A stretch of 64,000 nt of DNA from Luteimonas arsenica (GTDB lineage Bacteria; Pseudomonadota; Gammaproteobacteria; Xanthomonadales; Xanthomonadaceae), in the NCBI RefSeq assembly GCF_004352825.1, contig NZ_SJRW01000002.1, positions 992,001-1,056,000 on the forward strand, given 5' to 3'. Both the position numbers and the translations under genes were made by a program. The notes under the pieces were generated by a model. It was not told the DNA's origin and ran no database searches. It was given only the letters and a program-made list of their open reading frames with translations. Of the stretch, positions 1-64,000 are shown piece after piece; position 1 is the stretch's first letter; every line of letters begins with the position of its first letter.

Positions 1-271
1 CCTCGTACAGGGTCAGCCGCCCGCGCGCGAGCACCCGCAGGCCCTCGCGCGGCTGGAACTTCAGCCACTGGCTCTTGGGCTTGAACAGCGCGCAGCGCAC
101 CTGGGCGCGCGCATCCTTGAGGGTGAAATACAGGTGCCCGGACGCGGGACGCGACAGGTTCCCGAGCTCGCCCTCCACCAGCACCACCGGGAACGCATCC
201 TCGAGCAGGTTCCGCGCGAGGGTGTTCAGCTGGCTGGGGGTAAGGACGTTGTCGCGGGCGGGGGCTGGCAT
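1..271 (-). CDS. xseA: Exodeoxyribonuclease VII large subunit, N-terminal part (cut by window edge)
   Basis: About 90 residues are visible, reading leftward from an ATG at 271 and open to the window edge. The segment begins [16 protein letters not shown] and holds the OB-fold core with [20 protein letters not shown] and [10 protein letters not shown], which is the conserved start of XseA. With XseB the protein forms exonuclease VII, which degrades single-stranded DNA from both ends. A TATCCT box lies 6 nt before the ATG, so the mRNA may be leaderless. The catalytic C-terminal part is outside the window. Identity is firm from the N-terminal signature. Confidence 0.93.
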
Positions 272-277
272 GCCCTC

Positions 278-283
278 AGGATA
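278..283 (-). promoter_or_regulatory. Candidate -10 box of xseA
   Basis: TATCCT on the minus strand ends 6 nt before the xseA ATG, so transcription would start at or next to the start codon. It lies inside a 9-bp dyad (CATGCCCTC at 269-277, GAGGGCATG at 295-303). No convincing -35 box is visible. Confidence 0.4.
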
Positions 284-348
284 CCGTCCTTGGGAGGGCA
301 TGCGGGCTGCCGTTGGCGGTTGGAAAAGCCCGGGTTGCGTTGCGGGGT

Positions 349-424
349 GGCGGGTCGATGGGTATTCCGTGGGCGTCGCAGCTTCGCTGCTCTTGAATGC
401 CCACTCCACACCCATCAACCCGCC
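349..424. repeat. Inverted-repeat element 1 with shared hairpin core
   Basis: The arms GGCGGGTCGATGGGT (349-363) and ACCCATCAACCCGCC (410-424) pair over 15 bp with one mismatch. Inside them GTGGGC pairs with GCCCAC and a GCAGC-TTC-GCTGC hairpin forms the tip. The central stretch of about 28 nt (GCGTCGCAGC...CTTGAATGCC) recurs in opposite orientation in the element at 549-628. The outer arms of the two elements differ in sequence while each remains self-complementary. It lies in the 461-bp xseA-ispG intergenic region, which holds no credible gene. Confidence 0.8.
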
Positions 425-482
425 ATACGACCACCATCGCAAGCCGCAGGAAAAGCGGCGGCACACCGCAGCGCCGTGTCGA

Positions 483-521
483 AAAAGCGGAGAGCGCCGG
501 TGCACGACGCTCTTCGCTTTT
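483..521. repeat. 14-bp stem-loop between the two inverted-repeat elements
   Basis: AAAAGCGGAGAGCG (483-496) and CGCTCTTCGCTTTT (508-521) pair with one mismatch around an 11-nt loop. On the plus strand it ends in a T-run, so it could terminate rightward transcription, but no gene upstream needs it. It probably belongs to the same repeat cluster. Confidence 0.55.
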
Positions 522-548
522 CCTCCCAACCCGCCGCGTGGTTCTGGA

Positions 549-628
549 GCGGAGGGTGTGTGGGTGCGCAGCCGGCATTCAAGAGCAGCGAAGCTGCGAC
601 GCCGGCGGAGCACCCACACACCCTCCGC
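549..628. repeat. Inverted-repeat element 2 with the shared core in reverse orientation
   Basis: GCGGAGGGTGTGTGGGTGC (549-567) and its exact reverse complement (610-628) form a perfect 19-bp stem. Within it GCCGGC pairs with GCCGGC and GCAGC-GAA-GCTGC forms the tip. The core GGCATTCAAGAGCAGCGAAG followed by CTGCGACGCC is the reverse complement of the core of the element at 349-424. This layout is typical of paired REP/BIME-like elements. Confidence 0.8.
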
Positions 629-720
629 CTCCGCAGCCAACCAAGGGTCAACCAGCCCCCGCCGGGCACCAACATGAACCGGCAGGCCCGTCTGCCACCG
701 CAATGCCACCCCGCGAGGAC

Positions 721-726
721 TAAAAT
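721..726 (+). promoter_or_regulatory. Candidate -10 box of ispG (leaderless)
   Basis: TAAAAT ends 6 nt before the ispG ATG at 733, which places the start of transcription at the start codon. There is no Shine-Dalgarno sequence between them. The -35 region is not recognisable. Confidence 0.5.
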
Positions 727-732
727 GGCCCG

Positions 733-2025
733 ATGAACGCCATCCCCGACACCGCCCACGCCGGCACCCTCCAGAGCCTCGAGGAATGGGCCTTCGGCCC
801 GGCCCCGCGCCGCGACACCCGGCAGGTGATGGTCGGCAAGGTCGCCGTCGGCGGCGATGCCCCGGTGGTGGTGCAGTCGATGACCAATACCGACACCGCC
901 GATGTCGACGGCACCGTGAAGCAGGTCGCCGCCCTCTGGCGCGCCGGCTCCGAAATGGTGCGGATCACCGTCAACAACCCCGAGTCCGCCGCCGCCGTCC
1001 CGCGCATCGTCGAAAAGCTGGCGATGATGGGGATCGAAGTGCCGGTCATCGGCGACTTCCACTACAACGGCCACCAGCTGCTCGCCGGCGAACCCGCCTG
1101 CGCCGAAGCGCTCGCCAAGTACCGCATCAACCCCGGCAACGTCGGCTTCGGCAAGAAGAAGGACCTGCAGTTCGCGCAGCTGGTCGAATTCGCGATGCGC
1201 TACGACAAGCCGGTGCGCATCGGCGCCAACTGGGGCTCGCTCGACCAGGCGCTCGCCGCCGCCCTGATGGACGAGAACGCCGCGCGCGCCGAGCCCTGGG
1301 ACGCCGGCCGCGTGCTGCGCGAGGCCCTGATCCGCTCCGCCGTGGATTCCGCCGAACGCGCGGTCGAACTCGGGCTGGCACGCGAGAAGATCATCCTCTC
1401 GGCCAAGGTCAGCGGCGTGCAGGAGCTCATCGCCGTATACCGTGACCTGTCCGCGCGCAGCGACTTCGCCCTGCACCTGGGGCTCACCGAGGCCGGCATC
1501 GGCAGCAAGGGCATCGTCGCCTCCAGCGCGGCGCTCGCGGTGCTGATGCAGGAAGGCATCGGCGACACCATCCGCATCTCGCTCACGCCCGAGCCGGGTG
1601 CGCCGCGCACCCAGGAAGTGGTGGTGGCGCAGGAACTGCTGCAGACCATGGGCCTGCGCGCGTTCACGCCGATGGTCACCGCCTGCCCGGGCTGCGGCCG
1701 CACCACCTCCGAGTTCTTCCAGGAGCTGGCCAAGGTCGTGCAGGAGCACGTGCGCGCGAAGATGCCGGAGTGGAAGATCACCCGGCCCGGCGCCGAGCAC
1801 ATGACGCTCGCGGTGATGGGCTGCGTGGTCAACGGCCCCGGTGAGTCGCGCCATGCCGATATCGGCATTTCGCTGCCCGGCACCGGCGAGGCGCCATCCG
1901 CGCCGGTATTCATCGACGGCGAGAAGGCGATGACCCTGCGCGGCGAGAACATCGCCCACGAGTTCGTCGCCCTGGTCGACGCCTACGTCGACCGCCGCTA
2001 CGGCGCGGCTGCGCCCGGGGGCTGA
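733..2025 (+). CDS. ispG: 4-hydroxy-3-methylbut-2-en-1-yl diphosphate synthase (HMBPP synthase)
   Basis: This 430-residue protein catalyses the penultimate step of the MEP isoprenoid pathway, converting MEcPP to HMBPP with a 4Fe-4S cluster and ferredoxin or flavodoxin as electron donor. Visible marks are [20 protein letters not shown] near the N-terminus of the TIM-barrel, [10 protein letters not shown], the cluster motif [16 protein letters not shown] and [19 protein letters not shown] in the C-terminal domain. Length fits the proteobacterial form. The ATG at 733 lies 7 nt after a TAAAAT box with no ribosome-binding site, so a leaderless mRNA is likely. It is a stand-alone gene. Confidence 0.97.
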
Positions 2026-2133
2026 CGGCGCCCCGGCCGGCCTGAGGGCCGGAGTCCGGGCCGATGGCCTGGCGGGGCTTGCAGTGGGCCCCCATCCATC
2101 CGATGCTCACGGAATCGATGTCCGGCAGGGGCG

Positions 2134-2153
2134 GGCATCGTATGCACGATGCC
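2134..2153. promoter_or_regulatory. Dyad symmetric site upstream of the subtilase gene
   Basis: GGCATCGT-ATGC-ACGATGCC is an 8-bp perfect dyad about 85 bp before the subtilase start. It could be an operator or a small hairpin. No known regulator can be assigned. Confidence 0.35.
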
Positions 2154-2238
2154 GTGTCCGCATGCTGTTCCGGAGGTCTGACATCCGGATGCGCGGAGGG
2201 CCCGGCTCGGGGACGCGAAGACATACCGGGAGAGAATC

Positions 2239-4662
2239 GTGACGATCAAGTCAACACTGGCCACTGCGATCGCCGTGGCCGCAGTGGTATCGGCCGCGGG
2301 TGCCACCACCATCGGAATCAAGTCGAAGGCCGCCGCGCCGGGCGTGAACGCGCAGGCTGCGCCCACACTGCTCGCACAGGGTGCGACGCCGGGCACGCGT
2401 GCGGCCAAAGGCACGCCCGTGCAGCACATCGTGCTGTTCAGCGAGCCTGCGGTGGCGTCCTACCGCGGCGGCGTGCGCGGCATCGAGCAGCCGGCGCGCC
2501 TGGCCAGCGGCCGCGTGGACGTCCACAGCCGTTCGGCCGGCGCCTACGTCGACTACCTGCGCACCCGCCAGGCCTCGCACGAGTCCGACATCGCGCGCGC
2601 GCTGGGCCGCAACCTCGACGTCGACCATCGCATGCAGCACGCGGTCAACGGCATCGTGGTCGGGCTGACTCCGGCCGAGGCCGCGCAGGTGGCGAAGATG
2701 CGCAACGTCTCCCTGGTCGAGGCGTACCGCGAGTACGAGATCGAAACCGATACCGGCCCGGTGCACATTGGCGCGGGCGCGGTCTGGTCGGGCAGCGGCG
2801 GCCTCGGCGAGTTCCAGGGCGAGGGCGTCGTCGCGGCGATCCTCGACTCCGGCATCAACTTTGGCAGCCCCTCGTTCGCGGCGGTCGATCCGACCGACGG
2901 CCATGTGCACGTCAATCCGCTGGGCGCCGGCAACTACCTCGGTACCTGTGCGGCAGGGGAGGTCGACGAAGGCCGCTGCAACGACAAGCTGATCGGTGGC
3001 TACGATTTCGTCTGCGCCGCCCCCGGCAACGCCTGCAGCAATCCGGGCTACCGCGAGGAGCCCGGCTTCGGCGATACCAACTCGCACGGCAGTCACGTGG
3101 CTTCGACGGTCGCCGGCAACCGCCGCACGGTCGAGGTCGGCGGTGCGCAGGTCGCGATTTCGGGCGTGGCGCCGCGCGCCAACCTCATCGCCATCGATAT
3201 CTGCTACACCAACATTTCCACCGGTCAGGGCCTGTGCCCCAACGTCTCGGCCGTGGCCGCGGTCGACCAGGTGATTACCGACGGCCTCGCCGACGTCATC
3301 AACTACTCCATTGGTGGCGGCTCGTCGCCCTGGAGCGAGGCGGTGTCGCAGGCCTTCCTCAACGTCGTCGATGCCGGCGTGTTCGTCGCGGCCTCGGCCG
3401 GCAACAGCGGCCCCGCTGCGGGCACGTTGGGCCACGTCGAGCCCTGGGTGTCGTCCACCGCGGCGGCGCAGCACGGGCGCGACAGCTTCGGCTTCTTCCT
3501 CGAGGTCACCGGCCCCGGTACCGTGCCCGAGCCGCTGTCGACCATCGTGCTGACCCCGGGTGCCGACGGCGTCGGCCACACCGCGCCGTATCCGGCCAGC
3601 ACGCCGCTGCGCGTGAGTCCGGCGATCGACGCGATCGACGACGGCTGCACCGGCTATCCCGCCGGGACCTTCGCGGGAGCGATCGCCGTGGTCCGCCGCG
3701 GTACCTGCTCGTTCAGCATCAAGGTCGACGCCGCCGCAGCGGCCGGTGCGACCGCTGTGGTGATCGCGAACAACCAGGTGGGGGCGCTGATTCCGTCGGT
3801 GCCGGGAACCACGACGCCTGCGTTCTCGGTCACCCAGGCCGAGGGCAACGCGCTGCGTGATTTCCACACGGCGAACCCGACGGCCACCGCGGCCATCGGC
3901 TACCCGGCCTCGCCCGTGCCGAACACCGCCGATGCGCTGGCATCGTTCAGCTCGCGCGGCCCGGCGGGCACCTTCAACCTGCTGAAGCCGGACGTGACCG
4001 CGCCCGGCTATGCGGTGCTGGCGGCGGTGTCCGGTGAGACCATCACCGGGTCCGAGAACGCCGTGGGCCTGATGAACGGCACCTCGATGGCCTCGCCCCA
4101 CCAGGCGGGCGCCGCGGCCCTGGTCCGCCAGGCGCGTCCCGACTGGTCCGTGTCCGAGGTCAAGTCGGCGCTGGCGATGACCGCGACCAGCACGGTGTAC
4201 CTGGAGGACCAGGTGACCCTGGCCAATCCGTTCGCCCGCGGTTCGGGCCGGATCCGCGTCGACCAGGCAATCCGCGCCGGGCTGGTGCTGGACGAGACCC
4301 GCGCCAACTATGCCGCGGCCAACCCGTCCAGTGGCGGCGATCCCGCGACGCTGAACCTGGCGAGCATGGGCAACCGCAACTGCGCCGGTGGCTGCACGTT
4401 CACCCGCACCTTCCGCAACGTCGATGGCTCGGCCCAGACCTGGACCGCCAAGCTGTCCGGCCTGCCGGGCACGGTGAGGCCGCTGGTGACGCGCGTGCCG
4501 GCCAATGGCCTGGTGACCTTCGAGGTGACCATCGACAGCAGCAGCCTGCCCGCCAACGGCAGCTGGAGCTTCGGCAACCTGCAGCTGCAGGCTGGCGCGC
4601 TGAAGGGTGGCAAGACCGATCCGGTGCTGAACCTGCCGGTTGGCGTGGCCGTGCAGCCCTGA
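2239..4662 (+). CDS. Secreted subtilisin-family serine peptidase (S8) with PA domain
   Basis: This 807-residue exported protease starts at GTG 2239 behind GGGAGAGAATC. It has an N-terminal signal peptide (hydrophobic AIAVAAVVSAAGA) and an I9-like propeptide at about residues 60-165. The S8 triad is Asp203 (AILDSGINFG), His283 (SHGSHVAS) and Ser616 (GTSMASPH), with oxyanion Asn389 (ASAGNSGP). A protease-associated domain at about 455-550 (RRGTCSFSIKVDAAAAAGAT) is inserted between the oxyanion and Ser regions. The last 120 residues look like a fibronectin-type beta domain. It probably degrades extracellular protein. It stands alone and is followed by a terminator hairpin. Confidence 0.93.
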   Translation: MTIKSTLATAIAVAAVVSAAGATTIGIKSKAAAPGVNAQAAPTLLAQGATPGTRAAKGTPVQHIVLFSEPAVASYRGGVRGIEQPARLASGRVDVHSRSAGAYVDYLRTRQASHESDIARALGRNLDVDHRMQHAVNGIVVGLTPAEAAQVAKMRNVSLVEAYREYEIETDTGPVHIGAGAVWSGSGGLGEFQGEGVVAAILDSGINFGSPSFAAVDPTDGHVHVNPLGAGNYLGTCAAGEVDEGRCNDKLIGGYDFVCAAPGNACSNPGYREEPGFGDTNSHGSHVASTVAGNRRTVEVGGAQVAISGVAPRANLIAIDICYTNISTGQGLCPNVSAVAAVDQVITDGLADVINYSIGGGSSPWSEAVSQAFLNVVDAGVFVAASAGNSGPAAGTLGHVEPWVSSTAAAQHGRDSFGFFLEVTGPGTVPEPLSTIVLTPGADGVGHTAPYPASTPLRVSPAIDAIDDGCTGYPAGTFAGAIAVVRRGTCSFSIKVDAAAAAGATAVVIANNQVGALIPSVPGTTTPAFSVTQAEGNALRDFHTANPTATAAIGYPASPVPNTADALASFSSRGPAGTFNLLKPDVTAPGYAVLAAVSGETITGSENAVGLMNGTSMASPHQAGAAALVRQARPDWSVSEVKSALAMTATSTVYLEDQVTLANPFARGSGRIRVDQAIRAGLVLDETRANYAAANPSSGGDPATLNLASMGNRNCAGGCTFTRTFRNVDGSAQTWTAKLSGLPGTVRPLVTRVPANGLVTFEVTIDSSSLPANGSWSFGNLQLQAGALKGGKTDPVLNLPVGVAVQP

Positions 4663-4730
4663 GGGCAGGGGACCAGGCGGGACCGCGGCGGCCAGCGCCG
4701 TGGCCCCGCCACTCCCCGATGTGACAGGCG

Positions 4731-4754
4731 AAGGGCCCGGGGAACCGGGCCCTT
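4731..4754. terminator. Hairpin terminator after the subtilase gene
   Basis: AAGGGCCCGG-GGAA-CCGGGCCCTT forms a perfect 10-bp stem with a GNRA-like loop, between the convergent subtilase and DMT transporter genes. The stem ends in AA/TT on either strand, so it may act in both directions. Confidence 0.75.
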
Positions 4755-4798
4755 CGTCGTTCCTGACCGGGCGTGAGTGCGGAGGCGTCGCCCCCGGG

Positions 4799-5713
4799 TC
4801 ACTCCGCGGGCTTCGCCGCCTCGGCCGGCGCGGAGGTCGCCGCCCGCCGTGCCAGCTGCACCTCGCGGTGCGCGATGTAGATGTTGGCCGCCAGGATGAT
4901 GCCGGCACCGACGAGGGTCCAATGCGTGGGCGCCTCCCCGAACAGCAGCCACGCCGCCAGCGCCACCAGCGGCAGCTGCATGAAGCTGATCGGCTGCAGC
5001 GCGGACACTTCGCCGATCTCCAGCGCCCGCGTCCACAGCAGCTGGCCACCCGTGCCGAAGGCTCCCAGCAGCACCAGCCACAGCCACTCGATGCCGCGCG
5101 GCCATTCCCAGGCGAACAGCGCCGGCAGCAGCGACATCGGCACCCAGAACATGTAGGTGTAGAAAACGATGGTGTCGGCCGCATCCACGCGCGAGAGCTG
5201 CTTGATCTGGATCGCCACCAGGGCGGCGAGCACGGCGCCGGCGAGTGCCACCAGGGTGCCGAGGCTGAAATCCGCGCTGCCTGGCCGCACGATCACCAGC
5301 ACCCCGACCAGGCCGATGGCCACCGCCGACCAGCGCCGCATGCGCACGGTTTCGCCGAGGATGAAGACCGCGGCCACGGTCGCGAACAGCGGCGTGGCAT
5401 AGGACAGCGCCACCGCCTGCGCCATCGGCAGGTGGCCCAGCGCCCAGAAGCCGCACAGCATCGAGGCCACGCCGATCGCGCAGCGCAGCAGGTAGCGCGG
5501 CAGCTGGGTGGTGCGCGGCAGGTACCAGCCGCTGCGGAACAGCACCGGCAGCAGGAACAGCAGGCCGAACAGGTTGCGGAAGAACGCGACCTCGTAGGTC
5601 GAAAGCTCCGCGGACGCCAGGCGGATGGTCACCGCCATCGCGGCGAAGAAGCTGGTGCTGCCGAGCATCAGCAGCGCGGCGCGCGCCTGCGGGCTGGCCA
5701 GTGCAGCGGTCAC
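4799..5713 (-). CDS. EamA/DMT-family inner-membrane transporter
   Basis: A 304-residue polytopic protein of about ten hydrophobic helices arranged as two EamA repeats, for example MLGSTSFFAAMAVTIRLA and RNLFGLLFLLPVLFR in the first half and FGTGGQLLWTRALEIG in the second. DMT proteins export or import metabolites, but the substrate cannot be read from sequence. The GTG start at 5713 overlaps the murB stop as GTGA, so it is translationally coupled and is the last gene of the aldehyde dehydrogenase-pyrD-murB-DMT operon. A short alanine-rich tail ends the protein. Confidence 0.9.
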   Translation of the reverse strand: MTAALASPQARAALLMLGSTSFFAAMAVTIRLASAELSTYEVAFFRNLFGLLFLLPVLFRSGWYLPRTTQLPRYLLRCAIGVASMLCGFWALGHLPMAQAVALSYATPLFATVAAVFILGETVRMRRWSAVAIGLVGVLVIVRPGSADFSLGTLVALAGAVLAALVAIQIKQLSRVDAADTIVFYTYMFWVPMSLLPALFAWEWPRGIEWLWLVLLGAFGTGGQLLWTRALEIGEVSALQPISFMQLPLVALAAWLLFGEAPTHWTLVGAGIILAANIYIAHREVQLARRAATSAPAEAAKPAE

Positions 5714-6771
5714 CACGAAGCGCCGACGATGCGCGGCTCCGGCTCCAGCGCGACGCCAAAGCGAGCCTGCACCGAGCCCGCGATCCGCCGCGCCAGCGCC
5801 AGCAGTTCGGCACCGTTCGCACCACCGTGGTTGACCAGGACCAGGGCATGGCCAGGGGCGACCCCGGCGTCGCCGTCGCGGTGACCCTTCCAGCCGGCGG
5901 CATCGATCAGCCACGCGGCCGACAGTTTGCGCGAACCCGGCACGCCGGCGTCGAAGCAGGGCAGGCCGGGGTGTTCGGCCAGCAGTGCATCGGCCTGCGC
6001 CACCGGCACGATCGGGTTCTTGAAGAAGCTGCCGGCGTTGCCGAGCACGGCCGGGTCGGGGAGCTTGGCGCGGCGGATCCGGCAGACCGCTTCCGATACC
6101 TGCTTCGGCGTCGGCGCGTCGATGCCCATGGCCGCGAGCTCGGCGCCGATGCCGGCATAGCCCAGCTCCAGTCGCGGGCTGCGGGTCAGCGCGAACTCGA
6201 CCGCGGTGACGATCCATCGCCCGGGCTCGCGCTTGAACCGGCTGTCGCGGTAGGCGAAGCCGCAGTCGGCGGCGGCCAGGCGCACGAGGCCGCCCGCGTC
6301 GCGGTCCCAGGCTTCGACCGCGTGCACACGGCGGTCCAGCTCCACGCCGTAGGCGCCGATGTTCTGGATCGGCGCGGCGCCGACCGTGCCCGGGATCAGC
6401 GACAGGTTCTCCAGCCCCGACAGGCCCAGCGCCAGCGTGTGCAGCACGAAGTCGTGCCAGCCGCGCCCGGCCTCGGCGCGCACGAGCACGGCGTCGGCGT
6501 CGTCGCTGACGATGCTGATCGAATCGCCGGTCATCGCCAGGGCCACGCCCTCGAAGGGCGCCGCGAACAGCAGGTTGCTGCCGCCGCCGACCACCAGCAG
6601 CGCGCCTTCGGCGATCCGCGGGTCGGCGAGCGTGGCGGGCAGGGCCGCGGCGCTGGCGACCTCGGCCAGCCATGCGGCGCGCGCGGGCACGCGGAAGCTG
6701 GTGCGCGGGGTGAGGTCGGCGTCGCGCCTCCAGCGCACGGCGGGCTTGGCGTCGATGGTCGTGGCGCTCAC
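5710..6771 (-). CDS. murB: UDP-N-acetylenolpyruvoylglucosamine reductase
   Basis: This FAD-dependent reductase of about 353 residues makes UDP-N-acetylmuramate in cytosolic peptidoglycan precursor synthesis. The FAD-binding region shows [12 protein letters not shown] and [20 protein letters not shown]. The substrate domain shows FAYRDSRFK and [11 protein letters not shown], whose serine is the proton donor of the family. The C-terminal [12 protein letters not shown] follows. I chose GTG 6771 (VSATTIDAK) because it overlaps the pyrD stop as GTGA; a longer frame exists upstream but lies within pyrD. The stop overlaps the DMT transporter start. Confidence 0.96.
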
Positions 6772-7823
6772 AGGTTGGGCAGGTTGCCGCGGCTGGGCGC
6801 TTCCTTGCGGCGGCGGATGGCTTCGACGCACTCGCCGATCAGCGCCGGCCCGCGGTAGACCAGGCCGGAGTAGAGCTGCACCAGCGAGGCACCGGCGGCG
6901 GTCTTCTTGGCCGCGTCCGCGCCGGACAGGATGCCGCCCACGCCCACCAGCGGGATGCCCTCGGGCAGGCGCGTGCGCAGCATGCGCAGCACCGCGGTGG
7001 ATTTGTTCATCAGCGGTTCGCCGGACAGCCCACCGCTCTCGCGTGCGTGCGGATGACCCTGCACGGCGATGCGCGACACCGTGGTGTTGGTGGCGATCAC
7101 GCCGTCCACGCCGAGGTCGCCGAGCACGCGCGCGGCGGCGTCGATGTCCTCGTCGCTGAGGTCGGGCGCGACCTTGACCAGCAGCGGCACGCGGCGGCCA
7201 TGGCGCGAGGCCAGGCGCTCCTGCGCCTCGCGCAGCTCGCCCACCAGGCGGCGCAGCGCCTGTTCCTCCTGCAACTCGCGCAGGCCGGCGGTGTTGGGCG
7301 AGGAAATGTTGACGGTGACGTAGTCGGCCAGCGGATACACGCGCTCCAGGCAGTGCAGGTAGTCGGTGTGCGCCGACTCGTTGGACGTGTCCTTGTTCTT
7401 GCCGATGTTGATGCCGACCAGCCCGCCGCGGCGCTTCGCGCGGCCGACGTTGCGGACCAGTGCGTCGACGCCGGCGTTGTTGAAGCCGAGGCGGTTGATG
7501 ACCGCGCGGTGCTGCGGCAGACGGAACATGCGCGGCTTCTGATTGCCCGGCTGTGGCCGCGGCGTGACCGTGCCGACCTCGACGAAACCGAAGCCCAGCG
7601 CCAGCAGCGCGTCGATGTGCTCGCCGTTCTTGTCCAGCCCGGCGGCCAGGCCGACCGGGTTGGGGAACTTCAGGCCGAAGACCGTCGTCGGGAACGGGCG
7701 CGCGTTGCCCGCGAGCAGGCGCTGCAGCCGCAGGGCATGCAGCGCCTCGAGCGACGACAGGCCCAGGCCATGCGCGCGCTCAGCGTCGAGGGCGAACAGG
7801 AAGGGCCGCGCCAACCCGTACAT
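6768..7823 (-). CDS. pyrD: Dihydroorotate dehydrogenase (quinone), class 2
   Basis: This 351-residue membrane-associated flavoprotein oxidises dihydroorotate to orotate in pyrimidine synthesis with quinone as acceptor. Visible are the N-terminal membrane-contact helices ([18 protein letters not shown]), [31 protein letters not shown] with the class 2 catalytic serine region, NTTVSR and [14 protein letters not shown] with YSGLVYRGP. The ATG at 7823 has GAGGAA upstream and lies 10 nt after the stop of the aldehyde dehydrogenase gene. A longer frame to 7946 would run inside that gene and is rejected. Confidence 0.97.
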
Positions 7824-7833
7824 GGAGCGTTCC

Positions 7834-9369
7834 TCAGAGGTCGAACTTGATGCCCTGGGCCAGCGGCAGCGCGTCGGAATGGTTGATGGTGTTGGTCTGG
7901 CGGCGCATATAGGCCCTCCACGCATCCGAGCCGGATTCCCGGCCACCGCCGGTCTCCTTCTCGCCGCCGAAGGCGCCGCCGATCTCGGCGCCGGAGGTGC
8001 CGATGTTGACGTTGGCGATGCCGCAGTCGGAGCCCGCCGCCGACAGGAAGGCCTCGGCGCGCTTGAGGTTGGTGGTGAAGATCGCCGACGACAGGCCCTG
8101 CGGCACGTCGTTCTGCATGGCGATCGCGTCCTCGAGTTCGGCGTACTTCATCACGTACAGGATCGGCGCGAAGGTCTCGGTCTGAACCACCTCGGCGTCG
8201 TTGGCCAGGCCGGTGACGATGGTCGGCAGCACGAAGAAGCCCTTGCGGTCGGTCAGCGCGCGGCCGCCGGTCTCGACGGTGCCGCCGGCGGCCTTGGCCT
8301 TCTCGATCGCCGCCAGGTAGGCATCGACCGCGGACTGGCTGTTGAGCGGGCCCATCAGGTTGGCGGCGTCGGTGGGGTCGCCGATCTTCTTCTCGACCTG
8401 CGCGTAGCCGGCCTTGAGCTTGGCCAGCACGTCATCAAAGATGGATTCGTGGATGAAGGCGCGGCGCGTGGTGGTGCAGCGCTGGCCGGCGGTGCCGACG
8501 GCCCCGAACACGATCGCCGGGATCGCGAGCTTCAGGTCCGCGGTCTCGTCCACGATCATCGCGTTGTTGCCGCCGAGCTCCAGCAGCGAGCGGCCCATGC
8601 GGCGTGCGACGCGCTCGCCGACCTGGCGTCCGACCTTCGTCGAGCCGGTGAAGCTGACCAGGCCGATGCGGCGGTCGTCGACCATGCGCTCGGCGAGCGA
8701 GTTGTCGGTGTCGTTGAACAGGAAGAACAGGTCGGGGAAGCCGCCTTCGCGCAGCGCTTCGTTGCAGATGCGTACCGAGGCGATCGCCGACAGCGGGGTC
8801 TTGCCCGAGGGCTTCCAGATCGAGATGTCGCCGCAGACGGCGGCGATGAACGAGTTCCAGGCCCACACCGCCACCGGGAAGTTGAAGGCCGAGATGATCC
8901 CGACCAGGCCCAGCGGGTGCCACTGCTCGTACATGCGGTGGCCGGGGCGCTCGGAGTGCATGGTCAGGCCGTAGAGCTGGCGCGAGAGGCCGACGGCGAA
9001 GTCGCCGATGTCGATCATCTCCTGCACCTCGCCATCGCCTTCGGGCTTGGACTTGCCCATTTCCAGCGCGACCAGCGAACCCAGCAGGTCCTTGTTGGCG
9101 CGCAGGGCGTTCGCGCACAGGCGGATGGCTTCGCCGCGCAGCGGCGCCGGGGTGGTGCGCCAGGTCTTGAACGCCGCCTGGGCGCGCTCGACGATCTTCT
9201 CGTAGTCGGCTTCAGAGGCCGCGTGCACCTGGCCCAGCACTTCGCCGTCGGTCGGGTTGACCGGCTCCAGCACGCCGGCGTCGCGGGTCGACGACCACTC
9301 GCCGTTGCCGAGGTAGGTGCCGGATTCGCTGCCGGAAAGACCGAGGGCGGTGAGGACGGGATGGGTCAT
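7834..9369 (-). CDS. amaB: ALDH7-type aldehyde dehydrogenase, probable L-piperidine-6-carboxylate dehydrogenase
   Basis: A 511-residue NAD-dependent aldehyde dehydrogenase. The catalytic region is [13 protein letters not shown] (nucleophile Cys) and the general-base region is [32 protein letters not shown] lies in the cofactor domain. The sequence has the character of the ALDH7A1/AmaB subfamily, which oxidises alpha-aminoadipate semialdehyde in lysine catabolism; substrate is inferred from family only. The start is ATG 9369, with AGGAG 9 nt before it; an in-frame TTG at 9378 directly abuts that Shine-Dalgarno and is less likely. First gene of a leftward operon with pyrD, murB and a DMT transporter. 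Confidence 0.88.
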
Positions 9370-9464
9370 GCGGGACAACTCCTGGAAGTCTTGGCCGCGG
9401 CGGGAATGCCGCGCAGCTTGAAGGGGACAGCGGCCATGGCCGCGACGGATGCGTGGGATGCGGA

Positions 9465-9541
9465 TGGCGACCCCGGCACGATTCGAACGTGCGACCTTCC
9501 CCTTAGGAGGGGGACGCTCTATCCAGCTGAGCTACGGGGCC
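9465..9541 (-). tRNA. tRNA-Arg (anticodon CCT)
   Basis: The minus strand folds into a complete cloverleaf. The acceptor arms are GGCCCCG and CGGGGTC, the D arm is GCTC...GAGC, the anticodon stem TCCCC/GGGGA has loop CTCCTAA (anticodon CCT, reads AGG), and the T arm is GCACG-TTCGAAT-CGTGC. The CCA end is encoded. Confidence 0.96.
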
Positions 9542-9610
9542 CGATCCGGTGATTTTCGCATGGAGCCGAGACTTTCCCAACCTCGCGGGCTCGTGGCAGG
9601 CCTGGAAAGG

Positions 9611-9644
9611 AAAAGCCCCGGGAGCCAACGCGCCCGGGGCTTTT
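9611..9644. terminator. Terminator between tRNA-Ala and tRNA-Arg
   Basis: AAAAGCCCCGGG (9611-9622) pairs exactly with CCCGGGGCTTTT (9633-9644). It lies 10 nt past the 3' end of the leftward tRNA-Ala, and the stem ends in A/T runs on both strands, so it is a good intrinsic terminator for that tRNA. Confidence 0.85.
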
Positions 9645-9653
9645 CCTGGATCT

Positions 9654-9729
<76 letters not shown>

Positions 9730-9740
9730 AAGGGGACGCC

Positions 9741-9770
9741 ATTCTATACGCGGGCTTCGGCGCTCGGCAA
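9741..9770 (-). promoter_or_regulatory. Promoter of tRNA-Ala, inside the 3' end of rnd
   Basis: On the minus strand TTGCCG (9770-9765) and TAGAAT (9746-9741) are 18 bp apart, and the mature tRNA-Ala 5' end is 12 nt further. The boxes overlap the last codons of rnd. Confidence 0.65.
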
Positions 9771-10862
9771 TTCCTCCGCGCCGGCGGCGAGCAGCGGGGC
9801 CAGCACCGGTTCAAGCCGCGCGCGCCGCCAGTCGCCGAAGGCCGCCCAGTCGCCCTCGTCCATCAGGGCCTCGAGCTTCCTGCGCGAGGCCAGCACGCCG
9901 TCGGGCAGGCCGAGTTCGGCGCTTTGTGCGGCCACCACGTCCTGCAGGCGGCGCAGCATGCGCTTGTCGCGGTCGTCGCCGCGCACCGGCGGCGCCTCCG
10001 CCTCGTCCGCCAGGGGCGTGGACAGGGCCTGCCAGAGCTCGTCGGCCAGCTTGCGCGGGGCCTTGGGGTGGCGATCGAGCAGGGCCTTGAGCGCGGCCGG
10101 GTCGGCTGGGGGCGTGCGCGCGATGGTGGCGGCGAGTTCGTTGTCGAGGATCCAGCTGCGCGGGCGGTCGTGGTCGCGGGCCCAGGCGTCGCGCCAGCGA
10201 AGCAGGCGCAGCAGGCGGTGCTGGGCGGCGGTGTCGAAATACTGGGCGGCGCGGATGGCGAGGTGCGGCCAGCGCTCCAGGCCGTTGCCGCGGGCGTTGG
10301 CGACCATGCGCGCGCAGTCCTCGCGCAGCCAGTCCAGCCGGCCCAGTTCCATGAGCCGCGCCTGCAGGTGGTCGTGGAGTTCGAACAGGTGGCGCACGTC
10401 GTCGGCGGCGTAGGCAAGCTGGGCTTCGGACAGCGGGCGGCGCGACCAGTCCGAGCGCGTTTCGCCCTTGCCCAGCGACACGCCGGCAATGTCGGCCACC
10501 AGGCGCTGGTAGCCGGCGCCGGCCGCGATCCCCGCGATCGCCGCGGCGACCTGGGTGTCGAACAGGGGCGCAGGCACCGCGTCGCAGGCGTGCTGCAGCG
10601 CGATCAGGTCCTCGCCGGCGCTGTGCATCACCTTGGTGATGCCCTCGTCGAGCAGGATCCCGCGCAGCGCCTCGTTGACACCCTGGGCCTGGGTGTCGAC
10701 CAGCAGGATCTCGTCGTGCACGGCGATCTGGGCCAGGGCCAGGTGCGGCCACCAGGTGCGTTCGCGGATGAATTCGGTATCCAGGCCGATGCGGGACGGG
10801 CGGGTTTCGAAGCGGGAGAGGAGGGCGCCGGGCTCGGCGATCCATTGGTAGTCGGGTTCCAT
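9744..10862 (-). CDS. rnd: Ribonuclease D
   Basis: A 372-residue 3'-5' exoribonuclease that trims tRNA 3' ends. The DEDDy exonuclease domain is visible: Exo I GLDTEFIRERTWWP, Exo II region VMHSAGEDL and Exo III AYAADDVRHLFELH with the catalytic Tyr/Asp. An HRDC domain follows (LKALLDRHPKAPRKLADELW and later helices). The ATG at 10862 is preceded by a TTGCCG-18 bp-TAGGCT promoter only 7 nt away, which excludes the longer upstream frame and implies a leaderless mRNA. Its position just upstream of two tRNA genes matches its substrate class. Confidence 0.95.
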   Translation of the reverse strand: MEPDYQWIAEPGALLSRFETRPSRIGLDTEFIRERTWWPHLALAQIAVHDEILLVDTQAQGVNEALRGILLDEGITKVMHSAGEDLIALQHACDAVPAPLFDTQVAAAIAGIAAGAGYQRLVADIAGVSLGKGETRSDWSRRPLSEAQLAYAADDVRHLFELHDHLQARLMELGRLDWLREDCARMVANARGNGLERWPHLAIRAAQYFDTAAQHRLLRLLRWRDAWARDHDRPRSWILDNELAATIARTPPADPAALKALLDRHPKAPRKLADELWQALSTPLADEAEAPPVRGDDRDKRMLRRLQDVVAAQSAELGLPDGVLASRRKLEALMDEGDWAAFGDWRRARLEPVLAPLLAAGAEELPSAEARV

Positions 10863-10869
10863 CGGCGCC

Positions 10870-10899
10870 AGCCTACCGGCGGGCCGGCACCGGCGGCAA
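10870..10899 (-). promoter_or_regulatory. Promoter of rnd
   Basis: Minus-strand TTGCCG (10899-10894) and TAGGCT (10875-10870) are separated by 18 bp. The -10 box ends 7 nt before the rnd ATG, which predicts a start of transcription at the initiation codon. Confidence 0.6.
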
Positions 10900-10945
10900 T
10901 CGCGCCATGGCCTGGCCGCGGCTGCCCGGGCGCGCCCGCTTGCCG

Positions 10946-10951
10946 TACTCT
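10946..10951 (+). promoter_or_regulatory. Candidate -10 box of the SUMF1 lipoprotein gene
   Basis: TACTCT ends 6 nt before GTG 10958. This supports GTG 10958 over the in-frame ATG at 10907, which would lie upstream of the transcript. No clear -35 box is seen. Confidence 0.4.
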
Positions 10952-10957
10952 TCAACG

Positions 10958-12841
10958 GTGACCGATCGCCGACCGCCCCTCCGGACCTCCACCTGGCCGC
11001 GCCGCGCAGCTGTCGCTGCCGCACTGGCGCTGCTGCTGGCCACAGGCTGCTCGCGCGAGGACGAGCCGGCGCCCGAGGCGGATACCGGGAGCGGGGAGCT
11101 CCGCGGCGACGGCAGCGTGACCATCAGCGGCGATGACCGCCTGGCCGGCAGCCTGACCTGGCGTGCGCCCCGGGTCGAACTGGGCGAGGGCGAGGACGCG
11201 CTGGCGGCGGCGCTGGCGCGCGCGGAACTGGCGCTCGAAGCGGGCGACCTGGATGCCGGCGCGGATTCGGCGATCCCCCTGTACCAGGCCGTGCTCGACC
11301 AGGAGCCCGACCACGCCGGCGCGCGCGAAGGGCTGGATCGCGCGTTCGCGCGCCTGCTGTCCCAGGGCCGCGAGGCGCTGGCCGACGCCGGCGATGACGA
11401 TGCCGCGCTGCGCAGGGCGCGGGAGGTCGCGGCGGTGGCGCGCAGCCTGCGCCCGGGCGACGAAGCCGTGGGCGAGTACCTGGCGGGCGTCGACCGCGCC
11501 GACGAAATGGCGGAGATAAACCGCGCCGCCGAGAAGGAATTGAGGGAAGGTCGCCTGGGCGAGTCCGGCGGCGGCGCGCTGGCGCAAGTGCGTCGGGCGC
11601 TGGCGATCGACGAGGCGCAGCCCCGCGCCCTGCAGATCCGGGCCGCGATCGAGAGCGCGATGATCCGGCGCGCGGAGGACGCCGCCGCCAAGGGCGGGTT
11701 CGAGGACGCCGGCACCTGGCTCGACCACGCCGAAGGCGTGCGCGACGGCGTGGAGACCGTGGCCGACGCTCGCTCCCGCTTGGACACCGAGCGTCGTCGC
11801 TGGATCCTGCGCCTGCGCGACGAGGGCATCGCGGCGCTGCCCGGGGCCGACGGCATCGAGCGCGCGCGCAGCGTGCTGGCGCGGATGCTGGTGCTCGCCG
11901 AGCCCGGCAACGCCGCGGTGATCGAGCTGCGCGAGCGCATCGACCTGGCCGTGCATTACGGCGCCTTCCGCCCGGGGCAGCGATTCACCGATGCCGCCGC
12001 CGGTGGCCGCGGGCCGCAGATGGTGGTGGTGCCGCACGGCGGCTTCGGCATGGGCGCCGTCGATGGCGACCGCGATGCCGACGACAACGAGCGCCCGCGC
12101 CGCAACCTGCGCTTCGACCGCGGCTTCGCGCTGTCGCTCAACGAGATCACGGTCGGCGAGTTCCGCCGCTTCGTCGAAGCGACCGGCTACCGCTCGCGCG
12201 CCGAGCGCCGCAGCTTTTCCATGGCCTACGACGAGCGCAGCGGCAACTTCGTCCGCCGCAGCAACGTCGACTGGCGCTCGGACTTCAGCGGCGCACCGGC
12301 GGCGGCCAACCTGCCGGTGGTCCACGTCAGCGCGCGCGACGCCCAGGCCTACGTCGACTGGCTGGCCGAGGTCAGCGGCGAGCGCTACCGCCTGCCCAGC
12401 GAGGCCGAGTTCGAATACGCCCTGCGCGCCGGCGGCCAGGGCCGCTACCCCTGGGGCGACGGCGAGCCGCCCGAGCGCGCCGGCAACCTCACCGGCGGCA
12501 AGGACCGCTCGCCCGGCGGCCGCGGCTGGAGCAACGCCTTCGCCGACTACGACGACGGCCACTGGGGTCCGGCGCCGGTGGGCAGCTTCACGCCGAATGC
12601 ATTCGGCCTGCACGATCTTGAGGGCAACGTCAGCGAATGGGTCGCCGACTGCTGGCACGACAGCTACCGGCGTGCACCGGATTCCGGGACGGCCTGGGTC
12701 AATCCTGGTTGCCGCATGCAGGTGGTGCGAGGCGGTGCCTGGGCCAGCTCGCCGCCGCAGACGCGCAGCTCCTGGCGGGCGCCGTCGCCGGTGGACAATA
12801 CCAACGCCCGCGTCGGCTTCCGGGTCGCACGCGACATCTGA
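10958..12841 (+). CDS. Lipoprotein with helical repeats and a C-terminal SUMF1/FGE-sulfatase domain
   Basis: About 627 residues. A basic N-terminus and hydrophobic stretch end in the lipobox LLLATGC, so the protein should be lipid-anchored. Residues of roughly 60-340 are charged alanine-rich helices resembling TPR-like repeats. The last 280 residues are a formylglycine-generating-enzyme-type fold: PHGGFGMGAVDGD, LNEITVGEFRRFVEATGY, VHVSARDAQAYVDWLAE, YRLPSEAEFEYALRAG, HDLEGNVSEWVADCW and a final VGFRVARDI. Many such domains are non-catalytic. The M48 protease gene starts 19 nt downstream, suggesting a joint role at the envelope. The true function is unknown. Confidence 0.85.
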   Translation: MTDRRPPLRTSTWPRRAAVAAALALLLATGCSREDEPAPEADTGSGELRGDGSVTISGDDRLAGSLTWRAPRVELGEGEDALAAALARAELALEAGDLDAGADSAIPLYQAVLDQEPDHAGAREGLDRAFARLLSQGREALADAGDDDAALRRAREVAAVARSLRPGDEAVGEYLAGVDRADEMAEINRAAEKELREGRLGESGGGALAQVRRALAIDEAQPRALQIRAAIESAMIRRAEDAAAKGGFEDAGTWLDHAEGVRDGVETVADARSRLDTERRRWILRLRDEGIAALPGADGIERARSVLARMLVLAEPGNAAVIELRERIDLAVHYGAFRPGQRFTDAAAGGRGPQMVVVPHGGFGMGAVDGDRDADDNERPRRNLRFDRGFALSLNEITVGEFRRFVEATGYRSRAERRSFSMAYDERSGNFVRRSNVDWRSDFSGAPAAANLPVVHVSARDAQAYVDWLAEVSGERYRLPSEAEFEYALRAGGQGRYPWGDGEPPERAGNLTGGKDRSPGGRGWSNAFADYDDGHWGPAPVGSFTPNAFGLHDLEGNVSEWVADCWHDSYRRAPDSGTAWVNPGCRMQVVRGGAWASSPPQTRSSWRAPSPVDNTNARVGFRVARDI

Positions 12842-12860
12842 AACCAGGCAGGACACAGGC

Positions 12861-13760
12861 ATGAGACAGGATCCCTTCGGGCGTCAGCGGCAGCAGCAGG
12901 CGGCGCCCCGGCGCGGCTTCAATCCGAGGATCCTGATCCTCATCGCCTTCATCGCCTACGGCGCGTACTACTACTTCTCCAACCAGACCCTGGATCCGGT
13001 GACCGGCGAGAAGGTGCTGATCGACCGCTCGCTGTCGGTCGAGGACGAGAAGGCCCTGGGCCTGCAGGCCTACGAGGAAATCCTGTCGACCGAGCGGCCG
13101 GTGGACCCGAACACCCCGATCGCGCGCGAGGTGCGCGAGATCGCGCGCCGGCTGATCGCCAAGGTGCCCGAGGTCGAGGCGGCGCTGGCGGCCGAGAACG
13201 GGCAGCAGGCCAGCGGCTTTTCCTCCACCTTCGACTGGGACGTCAACGTGATCCAGTCCGACCAGGCCAACGCCTTCTGCCTGCCCGGCGGCAAGATGGC
13301 GGTCTACACCGGCCTGGTGCCGGTGGCGCAGAACGAGCACGCGATGGCGGTGGTGATGGGCCACGAGATCGCCCACGCCCTGCTGCGCCACGGCGCCCAG
13401 CGCATGGCGCAGCAGAAGCTGTCGCAGGTGGGGCAGATGGCCGGCGCCATGAGCGGCATGGATCCGCAGCAGCAGCAGATGGTGATGGCGGCGATGGGCT
13501 ATGGCTACCTGCTGCCCTACGCGCGAAAGCACGAGACCGAAGCCGACTACGTAGGCCTGATGCTGGCCGCCGCGGCCTGCTACGACCCGCGCGAATCGGT
13601 GCCGCTGTGGGAGCGCATGACCGAAGCCAGTGGCGGCCAGTCACCGCCGGAATTCCAGTCCACCCACCCCAACCCCGGCACCCGCATCCAGAACCTGCAG
13701 TCCCTGCTGCCCAAGGCCATGGAATACCGCGAACGCTTCTGCGCTGAAGGCGCCCTGTAG
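12861..13760 (+). CDS. M48-family zinc metallopeptidase with one N-terminal membrane segment
   Basis: 299 residues with an N-terminal anchor (ILILIAFIAYGAYYYFSN), then a periplasmic Loip/YcaL-like peptidase. The zinc site is GHEIAHALLRH and the third ligand lies in KHETEADYVGLMLAA. A QANAFCLPGGKMAVYTGL strand precedes the active helix, as in M48B/C proteins. It follows the SUMF1-domain lipoprotein gene by 19 nt in one operon. It may act in outer-membrane protein or envelope quality control. The start is ATG 12861; the larger frame upstream lies in the lipoprotein gene. Confidence 0.92.
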   Translation: MRQDPFGRQRQQQAAPRRGFNPRILILIAFIAYGAYYYFSNQTLDPVTGEKVLIDRSLSVEDEKALGLQAYEEILSTERPVDPNTPIAREVREIARRLIAKVPEVEAALAAENGQQASGFSSTFDWDVNVIQSDQANAFCLPGGKMAVYTGLVPVAQNEHAMAVVMGHEIAHALLRHGAQRMAQQKLSQVGQMAGAMSGMDPQQQQMVMAAMGYGYLLPYARKHETEADYVGLMLAAAACYDPRESVPLWERMTEASGGQSPPEFQSTHPNPGTRIQNLQSLLPKAMEYRERFCAEGAL

Positions 13761-13784
13761 CGGCCGCGGCTGCGACTTCTGAAA

Positions 13785-13968
13785 AGCAATTTTTGCCACG
13801 GATTTACGCGGATTACGCGGATCTGGCTTAGGCAAGCCACAGGCCCGCCGGCTCATGCATGGCTTGTCCGCAACCCACTTGGGTGAAAAGCCCTGTGCAG
13901 CGCGCAGCGCTCGCACTTGCCTCAGCCAGATCCGCGTAATCCGCGTAAATCCGTGGCAAAAAGCTCTT
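13785..13968. repeat. Long palindromic element, copy A (simple, type 1)
   Basis: Arms of about 45 bp (about 13789-13835 and 13917-13965) pair almost perfectly around a loop of about 80 nt. Each arm starts at GCCACGGAT and continues with ACGCGGAT-like units spaced about 10 nt (GCCACGGATTTACGCGGATT, ACGCGGATCTGGCT). It separates the convergent M48 and phaR genes. The right arm is followed by A residues rather than T on the plus strand, so it is not a canonical terminator. Confidence 0.9.
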
Positions 13969-13988
13969 GAGCTTCTGGAGCCGTGGGA

Positions 13989-14480
13989 TTACCTGCGCTT
14001 GCCGCCAGCGGTGCCGCGGGGCTTTTCGGGGGCGGCGGGCGGGTTGGTGGTGGAGGCCAGGTTGCGCTGGAACTCCTGCCACATGGCCATGTTGCGCTCG
14101 GTCAGCTGGGTCATCATCGACCAGGGGGTCTGGCCCATCATGTTGTCCATCTGCTGGCGGAACTGCTGCTGCTGTTCCAGGAAGGCGTGCATCGAGCGCT
14201 CCAGGTAGGAGCCCATGAAGCCCTGCAGCGAGTCGCCGTAGAAGCGGATGATCTGGCTCAGGAGTTCGGTCGACAGGATCGGCTGGCCGTCCTGCTCCTG
14301 CTCGGAAATGATCTGCAGCAGCACCTGGCGGGTGAGGTCCTCGCCGCTCTTGGCGTCGCGGACTTCGAAATCCTCGCCGTCGACGATCAACTGGCGCACG
14401 TCCTCGATCGTGATGTAGCTCGAGATCTCGGTGTCGTACAGGCGGCGGTTGGGGTACTTCTTGATGACACGGATGGCCAT
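13989..14480 (-). CDS. phaR: Polyhydroxyalkanoate synthesis regulator PhaR
   Basis: A 163-residue DNA- and PHB-granule-binding repressor. The PHB/PHA accumulation DNA-binding domain is clear at the N-terminus (RVIKKYPNRRLYDTEISSYI, DVRQLIVDGEDFEVRDAKSG), followed by the granule-binding region LLQIISEQEQDGQPILSTEL and a glutamine/methionine-rich helix. The C-terminus is a short lysine/proline tail. The start ATG 14480 places the conserved block at residue 4; an in-frame GTG at 14507 is possible. The acetoacetyl-CoA reductase gene lies directly upstream on the same strand, which fits control of PHB metabolism. Confidence 0.92.
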   Translation of the reverse strand: MAIRVIKKYPNRRLYDTEISSYITIEDVRQLIVDGEDFEVRDAKSGEDLTRQVLLQIISEQEQDGQPILSTELLSQIIRFYGDSLQGFMGSYLERSMHAFLEQQQQFRQQMDNMMGQTPWSMMTQLTERNMAMWQEFQRNLASTTNPPAAPEKPRGTAGGKRR

Positions 14481-14565
14481 GCTGCGGTGCTCGAATTCCT
14501 GACCCACCGCAGCATGACGCAGCGCAACAGCGCTTGCAACCGGCCCCGCGAGGGGGCCAGGGGAG

Positions 14566-15306
14566 TTACCAGCCCATGTACTGGCCGCCGTTCGCGGCCA
14601 GGTTGGCGCCGGTGATCCAGGCGGCCTCGTCGGCCAGGAAGAAGGCCACGGCGTAGGCGATCTCGTCGGGCTCGCCCAGGCGCCCGGTGGGGATCTGGGC
14701 GACGATCTTCTCGCGCACCGCTTCAGGGACCGCCATCACCATGTCGGTGCCGATATAGCCGGGCGAGACCGTATTCACCGTGATCCCGAGCTTCGCGTTC
14801 TCCTGCGCCAGCGAGATGGTGAAGCCGTGCATGCCGGCCTTGGCGGCGGCGTAGTTGGCCTGCCCGTACTGGCCCTTCTGGCCGTTGATCGAGCTGATCT
14901 GCACGATCCGGCCCCACTTGCGCTCGCGCATGCCGTCGATCACCGGGCGGGTGACGTTGTAGCAGGCGTTGAGGTTGGTGGTGATGACGTCGGTCCACTG
15001 CTGCGGCGTCATCTTGTGGAAGGTGGAGTCGCGGGTGATGCCGGCGTTGTTGACCAGGATCTCGACCGGGCCCAGGGCCTCCTCGACCTTGCGCACCATC
15101 GCCTCGGCTTCATCCGGCGACGACACGTCGCCGGGGACGAGGGTGAACTCGAAACCTTCCGCGCGCATCGCCTTCTCCCAGGCGCGCGCCTTCTCCTCAT
15201 TGCGATAGTTGGTCGCGACCTTGTGGCCAGCCTTGGCCAGGCGCTTGCAGATGGCGGTGCCGATGCCGCCGGTTCCCCCGGTAACCAACGCAACCCTTGA
15301 CGTCAT
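14566..15306 (-). CDS. phaB: Acetoacetyl-CoA reductase
   Basis: A 246-residue short-chain dehydrogenase. TGGTGGIGTAICKRLA is the NADPH-binding glycine motif, NNAGITRDSTFHKM the structural motif and SSINGQKGQYGQANYAAAKAG contains the catalytic Ser-Tyr-Lys. VSPGYIGTDMVMAVP and the terminal GANLAANGGQYMGW are typical of PhbB rather than FabG. It makes (R)-3-hydroxybutyryl-CoA for PHB. phaR follows on the same strand 85 nt downstream. A TAGAAT box lies 46 nt before the ATG, overlapping the gluQ stop. No PHA synthase is in the window. Confidence 0.93.
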   Translation of the reverse strand: MTSRVALVTGGTGGIGTAICKRLAKAGHKVATNYRNEEKARAWEKAMRAEGFEFTLVPGDVSSPDEAEAMVRKVEEALGPVEILVNNAGITRDSTFHKMTPQQWTDVITTNLNACYNVTRPVIDGMRERKWGRIVQISSINGQKGQYGQANYAAAKAGMHGFTISLAQENAKLGITVNTVSPGYIGTDMVMAVPEAVREKIVAQIPTGRLGEPDEIAYAVAFFLADEAAWITGANLAANGGQYMGW

Positions 15307-15352
15307 GTCGTCGCTCCAGATGCCGGACGCGGCGTGCGTCCGCTCGCAATCG

Positions 15353-15358
15353 ATTCTA
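15353..15358 (-). promoter_or_regulatory. Candidate -10 box of phaB
   Basis: TAGAAT on the minus strand overlaps the TAG stop of gluQ and lies 46 nt before the phaB ATG. The -35 region is weak. Confidence 0.45.
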
Positions 15359-16309
15359 GGCACCTTGTGTTGCGGCGGCATTGTGCAGTGCGGTGGCAGG
15401 CAGCGGTCCGCGCGGGATGCGCCGCGGATCGAAGCCGCGCACGGCGGCGTCGAGCAGCGCGGGCAATGCCGCCTGCGCGGGCAACACGCGCGGATCCTGG
15501 CCGAGCGCCACCCAGGCCATGCGCAGGGCGGGCAGGGGGTCGGTATCGTCCACGGGCAGCGAGGCACGCGACTTCGACAGCTTGCGGCCGTCTCCGTCCA
15601 GCACCAGGGGCAGGTGCAGGTAGCGTGGCCGCGGCAGGCCGAGCGCGCGCTGCAGCAGCAGCTGGCGTGGGGTCGAATCGAGCAGGTCGGCGCCGCGCAC
15701 GACCCCGGTGATGCCCTGGTCGGCATCGTCCACGACCACGGCGAGCTGGTAGGCCCAGTAGCCGTCGGCGCGGCGCAGCACGAAGTCGCCGACCTCGCGT
15801 GCGATGTCCTGGGCGACGTGGCCGTGGACGGCATCGTCGAAGACCTCGCGGCAGCCATCAGGCACGCGCAGGCGCATCGCTGGATCGGGCCGCCGCGCCC
15901 CCGGGCGGCAGGTGCGGTGGATGCCGCCGGTGGCGGCGACGTCGGCGCGGCTGCAGTGGCATTCGAAGGCCAGCCCGGCATCGAGCAGCTTCTGCAGCGC
16001 GGCCGCGTACAGGTCCCCGCGACGCGACTGCCATTCCACCGGGCCGTCGTGGTCGAGGCCAAGGGCGGCCAGGCTGCGCAGCTGGGCCTGCGCCGCGCCG
16101 GGCACTTCGCGGCTACGGTCGACGTCCTCGACGCGGATCCGCCACTCGCCGCCGGCGCTGCGCGCGCACAGCCAGCTGCCGAAGGCCGCGACCAGGGAGC
16201 CGAAATGCAGGGGGCCGGTGGGCGAGGGCGCGAAGCGGCCGCGGACGGGCGCGGCCGCCGGGGCGGTGGGCGCGACGGGCGGTGCCGCGGGAGGCATGGG
16301 AGGGCTCAT
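15356..16309 (-). CDS. gluQ: Glutamyl-Q tRNA(Asp) synthetase
   Basis: A 317-residue paralogue of the glutamyl-tRNA synthetase catalytic core without an anticodon-binding domain. It glutamylates queuosine in tRNA-Asp. FAPSPTGPLHFGSLVAAFGS carries the HIGH-like motif, RVEDVDRSREVPGA follows, the zinc-binding Cys cluster is ECHCSR...CR, and KLSKSRAS is the KMSKS-like loop. A proline/alanine-rich N-terminal tail of about 20 residues precedes the core, so the real start may be a downstream Met. It is divergent from htpX. Confidence 0.93.
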   Translation of the reverse strand: MSPPMPPAAPPVAPTAPAAAPVRGRFAPSPTGPLHFGSLVAAFGSWLCARSAGGEWRIRVEDVDRSREVPGAAQAQLRSLAALGLDHDGPVEWQSRRGDLYAAALQKLLDAGLAFECHCSRADVAATGGIHRTCRPGARRPDPAMRLRVPDGCREVFDDAVHGHVAQDIAREVGDFVLRRADGYWAYQLAVVVDDADQGITGVVRGADLLDSTPRQLLLQRALGLPRPRYLHLPLVLDGDGRKLSKSRASLPVDDTDPLPALRMAWVALGQDPRVLPAQAALPALLDAAVRGFDPRRIPRGPLPATALHNAAATQGA

Positions 16310-16385
16310 GTCGTCATCTTGAATTCAAGGCCTTCCGGGCACACTTCCGTATCCAGTACCCGTGAACCTGCAGGAACCCGTTGCC

Positions 16386-17294
16386 ATGCTCAAGCGCGTC
16401 GTCCTCTTCCTCGCCACCAACCTGGCGGTGCTGGCCCTGCTCAGCATCATCATGGCGGTGTTCGGCATCAACCCGCAGTCGATGGGTGGCCTGCTGGTGA
16501 TGGCGGCGCTGTTCGGCTTCGGCGGCTCGCTGATCTCGCTGCTGTCCTCGAAGTGGGTGGCCAAGCGTGCCGCCGGACTGCACGTGATCGAAAAGCCGAA
16601 CAGCGATGTCGAGCGCTGGCTGGTCGACACCGTCGCCCGCCAGGCGCAGGCGGCCGGCATCGGCATGCCCGAGGTGGCGATCTACGATGCGCCGGAAATC
16701 AACGCCTTCGCCACCGGCGCCAACCGCAACAACGCCCTGGTGGCGGTGTCCACCGGCCTGCTGCGCGCGATGGACCACGACGAGGCCGAGGCCGTGCTCG
16801 CGCACGAGGTCAGCCACGTCGCCAATGGCGACATGGTCACCATGGCCCTGCTGCAGGGCGTGCTCAACACCTTCGTGATCGTGCTCGCGCGCCTGGTCGG
16901 GCGCGTGGTCGACGGCTACCTCAGCGGCGGCCGCGACAACGGCGGTGGCGGACTGGCCTATTTCGCCATCGTGTTCGTGCTGGACATGGTCTTCGGGCTG
17001 TTCGCGAGCATGATCGCGATGTGGTTCTCGCGCCACCGCGAGTTCCGTGCCGACGCCGGTGGTGCCGCGCTCGCGGGCCGGGAAAAGATGATCGCCGCGC
17101 TCAAGCGCCTGTCGCTCAACCAGGGCCAGAACACCCTGCCCAAGCAGGTCGCCGCCTTCGGCATCAGCGGTGCCATGGGCCACGGCCTGCGTCGCCTGCT
17201 GCTCAGCCATCCGCCGCTGGAGGAGCGCATCCGTGCGCTCGAGGCCGGTAGCGTCGACGGCGAGGCCGCGCTGCACCAGGGCCTGCTGGCCTGA
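16386..17294 (+). CDS. htpX: Inner-membrane zinc protease HtpX
   Basis: A 302-residue M48B metalloprotease for membrane-protein quality control. Two N-terminal membrane helices (VVLFLATNLAVLALLSIIMAV and the segment from residue 35) precede the zinc motif AHEVSHVANGDMVT. A second helix pair follows (VLNTFVIVLARLVGRVV, LAYFAIVFVLDMVFGLFA), and RHREFRADAGGA contributes the third ligand. LLSHPPLEERIRALE is the usual C-terminus. ATG 16386 is preceded by CAGGAA. HtpX is often controlled by Cpx or heat stress, but no such site is obvious here. Confidence 0.97.
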   Translation: MLKRVVLFLATNLAVLALLSIIMAVFGINPQSMGGLLVMAALFGFGGSLISLLSSKWVAKRAAGLHVIEKPNSDVERWLVDTVARQAQAAGIGMPEVAIYDAPEINAFATGANRNNALVAVSTGLLRAMDHDEAEAVLAHEVSHVANGDMVTMALLQGVLNTFVIVLARLVGRVVDGYLSGGRDNGGGGLAYFAIVFVLDMVFGLFASMIAMWFSRHREFRADAGGAALAGREKMIAALKRLSLNQGQNTLPKQVAAFGISGAMGHGLRRLLLSHPPLEERIRALEAGSVDGEAALHQGLLA

Positions 17295-17316
17295 GCGGAA
17301 GGCGGTGACGATGGCC

Positions 17317-17337
17317 GGCGGCGCGATCCGCGCCGCC
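17317..17337. terminator. GC hairpin between convergent htpX and fimX-like genes
   Basis: GGCGGCGCG-ATC-CGCGCCGCC is a perfect 9-bp stem in the 50-bp gap between two convergent genes. It has no T-run, so a terminator role is only likely, not certain. Confidence 0.5.
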
Positions 17338-17344
17338 GCGCCGC

Positions 17345-19426
17345 TCAGTCGAAGTCGTAGCCCATGTCCGGCCCCGAGGGGGCCAGGAAGTTGCCGGACA
17401 CGTAGTCCACGCCGGTGCCGAACAGCACCGACATGGTCGCGGCGTCGGACACGAAGTCGGCCATGGTCTGGATGCCCAGTTCGCGGGCCTTGCCCGCCAT
17501 CTCGCGCACCCGCTCCTGGTTTTCGGCGTTGCCGGTGAGGTCTTCGATGAAGCCGGGGTCGATCTTCAGCATGTTCGGCTTCAGGTGCGCCAGCAGCTGG
17601 AACGAGTCGAGTCCGGCGCCGAAGTTCTCCAGCGCGATGCGCGAGTCCTGGCGCGCGATCGCCGCGGCGAATTCCTGCGCGGCCTTGAGGTGGGTGAAGA
17701 CCTTGGCCTCGGCCAGCTGCACCACCAGGTATTCGCCAGGCACGCCGTGCTCGAGCAGCTGCTCGCCGATGTAGCGCGGCAGGCTGTCGTCGGCCAGCGA
17801 GGCCTGGCTGACCTTGACCAGCAGGGTGGTGGGCTTGCTGGCGCGGATGCGCTCGCCGATCACCGCGATCGCGCGGCCCACCACGTAGCGGTCGATCTCC
17901 CACAGCAAGCCATGCTCCTCGGCGATCTGCAGGAAGCTCAGCGGCTTGATCAGTTCGCCATCGGCGCCCTTCAGGCGCAGGAAGGCCTCGTAGACTGCGC
18001 CGGTGTCGCCCTGCAGGCTGATCACCGGCTGGTAGTGGAGCAGGAAGCCTTCGTTGTCCAGGGCGTCGCGCAGGCGCGCGACCCAGGCCTGGATGTGTTC
18101 GACCTCGGCGCGGTCCACCGCGCTGGGATCGAACAGCTCGAAGCGGTTGCCGCCGGTGCCGCTGGCCGACGCCATGCCCTCGGTCGCCTTGGCCAGCACC
18201 TGGCTGACGCTGGCGATCTTCTCGCCGACCTGGACCGCGCCGATGCTGGCGGTGATCACGCTCGAGCGCGAGCCGATCTCGAACAGCTCGGCGGAGAATG
18301 CCTCGAGCACGCGGTTGGCCATGGCCTCGGTGCCCGCGTGGTCGGTGTTGCGCACCAGCAGGGCCAGGGTGTGGTCGCCGAAGCGCGCCGCGACCGCGTT
18401 GTGGCCCTCGGCAACGGCGGTGAGCCGGGCTGCGGCCGAGGCCAGCAGGTCGTCGGCCGAATCCAGGCCGATGTCGGCCAGCAGATGATGGTAATGGTCA
18501 GGCTCGAGCAGCAGCAGACCGTGCTGGGCATTGCCCTGGGCGGAGGCGTCGACCGCGTCCTCGAGCGCGTGCAGGAAGGTGGCGCGGTTGTACAGGCCGG
18601 TGGCCTGGTCGCGCTGGCGCAGCTCCTCGATCTCGTGGGCCAGCTCGGGATCGAGCTCCTGGCGGCGGATCACCACCTGGACGCAGGGTTCGCCCTCGTA
18701 CTGGGCCTGGACGAACTCCATCGCCGCGGGGAAGACGTTGCCGTCGATGTCGCGCGCCTGCAGCTCGTAGCGCGGCGGCGGCGCCTCGCCCTGGGCGAGG
18801 GACTTGAGCAGCTGGCGGAAGTCTTCGACGTGCTGCGGCGCGACCATGTCCAGCAGCGACATGCCCTCGATGTCCTCGAAATCGTCGTAGCCGAACATTT
18901 CCAGGTAGGCCTGGTTGGCGCGGATGTGCATGCCCTCGTGGACATAGGCGATGGGGTCGCGCGAGGAGTCGATCAGGGCGTCGCAGCGGCGCTCGGTCTC
19001 GCGCAGCCGCGCTTCCAGCCGACGCTGCGCGCGACGTGCCTCGAGGTCGGCCCAGGCGTTGCGGATGACGGTGAGCAGCAGGGAGGCCGGTTCGCGCAGG
19101 GTCAGGGCGCGGGCACCCATGGCCATCGCCTCGACGTAGGCCGCCTGATCGATGGCGTCGGCCAGGGCCACCACGGGCATGTCCTTGCCGGTCGCGGACA
19201 CCTGTTGCAGCACGGACGCCAGGGGCAGCGCCGCGGAATCGTGCTGCGCGACCACCACGTCCACCGGCTGCGCGGCCACCATGGCCGCCAGCTCGTCCTC
19301 CGAGGCCGGCCGCAGCGGGCGTACCGCGATGCCCGCGTTGCGCAGGGTGCTGACGATGGCTTCCGCGGCTTCGCGGCTGTCGTCGACGATCATCAGTCGC
19401 AGGGCGGCTTCCTGGGTTTTCGACAT
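17345..19426 (-). CDS. FimX-like REC-PAS-GGDEF-EAL protein with degenerate catalytic motifs
   Basis: 693 residues, close to the 691 of Pseudomonas FimX. Order: receiver-like domain (about 1-125, LRLMIVDDSREAAEAIV), PAS (about 145-265), GGDEF (about 275-430) and EAL (about 440-693). The GGDEF motif is replaced by RFGDHTLAL, so it cannot make c-di-GMP. The EAL domain has EAFLR, but the metal-site block DDFG is ENFGAG and the usual AEGVE is MADFV, so hydrolysis is unlikely. FimX-type proteins bind c-di-GMP through such EAL domains and control type IV pili; that role is inferred. The start is ATG 19426 with GGAGA upstream. Confidence 0.82.
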   Translation of the reverse strand: MSKTQEAALRLMIVDDSREAAEAIVSTLRNAGIAVRPLRPASEDELAAMVAAQPVDVVVAQHDSAALPLASVLQQVSATGKDMPVVALADAIDQAAYVEAMAMGARALTLREPASLLLTVIRNAWADLEARRAQRRLEARLRETERRCDALIDSSRDPIAYVHEGMHIRANQAYLEMFGYDDFEDIEGMSLLDMVAPQHVEDFRQLLKSLAQGEAPPPRYELQARDIDGNVFPAAMEFVQAQYEGEPCVQVVIRRQELDPELAHEIEELRQRDQATGLYNRATFLHALEDAVDASAQGNAQHGLLLLEPDHYHHLLADIGLDSADDLLASAAARLTAVAEGHNAVAARFGDHTLALLVRNTDHAGTEAMANRVLEAFSAELFEIGSRSSVITASIGAVQVGEKIASVSQVLAKATEGMASASGTGGNRFELFDPSAVDRAEVEHIQAWVARLRDALDNEGFLLHYQPVISLQGDTGAVYEAFLRLKGADGELIKPLSFLQIAEEHGLLWEIDRYVVGRAIAVIGERIRASKPTTLLVKVSQASLADDSLPRYIGEQLLEHGVPGEYLVVQLAEAKVFTHLKAAQEFAAAIARQDSRIALENFGAGLDSFQLLAHLKPNMLKIDPGFIEDLTGNAENQERVREMAGKARELGIQTMADFVSDAATMSVLFGTGVDYVSGNFLAPSGPDMGYDFD

Positions 19427-19527
19427 GGGTTTCTCCGTGGAAGCGGCGTTATGCCATGCGGCGACGCGTGGCGTCCACGCTGCAGGCCCGTTATCCGGGC
19501 GTGGGGTGGCAAAGGCAGCGACTGCGG

Positions 19528-20532
19528 TCACAGTGCGCGTTTGGAGGTGTCGCCGGCGATCTCGCGAACCAGGCGTGGAACAAGGTAGCCGGGCAGGCGC
19601 GCGACCAGCGCGGCGTGCAGGGCGCGGGCGCGCCCGTCGCCGACTTCGAAATGCGCGGTGCCGGCGACGCGGTCAAGCTGGTGCAGGTAGTAGGGCAGCA
19701 CGCCGGCCTCGAAGCCGCGCTCGCAGAGATCGGCCAGGGCATCGACCGAGTCGTTGACCCCGGCCAGCAGCACCGCCTGGTTGAGCAGGCTCGCACCGGC
19801 GCCGCGCAGGGCGGCCATGGCGGCATCGACGGTGGCATCGAATTCGTTGGCGTGGTTGGCGTGCACCACCACCGCCACCGGCCAGGGCAGGCCGCGCAGC
19901 CAGGCCAGCAGCTCCTCGTCCACGCGCTCGGGCAGGACCACCGGCAGGCGGCTGTGGATGCGCAGCCGGCGGATATGCGGAACCTCGCGCAGCAGGCCGG
20001 TCAGCTCGGCCAGCTTGCGGGTGGCCAGCGACAGCGGGTCGCCGCCGGACAGGATCACCTCGGTGATGCCGGGGTCGGCGGCGATCGCGGCCACGGCCTC
20101 GGCCCAGCCGCCGGCGGCCGCGCTCTCATCGGCATAGGGGAAATGGCGGCGGAAGCAGTAGCGGCAGTTGATCGCGCAGCTGCCGGTGGCCACCAGCAGG
20201 GCGCGGCCGGCGTATTTATGGATGACGCCGCGGGCCTTCTTCGCGGCGGCGTCGCCCACGGCGTCCAGGCCGAAGCCGGGCACCGTGCGCAGCTCGTCCA
20301 CCCGCGGCAGGACCTGGCGCAGCAGGGGGTCGTCGGGGTCGCCGTGGCGCATCCGGGCCACGAAGCCCCGGGGCACGCGCAGGGCGAAGGCATCCAGGGC
20401 CGCGGCGGGCACGGCGGCGGCCTCGTGGGCCAGCCCGACCAGTTCCAGCAGCTCCCGCGGCTCGCGCACGGAGGCGCGCCAGGCCTGCTGCCAGCCGCGT
20501 GGCTGCATGGAAAGGGGGGCTGCGGGTATCAT
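19528..20532 (-). CDS. epmB: EF-P beta-lysylation protein EpmB (radical SAM lysine 2,3-aminomutase family)
   Basis: About 334 residues. The radical-SAM cysteine motif is [15 protein letters not shown], followed by [17 protein letters not shown] and [15 protein letters not shown]. The C-terminal PLP site lies in [13 protein letters not shown]. EpmB turns (S)-alpha-lysine into beta-lysine for attachment to elongation factor P. The efp gene starts 50 bp away in divergent orientation, which confirms the role. I chose ATG 20532: a GTG at 20541 directly abuts the TAGAAT box at 20547-20542 and would lie outside the transcript. EpmA is not in the window. Confidence 0.94.
20527..20532 (+). promoter_or_regulatory. 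Candidate -10 box of efp
   Basis: TATCAT on the plus strand overlaps the epmB start codon and lies 50 nt before the efp ATG. It faces the epmB -10 box, so the two promoters overlap and may interfere. Confidence 0.4.
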
Positions 20533-20541
20533 TTCCCGCAC

Positions 20542-20547
20542 ATTCTA
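20542..20547 (-). promoter_or_regulatory. Candidate -10 box of epmB
   Basis: TAGAAT on the minus strand ends 9 nt before the epmB ATG at 20532, which leaves room for at most a very short leader. Confidence 0.45.
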
Positions 20548-20582
20548 GCCGCTCGCGCGGCCCAACCCCTGCAGGAGCACGC

Positions 20583-21149
20583 ATGGCCAGCTACGGCATG
20601 AACGACGTCAAGAACGGGATGAAGATCCTCGTCAACGCGGAACCCGCGATCATCACCGATACCGAGTACGTCAAGCCGGGCAAGGGCCAGGCGTTCACCC
20701 GCGTGAAGTACCGCCTGATCAAGTCGGGCCGCGTGCAGGAAGTCACCATGAAGTCGACCGACTCGGTGGAAGCCGCCGACGTCGTCGACACCGACATGCA
20801 ATACCTCTACGCCGACGGCGAGTACTGGCACTTCATGAACCCGGAGAGCTTCGAGCAGGTCCAGGCCGACAAGGCCGGCATGGGCGGTGCCGAGAAGTGG
20901 CTCAAGGGCGAGGAGGACTGCGTGGTCACCCTGTGGAACGGCACCCCGATACAGGTCACCCCGCCGAACTTCGTCGAACTGAAGATCACCGAGACCGATC
21001 CCGGCGTCCGTGGCGACACCTCGGGCGGCGGCGGCAAGCCGGCCACGCTCGAGACCGGCGCAGTGGTGCGCGTGCCGCTGTTCGTCAACCAGGACGAGAT
21101 CATCAAGGTCGACACCCGCTCCGGCGAGTACGTCAGCCGGGTGAAGTGA
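20583..21149 (+). CDS. efp: Elongation factor P
   Basis: This 188-residue factor relieves ribosome stalling at polyproline. All three beta-barrel domains are present: the KOW-like N-terminus with [16 protein letters not shown], where the central lysine (about residue 34) is the beta-lysylation site, the OB domain with FMNPESFEQ, and the C-terminal [21 protein letters not shown] signature. ATG 20583 has AGGAG 6 nt before it. The lysine and the EpmB neighbour show the EpmA/EpmB modification route rather than rhamnosylation, which uses an arginine. Its stop overlaps the mtaD start (TGATG). Confidence 0.98.
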
Positions 21150-22498
21150 TGACGGTCGAGGCGGCCGCGCGCGAGGCCTGCGACCTGCTGGTCGAGGCCG
21201 GGCATGTCGTTCCGGTCGAGCCGCACGGCGTGGTCCTGGAGGATCACGCCGTCGCCGTGCGCGATGGCGCCATCGTCGCGCTGCTCCCGCGGGCAGAGGC
21301 GCGCGCGCGCTTCGCCCCGGCCGAGGTGGTGTCGCGGCCAGACGGCGTGCTGCTGCCGGGCTTCGTCAACGCCCACACCCACAACCCCATGACCCTGATG
21401 CGCGGCATCGCCGACGACCTGCCGCTCAAGGTCTGGCTGCAGCAGCACATCTGGCCGATCGAGGCCGCGGTGATCGGGCCGGCCTTCGTCGAGGAAGGCG
21501 TCACCCTGGCGATCGCCGAGATGCTGCGCGGCGGCACCACCTGCTGCAACGAGAACTACTTCTTCCCCGACGTGCAGGCGGCCGTCTACAAACGCCACGG
21601 CTTCCGCGCCCGCGTCGGGCTGCCGGTGATCGACTTCCCGACCGCCTGGGCCGCCGGCGACGACGAATACTTCGACAAGGCGGGCGCCGTCCACGACCAG
21701 TGGCGCAAAGATCCGCTGATCGCCATGGCCTTCGCGCCGCACGCGCCGTACACGGTCAACGACGCCAACTTCGAGCGCGTGCGCATGCTGGCCGACCAGC
21801 TGGACGTGCCGGTGCACCTGCACCTGCACGAGACCGCGCAGGAGGTCGAGCAGTCGCTGAAGGAGCACGGCCAGCGCCCGATCGCGCGCCTGGATCGCCT
21901 GGGCCTGGTCAACGACCGCCTGATCGCCGTGCACATGACCCAGCTGACCGAGGCCGAGATCCACCTCTGCGCCGAGCGCGGGGTGAGCGTGGTGCACTGC
22001 CCGGAGTCGAACCTGAAGCTGGCCTCCGGCTTCTGCCCGGCCTGCGCCCTGGAGCGCGCGGGCGTGAACCTCGCCATCGGCACCGACGGCTGCGCCAGCA
22101 ACAACGACCTCGACATGGTCGGCGAGACGCGTACCGCGGCGCTGCTGGCCAAGGCCGTGGCCCGGGACGCCGCCGGCTTCGACGCGTTCACGGCGCTGCG
22201 CGCGGCGACCCTGGGCGGCGCGAAGGCGATCGGTTTCGACGACCGGATCGGCTCGCTGGAGCCGGGCAAGCAGGCCGACATGGCCTGCATCGACCTCGGC
22301 GACCTGGAGACCCAGCCGCTGCACCACGTGGTCTCGCAGCTGGTCTATGCCGCCGGCCGCCACCAGGTCAGCGATGTCTGGATCGCGGGTGCGGTGAAGC
22401 TGCGCGAGCGCGAGCTGGTCGACATCGATCCCACCGCCCTGGTCGCCAACGCCCGCCAATGGCGCACGCGCATGGCCGGCATCCGCACCGGCGCCTGA
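21149..22498 (+). CDS. mtaD: 5-methylthioadenosine/S-adenosylhomocysteine deaminase
   Basis: A 449-residue amidohydrolase of the TRZ/ATZ family. Metal-binding and catalytic blocks are [45 protein letters not shown] and [13 protein letters not shown]. It deaminates methylthioadenosine to methylthioinosine, feeding sulfur and purine salvage. ATG 21149 overlaps the efp stop. ubiG and a HAD phosphatase follow, an order I recall from pseudomonads where the same trio is conserved. The methionine salvage genes mtnB-mtnD-mtnC lie 35 kb away in this window. Confidence 0.92.
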
Positions 22499-22535
22499 GG
22501 CGCCGGCGCCCACCCGAAACTTTCGAGCCGTCGCC

Positions 22536-23258
22536 ATGAGCACTTCCTCCCCCGGGGCCAACTTCCGCCAGTCCGAACTCGACAAGTTCGCCGAGCTGGC
22601 CAACCGCTGGTGGGATCCGGAGGGTCCGCAGAAGCCGCTGCACGCGCTCAACCCGGTGCGCCTGGGCTACGTGGCCGCGCGGCGGCCGCTGGCCGGTGCC
22701 CGCGTGCTGGATGTGGGCTGCGGCGGCGGGCTGCTGAGCGAGGCGATGGCGCAGGCCGGCGCCGAAGTCACTGCGATCGACCTCGCCGGTGACCTGGTCA
22801 AGGTGGCGCGCCTGCATGCGCTGGAATCCGCCGTGAAGATCGATTACCGCGTGCAGGCCGTCGAAGCACTGGCTGCCGAAGCACCTGCCAGCTTCGATGT
22901 GGTCACCTGCATGGAGATGCTCGAGCACGTGCCCGATCCCGGCGCGATCATCGGCGCCTGCGCGGCGCTGCTGAAGCCGGGCGGCAAGCTGTTCGTGTCC
23001 ACGCTCAACCGCACGCCGGCCGCGTTCGCGCTGGCCATCGTCGGTGCCGAGTACGTGGCGCGACTGCTGCCGCGCGGCACCCACCAGTACCGCGACTTCA
23101 TCCGCCCCTCCGAGCTTGCCGCCTGGCTGCGCGACGCCGGGCTGGAACTCGACGACGTCGCCGGCCTGGCCTACGAGCCCTGGGCCAACCGCGCGCGGCT
23201 GTCGTCGCGCACCGACATCAACTACCTGGCCTCGGCAACGAAGCCGGGCGCGGCGTGA
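22536..23258 (+). CDS. ubiG: Ubiquinone biosynthesis O-methyltransferase (3-demethylubiquinol 3-O-methyltransferase)
   Basis: A 240-residue class I SAM methyltransferase that performs both O-methylations of ubiquinone. [20 protein letters not shown] and [14 protein letters not shown] are the UbiG N-terminal signature. [20 protein letters not shown] is SAM motif I, and [15 protein letters not shown] and [13 protein letters not shown] follow. The C-terminal [21 protein letters not shown] is also typical. The stop overlaps the next gene as GTGA. Confidence 0.97.
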
Positions 23259-23980
23259 GCGGCCCGGATTCCGCGGCTGGGCGCGCGGGCGGGTCAGTGG
23301 GTGCGGCCGGCATGCGCAGCGGGTGCTTCCCGCGCTGCGTCCTGTTCGACCTAGACGGCACCCTGCTCGACAGCGCGCCGGACATGGCCGCCACCGTGAA
23401 CCGCATGCGCGCCGCGCGCGGTGCGCCGCCGATGCCGCTGGCCGAACTGCGCCCGCACGTGTCCAAGGGCGCGCGCGCGATGAGCGCGGCGGCGTTCCCG
23501 GAGCTGGGTGGCGAGGTGCCGGCAGAGATGATCCAGGAGTTTCTCGCCGTCTATGGCGAGGAACTGGGCCGCCACGGCAATGCCTTCGACGGCATCGAGG
23601 CCATGTTGTCGGCGCTGGAGGCCGACGGCGCGCGCTGGGGCATCGTCACCAACAAGCCGGAGTACCTTGCGCGAAACCTGATGTCGTCGCTGGGCTGGGA
23701 GCAGCGCAGCGGCGTCCTGATCGGCGGCGACACTCTGGCCGAGCGCAAGCCGCACCCGCTGCCGCTGCTGCATGCGGCCGAAGCGATGGGCTTCGCGGTC
23801 GCCGACTGCGTCTACGTCGGCGACGACGAGCGCGACATCCTCGCCGCGCGTGCCGCCGGCATGCGCTCCCTGGTCGCGCTCTGGGGCTACCGCCTGCAGC
23901 ACGACGACCCGCTCACCTGGCAGGCCGACGCGATGGCCGCAACGCCCGCCGACCTGCTCGACCCGGACGCCTGGCCGTGA
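23255..23980 (+). CDS. HAD-superfamily phosphatase, MupP/Gph-like
   Basis: 241 residues from a coupled GTG (GTGA overlap with ubiG); an ATG at 23312 is an alternative that removes a 19-residue glycine/alanine tail. HAD motifs: [27 protein letters not shown] lysine in [24 protein letters not shown]. Such genes are often labelled phosphoglycolate phosphatase (Gph). In pseudomonads the ubiG-linked homologue is MupP, the N-acetylmuramate-6-phosphate phosphatase of cell-wall recycling. The context mtaD-ubiG-HAD favours MupP, but amgK/murU are not in the window, so this is inference. Confidence 0.85.
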
Positions 23981-24654
23981 GCATGGACATCGATGTCCGC
24001 GACGATGCCGCCAGCTTCGTCGCCAAATGGCGCGCGCGCTGGCCGGAGTGGGAGTTCGGCATGGTCTTCGTGCCGGCGGCCAGCAGGCCGCGGGTCGAAG
24101 CCTGGCTGACCCTGCTGCAGGAGCTGACCGATGCCGCCTGGGGCGGCGCCGATCCGACGCCCGGCCTGGCCAAGCTCGCCTGGTGGCAGGAGGAACTGGT
24201 CGGCTGGTCGAAGGGTGCGCGCCGCCATCCGCTGGGAGCGCTGTTGCAGCCGGTCGCGGCGCCCTGGCAGGCACTGGGCCGGGCGCTGCCGGACCTGCGC
24301 GCGCTGCGCGGTGGCGAAGGGGAGACCGGTCCGGGCACCGGCGCAGCCGCGGGCCAGGCCTTCGCCGCGGCGGTGGCCGACTGCGAAGCGGTGCTGTTCG
24401 ACGGCCGTGACGTCGACATGGATGCCCGTGCCGCCGTGCTGGCCAGCCTGCTGGGGGAGCGGGCGCTGCTGCGGGCCGCGTCGATGGATGCGATCGAGGG
24501 CGTCGATGACGCATCGGTGGCGACACATCCGGGCAGCGCGCCGCGGGGCATCCAGGCCGCCCTGGTCACGGCGCGGCTGCAGCGGCCGCAGCGGCCCCTG
24601 CGCCCGCTGGGCGCGCTGTTCACCGCCTGGCGAGGGGCCCGTTCCGTGGCCTGA
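23977..24654 (+). CDS. Short squalene/phytoene-synthase-like protein of unknown function
   Basis: 225 residues beginning at GTG 23977, which overlaps the phosphatase stop as GTGA (an ATG lies 6 nt further). The block KLAWWQEELVGWSKGARRHP resembles the substrate-domain helix of the squalene/phytoene synthase superfamily, but the two Asp-rich catalytic motifs are not visible and the protein is shorter than true synthases (about 270-350). A non-catalytic role, like that of NDUFAF6-type relatives, is possible. It is the last gene of the efp-mtaD-ubiG-HAD series. Confidence 0.6.
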   Translation: MSMDIDVRDDAASFVAKWRARWPEWEFGMVFVPAASRPRVEAWLTLLQELTDAAWGGADPTPGLAKLAWWQEELVGWSKGARRHPLGALLQPVAAPWQALGRALPDLRALRGGEGETGPGTGAAAGQAFAAAVADCEAVLFDGRDVDMDARAAVLASLLGERALLRAASMDAIEGVDDASVATHPGSAPRGIQAALVTARLQRPQRPLRPLGALFTAWRGARSVA

Positions 24655-24701
24655 GCCGGGAACGACACGCACCGTTGCGCGGGGCCGGCATCGCGACCCG
24701 G

Positions 24702-24707
24702 TAGAAT
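24702..24707 (+). promoter_or_regulatory. Candidate -10 box of folE2
   Basis: TAGAAT lies 30 nt before the folE2 GTG. No close -35 match or clear zinc-uptake (Zur) operator is recognisable by eye. Confidence 0.45.
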
Positions 24708-24737
24708 TGCGAGTCGTTCCCGTTTGCAGGCTTTCGC

Positions 24738-25664
24738 GTGACTTCTTCCAACCCGCCCCCGGTGCTGCCGGACGTCGCCTACGACCGCGCCGCCGCCGCC
24801 CGTCCGCTCGACTGGGTCGGCATGCGCCGCATCGCGCTGCCGCTGCTGGTCGCCGGCGACGGCGGCCAGCCGCAGCGGGTGCCGGCCTCGGCGGACATCG
24901 GCGTGGACCTGGCGAGCGCGGAAACCCGCGGCATCCACATGTCGCGCCTCTACCTGCTGGTGCAGGACGCGCTGTCCACGAAGCCGCTGACGGCCGCGGT
25001 GCTGCGCGACCTGCTGCGCGAATGCATCGACTCGCAGTCGGGCCTGGCCACCACCGCGCGCCTGACGCTGCGTTGGGAGCAGTTGCTCAAGCGCCGCGCG
25101 CTGGCCAGCGACAACGCCGGTTGGAAGTCGTACCCGGTCGAAGTCGACGCCACCCTGTCGCCTGCCGGCGTGGAAATCGTGCTCTCCTTCGGCATCGATT
25201 ACTCCAGCACCTGCCCGGCCTCGGCGGCGCTCTCGCGCAAGGCCATCGCCGACCGCTTCGAGACCGACTTCGCCAATGACGACGCGCCGTCGAAGATCGA
25301 CGTGCACGAGTGGCTGTCTTCCCCCCGCGGCCTGGCCGCGACCCCGCACGCCCAGCGCAGCCGCGCCGACGTGCGCGTGACCCTGCGCGAAGGCGTCGAC
25401 GCCCTGCCGCTGCTGGAACTGGTCGACGCCATCGAAGCCGCCCTCGGCACCCCGGTGCAGACCGCCGTCAAGCGCGAGGACGAACAGGCCTTCGCCCGCG
25501 CCAACGCGGACAACCTCATGTTCTGCGAAGACGCCGCCCGCCGCGTCGCCGCCGTCGCCTCCACCAGCCCGCACGTCGCCCGCTTCGACGCCACCGTCTC
25601 CCACTTCGAAAGCCTCCACGCGCATGACGCCGTGGCTCGCGTTTCCGGCACGGTTGGGGGCTGA
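24738..25664 (+). CDS. folE2: GTP cyclohydrolase IB (FolE2)
   Basis: A 308-residue type IB GTP cyclohydrolase making dihydroneopterin triphosphate, the first step of folate synthesis. The N-terminal DVAYDRAAAARPLDWVGMRR and a central FGIDYSSTCPASAALS containing the conserved cysteine are visible; SHFESLHAHDAVA lies near the C-terminus. Start is GTG 24738. FolE2 accepts several metals, so many bacteria use it under zinc limitation, but I see no folE1 in the window to judge whether it is the only copy. It is convergent with the M23 peptidase gene across repeat copy B. Confidence 0.96.
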   Translation: MTSSNPPPVLPDVAYDRAAAARPLDWVGMRRIALPLLVAGDGGQPQRVPASADIGVDLASAETRGIHMSRLYLLVQDALSTKPLTAAVLRDLLRECIDSQSGLATTARLTLRWEQLLKRRALASDNAGWKSYPVEVDATLSPAGVEIVLSFGIDYSSTCPASAALSRKAIADRFETDFANDDAPSKIDVHEWLSSPRGLAATPHAQRSRADVRVTLREGVDALPLLELVDAIEAALGTPVQTAVKREDEQAFARANADNLMFCEDAARRVAAVASTSPHVARFDATVSHFESLHAHDAVARVSGTVGG

Positions 25665-25670
25665 GGCGGA

Positions 25671-25985
25671 AGCTTTTTTGCCACGGATGACGCGGATGGA
25701 CGCGGATTTACGCGGATAGAGCGAAAGGGCAGAAAAAGCCAAGAGCTTTTTTGCCACGGATTTGCGCGGATTACGCGGATCAGGGCGAGGCCAGCGCCAA
25801 CACCGCGCCCTGCACCCATTTCTTTTCTTTGGAAGGGCTGTTCGCTACATCCTTGCCTCGGTCAGATCCGCGTAATCCGCGCAAATCCGTGGCAAAGAAA
25901 GCTTTTTCCCTGCCCTTTGCTTTTGCTTTATCCGTGTAAATCCGCGCCCATCCGCGTAAATCCGTGGCAAATCCTTTGCTTTTAC
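25671..25985. repeat. Long palindromic element, copy B (composite: type 1 nested in type 2)
   Basis: This fills the whole folE2-M23 peptidase gap of about 317 bp; no gene lies there. Outer arms (about 25675-25745 and 25905-25975) carry GCCACGGATGACGCGGATGG and its imperfect complement. Inside, a second pair (25751-25790 and 25860-25895) carries GCCACGGATTTGCGCGGATT and its complement around a loop of about 80 nt homologous to that of copy C. The right end (TTTGCTTTTACGG) supplies the stop codon of the leftward M23 peptidase gene. Confidence 0.9.
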
Positions 25986-26839
25986 GGCCGCTCCAGCACC
26001 AGCAAAGGATCAACGCGCACGTCGAACCAGTTCATGCCCCAGTGCAGGTGGGGGCCGGTGGCGCGGCCGGTGGCGCCTACGGCGGCGAAGGCATGGCCCT
26101 GTTCGACGCGGTCGCCGACCTTCACGTCGATGCGCGAGAGGTGCAGGAAGTTGGAGCTGACGCCGTGGCCGTGGTCGATCACCACGGTGCCGCCGGTGAG
26201 GTAGAGGCCGGGGTCGGCGAAGGTCACGATGCCGGCGGCCGGGGCCTTCACCGCGGTGCCGTTGGGGGCAGCGATGTCCATGCCGGAGTGGCCGGCACCG
26301 GGCTTGCCGTTGTAGATGCGGCCGCTGCCGAAGCGGCCGCTGATGCGACCTTCGACCGGGCGGATGAAGCGCTGGGCGAAATCGGCGCGGTCGTCGTCGC
26401 GCTTGCGGGCCTCGGTCACGCGCGCCTGCTCGCGGCGGATGCGCTCGGCGATCGCCGGCGGCGGCTCGACGGTCTTCGGCGGCACGCCGTCGACGCGCTC
26501 CATCGGCCAGTCGCGCGGATCGACCTGGATGCGGGTGTCGGCGCGGCTGCCATCGGGGCGGGTGACCGCCACCTGCAGCGGCCCGGTGGCGTCGCGGCCG
26601 ACGCCGAACACCACGGTGCCGTAGGCGGTGCTGCGCAGCTCGCGACCGCCGTACTCGACGCGGCTGCCCGGTGGCACCTTGCCCAGCACCAGCGCGCCCT
26701 GCTGCACGCGCTCGGGAAAGACCACGCGCGCATCGGCGGCGGCATCGGCGGCGGCCAAGGCAGGAGCCGCCTGCGCGATGGCGAGCGCCCAGGGCAGGGT
26801 GGACAGCAGGCCGACCAGGATGGCAGCGGCGGGCGTCAT
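25982..26839 (-). CDS. Exported M23-family (LytM) metallopeptidase
   Basis: 285 residues with a signal peptide (ILVGLLSTLPWALAIAQAAP). A beta-rich N-terminal region (about 40-130) precedes a helical linker (AERIRREQARVTEARKRDDD) and a C-terminal M23 domain. The zinc residues are in GHSGMDIAAPNGT, NFLHLSRIDVKVGDRV and GPHLHWGMNW, so the H-D-HxH set is complete and the enzyme can be an active peptidoglycan endopeptidase. Start ATG 26839 has GGAG upstream. It follows yidD-pyrC with a 43-nt gap. The stop codon arises in the edge of repeat copy B. Confidence 0.92.
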   Translation of the reverse strand: MTPAAAILVGLLSTLPWALAIAQAAPALAAADAAADARVVFPERVQQGALVLGKVPPGSRVEYGGRELRSTAYGTVVFGVGRDATGPLQVAVTRPDGSRADTRIQVDPRDWPMERVDGVPPKTVEPPPAIAERIRREQARVTEARKRDDDRADFAQRFIRPVEGRISGRFGSGRIYNGKPGAGHSGMDIAAPNGTAVKAPAAGIVTFADPGLYLTGGTVVIDHGHGVSSNFLHLSRIDVKVGDRVEQGHAFAAVGATGRATGPHLHWGMNWFDVRVDPLLVLERP

Positions 26840-26882
26840 GCCTTGCACTCCGCCGCGCCGCGGGCGATCACCGCGCGCAGCC

Positions 26883-28232
26883 TCATCGCGCGAACTCCAG
26901 GCGACGGCCGGCGGCTTCACCCACGATCCTGGCGCCGTCCCAGGCCAGTTCGCCGTTGACCCAGGTAGAGGCGATGCGCGAGCGGAAGGTGGTGCCTTCG
27001 AACGGCGACCAGGCGCACTTCGACAGCACGTCTTCGCGCATGACGGTGAACGGGGTGTCCTCGACCAGCACCAGGTCGGCCCAGTAGCCCTCGCGCAGGA
27101 AGCCGCGCTCCTTCACGTCGAACAGCTGAGCCGGTGCGTGCGCGAACTTCTGCACCACGCGCGCGGTGTCGAAACGGCCCTCGTGCACGCACTCCAGCGC
27201 CGCGACCAGGGCGTACTGCACCAGCGGCAGCCCGCTGGGGGCACGGGTGTAGGGCGCCTGCTTCTCCTCCCAGGTGTGCGGCGCGTGGTCGGTGGCCAGC
27301 ACGTCGATCACGTCGTCGGCCAGCGCGCGCAGCAGTGCCTCGCGGTCGCCGGCGTCCTTGATCGCGGGATTGCACTTGATCTGGTGGCCCAGGCGCGCGT
27401 AGTCGGCGCGGTCGAAGCGCAGGAAGTGGATGCAGGTCTCGGCGGTGATGCGCTTGCGCAGCTTCCCCGCCGCGTCCACCAGCGGGCCAGCCTCGAACAG
27501 GGTCAGTTCGTCGGCGGTGGAGATGTGCAGCACGTGCAGACGGGTGCCGTGGCGGCGCGCCAGCTCCAGCGCCAGGCGTGTGGACTTGATGCAGGCCTCG
27601 CGCGAACGGATGTCGGGGTGCAGCTCCGCGGGAATGTCGTCGCCGTACTGCGCGCGGGCGGCCGACAGCGCCGCGTCGATCATCGGCGTGTCCTCGCAGT
27701 GGGTGATGATCGGCACCGGGGTGTCGCGGAAGATGCCGTCCAGGGTCTCCGGGTTGTCGACCAGCATGTTGCCGGTGGATGCGCCCATGAACACCTTCAG
27801 GCCCGGGGTGGCGCGCGGGTCGATCGCGCGCACGGCCTCCAGGTTGTCGTTGCTGGCACCCATGTAGAAGCCGTGGTTGGCGCGGGCACGGCCGGCGGCG
27901 CGGGCGTACTTGTCCTCCAGCGCTGCGGCGTCGAGCGTCGGCGGGCTGGTGTTGGGCATGTCCATGAAGCTGGTCAGGCCGCCGGCCACGGCCGCGGCGG
28001 ACTCGGTGGCCATGTCGGCCTTGTACTCCATGCCCGGTTCGCGGAAGTGCACCTGGTCGTCGATCATGCCCGGCAGCAGGCGGCGGCCGGCGGCGTCGAC
28101 CACGGTCTCGCCGGCGCGCGGCGACAGGCTGCTGCCGATGGCATCGATGCGGCCATCGCGCACGCGCAGGTCGGCGTCGAATTCGCGGCCTTCGTTCACC
28201 AGGCGCGCGTTGAGGATGAGGGTGTCGGTCAT
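26883..28232 (-). CDS. pyrC: Dihydroorotase (class I type)
   Basis: A 449-residue zinc amidohydrolase of pyrimidine synthesis. [19 protein letters not shown] holds the first metal motif (here DQVHFREP rather than the common DxHxH), followed by [21 protein letters not shown]-like [38 protein letters not shown] and [12 protein letters not shown]. The sequence belongs to the long class I/AllB-like lineage. The ATG overlaps the yidD stop as ATGA, so it is coupled. pyrD is elsewhere in the window (6.8 kb). Confidence 0.94.
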
Positions 28233-28468
28233 GGTGGGGGTGGTCCGTCGTCGCGGGGCGGCACCGGGTCGAAGCCGCCGGGATGGAGGGGGTGGCAGCG
28301 CCCGACGCGCCTGGCCGCCAGCCAGCTTCCGCGCAGGGCGCCGTGGGTCGCGATCGCCTGCATGGCGTACTCGGAGCAGGTGGGCACGAAGCGGCAGCGC
28401 GGGCCGAGCAGGGGGCTGAGCCAGCGTTTGTAGCCCCGGAGCAGCGCGATGAGCAGTCGGTCGATCAA
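28229..28468 (-). CDS. yidD: Membrane protein insertion efficiency factor YidD
   Basis: 79 residues from a TTG start. [20 protein letters not shown] and [15 protein letters not shown] with [14 protein letters not shown] are the whole DUF37 signature, including the three conserved cysteines. YidD assists YidC-dependent insertion of inner-membrane proteins. It usually sits in the rpmH-rnpA-yidD-yidC cluster; here it is upstream of and coupled to pyrC. Confidence 0.93.
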
Positions 28469-28751
28469 GCGTTCGATCTGGGGGCGGCGGCGGAGGGGGT
28501 GGTGGCGCGGCGTGCCGCGGTTGCCGCTGCAGTCAGGGCAGGGTATAACACCCCGCTTTCCCGTCCAAGCGACGGGAGTGTGGCGCCGGCCACAAGCACG
28601 CCCCCCAGGGGCGCTCCCGGTGGCCGGAAAACGTCAGTCGTCGTCGTCGCGATGCGGCACGTACCGGTGGATGCCCCGCTCCCGCTGCCTGGCCGGCGGC
28701 CGCCCGCCTGCAAGCGGACGGCGCCCATTTGTCCCAGAAGGATCGCCGAAC

Positions 28752-29732
28752 GTGGCAGTGAAGAAGACCGTCAAGAAGGCCGCCAAGGCCGCCAAGCCCG
28801 CAGCGAAGAAGGCCGCCCCGGCCAAGGCTGCGGCGAAGAAGCCTGCCGCGAAGAAGGCCCCGGCGAAGAAGGCCGCGCCTGCGAAGAAAGCCCCCGCGAA
28901 GAAGGCCGCGGTGAAGAAGGCCGCCCCGGCCAAGGCTGCGGCGAAGAAGGCCCCGGCCAAGGCCCCCGCGAAGAAGGCGGCGCCGGCGAAGAAGGCAGCC
29001 GTGGCGAAGAAGGCGGTCGCAAAGAAGGCGCCTGCGCCGAAGCCCGTGGCGAAGAAGGCCGCCCCGGCCAAGGCCGCGAAGAAGGCGGTCCCGGCGAAGA
29101 AGGCCGCCGTCGCGAAGCCGGCACCGGCGCCCGCATCCAAGGCCGCAGCCAAGAAGGCCAGCGCCAAGCCTTCCACCAAGGTCGCTCCCGTCGCTCCGCG
29201 CCCTGCGCCCACGCGCCGTGGCGGCAAGGTCGCGGTGGCGGTGACCAACCGCCCGGCCTCCGCGCCGGCGCCCAGGACCCGGTACAAGACCATCCCGCAC
29301 AAGACCGACGAGGCCACCGGCCGTCCGATCCTGCCGGCGGGCTACAAGCCAGCCGCCGACGAGGAGTACATGAGCCCGCTGCAGCTCGAATACTTCCGCC
29401 AGCGCCTGCTCGGCTGGCGCGCCGACCTGGTCGAAGAATCCAAGCAGACCATCGAGAACCTCAAGGACGAAGTGCGCGATGTCGGCGACGATGCCGAGCG
29501 CGCCACCCGCGAGACCGAGAACTCGCTGGAACTGCGCACCCGCGACCGCTACCGCAAGCTGATCGGCAAGATCGACAGCACGCTCAAGCGCGTGGATTCG
29601 GGTGAATACGGCTACAGCGTCGACTCCGGCGAGGAGATCGGCCTGGACCGCCTGGAAGCCCGCCTCACCGCCGAACGCACCATCGACGAGCAGGAGCGCT
29701 GGGAGCACCTGCAGAAGCAGATCGGCGACTGA
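28752..29732 (+). CDS. dksA: DksA-family transcription factor with histone H1-like N-terminal tail and no zinc cysteines
   Basis: 326 residues from GTG 28752. Residues 1-155 are AKKAAPAKKA-type lysine/alanine/proline repeats like bacterial histone H1-like AlgP. From about 190 the DksA coiled coil follows (YFRQRLLGWRADLVEESKQT, tip DVGDDAERATRE, LELRTRDRYRKLIGKI) and a C-terminal GYSVDSGEEIGLDRLEARLT. In E. coli DksA four cysteines bind zinc (GYCESCG and LCIDC). Here they are Ser, Ser, Thr and Glu, so the domain must fold without zinc. It should bind the RNA-polymerase secondary channel with ppGpp, while the tail may bind DNA. A terminator follows. Confidence 0.9.
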   Translation: MAVKKTVKKAAKAAKPAAKKAAPAKAAAKKPAAKKAPAKKAAPAKKAPAKKAAVKKAAPAKAAAKKAPAKAPAKKAAPAKKAAVAKKAVAKKAPAPKPVAKKAAPAKAAKKAVPAKKAAVAKPAPAPASKAAAKKASAKPSTKVAPVAPRPAPTRRGGKVAVAVTNRPASAPAPRTRYKTIPHKTDEATGRPILPAGYKPAADEEYMSPLQLEYFRQRLLGWRADLVEESKQTIENLKDEVRDVGDDAERATRETENSLELRTRDRYRKLIGKIDSTLKRVDSGEYGYSVDSGEEIGLDRLEARLTAERTIDEQERWEHLQKQIGD

Positions 29733-29758
29733 TCGCGGCCGGCAAGGACGGATACTGA

Positions 29759-29783
29759 AAGGCCCCGCATCGCGGGGTCTTTT
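29759..29783 (+). terminator. Intrinsic terminator of dksA
   Basis: GGCCCCGC-ATC-GCGGGGTC, preceded by AA and followed by TTTTC, 27 nt after the dksA stop. A strong stem with a T-run. Confidence 0.88.
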
Positions 29784-29806
29784 CATTGGCGGAGCCCGCA
29801 CTGCGC

Positions 29807-31090
29807 TCAGTGCAGTTCGCGCAGGTCCAGACGCCGGAGCTTCGGCGCCCGCCACGCGGTGACCGCGGCCACGGTCATCGTGACGCAGCCGCCCAGCACC
29901 ACGGCGGGCACCAGCCCCAGCAGTCGCGCCATCGAGCCGGCGTAGAACGCGCCGAGCTCGTTGGACGAGCCCACGAACAGGCCGTTGATCGACGACACCC
30001 GGCCGCGCATCTCGTCCGGCGTGGACAGCTGCAGGATGGTCGAGCGCAGCACCACCGACACCCCGTCGCACATGCCCGACATCAGCAGGAAGAAGGCCGA
30101 CAGCCAGAACGCCTTCGACAGCCCGAAGCCGATGATGCTCAGGCCGAAGCCGACCACGGCGAACAGCAGGATGCGCCCGGCGTGGCGGGTCGGCGGATTG
30201 CGCGCCAGCACCACGCCCATCAGCACCGCGCCCAGGGCTGGCGCGCTGCGCAGGATGCCCAGGCCCTCGGGTCCGTAATGCAGGATCTCCTGGATGAAGG
30301 CCGGCGCCAGTGAGATCGCGCCCCCGAACAGCACCGCGAACATGTCCAGCGCCAGCGCGCCGAGGATGATCTGGTTGGAGAACACGAAGCGCGCGCCCTC
30401 GGCGATGCTGGAGAAGATCGGTGCGCCCTGCAGGGTGATCGCCGGCTCGGTGACCTTCAGGCGCCGGATCGCGAACGCGGCCATCAGGGCGAAGCCCGCG
30501 GCCACCGCGTAGGACACCCACTTGCCCGCCGCGCCCACGATCACGCCGCCGATCGCAGGCCCCAGCACCATCGCCGACTGGAACACGATGCTGCCCAGGC
30601 TCGCCCCGCGCGCGAACTGCGGCCGCGGCAGCACGCGCGCGAACAGCGCGTTGTAGACCGGGCCGAGGAAGGCGCGCACCGCGCCGGTCAGCACCAGGGC
30701 GGCGTAGATCCAGGCCACGCGCACCTCGCCCAGGACGCCCGAGGCGATCAGCGCCAGCGCGATCGGCGTCACCGCCAGCCCGATGCAGGCGTACATTCCG
30801 AGCTTGCGCCGCGGCAGGTGGTCGACCAGGTAGCCGGCGAACGGCGCCACGCAGAAGTAGGGGATGAGTTCGGCCAGGCCGATCAGGCCCAGCATCCACG
30901 GATCGCGCGTCAGCTCGTAGACGTGCCAGCCCACCGTCACCGCCACCATCTGGTAGGACAGGATGGTGCAGATGCGGTAGGCCATCAGGCCGCGGAAGGA
31001 ACGGTTGCGCAGCGGCGCCATGCGGCTGTCGTCCGCGGGCGCCCGCGCCTGGGGCGCGCCGCCGCCGGTGCCGGCCCCCGCCGTGCTCAC
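29807..31090 (-). CDS. Major facilitator superfamily exporter (EntS-like)
   Basis: 427 residues with twelve predicted membrane helices (for example SFRGLMAYRICTILSYQMVA, LIGLAELIPYFCVAPFAGYL, FGLSKAFWLSAFFLLMSGMC). DHLPRRKLGM is the cytosolic loop motif between helices 2 and 3, typical of the MFS_3/EntS group of small-molecule exporters. The substrate is unknown. The GTG start overlaps the sufE stop (GTGA), making it the third gene of a cysS-sufE-MFS operon. Confidence 0.9.
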   Translation of the reverse strand: MSTAGAGTGGGAPQARAPADDSRMAPLRNRSFRGLMAYRICTILSYQMVAVTVGWHVYELTRDPWMLGLIGLAELIPYFCVAPFAGYLVDHLPRRKLGMYACIGLAVTPIALALIASGVLGEVRVAWIYAALVLTGAVRAFLGPVYNALFARVLPRPQFARGASLGSIVFQSAMVLGPAIGGVIVGAAGKWVSYAVAAGFALMAAFAIRRLKVTEPAITLQGAPIFSSIAEGARFVFSNQIILGALALDMFAVLFGGAISLAPAFIQEILHYGPEGLGILRSAPALGAVLMGVVLARNPPTRHAGRILLFAVVGFGLSIIGFGLSKAFWLSAFFLLMSGMCDGVSVVLRSTILQLSTPDEMRGRVSSINGLFVGSSNELGAFYAGSMARLLGLVPAVVLGGCVTMTVAAVTAWRAPKLRRLDLRELH

Positions 31091-31524
31091 GCCAGCGCGC
31101 GCTGCGCGGTGTCGCGGATGAAGGCCAGCAGCGAGGCCAGGCCGTTGCTGCGGGTGGGGGAGAGGTGCTTGGCCAGCCCGATGTCGGCGATGTACGAAGG
31201 GTCGGTGTCGAGGATCTCGCGCGCGCTGCGGCCGGAATACACGCGCAGCGCCAGGTAGACCAGACCGGAGACGATGGCCGAATCGCTGGCGGCGGCGAAG
31301 TCCAGGCGGCCGGCGTCACCCGAGGGCACGATCCAGACCATCGACTGGCAGCCGTGCAGGCGGTGTTCCTCGCTGCGCAGCGCGTCCGGGAACTCCGGCA
31401 GCTTGCGGCCGAGGTCGATCAGGTACTGGTAGCGCTCCGACCAGTCGCCGAAGAAGGCGAACTCGTCGCGGATCGCGGCCTGGGCTTCGGTGGCGGTGGC
31501 CTCGAGCGGGAAGAGGGTGTCCAT
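31087..31524 (-). CDS. sufE: Cysteine desulfuration protein SufE
   Basis: 145 residues. The sulfur-accepting cysteine is in EEHRLHGCQSMVW; DWSERYQYLIDLGRKLPEFP and HLSPTRSNGLASLLAFIRD are the other family blocks. SufE takes persulfide from SufS for Fe-S cluster assembly. It lies 2 nt after cysS in a sulfur/cysteine-related operon, not next to sufBCDS here. Confidence 0.95.
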   Translation of the reverse strand: MDTLFPLEATATEAQAAIRDEFAFFGDWSERYQYLIDLGRKLPEFPDALRSEEHRLHGCQSMVWIVPSGDAGRLDFAAASDSAIVSGLVYLALRVYSGRSAREILDTDPSYIADIGLAKHLSPTRSNGLASLLAFIRDTAQRALA

Positions 31525-31526
31525 GC

Positions 31527-32963
31527 TCAGCCCCGCTTCCAGCGCACGCCCTGCGGCGTGTCCTCGAGCAGGATGCCTTCGGCGGCCAGCTGGTCGCGGA
31601 TGGCGTCGGCGCGGGCGAAGTCGCGGGCCTGCTTGGCCGCGGCGCGCTCGTCGACCAGGGCCTGGATGCGGGCGTCGTCATCGCCGGAGGCGCCGCGCGA
31701 GAACCATTCGGCCGGCGCCTGCTGCAGCAGGCCGAGCGCGCGGCCGCCGGAGCGCAGGCTGGCGCCCAGGGTCGCCAGCGCCTGCAGCGGGCCGTCGCCG
31801 GTGGCTTCGCCCTGGGCGATGGCGCCGCGCAGCACGCGCACGTTGCCGGCGATCGCGGCCAGCTCGGCCAGCGCCTGCGGGGTGTTGAGATCGTCGTCGA
31901 GCGCGGCCTCGATGGCGTCCGGGATCGCCACGCCCCCGGCGGCCGGCGTGGCGTCGACGCCGCGTTCGGCCAGCAGGGCGTCGGCGTCGCGCAGGGTGCC
32001 GTACAGCCGGTCCAGGGTGCGCACGCTCTGCTCGACCAGGCCGTCGGACCATTCCAGCGGCTGCCGGTAATGGGCCGACATCAGCGCGTGGCGCAGGGCC
32101 TCGGGCGGATGCTGGCGCACCAGGTCGTGCACCTTTTCGATGTTGCCCACCGACTTCGACATCTTCGCGCCGCCGAAGTTGAGCATGCCGTTGTGCAGCC
32201 AGAAGCGTGCGAAGGGCGCGCCGCCGTGGGCGCACTCGCTCTGCGCGATCTCGTTCTCGTGGTGCGGGAACTGCAGGTCGACGCCGCCGGCGTGGATGTC
32301 GATGGTCTCGCCCAGGTGGGCGGCGGCCATCGCCGAACACTCGATGTGCCAGCCCGGGCGGCCGCGGCCCCAGGGCGAATCCCAGCCGGGCAGGTCGCCG
32401 GTGGAGGGCTTCCACAGCACGAAGTCGCCGGGATCGCGCTTGTAGGGCGCGACATCGACGCGGGCACCGGCCAGCATGTCCTCCAGTTCGCGGCGCGAGA
32501 GCTTGCCGTAGCCGTCGAAGCTGCCGACCGAGAACAGCACGTGGCCTTCCGCGGCATAGGCGTGGCCGCCCTCGATCAGCCGCTCGATCATGGCGATGAT
32601 CTGCGCGATGTGGCCGGTGGCCTCGGGCTCGATGTCCGGCGGCGCCACGCCCAGGGCGGCCATGTCCTCGCGGTAGGCGGCGGCGAAGCGGTCGGTGATC
32701 GCCGAGATCGGCACGCCCTGTTCGGCGGCGGCGGCGTTGATCTTGTCGTCGACGTCGGTGATGTTGCGGGCGTAGGCGAGCGTCCCGAAGCGGCGGCGCA
32801 GGACGCCGGCCAGCACGTCGAATACCACCGGCCCGCGGGCGTTGCCGATGTGGACGTAGTTGTAGACCGTCGGCCCGCAGACATACATGGTGGTGCACGC
32901 GGGGTCGCGGGGCTGGAAGTCCTCGACCCGGCGGGTGAGGCTGTTGAAGAGTCGGAGGGTCAT
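31527..32963 (-). CDS. cysS: Cysteinyl-tRNA synthetase
   Basis: A 478-residue class I synthetase. [20 protein letters not shown] has the HIGH-like motif with the zinc cysteine, [14 protein letters not shown] follows, WHIECSAMA and [10 protein letters not shown] complete the zinc site, and KMSKSVGN is the KMSKS loop. The DALR-type C-terminal helices end in GVRWKRG. I start at ATG 32963, since the upstream in-frame extension crosses the promoter (TAGAAT at 32995-32990). Confidence 0.97.
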
Positions 32964-32989
32964 CTGGGGGGCCGCTTTGCAGGCCTGCG

Positions 32990-32995
32990 ATTCTA
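32990..32995 (-). promoter_or_regulatory. Candidate -10 box of the cysS-sufE-MFS operon
   Basis: TAGAAT on the minus strand, 26 nt before the cysS ATG. It is divergent from the TACACT box (33048-33053) of the small exported protein. Confidence 0.45.
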
Positions 32996-33064
32996 CCGGG
33001 GGGGCGCCGTGACAGCCACGATTCAGGCGGTTCCCGGAGCCAGCGCCTACACTCCCGGTTCGAC

Positions 33065-33559
33065 ATGGATCCCTACCTGCCCGCAAAGCGGTGGCTGCCG
33101 CTGCTACTGGCTCCTGCATTCGCGGTGGCGCCGGCGTGGGCGCAGCACACGGTGATCCCGAACGAGAACATCCGCTACGAGTACGCCCAGGTGCTGCGCG
33201 CCGAGCCGGTGTACCAGACGCTGCGCGCCACCAGCATGGTCGAACGCTGCGAGCAGTCGAGCATGGTCCAGCCCGAGGAAGAGGAGCGGCGCGGCCTGTC
33301 CCGCGTGATGGGTGCCGTCCGCGACGTGCTGACCCCTGGCCGCAGGGGGCAGTCCACGGACGAGGACGGTGGCGGCGAGGGCGAAGGCGACTGCCGCCTG
33401 GTCCCGGTGGAGCGCGAATTCCGTCGCCCGATCGCCTACGACGTCGACTACGTGGTCCGCGGCGTGAAATACCGCTCGCGGCTGCCCACCGACCCCGGCA
33501 ACCGGCTGCGGGTGAAGGTCGCGGTGACGCCGGTCGTGGCCGAGGGCAACCAGGAATGA
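33065..33559 (+). CDS. Small exported protein related to glycine-zipper 2TM proteins, lacking the zipper
   Basis: 164 residues with a signal peptide ([18 protein letters not shown]). [20 protein letters not shown] and the C-terminal [30 protein letters not shown] resemble the flanks of glycine zipper 2TM outer-membrane proteins, but the central glycine zipper is replaced by a charged, glycine/aspartate-rich linker (about residues 85-115). Two cysteines (MVERCE, GDCRLV) may form a disulfide. Function unknown. A TACACT box ends 11 nt before the ATG, so the leader is very short. Confidence 0.75.
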
Positions 33560-33615
33560 GTCCGGCCCGCTCAGGTGCTTGCAGCCCTGGCGCCGGCCGT
33601 GGGAAGATCGCTGCG

Positions 33616-33723
33616 ATGCAACATGCCTGCGCCCCCGTCCACGGTCTGCTGACCTCCGCCTACATGGCGGCGGGCATGACCTCGCGCGCGCGCCGACCGG
33701 AAGCCCACGTTTCCCTGGGTTAG
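33616..33723 (+). CDS. Possible arginine-containing leader peptide of the arginine operon
   Basis: A 35-codon frame ([10 protein letters not shown]...) with GGAAG 10 nt before its ATG. Codons 23-28 read Ser-Arg-Ala-Arg-Arg-Pro. It lies between the small exported protein and a terminator directly before the first arginine gene. A 9-bp stem (CATGCCTGC at 33622-33630 with GCGGGCATG at 33670-33678) spans its first half. It could be a leader peptide, but arginine codons are common in GC-rich random frames, so coding is uncertain. Confidence 0.25.
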
Positions 33724-33753
33724 GACCGGACTGCACCTGTCATCCGTCTTTGA

Positions 33754-33777
33754 AGCCCGGCCCGAGCCGGGTTTTTT
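33754..33777 (+). terminator. Intrinsic terminator directly before argF' (possible attenuator)
   Basis: CCCGGC-CCGA-GCCGGG followed by six T. It ends 13 nt before ATG 33791 and 25 nt before ATG 33803 of argF'. There is no room for a promoter between it and the gene, so it must lie in the leader of the arginine operon, or else the operon depends on read-through. Confidence 0.8.
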
Positions 33778-33790
33778 CGTTTCCGATTCC

Positions 33791-34816
33791 ATGGACCACG
33801 CCATGACCGCCCACCAGCACTTCCTCAACACCCAGGACTGGACCCGCGCGCAGCTCGACGCCGTGCTGGCCGAGGCCGCGCGCATGAAGCGCGAACCCAT
33901 CGGCGACGCGCTGAAGGGCAAGTCCATCGCCCTGGTGTTCTTCAACCCCTCGATGCGGACCCGCACCAGCTTCGAGCTGGGCGCCTTCCAGCTCGGCGCC
34001 CACGCGGTGGTGCTGCAGCCGGGCAAGGACGCCTGGCCGATCGAGTTCGAGCTGGGCACGGTGATGGACTCTGATGCCGAGGAGCACATCGCCGAAGTCG
34101 CGCGCGTGCTCAGCCAGTACGTCGACATGATCGGCGTGCGCGCCTTCCCGAAGTTCGTCGACTGGTCGGTGGACCGCGAGGACCGGGTGCTGAAGGGCTT
34201 CGCGAAGTACGCCACGGTGCCGGTGATCAACATGGAGACCATCACCCATCCCTGCCAGGAGCTGGCGCATGCGCTGGCGCTGCAGGAGCACTTCGGCACC
34301 AGTGACCTGCGCGGGAAGAAGTACGTGCTGACCTGGACCTACCACCCGAAGCCGCTCAACACCGCGGTGGCGAACTCGGCGCTGACCATCGCCACGCGGA
34401 TGGGCATGGACGTGACCCTGCTGTGCCCGACGCCGGAGTACGTGCTCGACGGGCGCTACATGGGCTGGGCGCGCGACAACGTCGCCGAAAGCGGCGGCTC
34501 GCTGGCGGTCAGCCACGACATCGAGAGCGCCTATGCCGGCGCCGACGTGGTCTACGCCAAGAGCTGGGGCGCGCTGCCGTACTTCGGCAACTGGGGCCCG
34601 GAGAAGCCGATCCGCGACCAGTACCGGCATTTCATGGTCGACGAGGAAAAGATGGCGCTGACCAACGACGGCGTCTTCAGCCACTGCCTGCCGCTGCGCC
34701 GCAACGTCAAGGCGAGCGACGCGGTGATGGACTCGCCGCGCTGCATCGCCGTGCAGGAGGCGGGCAACCGGCTGCACGTGCAGAAGGCGCTGATGGCCGC
34801 ATTGGCTGGAAGGTAG
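33791..34816 (+). CDS. argF': N-acetylornithine carbamoyltransferase
   Basis: 341 residues (a second ATG at 33803 gives 337). It transfers carbamoyl phosphate to N-acetylornithine, giving N-acetylcitrulline, the Xanthomonas variant of arginine synthesis. FFNPSMRTRTSFELGAFQLG has the carbamoyl-phosphate loop, GKDAWPIEFELGTVMDSDAE the loop that distinguishes acetylornithine from ornithine enzymes, HPCQELAHALAL the conserved HPxQ, and FSHCLPLRRNVKASDAV contains the lysine reported carboxylated in the X. campestris enzyme. First gene of the argF'-argG-argE'-argB/A-argC-argH-proB-proA series. A terminator lies directly upstream. Confidence 0.96.
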   Translation: MDHAMTAHQHFLNTQDWTRAQLDAVLAEAARMKREPIGDALKGKSIALVFFNPSMRTRTSFELGAFQLGAHAVVLQPGKDAWPIEFELGTVMDSDAEEHIAEVARVLSQYVDMIGVRAFPKFVDWSVDREDRVLKGFAKYATVPVINMETITHPCQELAHALALQEHFGTSDLRGKKYVLTWTYHPKPLNTAVANSALTIATRMGMDVTLLCPTPEYVLDGRYMGWARDNVAESGGSLAVSHDIESAYAGADVVYAKSWGALPYFGNWGPEKPIRDQYRHFMVDEEKMALTNDGVFSHCLPLRRNVKASDAVMDSPRCIAVQEAGNRLHVQKALMAALAGR

Positions 34817-34840
34817 TCGCAAGCTTCGCCCCACCCCGAC

Positions 34841-34862
34841 CCTTCCCCGCAAGCGGGGGAGG
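34841..34862 (+). other. Hairpin in the argF'-argG spacer
   Basis: CCTTCCCC and GGGGGAGG form an 8-bp stem with one G-T pair around GCAAGC. It lies 10 nt before the argG Shine-Dalgarno (AGGAA at 34872). It has no T-run, so an RNA stability or processing role is more likely than termination. Confidence 0.45.
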
Positions 34863-34885
34863 AGACAACGCAGGAACCCTGAAAG

Positions 34886-36094
34886 ATGACCGCTGCTTCC
34901 GAATCCAAAGACATCGTGTTGGCCTTTTCCGGCGGCCTCGACACCAGCTTCTGCGTGCCGTGGCTGATGGAGCGCGGCTGGGCCGTGCACACCGTGTTCG
35001 CCGACACCGGTGGCGTCGACGCGGCCGAGCGCGAAGCGATCGAGGCGCGCGCCGCCGAACTGGGCGTGGCCAGCCACCTCACCATCGACGGCGGCCCTGC
35101 GATCTGGGAGGGCTTCGTGAAGCCCTTCATCCACGCCGGCGAGGCCTACCAGGGCCAATACCCGCTGCTGGTGTCCGACCGCTACCTGATCGTCGACGCC
35201 GCGCTGGCGCGGGCGAAGGACCTGGGCACGAACGCGATCGCCCACGGCTGCACCGGCATGGGCAACGACCAGGTGCGCTTCGACCTGGCGGTGAAGGCTT
35301 CGGGCGACTACCGCATCGTGGCGCCGATCCGCGAGATCCAGAAGGAGCACACGCAGACGCGCGCCTACGAACAGGCCTACCTGGAGGCGCGCGGCTTCGG
35401 CGTGCAGTCGCGGCAGAAGGCCTACACCATCAACGAGAACCTGCTCGGCATCACCATGTCCGGTGGCGAGATCGACCGTTGGGAAGCCCCGGGCGAGGGC
35501 GCGCGCGGCTGGTGCGCGCCGCGCAGCGCCTGGCCGACCGAGCCGCTGCAGGTTTCGCTGCGCTTCGTCGAGGGCGAGGCGGTGGCGCTGGACGGCGAGG
35601 CGATGCCGGGCGCGAAGCTGCTGGCACGGCTGAACACCATGTTCGCCGCCTATGGTGTCGGCCGCGGCATGTACACCGGTGACACCACCATCGGCCTCAA
35701 GGGCCGCATCGTCTACGAGGCGCCGGGTCTCACCGCGCTGCTGGCCGCGCACCGCGCGCTGGAGGAGGCGGTGCTGAGCAAGCAGCAGAACCGCTTCAAG
35801 CCCGAAATCGGCCGCAAGTGGGTGGAGCTGGTGTACGAGGGCTTCTACCATGACCCGCTGAAGGCCGACCTGGAAGCCTTCCTCGACTCCTCGCAGCGCA
35901 TGGTCAACGGTGAAGTGGTGCTGGAGACACGCGGCGGCCGCGTCGATGCGGTGGCCGTGCGTTCGCCGCACATCCTCAACGCCAGCGGCGCGACCTATGC
36001 GCAGTCGGCCGACTGGGGCGTGGAGGAGGCCGAGGGCTTCATCAAGTTGTTCGGCATGAGCAGCACCCTGTGGGCGGAAATCAACAAGTCGTGA
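34886..36094 (+). CDS. argG: Argininosuccinate synthase
   Basis: 402 residues. The ATP pyrophosphatase loop is [19 protein letters not shown], followed by [17 protein letters not shown] and [20 protein letters not shown]. It condenses citrulline and aspartate; in this pathway citrulline comes from N-acetylcitrulline after the downstream deacetylase. ATG 34886 has AGGAA 9 nt before it. The stop overlaps the deacetylase start as GTGA. Confidence 0.96.
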
Positions 36095-37227
36095 GCGCGG
36101 GTGCGGCCAATGGCGGGGGGCTGCTGGACGCGGTGCTGAAGCACCTGGCGGCGCTGGTGTCGTTCGACACCCGCAATCCGCCGCGTGCTATCGGTACCGA
36201 TGGCATCTTCGACTATATCCGCGCCCAGCTGCCGGACTTCGACATCGCCGTGACCGACCACGGCGCCGGCGCGGTGTCGCTGTTCGCGCGCCGAGGGAAT
36301 CCCGCGCTGCTGTTCAACGTGCACCTGGACACGGTGCCGGATTCGCCGGCCTGGACCGCGGATCCGCATCTGCTGCGCGTCACCGGCGACCGCGCCATCG
36401 GCCTCGGTGCCTGCGACATCAAGGGCGCGGCTGCGGCCCTGATCGCGGCCGCGCAGGCCGTCGACGGCGACGTCGCGTTCCTCTTCAGCAGCGACGAAGA
36501 GGCCAACGACCCGCGCTGCATCGCCGCCTTCCTGGCCTCCGACCACGGCTTCCGCCAGGTGCTGGTGGCCGAGCCCACCGGCTGCGAAGCCGTGCTCGCG
36601 CACCGCGGCATCGCCGCCGTGCAGCTGCGCTTCCACGGCGAGGCCGGCCACGCTTCCGGCGCGCAGGCGCTGTCGGCCAGCGCCGTGCACAAGGCCATGC
36701 GCTGGGGCGTCGATGCGCTGGCGCTGGCCGAAAGCGAAGCCCACCAGCGCTTCGGCGGCCTGACCGGCCTGCGCTTCAACATCGGCCGCGTGGAAGGCGG
36801 CATCAAGGCCAACGTGATCGCGCCGGCGGCCGAAGTCCGCTTCGGCTTCCGCCCGCTCCCTTCGCACGACGTCGGCGACCTGCACGCCCGCTTCGCCGCC
36901 CTGGCGCCCGAAGGCAGCGACTACACCGCCACCTTCCACGGCCCCGCGCTCCCGGCCGGCGACATCGCCGCCGCAGAAGACCGCCGCCTGGCCGCCCGCG
37001 ACCTGGCCGAAGCCCTGGACCTGCCGATCGGCAACGCCGTCGACTTCTGGACCGAAGCCTCCCTGTTCTCCGCCGCCGGCCTCGACGCCATCGTCTACGG
37101 CCCCGGCGACATCGCCCAGGCCCACACCGCCGACGAATGGGTGGCCCTGGAGCAGCTCCAGAGCTACGTCGATTCGGTGGTGCGGGTGATCGAAAGCAAA
37201 AGATTTGCCACGGATGAACGCGGATGA
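36091..37227 (+). CDS. argE': N-acetylcitrulline deacetylase (ArgE-type M20 peptidase)
   Basis: 378 residues from a coupled GTG at 36091. M20 metal and catalytic blocks are [58 protein letters not shown] and the C-terminal [16 protein letters not shown]. It removes acetate from N-acetylcitrulline, or possibly acetylornithine; the adjacent argF' favours citrulline. The last nine codons (KRFATDERG) are read from repeat copy C, so the natural C-terminus has been replaced or extended. The same tail would not be expected in relatives without the repeat. Confidence 0.92.
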
Positions 37228-37481
37228 CGCGGATTTACACGGATAAAGCGGAAGAGAGAAAAAGCTCTTTTGGCCACGGATTTGCGCGGATTACGCGGAT
37301 CTGGCTGAGGCCAGTGCCAGCACCCCGCACAGGCATGGCATTTGTTTCCAGTTGGCTCTTCTGCACCACGCTTGCCTCGGCAAGATCCGCGTAATCCGCG
37401 CAAATCCGTGGCTAAGAAAGCTCTTGCTCTATCCGTGTAGATCCGCGTCATCCGCGTTCATCCGTGGCAAAAAAAGAAAGC
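37192..37481. repeat. Long palindromic element, copy C (composite), inside the arginine operon
   Basis: Outer arms (about 37203-37262 and 37423-37475) carry GCCACGGATGAACGCGGATG and complement; inner arms (37273-37315 and 37375-37415) carry GCCACGGATTTGCGCGGATT and complement. The inner loop (about 75 nt) is homologous to that of copy B. It overlaps the last nine codons of argE' and ends 19 nt before the NAGS/NAGK start. It accounts for the whole 273-bp gap between two co-directional genes; no other gene is present. Confidence 0.9.
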
Positions 37482-37500
37482 AACCTGCAAAGCGAAGACC

Positions 37501-38838
37501 ATGCAAGCACATGCGCAGACACGCCAGACCATTGTCCGACTGTTGTCGGGGATGGGCAGTGCGAAGGAGATCAGCCAGTACCTGAAGCGGTTTTCGCAGC
37601 TGGATGCGAAGCGCTTCGCGGTGGTCAAGGTCGGGGGCGCAGTGCTGCGCGACGACCTGGAGGCGCTGACGTCGTCGCTGGCCTTCCTGCAGCAGGTGGG
37701 GCTGACGCCGATCGTGGTGCATGGCGCGGGGCCGCAGCTGGACGAGGCGATGCGCGAGGCCGGGATCGAGAAGCGCACGGTCGACAACCTGCGTTACACC
37801 GATGCGGCGGGGCTGGCCATCGTGCGGCGGGTGATGCGGCAACAGAACCTGCGCCTGGTCGAGGCGCTGCAGGTGGAGGGCGTGCGCGCGACCTCGATCC
37901 AGTCGGGCGTGTTCGAGTGCGGCTTCCTCGACCAGGCGCGCTACGGGCTGGTGGGGCAGGTCGCGCGGGTCGACACCGACGGCATCGCCGCGGCGATCAA
38001 GGCCGGGTCGATCCCGGTGATCGCCTCGCTGGGTGAGACCGCCGACGGCCAGATCGTCAACGTCAACGCCGACTGGGCCGCGAACGAGCTGATCAAGACC
38101 CTGCAGCCCTACAAGATCGTCTTCCTCACCGGCACCGGCGGCCTGCTCGGGCCCGACGGCCGGGTGATCGACTCGATCAACCTCAGCACCGAGTACGAGG
38201 AACTGATGGCGCAGCCCTGGCTGCATTCGGGCATGCGGGTGAAGATCGAGCAGGTGCACGACCTGCTGATGGCGCTGCCGCCCTCGTCGTCGGTGTCGAT
38301 CACGCGACCCGACCAGCTGGCGCGCGAGCTGTTCACCCACAAGGGCTCGGGCACCCTGGTGCGGCGCGGCGAGCGCGTGCTGCGCGCCGCATCCTGGGAC
38401 GGGCTCGACCTGCCGCGGCTGCGCGGGCTGATCGAATCCGCCTTCGGCCGTGCGCTGCTGCCCGACTACTTCGAGACCACTCCGCTGCTGCGCGCCTACG
38501 TCAGCGAGAACTACCGCACTGCGGTGATCCTCACCGAGGTCGACGGCGTGCCGTACCTGGACAAGTTCGCGGTGCTCGACGATGCCCAAGGCGAGGGCCT
38601 TGGGCGCGCGGTGTGGCAGGTGATGCGCGAGGAAACGCCGACCCTGTTCTGGCGTTCGCGCAGCGGCAATCCGGCCAATGCCTTCTATTACGGCGAATCC
38701 GATGGCTGCATGAAACAGGACGCGTGGAAGGTTTTCTGGTACGGCATGGACGGCTTCCCGGCGATCGAGGGCGCGGTCATGCACTGCGCGCAGCGCCCGG
38801 CGACGCTGGTGGAGGCGAAGGTGGAGGCGGCATCGTGA
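37501..38838 (+). CDS. argB/argA: Bifunctional N-acetylglutamate synthase/kinase
   Basis: 445 residues with two domains. An amino-acid-kinase domain at about 40-290 shows [46 protein letters not shown] and [18 protein letters not shown]-like synthase domain follows at about 295-440 ([43 protein letters not shown]). This is the short NAGS-K described in Xanthomonas, performing the first two steps of acetylated arginine synthesis and usually feedback-inhibited by arginine. The Shine-Dalgarno before ATG 37501 is weak (GCGAAG), and repeat copy C ends just upstream. Confidence 0.95.
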
Positions 38839-39788
38839 AGAAGACCATCGGGATCGTCGGCGCGCGCGGCCACACCGGCGCCGAGCTGATCCGCCTGCTG
38901 GCCGCACACCCGGGCTTCGAGCTGGCGGCGGTGTCCTCGCGCGAGCTCGACGGACAGCGCGTGGCTGACCAGGTGCCGGAATACGGCGGTGGGCTGCGCT
39001 ACGCGAACCTCGCGCCCGGCGAACTGGCCGGTCTCGGCCTCGACGCCTGGGTGCTGGCGCTGCCCAACGCGAAGTCCGCCCCCTTCGTGGATGCCCTGGC
39101 CACGGCCGGTGTCGATCCGGTGATCGTCGATCTGTCGGCCGACCACCGCTTCGACGACGGCTGGTACTACGGCCTGCCCGAGCTCACGCGCGGCGGCTAC
39201 GCAGGCCAGCGCCGCATCGCCAACCCGGGCTGCTACGCCAGCGCCATGCAGCTGGCGGTGGCGCCGATGCTCGAGCTGCTGGAAGGGCCGGTGCAGTGCT
39301 TCGGCGTCTCCGGCTACTCCGGCGCGGGCACCACGCCTTCCGAACGCAACGATCCCGACAAGCTGCGCGACAACCTGATGCCGTACGCGCTGGTCGACCA
39401 CCTGCACGAGCGCGAGGTCACGCGCCACCTGGGCACGCCGGTGGAATTCATGCCGCACGTGGCGCCGCACTTCCGCGGCATCACCCTGACCGCGAACATG
39501 CACCTGCGCGAGCCGATGGCGCTGGCGGATGTCGAAGCGCGCTACCGCGGGCGCTACGCCGGCGAGCCGCTGCTGCGCGTCACTGGCGACGCGCCCTGGG
39601 TCAGCGACATCGCCGGCCGCCACGGCGTCGAAATCGGCGGCTTCACGCTGTCGGCCGATGGCCGCAGGCTGGTGGTCGTGGCCACGCTGGACAACCTGCT
39701 CAAGGGCGCGGCGACCCAGGCCCTGCAGAACCTCAACCTCGCCTTCGGCTATCCCGAAGTCCAGGGCGTCCCCGATGAGCTGCACTAG
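38835..39788 (+). CDS. argC: N-acetyl-gamma-glutamyl-phosphate reductase
   Basis: 317 residues. [20 protein letters not shown] is the NADP-binding loop, [15 protein letters not shown] contains the catalytic cysteine and [16 protein letters not shown] follows. [18 protein letters not shown] has the histidine of the active site. GTG 38835 overlaps the NAGS/NAGK stop as GTGA, so it is coupled. A REP-like palindrome follows in the 124-bp spacer before argH. Confidence 0.96.
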
Positions 39789-39800
39789 CGGCCCCTCCCC

Positions 39801-39858
39801 GTGGGAGCGGCTATAGCCGCGATCCGGACACTCCATTCGCGGCTATAGCCGCTCCCAC
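39801..39858. repeat. REP-like palindromic element between argC and argH
   Basis: GTGGGAGCGGCTATAGCCGC and its exact inverse GCGGCTATAGCCGCTCCCAC face each other across about 18 nt, and each half contains its own GCGGCTATAGCCGC palindrome. Related GTGGGAGCGG elements are common in Pseudomonas and Xanthomonadaceae. Only one pair occurs in this window. Confidence 0.88.
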
Positions 39859-39912
39859 AAAACGATCGCAGCCAGCAAGACGATCACAGCCCAGGAATTC
39901 CAGGAGAACCCC

Positions 39913-41217
39913 ATGAGCGACCTCCTCTGGCAGAAGCCCGGCGTCACGGTCGATGCCGACATCCAGGCCTTCCTGGCCGGCGACGACGTGGTGCTCGACC
40001 GCGAGTTCTTCCTGCACGACATCGCCGCCAGCCGCGCGCATGCCGAAGGCCTGCAGCGCATCGGCATCCTCGACGACGGGGAGCTGGCTGCGGTCGTCCG
40101 TGAGCTCGCCGCGCTGGCCGACGACTTCAGCACGGGCCGTTTCGTCCTCGACGAGCGCTACGAGGATGGTCATTCCGCCATCGAGGTCCGGCTGGTCGAG
40201 CGCCTGGGCGATGCCGGCAAGAAGATCCACACCGGCCGCAGCCGCAACGACCAGGTGCTGGTGGCCACCCGCCTGTGGCTGAAGGAGCAGCTGGCGCGCA
40301 CCCGGGCGCTGTGCGTCGAAGTCGCGGGCATCGCGCTCGCACGCGCGCAGGCCGAGGCCGACGTGCCGCTGCCGGGGTACACCCACCTGCAGCGCGCCGT
40401 GGTGAGTTCGCTGGGCATGTGGTGGGCGGCGTGGGCCGAGGGCTTCATCGACAACGCCGCGCGCGCCGCCGATACGCTCGCCTGGGTCGACGCCAACCCG
40501 CTCGGCAGCGCCGCCGGCTACGGCGTCAACCTGCCGCTGGACCGCGACCACACCACCGCCGCGCTCGGCTTCGGCCGCATGCAGGTTGCGGCGACCTACG
40601 CCCAGCTCTCGCGCGGCAAGTTCGAGATGGCCGCGATCGAAGCCCTGTCCAGCGCCATGCTCGACCTGCGCCGCCTGGCCTGGGACCTGAGCCTGTTCAC
40701 CGCCGGCGAGTTCGGCTTCGTGAAGCTTCCGGCGCAGTACACCACCGGCAGCTCGATCATGCCCAACAAGCGCAACCCCGACGTCATCGAGCTGATGCGC
40801 GCGACCTATGCCAGCGTCGCCGCCGCGCGCACCGAGATCGAGCAGCTGCTGTCGCTGCCCTCGGGCTACCACCGCGACCTGCAGCTGTCCAAGGGCGCGC
40901 TGTTCCACGGCTTCGGCAAGGGCCTGCAGGCGCTGGCGCTGCTGCCCGACCTGCTGCGCAACCTCGACTGGGACGCGGAGCGCATGCGCGCCGCGCTGGA
41001 GCCGTCGATGTACGCCACCGATCTTGCGGTGGACATGGCGCGCGAAGGCCTGCCCTTCCGCGAGGCCTACCGCCAGGCCGCCGATCCAGCGCGCTGGGCG
41101 CAGGGCGACCCGGCGGCAAGCCTGGCGGCCCGGGTCTCGCCCGGTGCCGCGGGCGAACTGCGGCTGTCCGGGCTGCGCACGCGCCTGGCGGCGCTGGGCG
41201 AGCGCCGGGAGACCTGA
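39913..41217 (+). CDS. argH: Argininosuccinate lyase
   Basis: 434 residues of the fumarase/aspartase superfamily. [39 protein letters not shown] and the signature [20 protein letters not shown], with the mobile-loop serine, are all present. It releases fumarate and arginine, the last step of the pathway. ATG 39913 has CAGGAG upstream. proB begins 3 nt after the stop, tying arginine and proline synthesis together. Confidence 0.97.
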
Positions 41218-41219
41218 GC

Positions 41220-42364
41220 ATGTCGCCCGCCGCCACTCCAGCCTTCGGCGCGCAGGCCCTGCCGGCCTGGAAGCGCGCGGTGCTGAAGGTCGGCAGCAGC
41301 CTGCTGGCGGACGGCGGCGCGGGGCTGATCCCGGACAACCTGGAGGGCATCGCGCGCTTCGTCTCCGACAGCCATGCCCAGGGCCGGCAGCTGGTCATCG
41401 TGTCCTCGGGCGCGGTGGCCGCGGGGCGCGCGATCACGTGCAGCGCCCCGGCGGCCGGTGCGGCGATGGCGGAGCGCCAGGCGATGGCGGCCCTGGGGCA
41501 GGTGCAGTTGATGGGTTTCTGGCAGCGCTTCCTCGAACGCCCGGTGGCCCAGGTGCTGCTGACCCACGACGACATGCGCAACCGCCGGCGCTACCTCAAC
41601 GCCCGAGCCACCCTGGGCGAGCTGCTGCGCCGCGGGACGGTGCCCATCGTCAACGAGAACGACACCGTGTCCGTCGACGAGCTCAAGCTCGGCGACAACG
41701 ACAACCTCGCCGCCATCGTCGCCGCGCTGGTCGACGCCGACATGCTGCTCATCGCCAGCGACGTCGACGGCCTGTACGACCGCGACCCGCGCGGCAACCC
41801 GGACGCGCGCCCGGTCGAGGCGGTGGCCGGGTTCACCGCGGAACTCCTCGACAGCGCCGCGGGGCCGGGCAGTACGGCGGGCACCGGCGGCATGCGCACC
41901 AAGCTGGAGGCGGCCCAGCGCGCCTCGCGCGCCGGCATCGGCACCGCGCTGTTCAGCGGGCGCCGCCCCGAGGTGCTGGAAGCGCTGGCCGCGGGGCGGC
42001 TGCACGGCACCCTCGTGCAGCCGGGCGGCAGCCGGGTCACGGTCCGCAAGCACTGGCTGCACAACGCACCGGCGCAGCCCGGCGCGATCCTGGTCGACCC
42101 GGGAGCGGCGCTGGCGGTGGTGGAGCAGGGGGCTTCGCTGCTGCCCGGCGGTGTGCTCGGTGCCGAGGATGACTTCAACCGCGGCGACATCGTCGAACTG
42201 CAGCTGCGCGGCGAAGGCGTCAGCCGCCGCGTCGCGCGCGGCGTCAGCCAGTACTCGGCCGCCGACGTCCGACGCATCGCCGGCCACCACTCGCGGGACA
42301 TCGATGCGCTCCTGGGCTACAACTACGGCGGAACCATCATCCACCGCGACGATCTGGTGCTGAC

Positions 42365-42368
<4 letters not shown>
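41220..42368 (+). CDS. proB: Glutamate 5-kinase
   Basis: 382 residues: an amino-acid-kinase domain ([62 protein letters not shown]) and a C-terminal PUA domain from about residue 280 ([20 protein letters not shown]). It catalyses the first step of proline synthesis and is usually proline-sensitive. ATG 41220 follows the argH stop by 2 nt, and the stop overlaps proA as ATGA. Confidence 0.96.
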
Positions 42369-43618
<1,250 letters not shown>

Positions 43619-43634
43619 TCGAGGAGCATCCCGC

Positions 43635-44654
43635 TTGGCCTCCGGAAAAAAGCAGTCGCAGCGTGCCGTGAGCCTCGCCCTCCAGGGCGGCGGCGCGCAT
43701 GGCGCCTTCACCTGGGGCGTGCTCGATGCCCTGCTGGAGGATGGCCGCCTTGACCTGCGCGGCGCCAGCGGTACCAGCGCCGGCGCGATGAACGCGGTGG
43801 TGCTGGCCCACGGGCTGCAGGAAGGCGGCGCGGACGGCGCGCGCGAGGCGCTGGCGCGCTTCTGGACCTCGGTCGGGGGCAGTGCGCCGCTGCTGCACGC
43901 CGGCGCCGACAGCAGCAACGGCCGCCCCTCGCCGATGACCTCGCTGATGCTGCAGTGGAGCGGCTTCTTCGCCCCGACGCAGTTCAACCCGCTGGGCTAC
44001 GACCCGCTGCGCGACATCGTCGAGGCCCAGATCGATTTCGAGCGCCTGCGCGCGCAGAAAACATTCGAACTCTTCATCGCCGCCACCAACGCCAACACCG
44101 GCCGCCTGCGCCTGTTCCGCACCGCCGACGTGAGCGCCGACGCGGTGATGGCCTCGGCCTGCCTGCCGGCCCTGTACCGCGCGGTGGAGATCGACGGCGA
44201 GCCCTACTGGGACGGCGCCTTTGCCGCCAACCCGCCGGTGCTGCCGCTGCTGGCCGAGTGCCGCCCGGCGGACGTGCTGATGGTGCTGCTGAGCCCGGCC
44301 TCGCACGGCAGCGAGCCGCGCACCAGCGCCGAGATCCGCGACCGTTCCCAGGCCCTGGCCTTCAATGCCGCCTTCCTCGCCGAGATGCGCAGCCTGGTGC
44401 GCGTGCGCGACTTCGTCCGCCGCTCGATCGTGCCCTGGCTGGTCAAGGACCACCCGGTGCACCGCAAGCGCATGCACCTGATCGCCGACGACGAACTGAT
44501 GGCGGGGCTGGACGATGCCTCGAAGTCCACCACCAGCCTGCCGTTCCTGGAGAGCCTGCGCGACCACGGCCGTGCGCGTGCGCAGGCGTGGCTGGGCGCG
44601 CATGCGCGCGAGGTCGGCAAGCGCTCGACGGTGGATATCGCCAGCTTCCGCTGA
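43635..44654 (+). CDS. Patatin-like phospholipase
   Basis: 339 residues from TTG 43635, with GAGGAG 9 nt before it. The oxyanion loop ALQGGGAHGAFTWGVL, nucleophile elbow GTSAGAMNAVV (Ser) and catalytic Asp in WDGAFAANPPV form the Ser-Asp dyad of patatins. There is no signal peptide, so it should be cytosolic or delivered by other means. It is a cytosolic-type lipid acyl hydrolase of unknown substrate and the last gene of the arginine/proline series. Confidence 0.92.
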   Translation: MASGKKQSQRAVSLALQGGGAHGAFTWGVLDALLEDGRLDLRGASGTSAGAMNAVVLAHGLQEGGADGAREALARFWTSVGGSAPLLHAGADSSNGRPSPMTSLMLQWSGFFAPTQFNPLGYDPLRDIVEAQIDFERLRAQKTFELFIAATNANTGRLRLFRTADVSADAVMASACLPALYRAVEIDGEPYWDGAFAANPPVLPLLAECRPADVLMVLLSPASHGSEPRTSAEIRDRSQALAFNAAFLAEMRSLVRVRDFVRRSIVPWLVKDHPVHRKRMHLIADDELMAGLDDASKSTTSLPFLESLRDHGRARAQAWLGAHAREVGKRSTVDIASFR

Positions 44655-44721
44655 GGAGCTTCCGATTCGTGGCGCAGGGCGTACCGTGGGGGGCCTCCAG
44701 CCGATGGCTGGCAGCGAGGGC

Positions 44722-44733
44722 AGGAAATTTCCT
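44722..44733. promoter_or_regulatory. Perfect AT-rich palindrome upstream of the putative effector cassette
   Basis: AGGAAATTTCCT is a 12-bp perfect palindrome in a GC-rich background. It lies 24 nt before a TACGAT -10-like box (44758-44763), overlapping where the upstream promoter region would be. It is a candidate operator for the cassette; the regulator is unknown. Confidence 0.4.
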
Positions 44734-44757
44734 ACGGTGATGCCGCCGAGGGATTGC

Positions 44758-44763
44758 TACGAT
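44758..44763 (+). promoter_or_regulatory. Candidate -10 box of the effector cassette
   Basis: TACGAT lies 54 nt before the lipoprotein ATG at 44818. The -35 region is not convincing. Confidence 0.3.
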
Positions 44764-44817
44764 CCGCCTTCGCGGGAGGTCACCGCGCCGGCAGCGCCGG
44801 TTTCCGAAGGAACGGAG

Positions 44818-45573
44818 ATGAGCATGAGCAAGCCCCTGGCGCCCGCGTGGGCCGTCCTGCTGCTGGTTCCACTCGTTGCGTGCGGCGGCGAAACAGCGCC
44901 GCCGATCGCGTCGCATGAAGCCCCCGCCCACGGGCAGCCTTCCGCGTCGATTGCATCCGCAACCGTGGACAGGGGCGTCGCGTCCGCGCCCACCGCCACG
45001 CCCGCGGCGGCCGACCTGCCACCAATGATGCCCGGCCGCGTCCGTGCACCGACGGTCGGCGAAGTGGCGTGTCCTTCGCTGGACTTCGAACAGTTCATCC
45101 GCGCGTTTTTCAACAGCGGTGACCTGCAGGTCCGGTTCACGGCCCGGCCCGTGCATTACAAGGTGCCGTACTACGACTATCACAACACCGAGCCCGGGGA
45201 CCCGGCCAATCCGCAGTGGGAGACGTTCGAGCGGGACAGGCCGATGCATGACCGCTACCGCTATGACGCCCACGTGCAAGCGTATATCTCGGATAGCGAC
45301 TGGCTGTACCCGGGCGAGGTCTGGACCGGGGTCGATGCAAATGGGCAGCACGTCAAAAACCCGGTGACTGAGTTGAGTGTCCGGAAGGTGTCCGATACGG
45401 AGTACGTCGTCGACACGCCCGGTCGAGTCACAACATTCATGCGACGCGAGGACTGCTGGTATCTGACCCATGACTGGTTGCTGGATCCGTTCGAAGGCTG
45501 CCAATGGCCGGAAGGGTGCCGGGCGCTCCGGGAGTACGAAGCGCCGTACTACGACAATGAAGAAGTGCCATGA
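44818..45573 (+). CDS. Lipoprotein of unknown function, candidate immunity protein
   Basis: 251 residues from ATG 44818 behind GGAACGGAG (a second ATG lies 6 nt on). The signal sequence ends in LLLVPLVACGG, a good lipobox. An alanine/proline linker (about 30-75) leads to a globular domain starting CPSLDFEQFIRAFFNSGDLQ and rich in aromatic residues (VPYYDYHN). Cysteines in EDCWYL, GCQWPEGC may form disulfides in the periplasm. The stop overlaps the next gene (ATGA), which encodes a peptidoglycan-targeting protein without a signal peptide. This is the layout of Xanthomonadales immunity/effector pairs. Immunity function is inference. Confidence 0.65.
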   Translation: MSMSKPLAPAWAVLLLVPLVACGGETAPPIASHEAPAHGQPSASIASATVDRGVASAPTATPAAADLPPMMPGRVRAPTVGEVACPSLDFEQFIRAFFNSGDLQVRFTARPVHYKVPYYDYHNTEPGDPANPQWETFERDRPMHDRYRYDAHVQAYISDSDWLYPGEVWTGVDANGQHVKNPVTELSVRKVSDTEYVVDTPGRVTTFMRREDCWYLTHDWLLDPFEGCQWPEGCRALREYEAPYYDNEEVP

Positions 45574-46862
45574 GCTCGCAGGACATTGCGCCCGCAGCGC
45601 CGACGACCTACCGCATCCAGCAGTTGGGACCGCCGCGGGACCACGGTGGCTCCGAGGTCCGGGAGCATGGCCGTGGCTTACAGCGGAATGAGACCGTGAC
45701 AGGGTTCGACAGCCTGGTCCTGCACCATCCCGGCGACAACAGGGCGGCGAGGATGGAGGACGGGGTGGTTGTTTCTGGCCAGCACGGGCGCGCCCATGCC
45801 TACTTCGGCGGACGGCTGGAGGAGATCGAGGTCCCCCGCGAGGTTGGTGGCCGCTTTCGTGACTACGGACTCGAACCGGACCAGGTGCTGCTCAAGAAGG
45901 ACTTCATCTTGTCGCATCCTGACGGCGACCCGATGACGCCCATGGCACGCAACGTTGATGTTCCTTCTCCATTGGCAGGAATCGTAGGAGCGCGACGTGA
46001 TCGCGAAGGCCTGGTTGACATACTCGACAGACCAGGCGGAGAGGTCATGGCGCGCATTCGCCACATGAGTGATATTCGTGTGGAGTCAGGCGACCGCGTG
46101 GAGTACGGCCAGACGCTGGGTACCCAGGACAAGGTTGCGACCCGTCCCATCCATGTCCACATGGAAATGGATATCCGCTACTACCAGCAGTTTCGGAACT
46201 ACGTCGACGATCTTGCCAGTGGTCGATTGCCCCTTGAGAGCAGGTTCCGCGCCGGCATCCAGCCACGCCCCACAGTCGAAGACTTCACCCTCCGCCTGGG
46301 CGAATCCAGCCCCCGCATCCGCGACCTGCAGGCGGTCATGCATCGCGAGGGATACCGTGCCGCAGGAGGCGGGCCACTGGATCGCGACGGCGTCTATCGG
46401 CTGGGGATGCAGGGCGCCCTGCTGGACTTCCAGCGAGCCCATGGCCTTCCGCAAACCGGCGACATCGACCCGGCCACGCTGCGGTTCGCGCCACCGGCCC
46501 AGCGACGCGAGGTGGATCGACCGGACTACATCGAGCGCGGGCGGCTGCCGGCCGTCGATCCCGGGCCGCGCAGGGCGCCGGGCCATCCCGACCACCCGGA
46601 TCACCGCCCAGGCCTGCCGCAGGAATTGGAGCCTGCGATCAACCAGCGTCGAACGCAGGTTTCCGGATACGAAGATGCGCAGCTCGATGGGCTGATGGCC
46701 GCGCTCCATGCCGGCGATGGCGCCGCCATCTCCCGCGCCTGCGCCGACATCGCGCGATCCCCGGACATGCAACTCCTGCTCCAGCAGGGCCGCGAACTGC
46801 TGGCTGCGGGGCAGGTGCAGGAACACCGGCAGGTCGAGGCCCCCATGCTGTCCCGGGCCTGA
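45570..46862 (+). CDS. M23-like and peptidoglycan-binding domain protein, candidate secreted antibacterial effector
   Basis: 430 residues, no signal peptide. The N-terminal 100 residues are unassigned. A LytM/M23-like core (about 110-225) retains His116/Asp (LSHPDGDPM), RHMSDIRVESGDRVEYGQTL and the HVH pair at 195-197, so a zinc site is possible. A peptidoglycan-binding-1 domain follows (about 236-310; LGESSPRIRDLQAVMHREGY, GALLDFQRAHGLPQTGDID). The C-terminal 120 residues begin with a PGHPDHPDHRPG stretch and end in a glutamine-rich tail. They recall the type IV secretion signal (XVIPCD) of Xanthomonadales killing effectors, though its core motif is not obvious. Composition is visibly less GC-rich than neighbours. 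Confidence 0.65.
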   Translation: MSSQDIAPAAPTTYRIQQLGPPRDHGGSEVREHGRGLQRNETVTGFDSLVLHHPGDNRAARMEDGVVVSGQHGRAHAYFGGRLEEIEVPREVGGRFRDYGLEPDQVLLKKDFILSHPDGDPMTPMARNVDVPSPLAGIVGARRDREGLVDILDRPGGEVMARIRHMSDIRVESGDRVEYGQTLGTQDKVATRPIHVHMEMDIRYYQQFRNYVDDLASGRLPLESRFRAGIQPRPTVEDFTLRLGESSPRIRDLQAVMHREGYRAAGGGPLDRDGVYRLGMQGALLDFQRAHGLPQTGDIDPATLRFAPPAQRREVDRPDYIERGRLPAVDPGPRRAPGHPDHPDHRPGLPQELEPAINQRRTQVSGYEDAQLDGLMAALHAGDGAAISRACADIARSPDMQLLLQQGRELLAAGQVQEHRQVEAPMLSRA

Positions 46863-46875
46863 GCAGCGAGTGCCG

Positions 46876-47421
46876 ATGTCACACGAAGACCAGATGAGGG
46901 ACGTGCTGAAGGCCGTGGCCGTGCTGCTCGCCCGGCTGGAGCAGGGCGAAGCGCAGCTGCACGTGGCGGTCGACCGGCAACTTCGTGCCGTCCATGGCGA
47001 AGTGGCCCGGATCCAGCAGCGGATCGACGGCATCGTCAGCACTGCCCAGGCAAGGATCACCGACGAAGCCAGGGTGGCGCTGGGGCCGGTGACGGCGGAG
47101 TACGGCCGTGTGATGGACACCGCATCCGCGCGACTGCACATGGCCGGCAGGACGGTGTGGACGTGGTACGCGGGCCTGGCCGGGCTGGGATTGCTGTTGG
47201 CCGTGATCGCCTGGGGCGTCCTCGGCTACTACCAGCGCGAGCTCGGCCAGGCCAGGGCCGAGCTGGCCCGCTACGAGAACGCCATCCCCGTCGTACGGGC
47301 GTTCAGTGCGTCCGACGCCATCGTCTGCGGTGATCGCATCTGCGTGAACGTGGATCCAGGTGCACCGCGGCGGGGGGACAGGCAGCAGTACCTGCCCGCC
47401 AGACCTTCTGCCGGCCAATAG
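46876..47421 (+). CDS. Small membrane protein downstream of the putative effector
   Basis: 181 residues from ATG 46876, 13 nt after the preceding stop. Residues 1-95 are helical and probably coiled coil (MRDVLKAVAVLLARLEQGEA, VHGEVARIQQRIDGIV). One membrane helix follows (LAGLGLLLAVIAWGVLGYY) and a short tail contains IVCGDRICVNVD. I do not recognise the family with certainty; it is reminiscent of proteins annotated as mobilisation or relaxation proteins. It may belong to the effector cassette as adaptor or second protective protein. Confidence 0.6.
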   Translation: MSHEDQMRDVLKAVAVLLARLEQGEAQLHVAVDRQLRAVHGEVARIQQRIDGIVSTAQARITDEARVALGPVTAEYGRVMDTASARLHMAGRTVWTWYAGLAGLGLLLAVIAWGVLGYYQRELGQARAELARYENAIPVVRAFSASDAIVCGDRICVNVDPGAPRRGDRQQYLPARPSAGQ

Positions 47422-47475
47422 GCGCGAGGCAGCGGTTAGTCGCGAGGCAGCGGTCCGGGCCACGCAGCGCCCGGT

Positions 47476-48792
47476 TCAGCGCACGGCGCGGGCCGGAATG
47501 TCCTCGAGGAAGCGCGGCCGGCAGGCCGCCCATGCGCCCGCAAGCATCACCACCACGCTCATCGCCAGCATCGCGAACGGCCAGCCCATGCCGCCCGTCG
47601 CGTCCTTGAGGATGCCGAACAGCAGCGGCCCCAGGCAGGCCAGGGTGTAGCCCAGCCCCTGGGTGAAGCCCGACAGCGCCGCGGAGCCCTCGGGCGTGCG
47701 CGTACGCAGGTTGATCAGGGTGAGTCCCAGTGGGAAGGTGCAGCCGCCGATCCCGACCAGGGTCGCCCACAGCCACGGTGCCGCCATCGGCGCCTGCCAC
47801 AGGCCGTAGAAGCCCGCGAACTGCGCCAGCGCGCAGACCAGTGCGATCGGGAAGCTGTTGCGCATGCGCACGGCCAGCCCCGGGATGACCAGACCGCCGA
47901 GCAGGCTGAAGCCGGTGTACAGCGCCACCATCGCGCCGCCGAAGGCGGGCGAGGCACCGGCGTCGGTGAAGATCCGCGGCATCCAGGTGAACATGGCGTA
48001 GGTGGCCAGCGAGGTCATGCCGAACATCAGCGCCATGCCCCAGCCCAGGCCGGTGTGCCAGACGCGGCTGCGGGTCACCGGCGTGGAGTCGAGGTCGGTG
48101 GCACCGGCGGCGGGCATGGTTTCGTCACCATCACTGTCCGCGTCGTCGCGGCCGGGCCCGGCGGCGCGGGTCGGTATCGCAGTCTTCCGCGCATCCGCGG
48201 CAGCGAGTCCGCGCCGCAGCAGCACCAGCCAGGGAAGCATCGCCAGCACCGCAGCCAGCGTCCAGGCCGCCATCGACAGTCGCCAGCCGAAGGCATCGGC
48301 CATCGGCACGGCCAGCAGCGCGGCCATGATCGTGCCGCCCTGCAGCGCGGTGATGTAGACCACGCTCAGGGTGCCGACGCGGTGCGGGAACCAGCGCTTC
48401 ACCAGCGGCGGCAGCACCACGTTGCCGATGCCCATGCCGGCCAGCGCCACCAGCGAGCCCGCGACGAGCACGCCCAGGCCGGTGGCGGTGGAGCGCAGGA
48501 CCAGGCCGGCCGCCGCCAGCGCCATGGCCAGCAGCACGGTGCGCTCGAGCCCGACGCGGCGTGCGATCGCCGGGGTCGCCGCGCCGAAGCCGGCGAAGGC
48601 CGCCGCCGGGAGCATGCCGATGACGCCGGCCACGGTGGCGCCGAAGCCGAACTCGCGGCCGACCACGTCCAGCAGCGGCGTGATCGAGGTGACCGCGGTG
48701 CGCAGGTTGAAGGCGGCGAGCGTGATCCCGGCCAGCGCGGGCAGCCAAGCGCGGACGCGCATGCCGCCGGCAGGAGTGGGGGATGCCGGCAT
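47476..48792 (-). CDS. CynX/NimT-family MFS transporter
   Basis: 438 residues with twelve hydrophobic helices and a long charged central loop (AGPGRDDADSDGDETMPAAG). ITLAAFNLRTAVTSITPLLD at helix 1 is the marker of the cyanate/2-nitroimidazole (CynX/YeaN) group. IGGCTFPLGLTLINLRTRTP in the second half is also typical. Substrate unknown. I start at ATG 48792 with AGGACA upstream; an in-frame TTG at 48822 adds ten residues. Confidence 0.9.
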   Translation of the reverse strand: MPASPTPAGGMRVRAWLPALAGITLAAFNLRTAVTSITPLLDVVGREFGFGATVAGVIGMLPAAAFAGFGAATPAIARRVGLERTVLLAMALAAAGLVLRSTATGLGVLVAGSLVALAGMGIGNVVLPPLVKRWFPHRVGTLSVVYITALQGGTIMAALLAVPMADAFGWRLSMAAWTLAAVLAMLPWLVLLRRGLAAADARKTAIPTRAAGPGRDDADSDGDETMPAAGATDLDSTPVTRSRVWHTGLGWGMALMFGMTSLATYAMFTWMPRIFTDAGASPAFGGAMVALYTGFSLLGGLVIPGLAVRMRNSFPIALVCALAQFAGFYGLWQAPMAAPWLWATLVGIGGCTFPLGLTLINLRTRTPEGSAALSGFTQGLGYTLACLGPLLFGILKDATGGMGWPFAMLAMSVVVMLAGAWAACRPRFLEDIPARAVR

Positions 48793-48825
48793 GGTCTGTC
48801 CTGGCGCCCGGGCCGCGCCCAAAGC

Positions 48826-48852
48826 AAAAAAACCGGCCGCGGGGCCGGTTTC
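48826..48852 (-). terminator. Terminator of tRNA-Pro
   Basis: On the minus strand AAACCGGCC-CCGC-GGCCGGTTT is followed by more T residues, 14 nt past the tRNA-Pro 3' end. Confidence 0.85.
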
Positions 48853-48865
48853 TGCGGGTCACCTT

Positions 48866-48942
<77 letters not shown>

Positions 48943-48957
48943 ACAGGTGAGCTGGGC

Positions 48958-48987
48958 ATTCTAGGGAATCAGGGGCGGTCAGGGCAA
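48958..48987 (-). promoter_or_regulatory. Promoter of tRNA-Pro
   Basis: Minus-strand TTGCCC (48987-48982) and TAGAAT (48963-48958) have an 18-bp spacer, 16 nt before the mature tRNA 5' end. Confidence 0.65.
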
Positions 48988-49049
48988 GCACCGCCAGCGT
49001 GCCGGCCCGCCGCCCAGGCGGGAGGCGCAGGCGGCGGGCCGGCACTCGC

Positions 49050-49055
49050 TAGAAT
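49050..49055 (+). promoter_or_regulatory. Candidate -10 box of the hisS operon
   Basis: TAGAAT lies 43 nt before the hisS TTG. The -35 region is not clear. Confidence 0.45.
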
Positions 49056-49097
49056 GGCGGGCCCACCGCGGCCCTTGCCCCGCACCGGAGATCCATC

Positions 49098-50510
49098 TTG
49101 ATCAAGCCCCGCACGCCCCCGGGCGTCCTCGAGCTGCTCCCGCGCGAGCAGGTCGCCTTCCAGCGCATGCTCGACACCATCCGCCGCACGTTCGAGGCCT
49201 ATGGCTTCTTGCCGGTGGAAACCCCCGTGTTCGAGCTGTCCGAGGTGCTGCTGACCAAGACCGGCGGCGAGACCGAGCGCCAGGTGTATTTCGTGCAGTC
49301 CACCGGCGCGCTGGAGAAGGCCGCGGCCGGCGAGGGCGGCGCGCTGCCGGAGATGGCCCTGCGCTTCGACCTGACCGTGCCGCTGGCGCGCTATGTCGCC
49401 GAGCACGAGCACGACCTGGCCTTCCCCTTCCGCCGCTACCAGATGCAGCGCGTCTACCGCGGCGAGCGTGCCCAGCGCGGCCGCTTCCGCGAGTTCTACC
49501 AGTGCGACATCGACGTGATCGGCAAGGACACGCTGTCGCCGCGCTTCGAGGCCGAGGTGCCGGCGGTGATCAACGCCGTGTTCGAAGCCCTGGGCATCGG
49601 CGAGTTCACGATCCAGCTCAACCACCGCAAGCTGCTGCGCGGCTTCTTCGCCGGCCAGGGCATCGGCGACGAGGCCCAGCCGCTGGTGCTGCGCGAGATC
49701 GACAAGCTCGACAAGCGCGGCGAGGAGGCCGTGCGCGCGACCCTGGAAGGCGAGGGCTTCGGCCTGTCGCCCGAGGTGGCCGAACGGCTGCTGGCGTTCT
49801 CCCGCATCCGTTCGCAAGGCCACGGGGATGCGCTGGCGAAGCTCGACGCGCTGGGCGATGGCACGCCGCTGTTCGAGGAAGGCCGCGGCGAGCTGCGCGC
49901 GCTGCTCGGCATGCTCAAGGCCATGGGCGTGCCGGAGTCGCGCTACGCGATCAACCTGTCGATCGCGCGCGGCCTGGACTACTACACCGGCATGGTCTAC
50001 GAGACCACGCTGGACGCGAACCCCGGCATCGGCTCGATCTGTTCCGGCGGCCGCTACGACGACCTGGCCGGGCACTACACGAAGTCGAAGCTGCCCGGCG
50101 TCGGCATCTCGATCGGCCTGACGCGCCTGTTCTGGCAGCTGCGCGAGGCCGGCCTGGTGGCGGCGGCGGAAAGTCCGGTCGATGCCCTGGTCGCGCTGTT
50201 CGACGATGCCGGCCTCGACGACGCGCTGGCACTGTCGCAGCGACTGCGCGCCGCCGGCCTCAACGTCGAAACGCAGGTCGAGCCGCGCAAGCTCGGCAAG
50301 CAGTTCCAGTACGCCGACCGCGCCGGCATCCGCCACGTGGTGGTGCGCGGCGAGGACGAGGTCGCGCGCGGCGTGGCCACGGTCAAGGACCTGCGCCACG
50401 GCGAACAGTTCGAAGTGACGGTTGATGGACTGGCCGATGCGCTGCTCGCGCGTCGGGCCGACGTCGCCGCCGTGCCGGCGCAGGGCCCCGCCGAAGGAGA
50501 TGCACGATGA
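49098..50510 (+). CDS. hisS: Histidyl-tRNA synthetase
   Basis: 470 residues from TTG 49098 with CCGGAG 9 nt upstream. Class II motifs: [15 protein letters not shown], motif 2 [20 protein letters not shown] with [10 protein letters not shown], the histidine A loop [13 protein letters not shown] and [10 protein letters not shown], and motif 3 [14 protein letters not shown]. An anticodon-binding domain ends the protein ([15 protein letters not shown]). It is somewhat longer than the E. coli enzyme (424). The stop overlaps the ammonia-lyase gene as ATGA. Confidence 0.95.
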
Positions 50511-52408
50511 AGCCGGTCCTGCTCGACGGACGTTCGCTCACCCGCGCCCAGCTGGTCGCGGTCGCCCATGGCGCCCAGGTCTCGCTTGATGACGGCGCGC
50601 TGGCCGCCGTGGCGCGCGCGGCGGGTTTCCTCGCCGAGCAGGTGCGCCGCGAGGAGCCGATCTACGGCGTGTCCACCGGTTTCGGCAGCAACGCCGACAA
50701 GCTGCTCGGCGCGCACCCGCTGCGCGACGGGCTTCCCGGCGACAGGCCCTCGGGCCGCTCGCTCCACGCCGAGCTGCAGCGCAACCTGATCGTCACCCAC
50801 GCCGTCTGCGTCGGCGAGCCGATGGCCGCGCCGGTGGTGCGGGCGATGATGTGCATCCGCATCAACACGCTGCTGCGTGGTCATTCCGGCATCCGCGTCG
50901 ACACCCTGCAGGCCATGACCGCGCTGCTCAACGCCGGCGTGGTGCCGGTGGTGCCGCAGCTGGGCTCGGTCGGCGCCTCGGGCGACCTGGCACCGCTGTC
51001 GCACCTGGCGATCGTGCTGCTGGGCGGTGGCGAGGCTTTCGTCGATGGCGAACGCGTGCCGGGCGCCGAGGCGCTGCGCCGCGCCGGACTCGCGCCGGTC
51101 GAGCTGTCGTACAAGGAAGGCCTGTCGCTCAACAACGGCACCGCGCAGATGCTGGCCATGGGCGTGCTGGCGCTGGCGAAGCTGGAAGACCTGCTGGACA
51201 CCGCCGACCTCGCCGCAGCGATGACGCTCGACGCCTTCGCCGGTCGCCTCGGCGCCTATGCCGAGGACGTGCACGCGCTTCGCCCGCACCCGGGCCAGGT
51301 GGCCGCCGCCGCACAGCTGCGCGCGCTGCTCGAAGGTTCCACGCTCGCCGACATTCCCTACCACCTGGTGCCGCGTTTCCGGCAGTGGCTGCCCGGCAGC
51401 TGGGCCGACGCCGGGGCGCAGGCGCTGTCCTTCGACATCAGCTGGGACTGGGTGCCCTGCAGCCAGCGCCACGGCCGCGAGAAGTTCTACCAGCGCTTCA
51501 AGCCCTTCCGCGGCGGCAAGAAGCACCAGCCGCAGGACAGCTACTCGTTGCGCTGCGTGCCGCAGGTGCACGGCGCGGTGCGCGACGCCGCCGCCCAGGC
51601 CGCGCGCGTGCTCGAAGTCGAGCTCAATGCGGTCACCGACAACCCGCTGGTCTTCCCCGACAAGGCCGCCGAGCACGTCGAGGAGCAGGTGATCTCCGCC
51701 GGCCATTTCCACGGCATGCCGCTGGCGCTGGCCATGAGCTACCTCAAGGCCGCGATCCCGGTGCTGGCCTCGATCAGCGAGCGCCGCCTGAACAAGCTCG
51801 TCGATCCCGCCACCAACGACGGCCTGCCGGCCTTCCTGATCGGCAACGAGGATGGCACCGAGTCGGGCTTCATGATCGTGCAGTACACCGCTGCGGCCAT
51901 CGTCAACGACCTCGCCAGCCGGGCGCACCCGGCCAGCGTGTACTCGGTGCCGACCAGTGCGAACGCGGAGGACCACGTGTCGATGGGCGCCAACGAGGCG
52001 CGCCACGTGCTGGCCATGGCCGACGACCTTGGGAAGGTATTGGGCCTGGAGCTCTACACCGCCGCCCAGGCACTGGACCTGCGCCGCGACATGATCAACG
52101 CCGCGCGCGATCTTGCCCGCAACGGTGACGCCGCGGCGCTGGCGGCCAAGGTGCAGGGCGCGCCGCCGGTGGAGTCGCCCGACCATGCGCGCTTCATGGC
52201 CGAGGTCGAGGCGCTGCGCGTGGAGCTGGCGGAAAGCGAAGCCTTCCATCCGGGCGGCGCGGTGGGCGTGGCCCACGGCGTGATCCGCGAACGCATCGAG
52301 GGCATGGAGCGTGACCGGGCGATGGACGGTGACGTCGCCGAGGCCGTGCGCCTGGTGGGCGACGGCGTGCTGCTGGCGGCGGTACGCGATGCCGGGCGGG
52401 GCGGGTGA
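50507..52408 (+). CDS. Histidine ammonia-lyase family protein, enlarged form
   Basis: 633 residues against about 510 for HutH. The MIO cofactor would form from Ala157-Ser158-Gly159 ([12 protein letters not shown]). [10 protein letters not shown] carries the active-site tyrosine. [15 protein letters not shown] has Thr-His where histidine lyases have Ser-His and tyrosine or phenylalanine lyases have His-Leu or Phe-Leu, so histidine is the better guess. [11 protein letters not shown] is conserved. An insertion at about 278-340 ([13 protein letters not shown]...GGKKHQPQD) and a longer C-terminal tail account for the extra length. It is coupled to hisS, not to other hut genes. It may make urocanate or act in a special pathway. 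Confidence 0.85.
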
Positions 52409-52761
52409 ACCTGCCCCTGCACCTGGGTTGGTTGGGTGCGCTTGAGGCCGGATTGATCGCGCTGCTGGTCGGCGCGCTGGCCTATGCCCTGTTCCACGTC
52501 ATCGCTGCCCGTGCCCGCTGGGCACCTGGCCACGCCGTCGGCTGGGCCTGCCTGGCGGCGGTCGCAGTGGCTGCCGGCATCGACATCTGGCACCTGTTCC
52601 GCATGGGCGTGGTGAAGCTGGAATCGCCGGTGTACGCGCGTATCGCATTGTCGAAGATCCACGACGCAGACAGCCTGGGCATCCGGGTGCTGATGGAAGT
52701 GCTGGGCGCTCTGGTGGGGGTCACCCTGGGCTGGATGTTTTTCCACCGCCGGAAACCCTGA
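52405..52761 (+). CDS. Small integral membrane protein of unknown function
   Basis: 118 residues from GTG 52405, overlapping the lyase stop as GTGA. Three hydrophobic helices are visible (AGLIALLVGALAYALFHV, AVGWACLAAVAVAAGIDIW, GIRVLMEVLGALVGVTLGWM) with a basic C-terminus HRRKP. I recognise no family. Its coupling suggests co-expression with hisS and the ammonia-lyase. Confidence 0.75.
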   Translation: MNLPLHLGWLGALEAGLIALLVGALAYALFHVIAARARWAPGHAVGWACLAAVAVAAGIDIWHLFRMGVVKLESPVYARIALSKIHDADSLGIRVLMEVLGALVGVTLGWMFFHRRKP

Positions 52762-52776
52762 CCGGCTGGCGCAGTC

Positions 52777-54606
52777 CTAGGCCGCGGAAATGGACGTGCG
52801 CACGCAGTCGCGGCCGTTGGCCTTGGCGGCATACAGCGCCTGGTCGGCCACCTGCAGGGCGTCCTCGATGTCGTCCACGGTGCCCGGCACAACGGTATGT
52901 ACGCCGACGCTGGCGGAGATGCGCACCGGCGGGCCGTGCTGGGATTCGCAGGGCGTCGACGAGATCGCGCGTCGGACATCCTCGGCCACCGCCACTGCCG
53001 CCCGCAGGTCGGTGCCGGGCAGGACCGCCACGAATTCCTCGCCGCCGAAGCGCGCCAGCAGGGCGTCATGCGGCTCCAGCACCGCGCCGATGCGCTGCGA
53101 AGCAGCGCGCAGGACGTCGTCGCCGACCAGGTGTCCGTACTCGTCGTTGATCGACTTGAAGAAATCCAGGTCGACCATCAGCAGCGACAGCGGCCGCCGC
53201 TCCTGGTTGCTGGCCACGAGCAGACGCTCGAAGGCATCGTGGAAGTGCGAACGGTTGTGCAGGCCGGTCAGGCCGTCGCGCCGGCTGGACTCGCGCAGGC
53301 GCGAATGCGCCTCCTCCAGCTGGTCCAGGATGTTGCGCAGCTCGCGCGTGCGCTGCGCGACCTTGCGTTCCAGCTGGACGTTGGCCTCGCTGACGATGCG
53401 CTCGTTCTCGTTGCGCAGCGAGGCGTAGCGGTAGCTCAGCGCCACCGACAGGAACAGCATCTCCAGCGCCGAGCCCAGCTGTACGCCGTATTCGGTGAAG
53501 AAGTTCTTCGGGATCACACCGAAGGCGACCAGGGTGTAGATCGCGGTGCCGGCCAGGAACATCGCCCACGACAGCAGGAACAGCCGCGCCGGTGCGTAGC
53601 CCTTGCGCACCGAATCGATGCTGGCGACGGTGATCCAGACGATGCTGACCAGCACCGCCAGCGACACCGCCGGCGTGATCAGGCGGTAGGGGACGAACAC
53701 CGCCGCGATGCCGAAGCACACGAAGGCGGCGATGGCGACGATGCTCACCCGGTTGCCCAGCGGCCAGCGCTCGCCCAGGCCCAGGAACACGCGGGCGAAC
53801 TGGTGCATGCCGATCAGCGCCAGGCTGATCGACAGCGGCACCGATTTGTCGGCCAGCCAGGTGTTGTCGGGCCAGAGGTATTCGAAGCCCAGGCCGTTGA
53901 GGCAGAACAGCACCAGGCCGAAGGCGCTGATGTGGAACAGGTACCAGAAATAGCTGGCGTCGCGCAGCACCAGCCACAGCACCAGGTTGTAGAAGAACAG
54001 CGCCAGCAGGATGCCGTAGTACAGGCCGATGGCGAACTGCGCGTCGCGCGAGAGCTCGGTGAACGCGGCCGGCGTGTACAGCACCAGCGGCACCTGCATC
54101 GAGCTCTGGCTCTGCACCCGGAACAGGATGTCCACCGGCTGTCCCGCAGGCAGGTCGAGCAGGAAGTTGGGATGGCGGTAGCGGATCGCGCGCTCGCCGA
54201 AGGGCAGGGTGTCGCCGCCGGCCTGGTGTTTGACGCGTCCGTCGGGGTAGCGCAGGTAGACGTCGAGGCGGTCGCTGAGCGGATAGGTCTGCACCATCAG
54301 CCAGCGCGGCTCCTCCACGTTCCGGTTGAGCACGCGCGCATGGACCCAGAAGGCGCCGTCCTGGAAGCCGAAGGCCGGGTTGCCGCCGGGCAGCGGCGCG
54401 AAGGCATCGGTGCCGAGCAGGCGCCAGGCCTCGTCCACGGTCTCGGCGCCACTGATGTCGTGGCGGAAAGTGACATGGGGCGAAAGCGCGAGTTCGCCGG
54501 TGTCAGGCGCGAGTTCGACCACGCCGGCGCTGGCCGGCGCCAGCACCTGCAGCAGCAGTGCGAGCACGGCCGCCCAGAGGGCCGGCCATGGCCGATTCGC
54601 GATCAT
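52777..54606 (-). CDS. 7TMR-DISM sensor diguanylate cyclase
   Basis: 609 residues: signal peptide, periplasmic 7TMR-DISM-extracellular-2 domain (about 30-180; FGFQDGAFWVHARVLNR), seven membrane helices (about 190-390; GLYYGILLALFFYNLVLWLV), a coiled coil (NVQLERKVAQRTRELRNILD) and a GGDEF domain (about 440-605). The catalytic motif is intact (RFGGEEFVAV), with DGLTGLHNRSHFH and DLDFFKSINDEYGH before it. The RxxD inhibitory site is not evident, so product inhibition is probably absent. It should produce c-di-GMP in response to a periplasmic, perhaps carbohydrate-like, signal; the ligand is unknown. Confidence 0.93.
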   Translation of the reverse strand: MIANRPWPALWAAVLALLLQVLAPASAGVVELAPDTGELALSPHVTFRHDISGAETVDEAWRLLGTDAFAPLPGGNPAFGFQDGAFWVHARVLNRNVEEPRWLMVQTYPLSDRLDVYLRYPDGRVKHQAGGDTLPFGERAIRYRHPNFLLDLPAGQPVDILFRVQSQSSMQVPLVLYTPAAFTELSRDAQFAIGLYYGILLALFFYNLVLWLVLRDASYFWYLFHISAFGLVLFCLNGLGFEYLWPDNTWLADKSVPLSISLALIGMHQFARVFLGLGERWPLGNRVSIVAIAAFVCFGIAAVFVPYRLITPAVSLAVLVSIVWITVASIDSVRKGYAPARLFLLSWAMFLAGTAIYTLVAFGVIPKNFFTEYGVQLGSALEMLFLSVALSYRYASLRNENERIVSEANVQLERKVAQRTRELRNILDQLEEAHSRLRESSRRDGLTGLHNRSHFHDAFERLLVASNQERRPLSLLMVDLDFFKSINDEYGHLVGDDVLRAASQRIGAVLEPHDALLARFGGEEFVAVLPGTDLRAAVAVAEDVRRAISSTPCESQHGPPVRISASVGVHTVVPGTVDDIEDALQVADQALYAAKANGRDCVRTSISAA

Positions 54607-54737
54607 CCTGACATCCCCATGAAAGCGTCCATGACTACCCCACCGGCCACAGCCCCGGTCCGATCATAAGCCTGTCGGCGATCCCGAGGTAAACGCGATC
54701 GTGCACGATAGGGGGCCATCCCCGACCCGGAGGCCCC

Positions 54738-56330
54738 ATGCGCAGTCTTGTCCGCCTGCTTGCCGCCCTGTGCCTGTTCGCTGCCGCGGGTGCGGCAGGC
54801 GCCGCCCAGTGGCAGGGCCGGGTGTTCGACGACCGCGACGGCGACGGCGTCGCGGGCCCCGGCGAGCCGGGCGTGGAGGGGGTGGCGGTGTCCGACGGCC
54901 GGTCGGTGGTGCTGACTGATGGCGAAGGCCGCTACCGCCTGGACGCGCGCGCTGACGCGCCGCTGTTCGTGGTCAAGCCGGCCGGTTGGCGCTTGCCGCT
55001 GCGCGCCGACGGCCTGCCGGCGGCCTGGCATGCGCCGCGGCCCGGGGGCGGTGATCGCGAGGCCGATTTCGCCCTGCAGCGCGGTCCGGCGCGGGGCCGC
55101 GGCGGGCTCTCGGTACGGGTCTTTGCCGACCCGCAGGTGAAGTCGCTGGCCGACGTGGATTACTACGCGCGGGACATCGTCGACCCGCTGGCCGCGGCGG
55201 GCGGCCGCGAGGCGGATCTCGGCATCAGCCTGGGCGACATCGTCGACGACGTGGTCGCGCTGTACCCGGACGTCAATGCGGTGACCAGGCGCCTGGGCGT
55301 GCCGTGGCTGCATGTGCCGGGCAACCACGATTTCGATCCCGATGCGAAGGCCGACGACACCTCGCTGTCGGCCTTCCGGGCCAGCTACGGTCCGGACACC
55401 TTCGCCTGGGAGGAGGGCGCGGCCAGCTTCCTCGTGCTTGACGACGTGGTGCTGCAGCCCGGCCAGCGCCCGGCCTACGTCGGCGGCTTGCGCGGGGACC
55501 AGTTCGAATTCCTCGAGGCCTGGCTGCCGACCGTGCCGAAGGACCGCCTGCTGGTGCTGGGCGTGCACATCCCGCTGTTCGACACCGCCGCGCCGGGACG
55601 CCCGGAGACCTTCCGCAGCGCCGACCGTGAGCGCCTGTTCGCCCTGCTGCGCGACTTCCCGAAGCTGCTGGTGCTGAGCGGCCACCGCCATACCCAGCGC
55701 CAGCATCGCCACGGGCCGGCGGAGGGCTGGCACGGCGCGGTGCCGCTGCACGAGTTCAACGTCGGTGCGGCCAGCGGTGCCTTCTGGTCCGGTGCGCCGG
55801 ACGCCGAAGGCATTCCGGACGCGACCATGGCCGACGGCACGCCCAATGGCCACGCACTTCTGGAGATCGATGCCGACGGCGGCTACCGCCTGTCCTGGCA
55901 CCCGGCGCGCCTGCCGGTTGCCGATCCGGCGCGCACGAACGCCATGCACCTGCACGCGCCGAAGGTGCTGCGCCGCGGTGCGTACCCGGCCTGGGCGGTC
56001 TACGCCAACGTCTACATGGCCGAAGCCGATACCCGGGTCGAATATCGCGTGGGCGAAGGCGAGTGGCGGCCGATGCAGCGCGTCGAGCGCCCGGATCCCT
56101 GGCTCATGGCCGAGAACGCGCGCGACGACGAGGCTGCCGCGCTACGTGGCTTCGATCGTTCGCCGGAGGCGGAGCCTTCCGTGCACCTGTGGCGTGGTGC
56201 GCTGCCTACGGACCTGGCCGCGGGCGGGCATGCGATCGAGGTGCGCGCTTTCGATCGCTGGCATGGGGAACAGCGTGCGGCGACGAACTATCGACTCGAG
56301 GAGTGGGTGGCGGTGCCCGCGACGGAGTGA
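54738..56330 (+). CDS. Exported calcineurin-like metallophosphoesterase
   Basis: 530 residues with a signal peptide (LVRLLAALCLFAAAGAAGAA). A small N-terminal beta domain (about 24-115) contains a calcium-type loop FDDRDGDGVAGPGEPG. The phosphoesterase core (about 125-360) shows FADPQVKS, SLGDIVDDV, PGNHDFDPDA, GVHIPLF and LSGHRHTQRQHRHG, the full metal set. A C-terminal beta domain (about 385-520) completes the three-part layout seen in secreted phosphodiesterases of this group. The substrate is unknown. Convergent with mtnC. Confidence 0.88.
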   Translation: MRSLVRLLAALCLFAAAGAAGAAQWQGRVFDDRDGDGVAGPGEPGVEGVAVSDGRSVVLTDGEGRYRLDARADAPLFVVKPAGWRLPLRADGLPAAWHAPRPGGGDREADFALQRGPARGRGGLSVRVFADPQVKSLADVDYYARDIVDPLAAAGGREADLGISLGDIVDDVVALYPDVNAVTRRLGVPWLHVPGNHDFDPDAKADDTSLSAFRASYGPDTFAWEEGAASFLVLDDVVLQPGQRPAYVGGLRGDQFEFLEAWLPTVPKDRLLVLGVHIPLFDTAAPGRPETFRSADRERLFALLRDFPKLLVLSGHRHTQRQHRHGPAEGWHGAVPLHEFNVGAASGAFWSGAPDAEGIPDATMADGTPNGHALLEIDADGGYRLSWHPARLPVADPARTNAMHLHAPKVLRRGAYPAWAVYANVYMAEADTRVEYRVGEGEWRPMQRVERPDPWLMAENARDDEAAALRGFDRSPEAEPSVHLWRGALPTDLAAGGHAIEVRAFDRWHGEQRAATNYRLEEWVAVPATE

Positions 56331-56352
56331 GGGCCAGCCAGACGCGCGACGC

Positions 56353-57045
56353 TTACGGCGTGATCGCGTCGAAGCTTTCCACCCGCGGATGCCCGTTGGA
56401 CTCCTCATCGCCGCGCGGCTGCGGATAGTCCTCCAGCCGGTCGACCAGCACCGTGCGCAGTCCGGCCTCGCGCGCGGCGTCAAGCTCGGCGACGACGTCG
56501 GACAGGAACAGGATCGAGCCCGGCTCGCGGCCGAGTTCCCCTGCGATGCGCGCGTAGCTGGCCGCCTCGCGCTTGCCGCCGACCTGGGTGTCGAAGAAGG
56601 CCTCGAACAGCGGCAGCAGGTCGCCGGCGTCGGAGTGGCCGAAGAACATCTTCTGCGCCGGCACCGAGCCCGACGAATACACCGCCAGCGGGTGCCCGGC
56701 CGCATGCCAGCGACGCAGTCCCTCGACGGCATCGGGATACACGTGCGCGGTGAAGTCCGCGCGCCCGTAACCGTCGGCCCAGATCATGCCCTGCAGCGCC
56801 TTGAGCGCCGTGTGCTTGCGGTCCTCGTCGATCCAGCCCTGCAGCGTCTCCACGATCATCGCGTCCTCGCACATCGCCCCGTGCTCGGTCGCCACCTGGT
56901 CCAGCCAGCGCCGCACCTCCGGCTCCTGCCCGCGCTCGCGCACGAACCGCGGCAACTCCCGCCGCGCATAAGGAAACAACACCTCGCGCACGAACGAAAT
57001 GCTGCCCGCGGTACCTTCGATGTCAGTCAGGATAGTGGTCGTCAT
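56353..57045 (-). CDS. mtnC: Enolase-phosphatase E1
   Basis: 230 residues, HAD superfamily. [20 protein letters not shown] is the MtnC-specific first motif (DIEGT instead of DxDGT), followed by [16 protein letters not shown] and [17 protein letters not shown]. It performs enolisation and dephosphorylation of diketomethylthiopentyl phosphate in methionine salvage. The Shine-Dalgarno (AGAGG) before ATG 57045 adjoins a GTGGCA remnant of repeat copy D. Third gene after mtnB and mtnD. Confidence 0.95.
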
Positions 57046-57051
57046 GGAGGC

Positions 57052-57203
57052 CTCTGCCACGGATCAATATGGTTCGGAGGGAGGGAAAATCAAAAGCCTT
57101 CTGCCACGGATTACGCGGATAAAAGCAGATAGGGCCAAGCAAGGTTGTGCCTCTTCCTATCTGCTCTTATCCGCGTAATCCGTGGCAAAAAAGCTTTTGA
57201 TCT
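57052..57203. repeat. Long palindromic element, copy D, between mtnD and mtnC
   Basis: Arms 57089-57132 and 57157-57201 are nearly exact complements, starting AATCAAAAGCCTTCTGCCAC in the left arm and centred on GCCACGGATTACGCGGAT. This is the shortest copy, with a single repeat unit per arm and a loop of about 24 nt. A further half-arm (GCCACGGATCAATATGG at 57057-57073) lies just before it, at the mtnC start. Confidence 0.85.
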
Positions 57204-57206
57204 TCG

Positions 57207-57761
57207 TCAGCGCGCGGACTTCTCGTAGCGCGGGAAGCGCTGGGCGATGTCGGTGCCGGTGAAATGGCCGACCCAGCCGTCGGGCTGCTGGAAGAAGCGG
57301 ATGGCGATGAATTCGGGCTCGGGGCCCATGTCGAACCAGTGGGTGGTGCCGTCGGGCACCGCGATCAGGTCGTCCTTGACGCATTCGATCTCGTAGACCC
57401 GGTCGTCCACGTGCAGGGTGAACAGGCCCGAGCCGGCGACGAAGAAGCGGACTTCGTCTTCCTTGTGGAAGTGCTCGTCGAGGAAGGTCGCGCGCATCTG
57501 CTCGCGCTTGGGGTTGTCCGGGGCGATGCTGACCACGTCGACGGTGGTGAAGCCGCGTTCGGCGCTGATGCGGTCGATGTCGGCGCGATAGGCGGCCAGG
57601 ACCTCGTCCTGCGAGGCGCCTGCGGACACCGGCTGGCTGGCCTGCCAGCGTTCGAAGGTGACGCCGATCTTCCCGAGTTCGGCGGCGATGGCGTCGCCGT
57701 CGCGGGTGTCGAGCAGGGTGGTGTCGGGAGCGTCTTCGGCGAAGATGCGCAGGCGGCTCAT
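57207..57761 (-). CDS. mtnD: Acireductone dioxygenase
   Basis: 184 residues, cupin fold. The metal site is [17 protein letters not shown], with later [19 protein letters not shown]. Depending on the metal it gives the methionine precursor (Fe) or an off-pathway product (Ni). ATG 57761 has GGAG upstream. mtnB is 112 nt upstream on the same strand. Confidence 0.96.
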
Positions 57762-57873
57762 GGCGGATCTCCAGTGTGGGGTCGGCGGGCCAGCGTAGCA
57801 GCCGGGGCGGGCGGCATGGTTGCGTTCGCGGAACGCTGTGCGTCCCGACGGCGATGAATCGGGGGCCGTGACC

Positions 57874-58518
57874 TCAATGGCCGGCGCACAGCCGGCGCAG
57901 CTCCAGCTCGCAGCCGAACAGGAACTCGAAGGCCTCCAGGTGGCGGCGGGCCTCGGCCATGTCGCGGCCCCAGGCGTAGAGGCCGTGGCCATCGATCAGG
58001 TAGCCCCACATCGGTCCCTGGTCGAGCAGGGCGTCGACCTGGGCGGCCAGCGTCGGCATGTCCTGCGAATTCGGCAGCACCGGCACGTCGATCGCCGCCT
58101 CGTGGGTGTCGTTGCCGCGGAAGGCCTTGAGCAGTTCGTAACCCTCCAGGCGCACATGGCCGGCGCCGGCGTACAGCCGCGAGGCGATGGTCTGCGCCTG
58201 CGAATGCGTGTGCAGCACGCAGCCCACGTCCGGATAGCGGGCATAGAGCTGCGTGTGCAGCAGGGTCTCGGCCGAGGGCCGGTGGTCGCTGCCCACCGCG
58301 CGGCCGTCCATGTCCACCACCATGATGTCGCCTTCGCGCAGCTTGCCCTTGTCGCGCCCTGACACCGTGATCGCCGCGTGCCGCTCGTCCAGCCGCCGCG
58401 AGAAGTTGCTGCTGGTCGCCGGCGTCCACCCCAGCGCCGCCAGCTCACGCACGTTGATGATGATTTCCCCGGCCAGCTCGCGCAGCCGGTGCTCGTCGAA
58501 GGGCAATGCGTCGCTCAT
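57874..58518 (-). CDS. mtnB: Methylthioribulose-1-phosphate dehydratase
   Basis: 214 residues of the class II aldolase fold. [54 protein letters not shown] with zinc histidines and [16 protein letters not shown] are all MtnB-like. First gene of mtnB-mtnD-mtnC. A TAGACT box ends 7 nt before ATG 58518, implying a leaderless mRNA. Confidence 0.95.
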
Positions 58519-58525
58519 GCCGCCA

Positions 58526-58531
58526 AGTCTA
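58526..58531 (-). promoter_or_regulatory. Candidate -10 box of the mtnBDC operon
   Basis: TAGACT on the minus strand with 7 nt to the mtnB ATG and no Shine-Dalgarno between. Confidence 0.4.
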
Positions 58532-58560
58532 GCGCCAACCCGGCTTCGGGGAGGGGTGCG

Positions 58561-58713
58561 TAAGAGCAATTTTTGCCACGGATGAACGCGGATGACGCGG
58601 ATTTACACGGATCAAGCAGAAGCAGGAATGGGCCGCGGCCCAACCCGGGCATTTGCTCTATCCGTGTAAATCCGCGTCATCCGCGTTCATCCGTGGCAAA
58701 TCTTTTGCTGTTG
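58561..58713. repeat. Long palindromic element, copy E (simple, type 2)
   Basis: Arms 58571-58620 and 58655-58702 carry GCCACGGATGAACGCGGATG, then ACGCGGATTTACACGGAT, and exact complements, around a GC-rich loop of about 35 nt. These are the same arms as the outer pair of copy C. It separates mtnB and the downstream APC permease, which are both on the minus strand. Confidence 0.9.
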
Positions 58714-58717
58714 GCGC

Positions 58718-60028
58718 TCAGTCCGGAGCGGCCACCGCCCGGCGGCGGCTGAAGCCGCGGTAGGCGGCCAGGGCGAGGAGGGCGATGATGATGGCGCCGA
58801 GCAGGGTGTCGATCGGGGTCGACCAGGCCAGCAGGCCGCAGGCCAGCAGGGCGGCCATGCCCAGCAGCCGGTCGGAGGTGGTGGCCGGGCGCGCCCGGGT
58901 GCCCAGCAGCAGGCTCAGGCCGGCGGCGACATAGGCCATCACCACCAGGGTCACGGCCATGTTGATGATGATCTCGAACTGCGAGGACACGGAGTCCGAC
59001 AGCGTGGTCAGGGCGATCAGGGTCATGGCGACCACCACCAGCAGCAGGCCCGTCGATGCCGCGCCGTTGCGGCGGACGCGCCCGAACACCGCCGGCAGGA
59101 AGCCGCGCTGCGCGGCGCGCGCGCCGGATTCGCCGGTGACCAGCATCCAGCCGCCCAGCGTGCCGGTGGCCTTCAGCGCCGCGGCCGCGGCGATCACCGG
59201 GATCGCCCATTCGCCGAACATGCGCCCGGCGACCAGGGCGAAGGGCGCGCTCGAGCCCGCCAGTTCCTCCACCGGTACGATGCCCATCATCAGCACCGAC
59301 GAGGTCAGGTAGACCACGCCCGCCAGCACGATGCCGCCCAGGGTGGCGATCGGCACGTTGCGGTCGGGGTCGCGGACCACGCCGGCCACCATCGCGCCGG
59401 TCTCCAGGCCGATGAAGGCCCAGAACACCACCGCCAGCGAACCGAAGGCCACGGAGGCGTCCGATTCTCCGGTCACGTTCCAGCCGGCGCTGAACAGCCC
59501 CGGGTTGAAGTGCGTCCAGCCCGCGATCAGGATCGCCGCCACCGGCAGCAGGCCGAACACCACGCAGAACGACTGGAAGCGCGCGATGCTGCGCGGCCCC
59601 AGCAGGTTGAGCCCGAACATCGCCCAGATCAGCAGCACCTGACCGACCAGACGCACGCCCAGACCGTCCTCGATCGGCAGCAGGATGATCAGGTAGCCGA
59701 AGGCCGCCACCGCGATGGCGTTGTTGCCGATCCACGACGACAGCCAGTACAGCGTCGACGCCAGGAAGCCCATGTCGCGCCCGAGCGAGGGCCGCACGTA
59801 GTCGTCGGGCGAGGTCAGGTCCGGATGCTGGCGGGCGATGCGCGCGAACGCCGCGCCCAGCGCGACCGCCAGCAGGGTGGCGATCAGCCAGGACAGCGCG
59901 GTGACCGTGCCGGACTTCGCCAGCGTGGCCGGCAGCAGGAAGAAGCCCGAGCCGATCATGTTGTTGGCCACCATGAAGGTCGCCAGCACCGGGCCGATCT
60001 TCTTGACGGCGGTGGTCGTCGTGGTCAT
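58718..60028 (-). CDS. APC-superfamily amino acid/polyamine transporter
   Basis: 436 residues with about twelve membrane helices. ATFMVANNMIGSGFFLLPAT is the helix-1 substrate-binding unwound segment, and FWAFIGLETGAMVAGVVRDPD is the helix-6 motif of the AdiC/PotE branch (arginine/agmatine, ornithine/putrescine antiporters). The exact substrate cannot be assigned. Another APC permease gene lies 20 nt upstream on the same strand, so the two are co-transcribed. Confidence 0.9.
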   Translation of the reverse strand: MTTTTTAVKKIGPVLATFMVANNMIGSGFFLLPATLAKSGTVTALSWLIATLLAVALGAAFARIARQHPDLTSPDDYVRPSLGRDMGFLASTLYWLSSWIGNNAIAVAAFGYLIILLPIEDGLGVRLVGQVLLIWAMFGLNLLGPRSIARFQSFCVVFGLLPVAAILIAGWTHFNPGLFSAGWNVTGESDASVAFGSLAVVFWAFIGLETGAMVAGVVRDPDRNVPIATLGGIVLAGVVYLTSSVLMMGIVPVEELAGSSAPFALVAGRMFGEWAIPVIAAAAALKATGTLGGWMLVTGESGARAAQRGFLPAVFGRVRRNGAASTGLLLVVVAMTLIALTTLSDSVSSQFEIIINMAVTLVVMAYVAAGLSLLLGTRARPATTSDRLLGMAALLACGLLAWSTPIDTLLGAIIIALLALAAYRGFSRRRAVAAPD

Positions 60029-60047
60029 CGCGTGGCCCTGTCGGCCG

Positions 60048-61544
60048 TCAGGCCTTGTCGCGCGTGTTGAGCTTGCTGTTGCGGTAGCCGTAGCCGAAGT
60101 AGATCACCTGGCCGAGCAGCGTCCACAGCACGAAGATCAGCCAGTGCTCCATGAACGACTGGAAGAACAGGAACAGGCAGGCCAGCACGCCCAGCGGGCA
60201 GATCAGCAGGAAGAACGGCACCCGGAACGGGCGCGGGATGTCCGGGCGCGTGTAGCGCAGTACCAGCACGCCCAGGCAGACCGTCGCGAAGGCGATCAGG
60301 GTGCCCATAGAGACCAGCTCGCCCAGCACGCTCAGCGGCATGAAGCCGGCCAGCAGGCAGGCCGCGGCGCCGACGATGATCGTGCCGACGTAGGGCGTGC
60401 GGTACTTCGGGTGCACCTTGCCGAACAGCTTGGGCAGCAGGCCGTCACGCGACATCGAATAGAAGATGCGCGGCTGCGCCATCAACATCACCAGGATCAC
60501 CGAGGACAGGCCGGCGATCGCGCCGATCTCGACCGCGGTCTTGAGCCAGCCGAGGTTGGCCGAAGGATCGGCCTTCATCGCCTCCTCCAGCGCGGTGGCG
60601 ACCGGCTTGGCGGTGTCGAGCAGCGAGTAGTGGGTCATTCCGGTCAGCACCGCGCACACGGCGATGTAGATGATCGTGCACACCACCAGCGAGCCGAGGA
60701 TGCCGATGGGCATGTCGCGCTGCGGGTTCTTGGCCTCGCCGGCGGCGGTGGAGACGGCGTCGAAGCCGATATAGGCGAAGAACACGATGGTGGCCGCGCG
60801 GAACACGCCGTCCATGCCGAACTGGCCGGGGCCGGTGTTCTCGGGGATGAAGGGCGTCCAGTTGGCCGGGTCGACGTACTGGAAGCCGAAGCCCAGGAAC
60901 GCGGCGATCACCGCGACCTTGATCGCGACCACGATGGCGTTGACGAAGGCCGACTGGGTCATGCCGATGAAGCACAGGCCGCTGACCGCGGCGACGATCA
61001 GCACCGCCGGCAGGTTGATCACGCCCGCGGTCCTGACGAATTCGCCGTTGGCCCAGGTGATGGGCGCGGTGGCGAGCTCGGCAGGGAAGGGAACGCCCAG
61101 GGTGGTGGTCAGGAAGCTGACCAGGTAGCCCGACCAGCCGACCGCGACCGTGCTGGATGCGAACAGGTACTCGAGCACCAGGCACCAGCCGATGAACCAG
61201 GCGATGAATTCGCCCAGCGTCGCATATGAATAGGAGTAGGCGCTGCCGGAGACCGGCATCATCGCCGAGAACTCGGCGTAGCACAGGCCGGCGAAGGCGC
61301 AGGCCAGGCCGGCCAGCACGAAGCTGAGCATGATCGCCGGGCCGGCGTGGTTGGCCGCGGCCTGGCCGGTGAGCACGAAGATGCCCGCGCCGATCACCGC
61401 GCCGATGCCCAGCAGCACCAGGTGGCGTGCGGTCAGCGTGCGCTTGAGGGTGGCTTCGCCCTGCAGGCTGCCCTCGACGGGTTCGCCGGCATCGACGTGC
61501 GGAGCCGGCTCGACCGGCTTGACCCTCATCAGCGCTTTCAGCAT
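60048..61544 (-). CDS. Cationic-amino-acid-transporter-type permease (APC superfamily, YfnA-like)
   Basis: 498 residues. LTARHLVLLGIGAVIGAGIF and VLTGQAAANHAGPAIMLSFV are the CAT-family helix 1-2 signature, VVFFAYIGFDAVSTAAGEAK-type FFAYIGFDAVSTAAGEAKNP is helix 6, and PRIFYSMSRDGLLPKLFGKV lies near helix 8. Twelve or more helices. ATG 61544 has GGGGAG upstream; the longer frame to 61664 crosses non-coding sequence. Probably imports amino acids. Confidence 0.93.
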   Translation of the reverse strand: MLKALMRVKPVEPAPHVDAGEPVEGSLQGEATLKRTLTARHLVLLGIGAVIGAGIFVLTGQAAANHAGPAIMLSFVLAGLACAFAGLCYAEFSAMMPVSGSAYSYSYATLGEFIAWFIGWCLVLEYLFASSTVAVGWSGYLVSFLTTTLGVPFPAELATAPITWANGEFVRTAGVINLPAVLIVAAVSGLCFIGMTQSAFVNAIVVAIKVAVIAAFLGFGFQYVDPANWTPFIPENTGPGQFGMDGVFRAATIVFFAYIGFDAVSTAAGEAKNPQRDMPIGILGSLVVCTIIYIAVCAVLTGMTHYSLLDTAKPVATALEEAMKADPSANLGWLKTAVEIGAIAGLSSVILVMLMAQPRIFYSMSRDGLLPKLFGKVHPKYRTPYVGTIIVGAAACLLAGFMPLSVLGELVSMGTLIAFATVCLGVLVLRYTRPDIPRPFRVPFFLLICPLGVLACLFLFFQSFMEHWLIFVLWTLLGQVIYFGYGYRNSKLNTRDKA

Positions 61545-61686
61545 CCGCAGCTTCTCCCCTCGATAGTGGTTTGCCGCGGCACGCTTCCCCGGAAGCCGTG
61601 CCGCGATGGTTGGCGCAGGGCGCCACGGCTGCCGTACCTTGCCAAAGCGACTCCGCGCGCACAAGCGGCAGTGCAGCGCCGTGCGG

Positions 61687-61692
61687 CGATAA
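61687..61692 (+). promoter_or_regulatory. Candidate -10 box of the Nudix gene
   Basis: GATAAT, 44 nt before ATG 61736; the best AT-rich hexamer in the 190-bp divergent spacer. Confidence 0.35.
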
Positions 61693-61735
61693 TGTGCGCC
61701 CCCTTCAAGCCGGCGCCGCGATGCGGCGATGCAGC

Positions 61736-62293
61736 ATGACTCCCGATCCCCTGGCCCTGCTCGCGTCCGCCTTCACCGCCCATGCCGCCGCATGGCCGGG
61801 CGAGGCGGAGGAGGCGCGCGTGTTCATCGAACTGCTGGGCGAGGGCCGCCACGCCTTCCTGCGCGAGCGCCTGGAGGGGCACTTCACCGCGTCCGCGCTG
61901 CTGGTCAGCGCCGACGGCCGGCGCACGCTGCTGACCCACCACCGCAAGCTCGACCGCTGGCTGCAGCCCGGCGGTCACGCCGACGGCGACATGGACCTGT
62001 CGCGGGTGGCGCTGACCGAAGCCAGCGAGGAGAGCGGCCTGCCGGGCCTGCGCGTGGAAGGCGGCATCTTCGACCTCGACCGCCACTGGATCCCGGAGCG
62101 CAAGGGCGTGCCGGGGCACTGGCACCACGACGTGCGCTACATCGTGCGCGCCGGCGACGACGAACGCTTCGTGGTCGGCGAGGAGTCGCACGACCTCGCC
62201 TGGCTCGAAGTCGAAACAGTCGCCGCCGATGCCACCATCGACCCCTCCCTGCGTCGCATGGCCCGCAAGTGGCTTGGCCGTGCTGCTCCGTAG
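61736..62293 (+). CDS. Nudix hydrolase
   Basis: 185 residues (ATG 61721 would add five). The Nudix box is GGHADGDMDLSRVALTEASE-ESGL, with the usual arginine before the glutamates replaced by threonine (TEASEESG), while the metal-binding glutamates are kept. TALLVSADGRR-like SALLVSADGRRTLLTHHRKL and GVPGHWHHDVRYIVRAG flank it. It hydrolyses a nucleoside diphosphate derivative or similar; the substrate is unknown. Convergent with serA across repeat copy F. Confidence 0.88.
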   Translation: MTPDPLALLASAFTAHAAAWPGEAEEARVFIELLGEGRHAFLRERLEGHFTASALLVSADGRRTLLTHHRKLDRWLQPGGHADGDMDLSRVALTEASEESGLPGLRVEGGIFDLDRHWIPERKGVPGHWHHDVRYIVRAGDDERFVVGEESHDLAWLEVETVAADATIDPSLRRMARKWLGRAAP

Positions 62294-62302
62294 GAGGGCA
62301 GG

Positions 62303-62488
62303 TTCAAAAGCTTTGCCACGGATCACGCGGATTACGCGGATTTACACGGATAGAGCAGAAGCCTCTTACTGCGAACAGCCGTGCTGCGATGCGCGCGCGG
62401 TCATCCGACAAGCAGCCTCAACACAGTAGTCGCCCTGCTTTATCCGTGTAAATCCGCGTAATCCGCGTAATCCGTGGCAAAAAAAAGG
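62303..62488. repeat. Long palindromic element, copy F (simple, type 2)
   Basis: Arms 62311-62360 and 62436-62480 carry GCCACGGATCACGCGGATTA, then CGCGGATTTACACGGATA, and the complement with one variant, around a loop of about 75 nt. It lies between the convergent Nudix and serA genes. Confidence 0.88.
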
Positions 62489-62523
62489 CTTCCGGTTTCC
62501 CGCTCGAAGCGAACCGCAGCCGT

Positions 62524-63756
62524 CTAGTACAGCACCCGCGTGCGCAGGGTGTCCGGGATCGCCGCCAACTCGGCCTTCAGCGCCAGGGCCTGATCCGGGG
62601 TGGCGCCGACGTCGATCACCACGTAGCCGACGTTGGCGTCGGTGCGCAGGTACTGGCCGTCGATGTTGAGCCCGGCCTGGGAGAACACTTCGTTGATCTT
62701 CGACAGCACGCCGGGCACGTTGCGGTGGATATGCAGGATGCGCTGGCTGCCCTCGTGGCCCGGCAGGGTGACCTCCGGGAAGTTGACCGCCGACAGCGTG
62801 CTGCCGTTGTCGCTGTAGCGCACCAGCTTGGCCGCCACTTCCAGGCCGATGTTGTCCTGCGCCTCCAGCGTGCTGCCGCCCACGTGTGGCGTCAGGATCA
62901 CGTTGTCGAAGCGGGTCAATGGCGATTCGAAGGCCTCGTCGTTGCCCTTGGGCTCGACCGGGAACACGTCGATGGCGGCGCCGCCGACCTGGCCGCTCTC
63001 CAGCGCCGCGGCCAGGGCATCGATGTCGACCACGGTCCCGCGCGAGGCGTTGACCAGGTGCACGCCGCGCTTCATCGCGGCGAGTTCGGCCGCGCCGATC
63101 ATCGTCTTCGTGGCCGGCGTCTCCGGCACGTGCAGGGTCACCACGTCGGCGCGCGCGAGCAGGTCGTCGAGGCCGGCGGCGGCGCGGGCATTGCCCAGCG
63201 ACAGCTTGGCCTCGACGTCGTGGAACAGCACCTGCATGCCCAGGCCCTCGGCCAGCAGTCCGACCTGGGTGCCGATGTGGCCGTAGCCGACGATGCCGAG
63301 CGTCTTGCCGCGCACCTCGTGGCTGCCGGCCGCCGATTTCAGCCAGCCGCCGCGCAGGCAGGCGGCGTGGCGCGCGGGCACCCCGCGCATCAGCATGATG
63401 ATTTCGGCGATCACCAGCTCCGCCACGCTGCGGGTGTTGGAATAGGGCGCGTTGAACACCGGCACGCCGGCGCGCGCCGCGGCCTCCAGGTCCACCTGGT
63501 TGGTGCCGATGCAGAAGCAGCCCACCGCCATCAGTCGCCGCGCCTCGGCCAGCACTTCGGCGGTGAGCTGGGTACGCGAACGGATGCCGACGATGTGCGC
63601 CTCGCGGATGCGCCGGCGCAGTTCGTCCTCCGGCAGGGATGCGGCATGGGCCTCGATGCTCGAATAGCCCGCGTCCTCGAAGATGGCCACCGCGCTGGGG
63701 CTGACGCCCTCGAGCAGCAGCACGTGGATGTCCTTGCGCGGGTAGGAGGTCTTCAT
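62524..63756 (-). CDS. serA: D-3-phosphoglycerate dehydrogenase
   Basis: 410 residues. The NAD-binding loop is LGIVGYGHIGTQVGLLAEGL, NASRGTVVDIDALAAAL and LTPHVGGSTLEAQDNIGLEV contain the catalytic Arg/Glu/His region, and CFCIGTNQVDLEAA lies in the substrate domain. A C-terminal ACT domain (about 335-410; RILHIHRNVPGVLSKINEVF) allows serine feedback. It starts serine synthesis. A divergent FAD-linked oxidoreductase gene starts 120 bp upstream, a layout known for SerA and D-2-hydroxyglutarate dehydrogenase. Confidence 0.97.
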   Translation of the reverse strand: MKTSYPRKDIHVLLLEGVSPSAVAIFEDAGYSSIEAHAASLPEDELRRRIREAHIVGIRSRTQLTAEVLAEARRLMAVGCFCIGTNQVDLEAAARAGVPVFNAPYSNTRSVAELVIAEIIMLMRGVPARHAACLRGGWLKSAAGSHEVRGKTLGIVGYGHIGTQVGLLAEGLGMQVLFHDVEAKLSLGNARAAAGLDDLLARADVVTLHVPETPATKTMIGAAELAAMKRGVHLVNASRGTVVDIDALAAALESGQVGGAAIDVFPVEPKGNDEAFESPLTRFDNVILTPHVGGSTLEAQDNIGLEVAAKLVRYSDNGSTLSAVNFPEVTLPGHEGSQRILHIHRNVPGVLSKINEVFSQAGLNIDGQYLRTDANVGYVVIDVGATPDQALALKAELAAIPDTLRTRVLY

Positions 63757-63875
63757 CGCCGGCCTGTGGATGGGTGCGGCTCAAGTGTGCCAGCGGCTGG
63801 CCGATGTTGCACTGCAGCGGTGGACGCTGGCCCGCGCCGCTGGCAGGCTGGGCCTCCCACCATGGCGGCCCGGCG

Positions 63876-64000
63876 ATGAGCGACCCCCGACTCGACACCC
63901 TGCGCGAATCCGCGCCCGGCCTGCGCCTGGCCACGACGCCCGCGGAACTGGAGTACTACGGCCGCGACTGGACCCGGCGCTGGGCGCCGGCACCGCTGGC
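63876..64000 (+). CDS. FAD-linked oxidoreductase, N-terminal part; probable D-2-hydroxyglutarate dehydrogenase (cut by window edge)
   Basis: 41 codons are visible: an ATG at 63876 followed by a sequence that includes LATTPAELEYYGRDWTRRW. This resembles the start of GlcD/D2HGDH-type flavoproteins. Divergence from serA supports D-2-hydroxyglutarate dehydrogenase, because SerA side activity yields D-2-hydroxyglutarate in Pseudomonas. The FAD domain is outside the window, so this rests on the N-terminus and context. Confidence 0.65.
   Translation, partial: MSDPRLDTLRESAPGLRLATTPAELEYYGRDWTRRWAPAPL

Follow-up and report, generated by a model that had tools for sequence, protein, structure and literature searches.

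An enlarged, probable histidine ammonia-lyase encoded directly behind hisS in six families of one bacterial order

PAL and TAL carry Gln where histidine ammonia-lyase (HAL) has Glu414, and their selecting pair is Phe/His-Leu. In canonical hut clusters, as found in four genomes of the same family as the present one (G023, G061, G101 and G032), HutH is encoded with hutU, a gene of the same pathway, close by. Links of hut genes to histidine synthesis have been described in passages of two papers: a prediction for Colwellia and Idiomarina places the his operon under co-regulation by HutC (PMC5343134), and in Oscillibacter hutH and hisT have a hisR paralogue as their neighbour (PMC9413887). These ties resemble the present locus in that a hut gene is linked to histidine synthesis or its regulator; the passages concerned mention neither a hisS partner nor an enlarged HAL. 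No earlier description of an enlarged, hisS-linked HAL was found among open-licence PMC papers.

The hisS-HAL locus and the hut genes of the window genome

The window is a stretch of 64,000 nucleotides from the genome of Luteimonas arsenica (G000; 2.97 Mb, 7 contigs). On its plus strand, hisS (49098..50510; 470 aa, TTG start), encoding histidyl-tRNA synthetase (HisRS), was followed by the gene of an enlarged HAL, a MIO enzyme with a single PF00221 domain (50507..52408; 633 aa), and by an ORF of 118 aa (52405..52761) whose hydropathy suggested a small membrane protein. The hisS stop overlapped the HAL start by 4 nt (ATGA) and the HAL stop overlapped the next start by 4 nt (GTGA), which confirmed an earlier reading of the sequence that had tied HAL to both neighbours. 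A tRNA-Pro(CGG) gene located by ARAGORN on the minus strand (48866..48942), opposite to hisS, formed the upstream border of the unit. Over 48800-53000, the promoter scan gave no promoter-like site on the plus strand, and the terminator scan gave two weak terminator-like sites, both on the minus strand. The window HAL shared 93% identity with its counterparts in Luteimonas padinae and L. granuli. Searches of Pfam and NCBIfam with the 118-aa ORF gave nothing at E 0.001; the ORF was present in 15 of 80 named relatives (overlapping HAL by 4 nt in 11 of the 15) and in one of 29 short loci (L012), and was absent from all 18 stretches of more distant relatives. It is a local passenger.

No hut gene adjoined HAL in the window, as had been stated earlier for hutU, hutI and hutG. 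The genes hutU, hutI and hutF were found elsewhere in the genome. HutU (TIGR01228, 979 bits, above cut-off) was encoded on contig C1, where a scan of four genes next to or near it turned up no other hut gene; hutI (446 bits) and hutF (524 bits), each above cut-off, formed a divergent pair on contig C2, ∼175 kb from HAL. Enzymes of the next steps were thus encoded, with HAL itself standing outside any hut operon. In a profile search of the genome, HAL was the only PF00221 match. Because neither a hut operon nor a second HutH was found in G000, the enlarged HAL was left as its only candidate for the first step of histidine breakdown, and the idea that it is a spare beside a second HutH was rejected for this genome on the single match. 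The sequence-only reading had hinted that the enzyme was not the housekeeping HutH, a hint that was not borne out, given the sole PF00221 match and the presence, though scattered, of later pathway steps. It had also held that lack of a hut operon together with normal kinetics would make this simply the housekeeping enzyme; half of this was borne out, as no separate hut operon was found.

Family assignment, catalytic residues and insertions

The enlarged HAL reached 570 bits with PF00221 (Lyase_aromatic; gathering cut-off 27.3) and 541 bits with the HAL subfamily model NF006871 (PRK09367; cut-off 524). With TIGR01225, the hutH equivalog model, it reached 514 bits against a cut-off of 539.15 and so fell outside the equivalog; one of four further enlarged HALs passed (L146, 556.9) and three stayed below. 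Neither the phe_am_lyase model (245 bits, cut-off 519) nor the aminomutase models (TIGR03832, 337 against 501; TIGR04475, 327 against 800) were satisfied, and the score with the TAL model was likewise far below its cut-off. The best PDB matches by sequence were HALs. When folds were compared, two HALs came out on top (Z of 33.1 and 32.4), followed by a tyrosine aminomutase (32.2) and a TAL (32.0), both above the HAL of Pseudomonas putida (31.6), and all leading rows were MIO enzymes. By its modelled fold the enzyme stands as near to TAL and aminomutase as to HAL, and this evidence is neutral.

The MIO-forming triad Ala157-Ser158-Gly159 (50975..50983, plus strand) was invariant in all 128 aligned rows of the enlarged form. 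Alignment with relatives and with 1gkm placed the selecting pair at Thr97-His98 (50795..50800, plus strand), with His98 corresponding to P. putida His83. The Thr-His pair noticed earlier was therefore recovered, with Thr at residue 97 in 108 of 128 rows and the canonical Ser in 20, among them several of the more distant members. The motif QDSYSLR (51533..51553, plus strand) supplied Gln343, Tyr346 and Arg349, invariant counterparts of positions 277, 280 and 283 of P. putida HAL. Taken together, Tyr53, His83, Asn195, Gln277, Tyr280, Arg283, Phe329 and Glu414 of P. putida HAL are matched here by Tyr53, His98, Asn210, Gln343, Tyr346, Arg349, Phe401 and Glu488, and all eight were invariant in 128/128 rows; Met456 was invariant in a 38-row alignment. 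With Thr97-His98 and Glu488, the enzyme lacks the residues expected of PAL or TAL. According to passages of PMC11432326, the same eight residues were mutated in Geobacillus HAL, and replacing the Tyr, His, Asn or Glu abolished activity.

Three substitutions were fixed in 128/128 rows and found in none of 21 canonical HutH sequences: Asn209 (canonically Leu/Ile), Met404 (Glu/Gln) and Ala487 (Gln). Asn209 adjoins Asn210, Ala487 adjoins Glu488, and Met404 lies three residues past Phe401. A MIO enzyme for another substrate, either an altered histidine or an aromatic amino acid, might have had its pocket reshaped by these substitutions together with an insertion described below. Such an enzyme would agree with the fixed changes so near catalytic residues, with the score below the hutH equivalog cut-off, and with fold scores that do not part HAL from TAL or aminomutase. 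However, His98 and Glu488 were invariant, the TAL, PAL and aminomutase models scored far below their cut-offs, and most carriers would be left with hutU but with no HutH found. We regard a different substrate as very improbable. Gene context and residues make HAL identity the most likely one, and the enlarged HAL is likely the HutH of its lineage, a MIO-dependent histidine ammonia-lyase, with the TIGR01225 score, the three substitutions and genome G090 (see below) counting against. It would convert L-histidine to trans-urocanate and ammonia, and the urocanate would feed HutU, HutI and HutF, whose genes occupy two distant loci.

Insertions were defined as gap runs against the 21 canonical HutH rows, all from the same order; two of these rows (L192 and L260) were incomplete ORFs. 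It is through such insertions that the enzyme exceeds canonical HutH by ∼120 residues, the enlargement reported earlier. An inner-loop insertion of 15 aa (residues 72-86; 50720..50764, plus strand) followed Tyr53 in the inner active-site loop. An outer-loop insertion (residues 283-340; 51353..51526, plus strand) consisted of gap runs 283-318 and 326-340, ∼51 extra aa together, and ended three residues before Gln343, just ahead of the catalytic Tyr346. Gap runs of 6 aa at residues 387-392 and of 1 aa at residue 446 were also observed, and a C-terminal insertion of 51 aa (residues 530-580; 52094..52246, plus strand) was modelled as mostly helical. Of the insertion at 278-340 and the longer tail proposed from the sequence alone, the former stood, with its limits redrawn; the latter did not, since the gap run at 530-580 is better called an internal C-terminal insertion. 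The inner-loop insertion had been missed.

The stretch 283-342 was exactly 60 residues long in 124 of 128 rows. A chance feature or a mis-called ORF was ruled out, because the enlarged form recurs among relatives with this nearly fixed insertion length. Over the 128 rows, 15 of the 58 positions of the outer-loop insertion were invariant, among others Trp294, Trp299, Phe309, Asp310, Trp313, Pro333, Phe334 and Gly-Gly-Lys-Lys 336-339. The C-terminal insertion had a single invariant position out of 51, and the inner-loop insertion a single one out of 15. Mean pair identity was 0.66 in the outer-loop insertion, 0.67-0.84 in core segments up to residue 529, and 0.44 and 0.41 in the C-terminal and inner-loop insertions, respectively. 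These values indicated that the outer-loop insertion is nearly as constrained as the core and that the other insertions are loose. In the AlphaFold model, a monomer built on 38 close relatives (mean pLDDT 79.9, pTM 0.84), the outer-loop insertion was ordered, with two strands and one helix (pLDDT of 69-89 in 10-residue blocks). The active-site loops at residues 51-72, 96-102, 154-161, 397-399, 445-451 and 478-486 had pLDDT below 50. The structure prediction that had been suggested as a check of the insertion thus gave an ordered element beside a poorly modelled active site. No match of the insertion to PDB sequences was obtained up to E 1, a result that is not in itself evidence of a new fold. 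The 51-aa element may cover the mouth of the active site and tune access or affinity.

Distribution of the enlarged HAL and its link to hisS

Among 151 genomes of the order, 56 carried the enlarged HAL, 81 had only other or partial HAL matches (the source of the 21 canonical HutH sequences) and 14 had none. The match covered nearly the whole length in 55 carriers and was cut at a contig end in G045; the carriers span six families (f1, f2, f3, f5, f11 and f12). A draw of 369 genomes confined to the class, with at most three candidates scored per genome, gave three matches at E 1e-60, all within the same order. In a tree of 64 MIO proteins, the enlarged form made one group (99/99), as did the 21 canonical HutH and nine enzymes of a second type; the joins between groups are unsure, because long branches meet there according to a program warning. 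In a protein search scoring up to eight first-look candidates per genome, 46 of 56 carriers had a single MIO match; seven (G000, G126, G001, G054, G106, G146 and G090) also had a single match by family profile. No canonical HutH was seen beside the enlarged HAL in any carrier. The ten carriers beyond the 46 had a second MIO enzyme of the HNQDKVS/GHFYGGH type (nine were read for HNQDKVS, and G045 was assigned from the GHFYGGH stretch only), with Gln at position 488 in the nine. This enzyme shares the MIO fold and the genomes of the enlarged HAL; it differs in sequence (∼31-38% identity in best segments) and lies, in the loci read, in aryl-polyene-like clusters with acyl carrier, thioesterase, ketosynthase and flavin genes.

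It was found that 50 of the 56 carriers had hutU. Four of the six without it (G033, G045, G059, G062, G073 and G090) were less than 90% complete, and hutI was above cut-off in G033, G045, G059 and G062, not in G073 or G090. G033 (96% complete, 420 contigs) had hutI and missed hutU, and G073 (86% complete, 510 contigs) kept the enlarged HAL without either. In G090, a single contig that is 99% complete, the enlarged HAL was intact, hutU was absent and hutI was not above cut-off; this genome is a serious exception to the pairing of HAL with hutU. Among genomes having only other HAL matches, hutU was present in 79 of 80 (G052 left out). The 14 genomes without a HAL match had hutU in three cases (G123, G133 and G149) and lacked it in 11. 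Order-wide, this amounted to 129/136 genomes with a HAL match against 3/14 without (Fisher p of 7e-10, uncorrected for kinship). G111 lacked HAL and hutU and showed no hutI above cut-off, and its genus mate G001 had all three.

In 127 of 128 rows, the gene directly upstream of HAL was hisS, in the same orientation; in the remaining row (L029) hisS was likewise upstream on the same strand, ∼2 kb off. The gap was -4 nt in 45, -1 in 10 and +1 in 14 rows (69/127 together), with a maximum of 381 nt. The hisS-HAL coupling read from the window was thereby extended, as a gene order kept far beyond its genome. We infer that the two genes would share one mRNA with coupled translation.

The window hisS scored 398 bits with TIGR00442 (cut-off 286.75); it was the only match above cut-off and the only full-length HisRS match of its genome. 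HisRS scores ranged over 378-410 bits among 10 group genomes and 464-501 bits among 7 sister genomes, and no match at E 1e-40 was obtained in 9 sister genomes. The closest PDB structure was 3net (392 bits), a cyanobacterial HisRS; the next types reached 247 bits or lower, with 220 bits for cytoplasmic eukaryotic enzymes and 126 bits for the E. coli type (1htt). In a hisS tree of 48 rows from the loci at hand, the window hisS grouped with three genes whose genomes belong to other classes of the phylum. Judged by these comparisons, the hisS type is far from that of the sister families, which implied a change of both hisS and HAL at some point along the group's stem. As the group differs from its sisters in both genes, a linked origin is suggested; joint arrival from a donor is unproven, because the nearest outside hisS genes (G863, G572 and G526) had no HAL within loci of ∼4.3 kb.

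The link might accordingly be a historical accident, in which a replaced hisS landed next to hutH in an ancestor shared by the group, whose descendants seldom lost the arrangement. This account concerns the link alone and is compatible with the enlarged HAL being the HutH of its lineage. The distant hisS type favours it, whereas the order was kept in 127/128 rows though the downstream genes vary, and gaps of -4, -1 or +1 nt occur in 69/127. We consider an accident a real possibility, somewhat short of probable.

A hisR-hisG-hisD-like run (hisR of the Trp-repressor family; gene names of the run by Pfam in L205) was observed within ∼8 kb downstream of HAL in 67 of 99 loci, so that the pair is often placed within a histidine synthesis locus. 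The share was 67/81 among the window and 80 named relatives. Those without the run were the window, L041, L042, L044, L049, L050, L067, L069, L078, L099, L102, L104, L111 and L119, five of the 14 with less than 3 kb of downstream sequence left. The run was not seen behind HAL in 18 stretches of more distant relatives (0.4-5.4 kb each), from which the hisS-HAL pair looks older, with the his operon beside part of the group; such short stretches are also compatible with loss of the run. Five genomes that lack the enlarged HAL (G013, G032, G061, G101 and G111) had hisR-hisG behind hisS and no HAL between, with one opposite-strand ORF interposed in G032 and G101.

To locate HisR-like boxes, ∼250 bases upstream of each gene were scanned with the proteobacterial HisR consensus given in a passage of PMC9413887, at a threshold of at least 11 of 14 positions; the best score among 80 shuffled control sequences was 10. 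Boxes were found upstream of hisR in 72/72 loci and upstream of HAL in 0/99 (best 9 of 14). Upstream of hisS there were three in 104, two of them true (L159, score 13; L146, score 11); the hit in L075 was discarded as hisR's own box, mis-assigned because hisS is cut there. HisR control of hisS-HAL was rejected on these counts, and by the box pattern the pair looks to be outside the HisR regulon in most members. With one mRNA and coupled translation, HAL output would run in step with the synthetase, outside that regulon. No convincing HutC-type palindrome was seen upstream of hutU, hutI and hutF: with an assumed consensus and unshuffled sequences only, the best of 23 stretches reached 9/12, a weak negative.

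These observations bear on whether the pair could be a homeostasis device, with HAL made together with HisRS and histidine in surplus of charging drained to urocanate; the insertion would possibly lower affinity or sense the charging state, perhaps by touching HisRS. Consistent with such a device are the hisS-HAL order across six families, the his run within a few kb in 67/99 loci, the boxes at hisR and not at HAL, the retention of HAL in G090 without hutU or hutI, and the near-fixed length and invariant aromatic residues of the insertion. Against it, a catabolic role predicts both the presence of hutU in 50/56 carriers and its absence together with HAL and hutI in G111, joint function is not proven by gene order, 18 distant stretches have no his operon behind HAL, and hisS stands without HAL in five genomes. 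The device is unlikely on this balance. The fuller claim, that HisRS and the enlarged HAL are a functional unit setting the free-histidine level (charging first, excess to urocanate), co-translated, gated at the active site by the aromatic outer-loop insertion and kept even without the hut pathway as in G090, appears quite unlikely. Either history alone or a functional valve could account for the pairing, and a growth-coupled histidine overflow valve is possible.

Most likely, then, the enlarged HAL is a new structural variant of HutH in a conserved pair with hisS. A distinct histidase form would thus be maintained across six families of one bacterial order, in a long-kept gene pair that joins the use of histidine in translation with its destruction. 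As a synthetase gene tied to breakdown of the very amino acid that its product charges, hisS offers a concrete test case here, and nature has in effect run an experiment on histidase control by placing an insertion at the mouth of the active site. Annotators should look for hutH of these genomes behind hisS.

Comparison with known systems

In the canonical-cluster genomes named at the outset, HutH was 508-513 aa long where the ORF is complete and had no insertions. There hisS stood apart from HutH and was followed by hisR-hisG in G061, G101 and G032; in G023 the contig ended too early to show the neighbours of hisS. Plant and fungal PAL share the MIO fold and likewise have extra residues in the C-terminal region, and the C-terminal insertion may resemble the PAL shielding domain. 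The enlarged HAL differs from them in its Glu at 488 and its Thr-His pair and scored far below the PAL model cut-off.

The closest system is HutH of P. putida (PDB 1b8f/1gkm; TIGR01225, NF006871). The two share the fold (Z of 31.6 and rmsd of 3.2 over 484 aligned residues with 1b8f), the MIO triad, the catalytic residues, the Ser/Thr-His pair and the Glu at 488. In contrast to it, the enlarged HAL is longer through four insertions, has Asn209, Met404 and Ala487, falls below the TIGR01225 cut-off, and is encoded beside hisS instead of hut genes.

Enlarged histidine ammonia-lyase and its neighbours

The one-contig genome G090 was found to retain the enlarged histidine ammonia-lyase (HAL) intact and adjoining hisS (L154 5212-7107). 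By profile scores, neither hutU nor hutI, which encode later steps of histidine breakdown, was above cut-off in this one-contig genome. No family match was obtained for the 118-aa membrane protein (window 52405-52761). Its gene overlaps that of the enlarged HAL in the window; 15 named relatives also have this protein, and the overlap recurs in 11 of them. Shortly upstream of hutU on contig C1 of the window's genome, the product of L141 3340-5025 resembles VirD4-type coupling proteins, with scores under the cut-offs of those models.

Canonical hut clusters in the window's family

Within the family to which the window belongs, some genomes carried a canonical hut cluster and a hisS without adjoining HAL (L191, L192, L193, L194 and L201-L205), and the enlarged form was apparently replaced in these genomes. 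The canonical HutH ORF of one of them, G061 (L192 6325-7731), was short (468 aa) and, as read, missing the aligned catalytic Gln-Tyr-Arg stretch, which may be due to start choice, a frameshift or a real change.

hisS type and upstream boxes

The hisS of the enlarged-HAL group (window 49098-50510) differed in type from that of the sister families of the same order, apparently reflecting replacement of hisS; the hisS loci L195-L253 entered this comparison. Two genomes (L159 and L146) were set apart from the rest by HisR-like boxes ∼100 bases 5' of hisS, matching the proteobacterial consensus at 13 and 11 of 14 positions, respectively.

Second MIO enzyme

A second MIO enzyme (PF00221) was present in ten carriers of the enlarged HAL. 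In all four loci read (L182, L184, L186 and L188; the Pfam scan covered L182 only), it sits in a cluster resembling those for aryl polyenes, among genes for acyl carriers, a thioesterase, a ketosynthase and a flavin enzyme.
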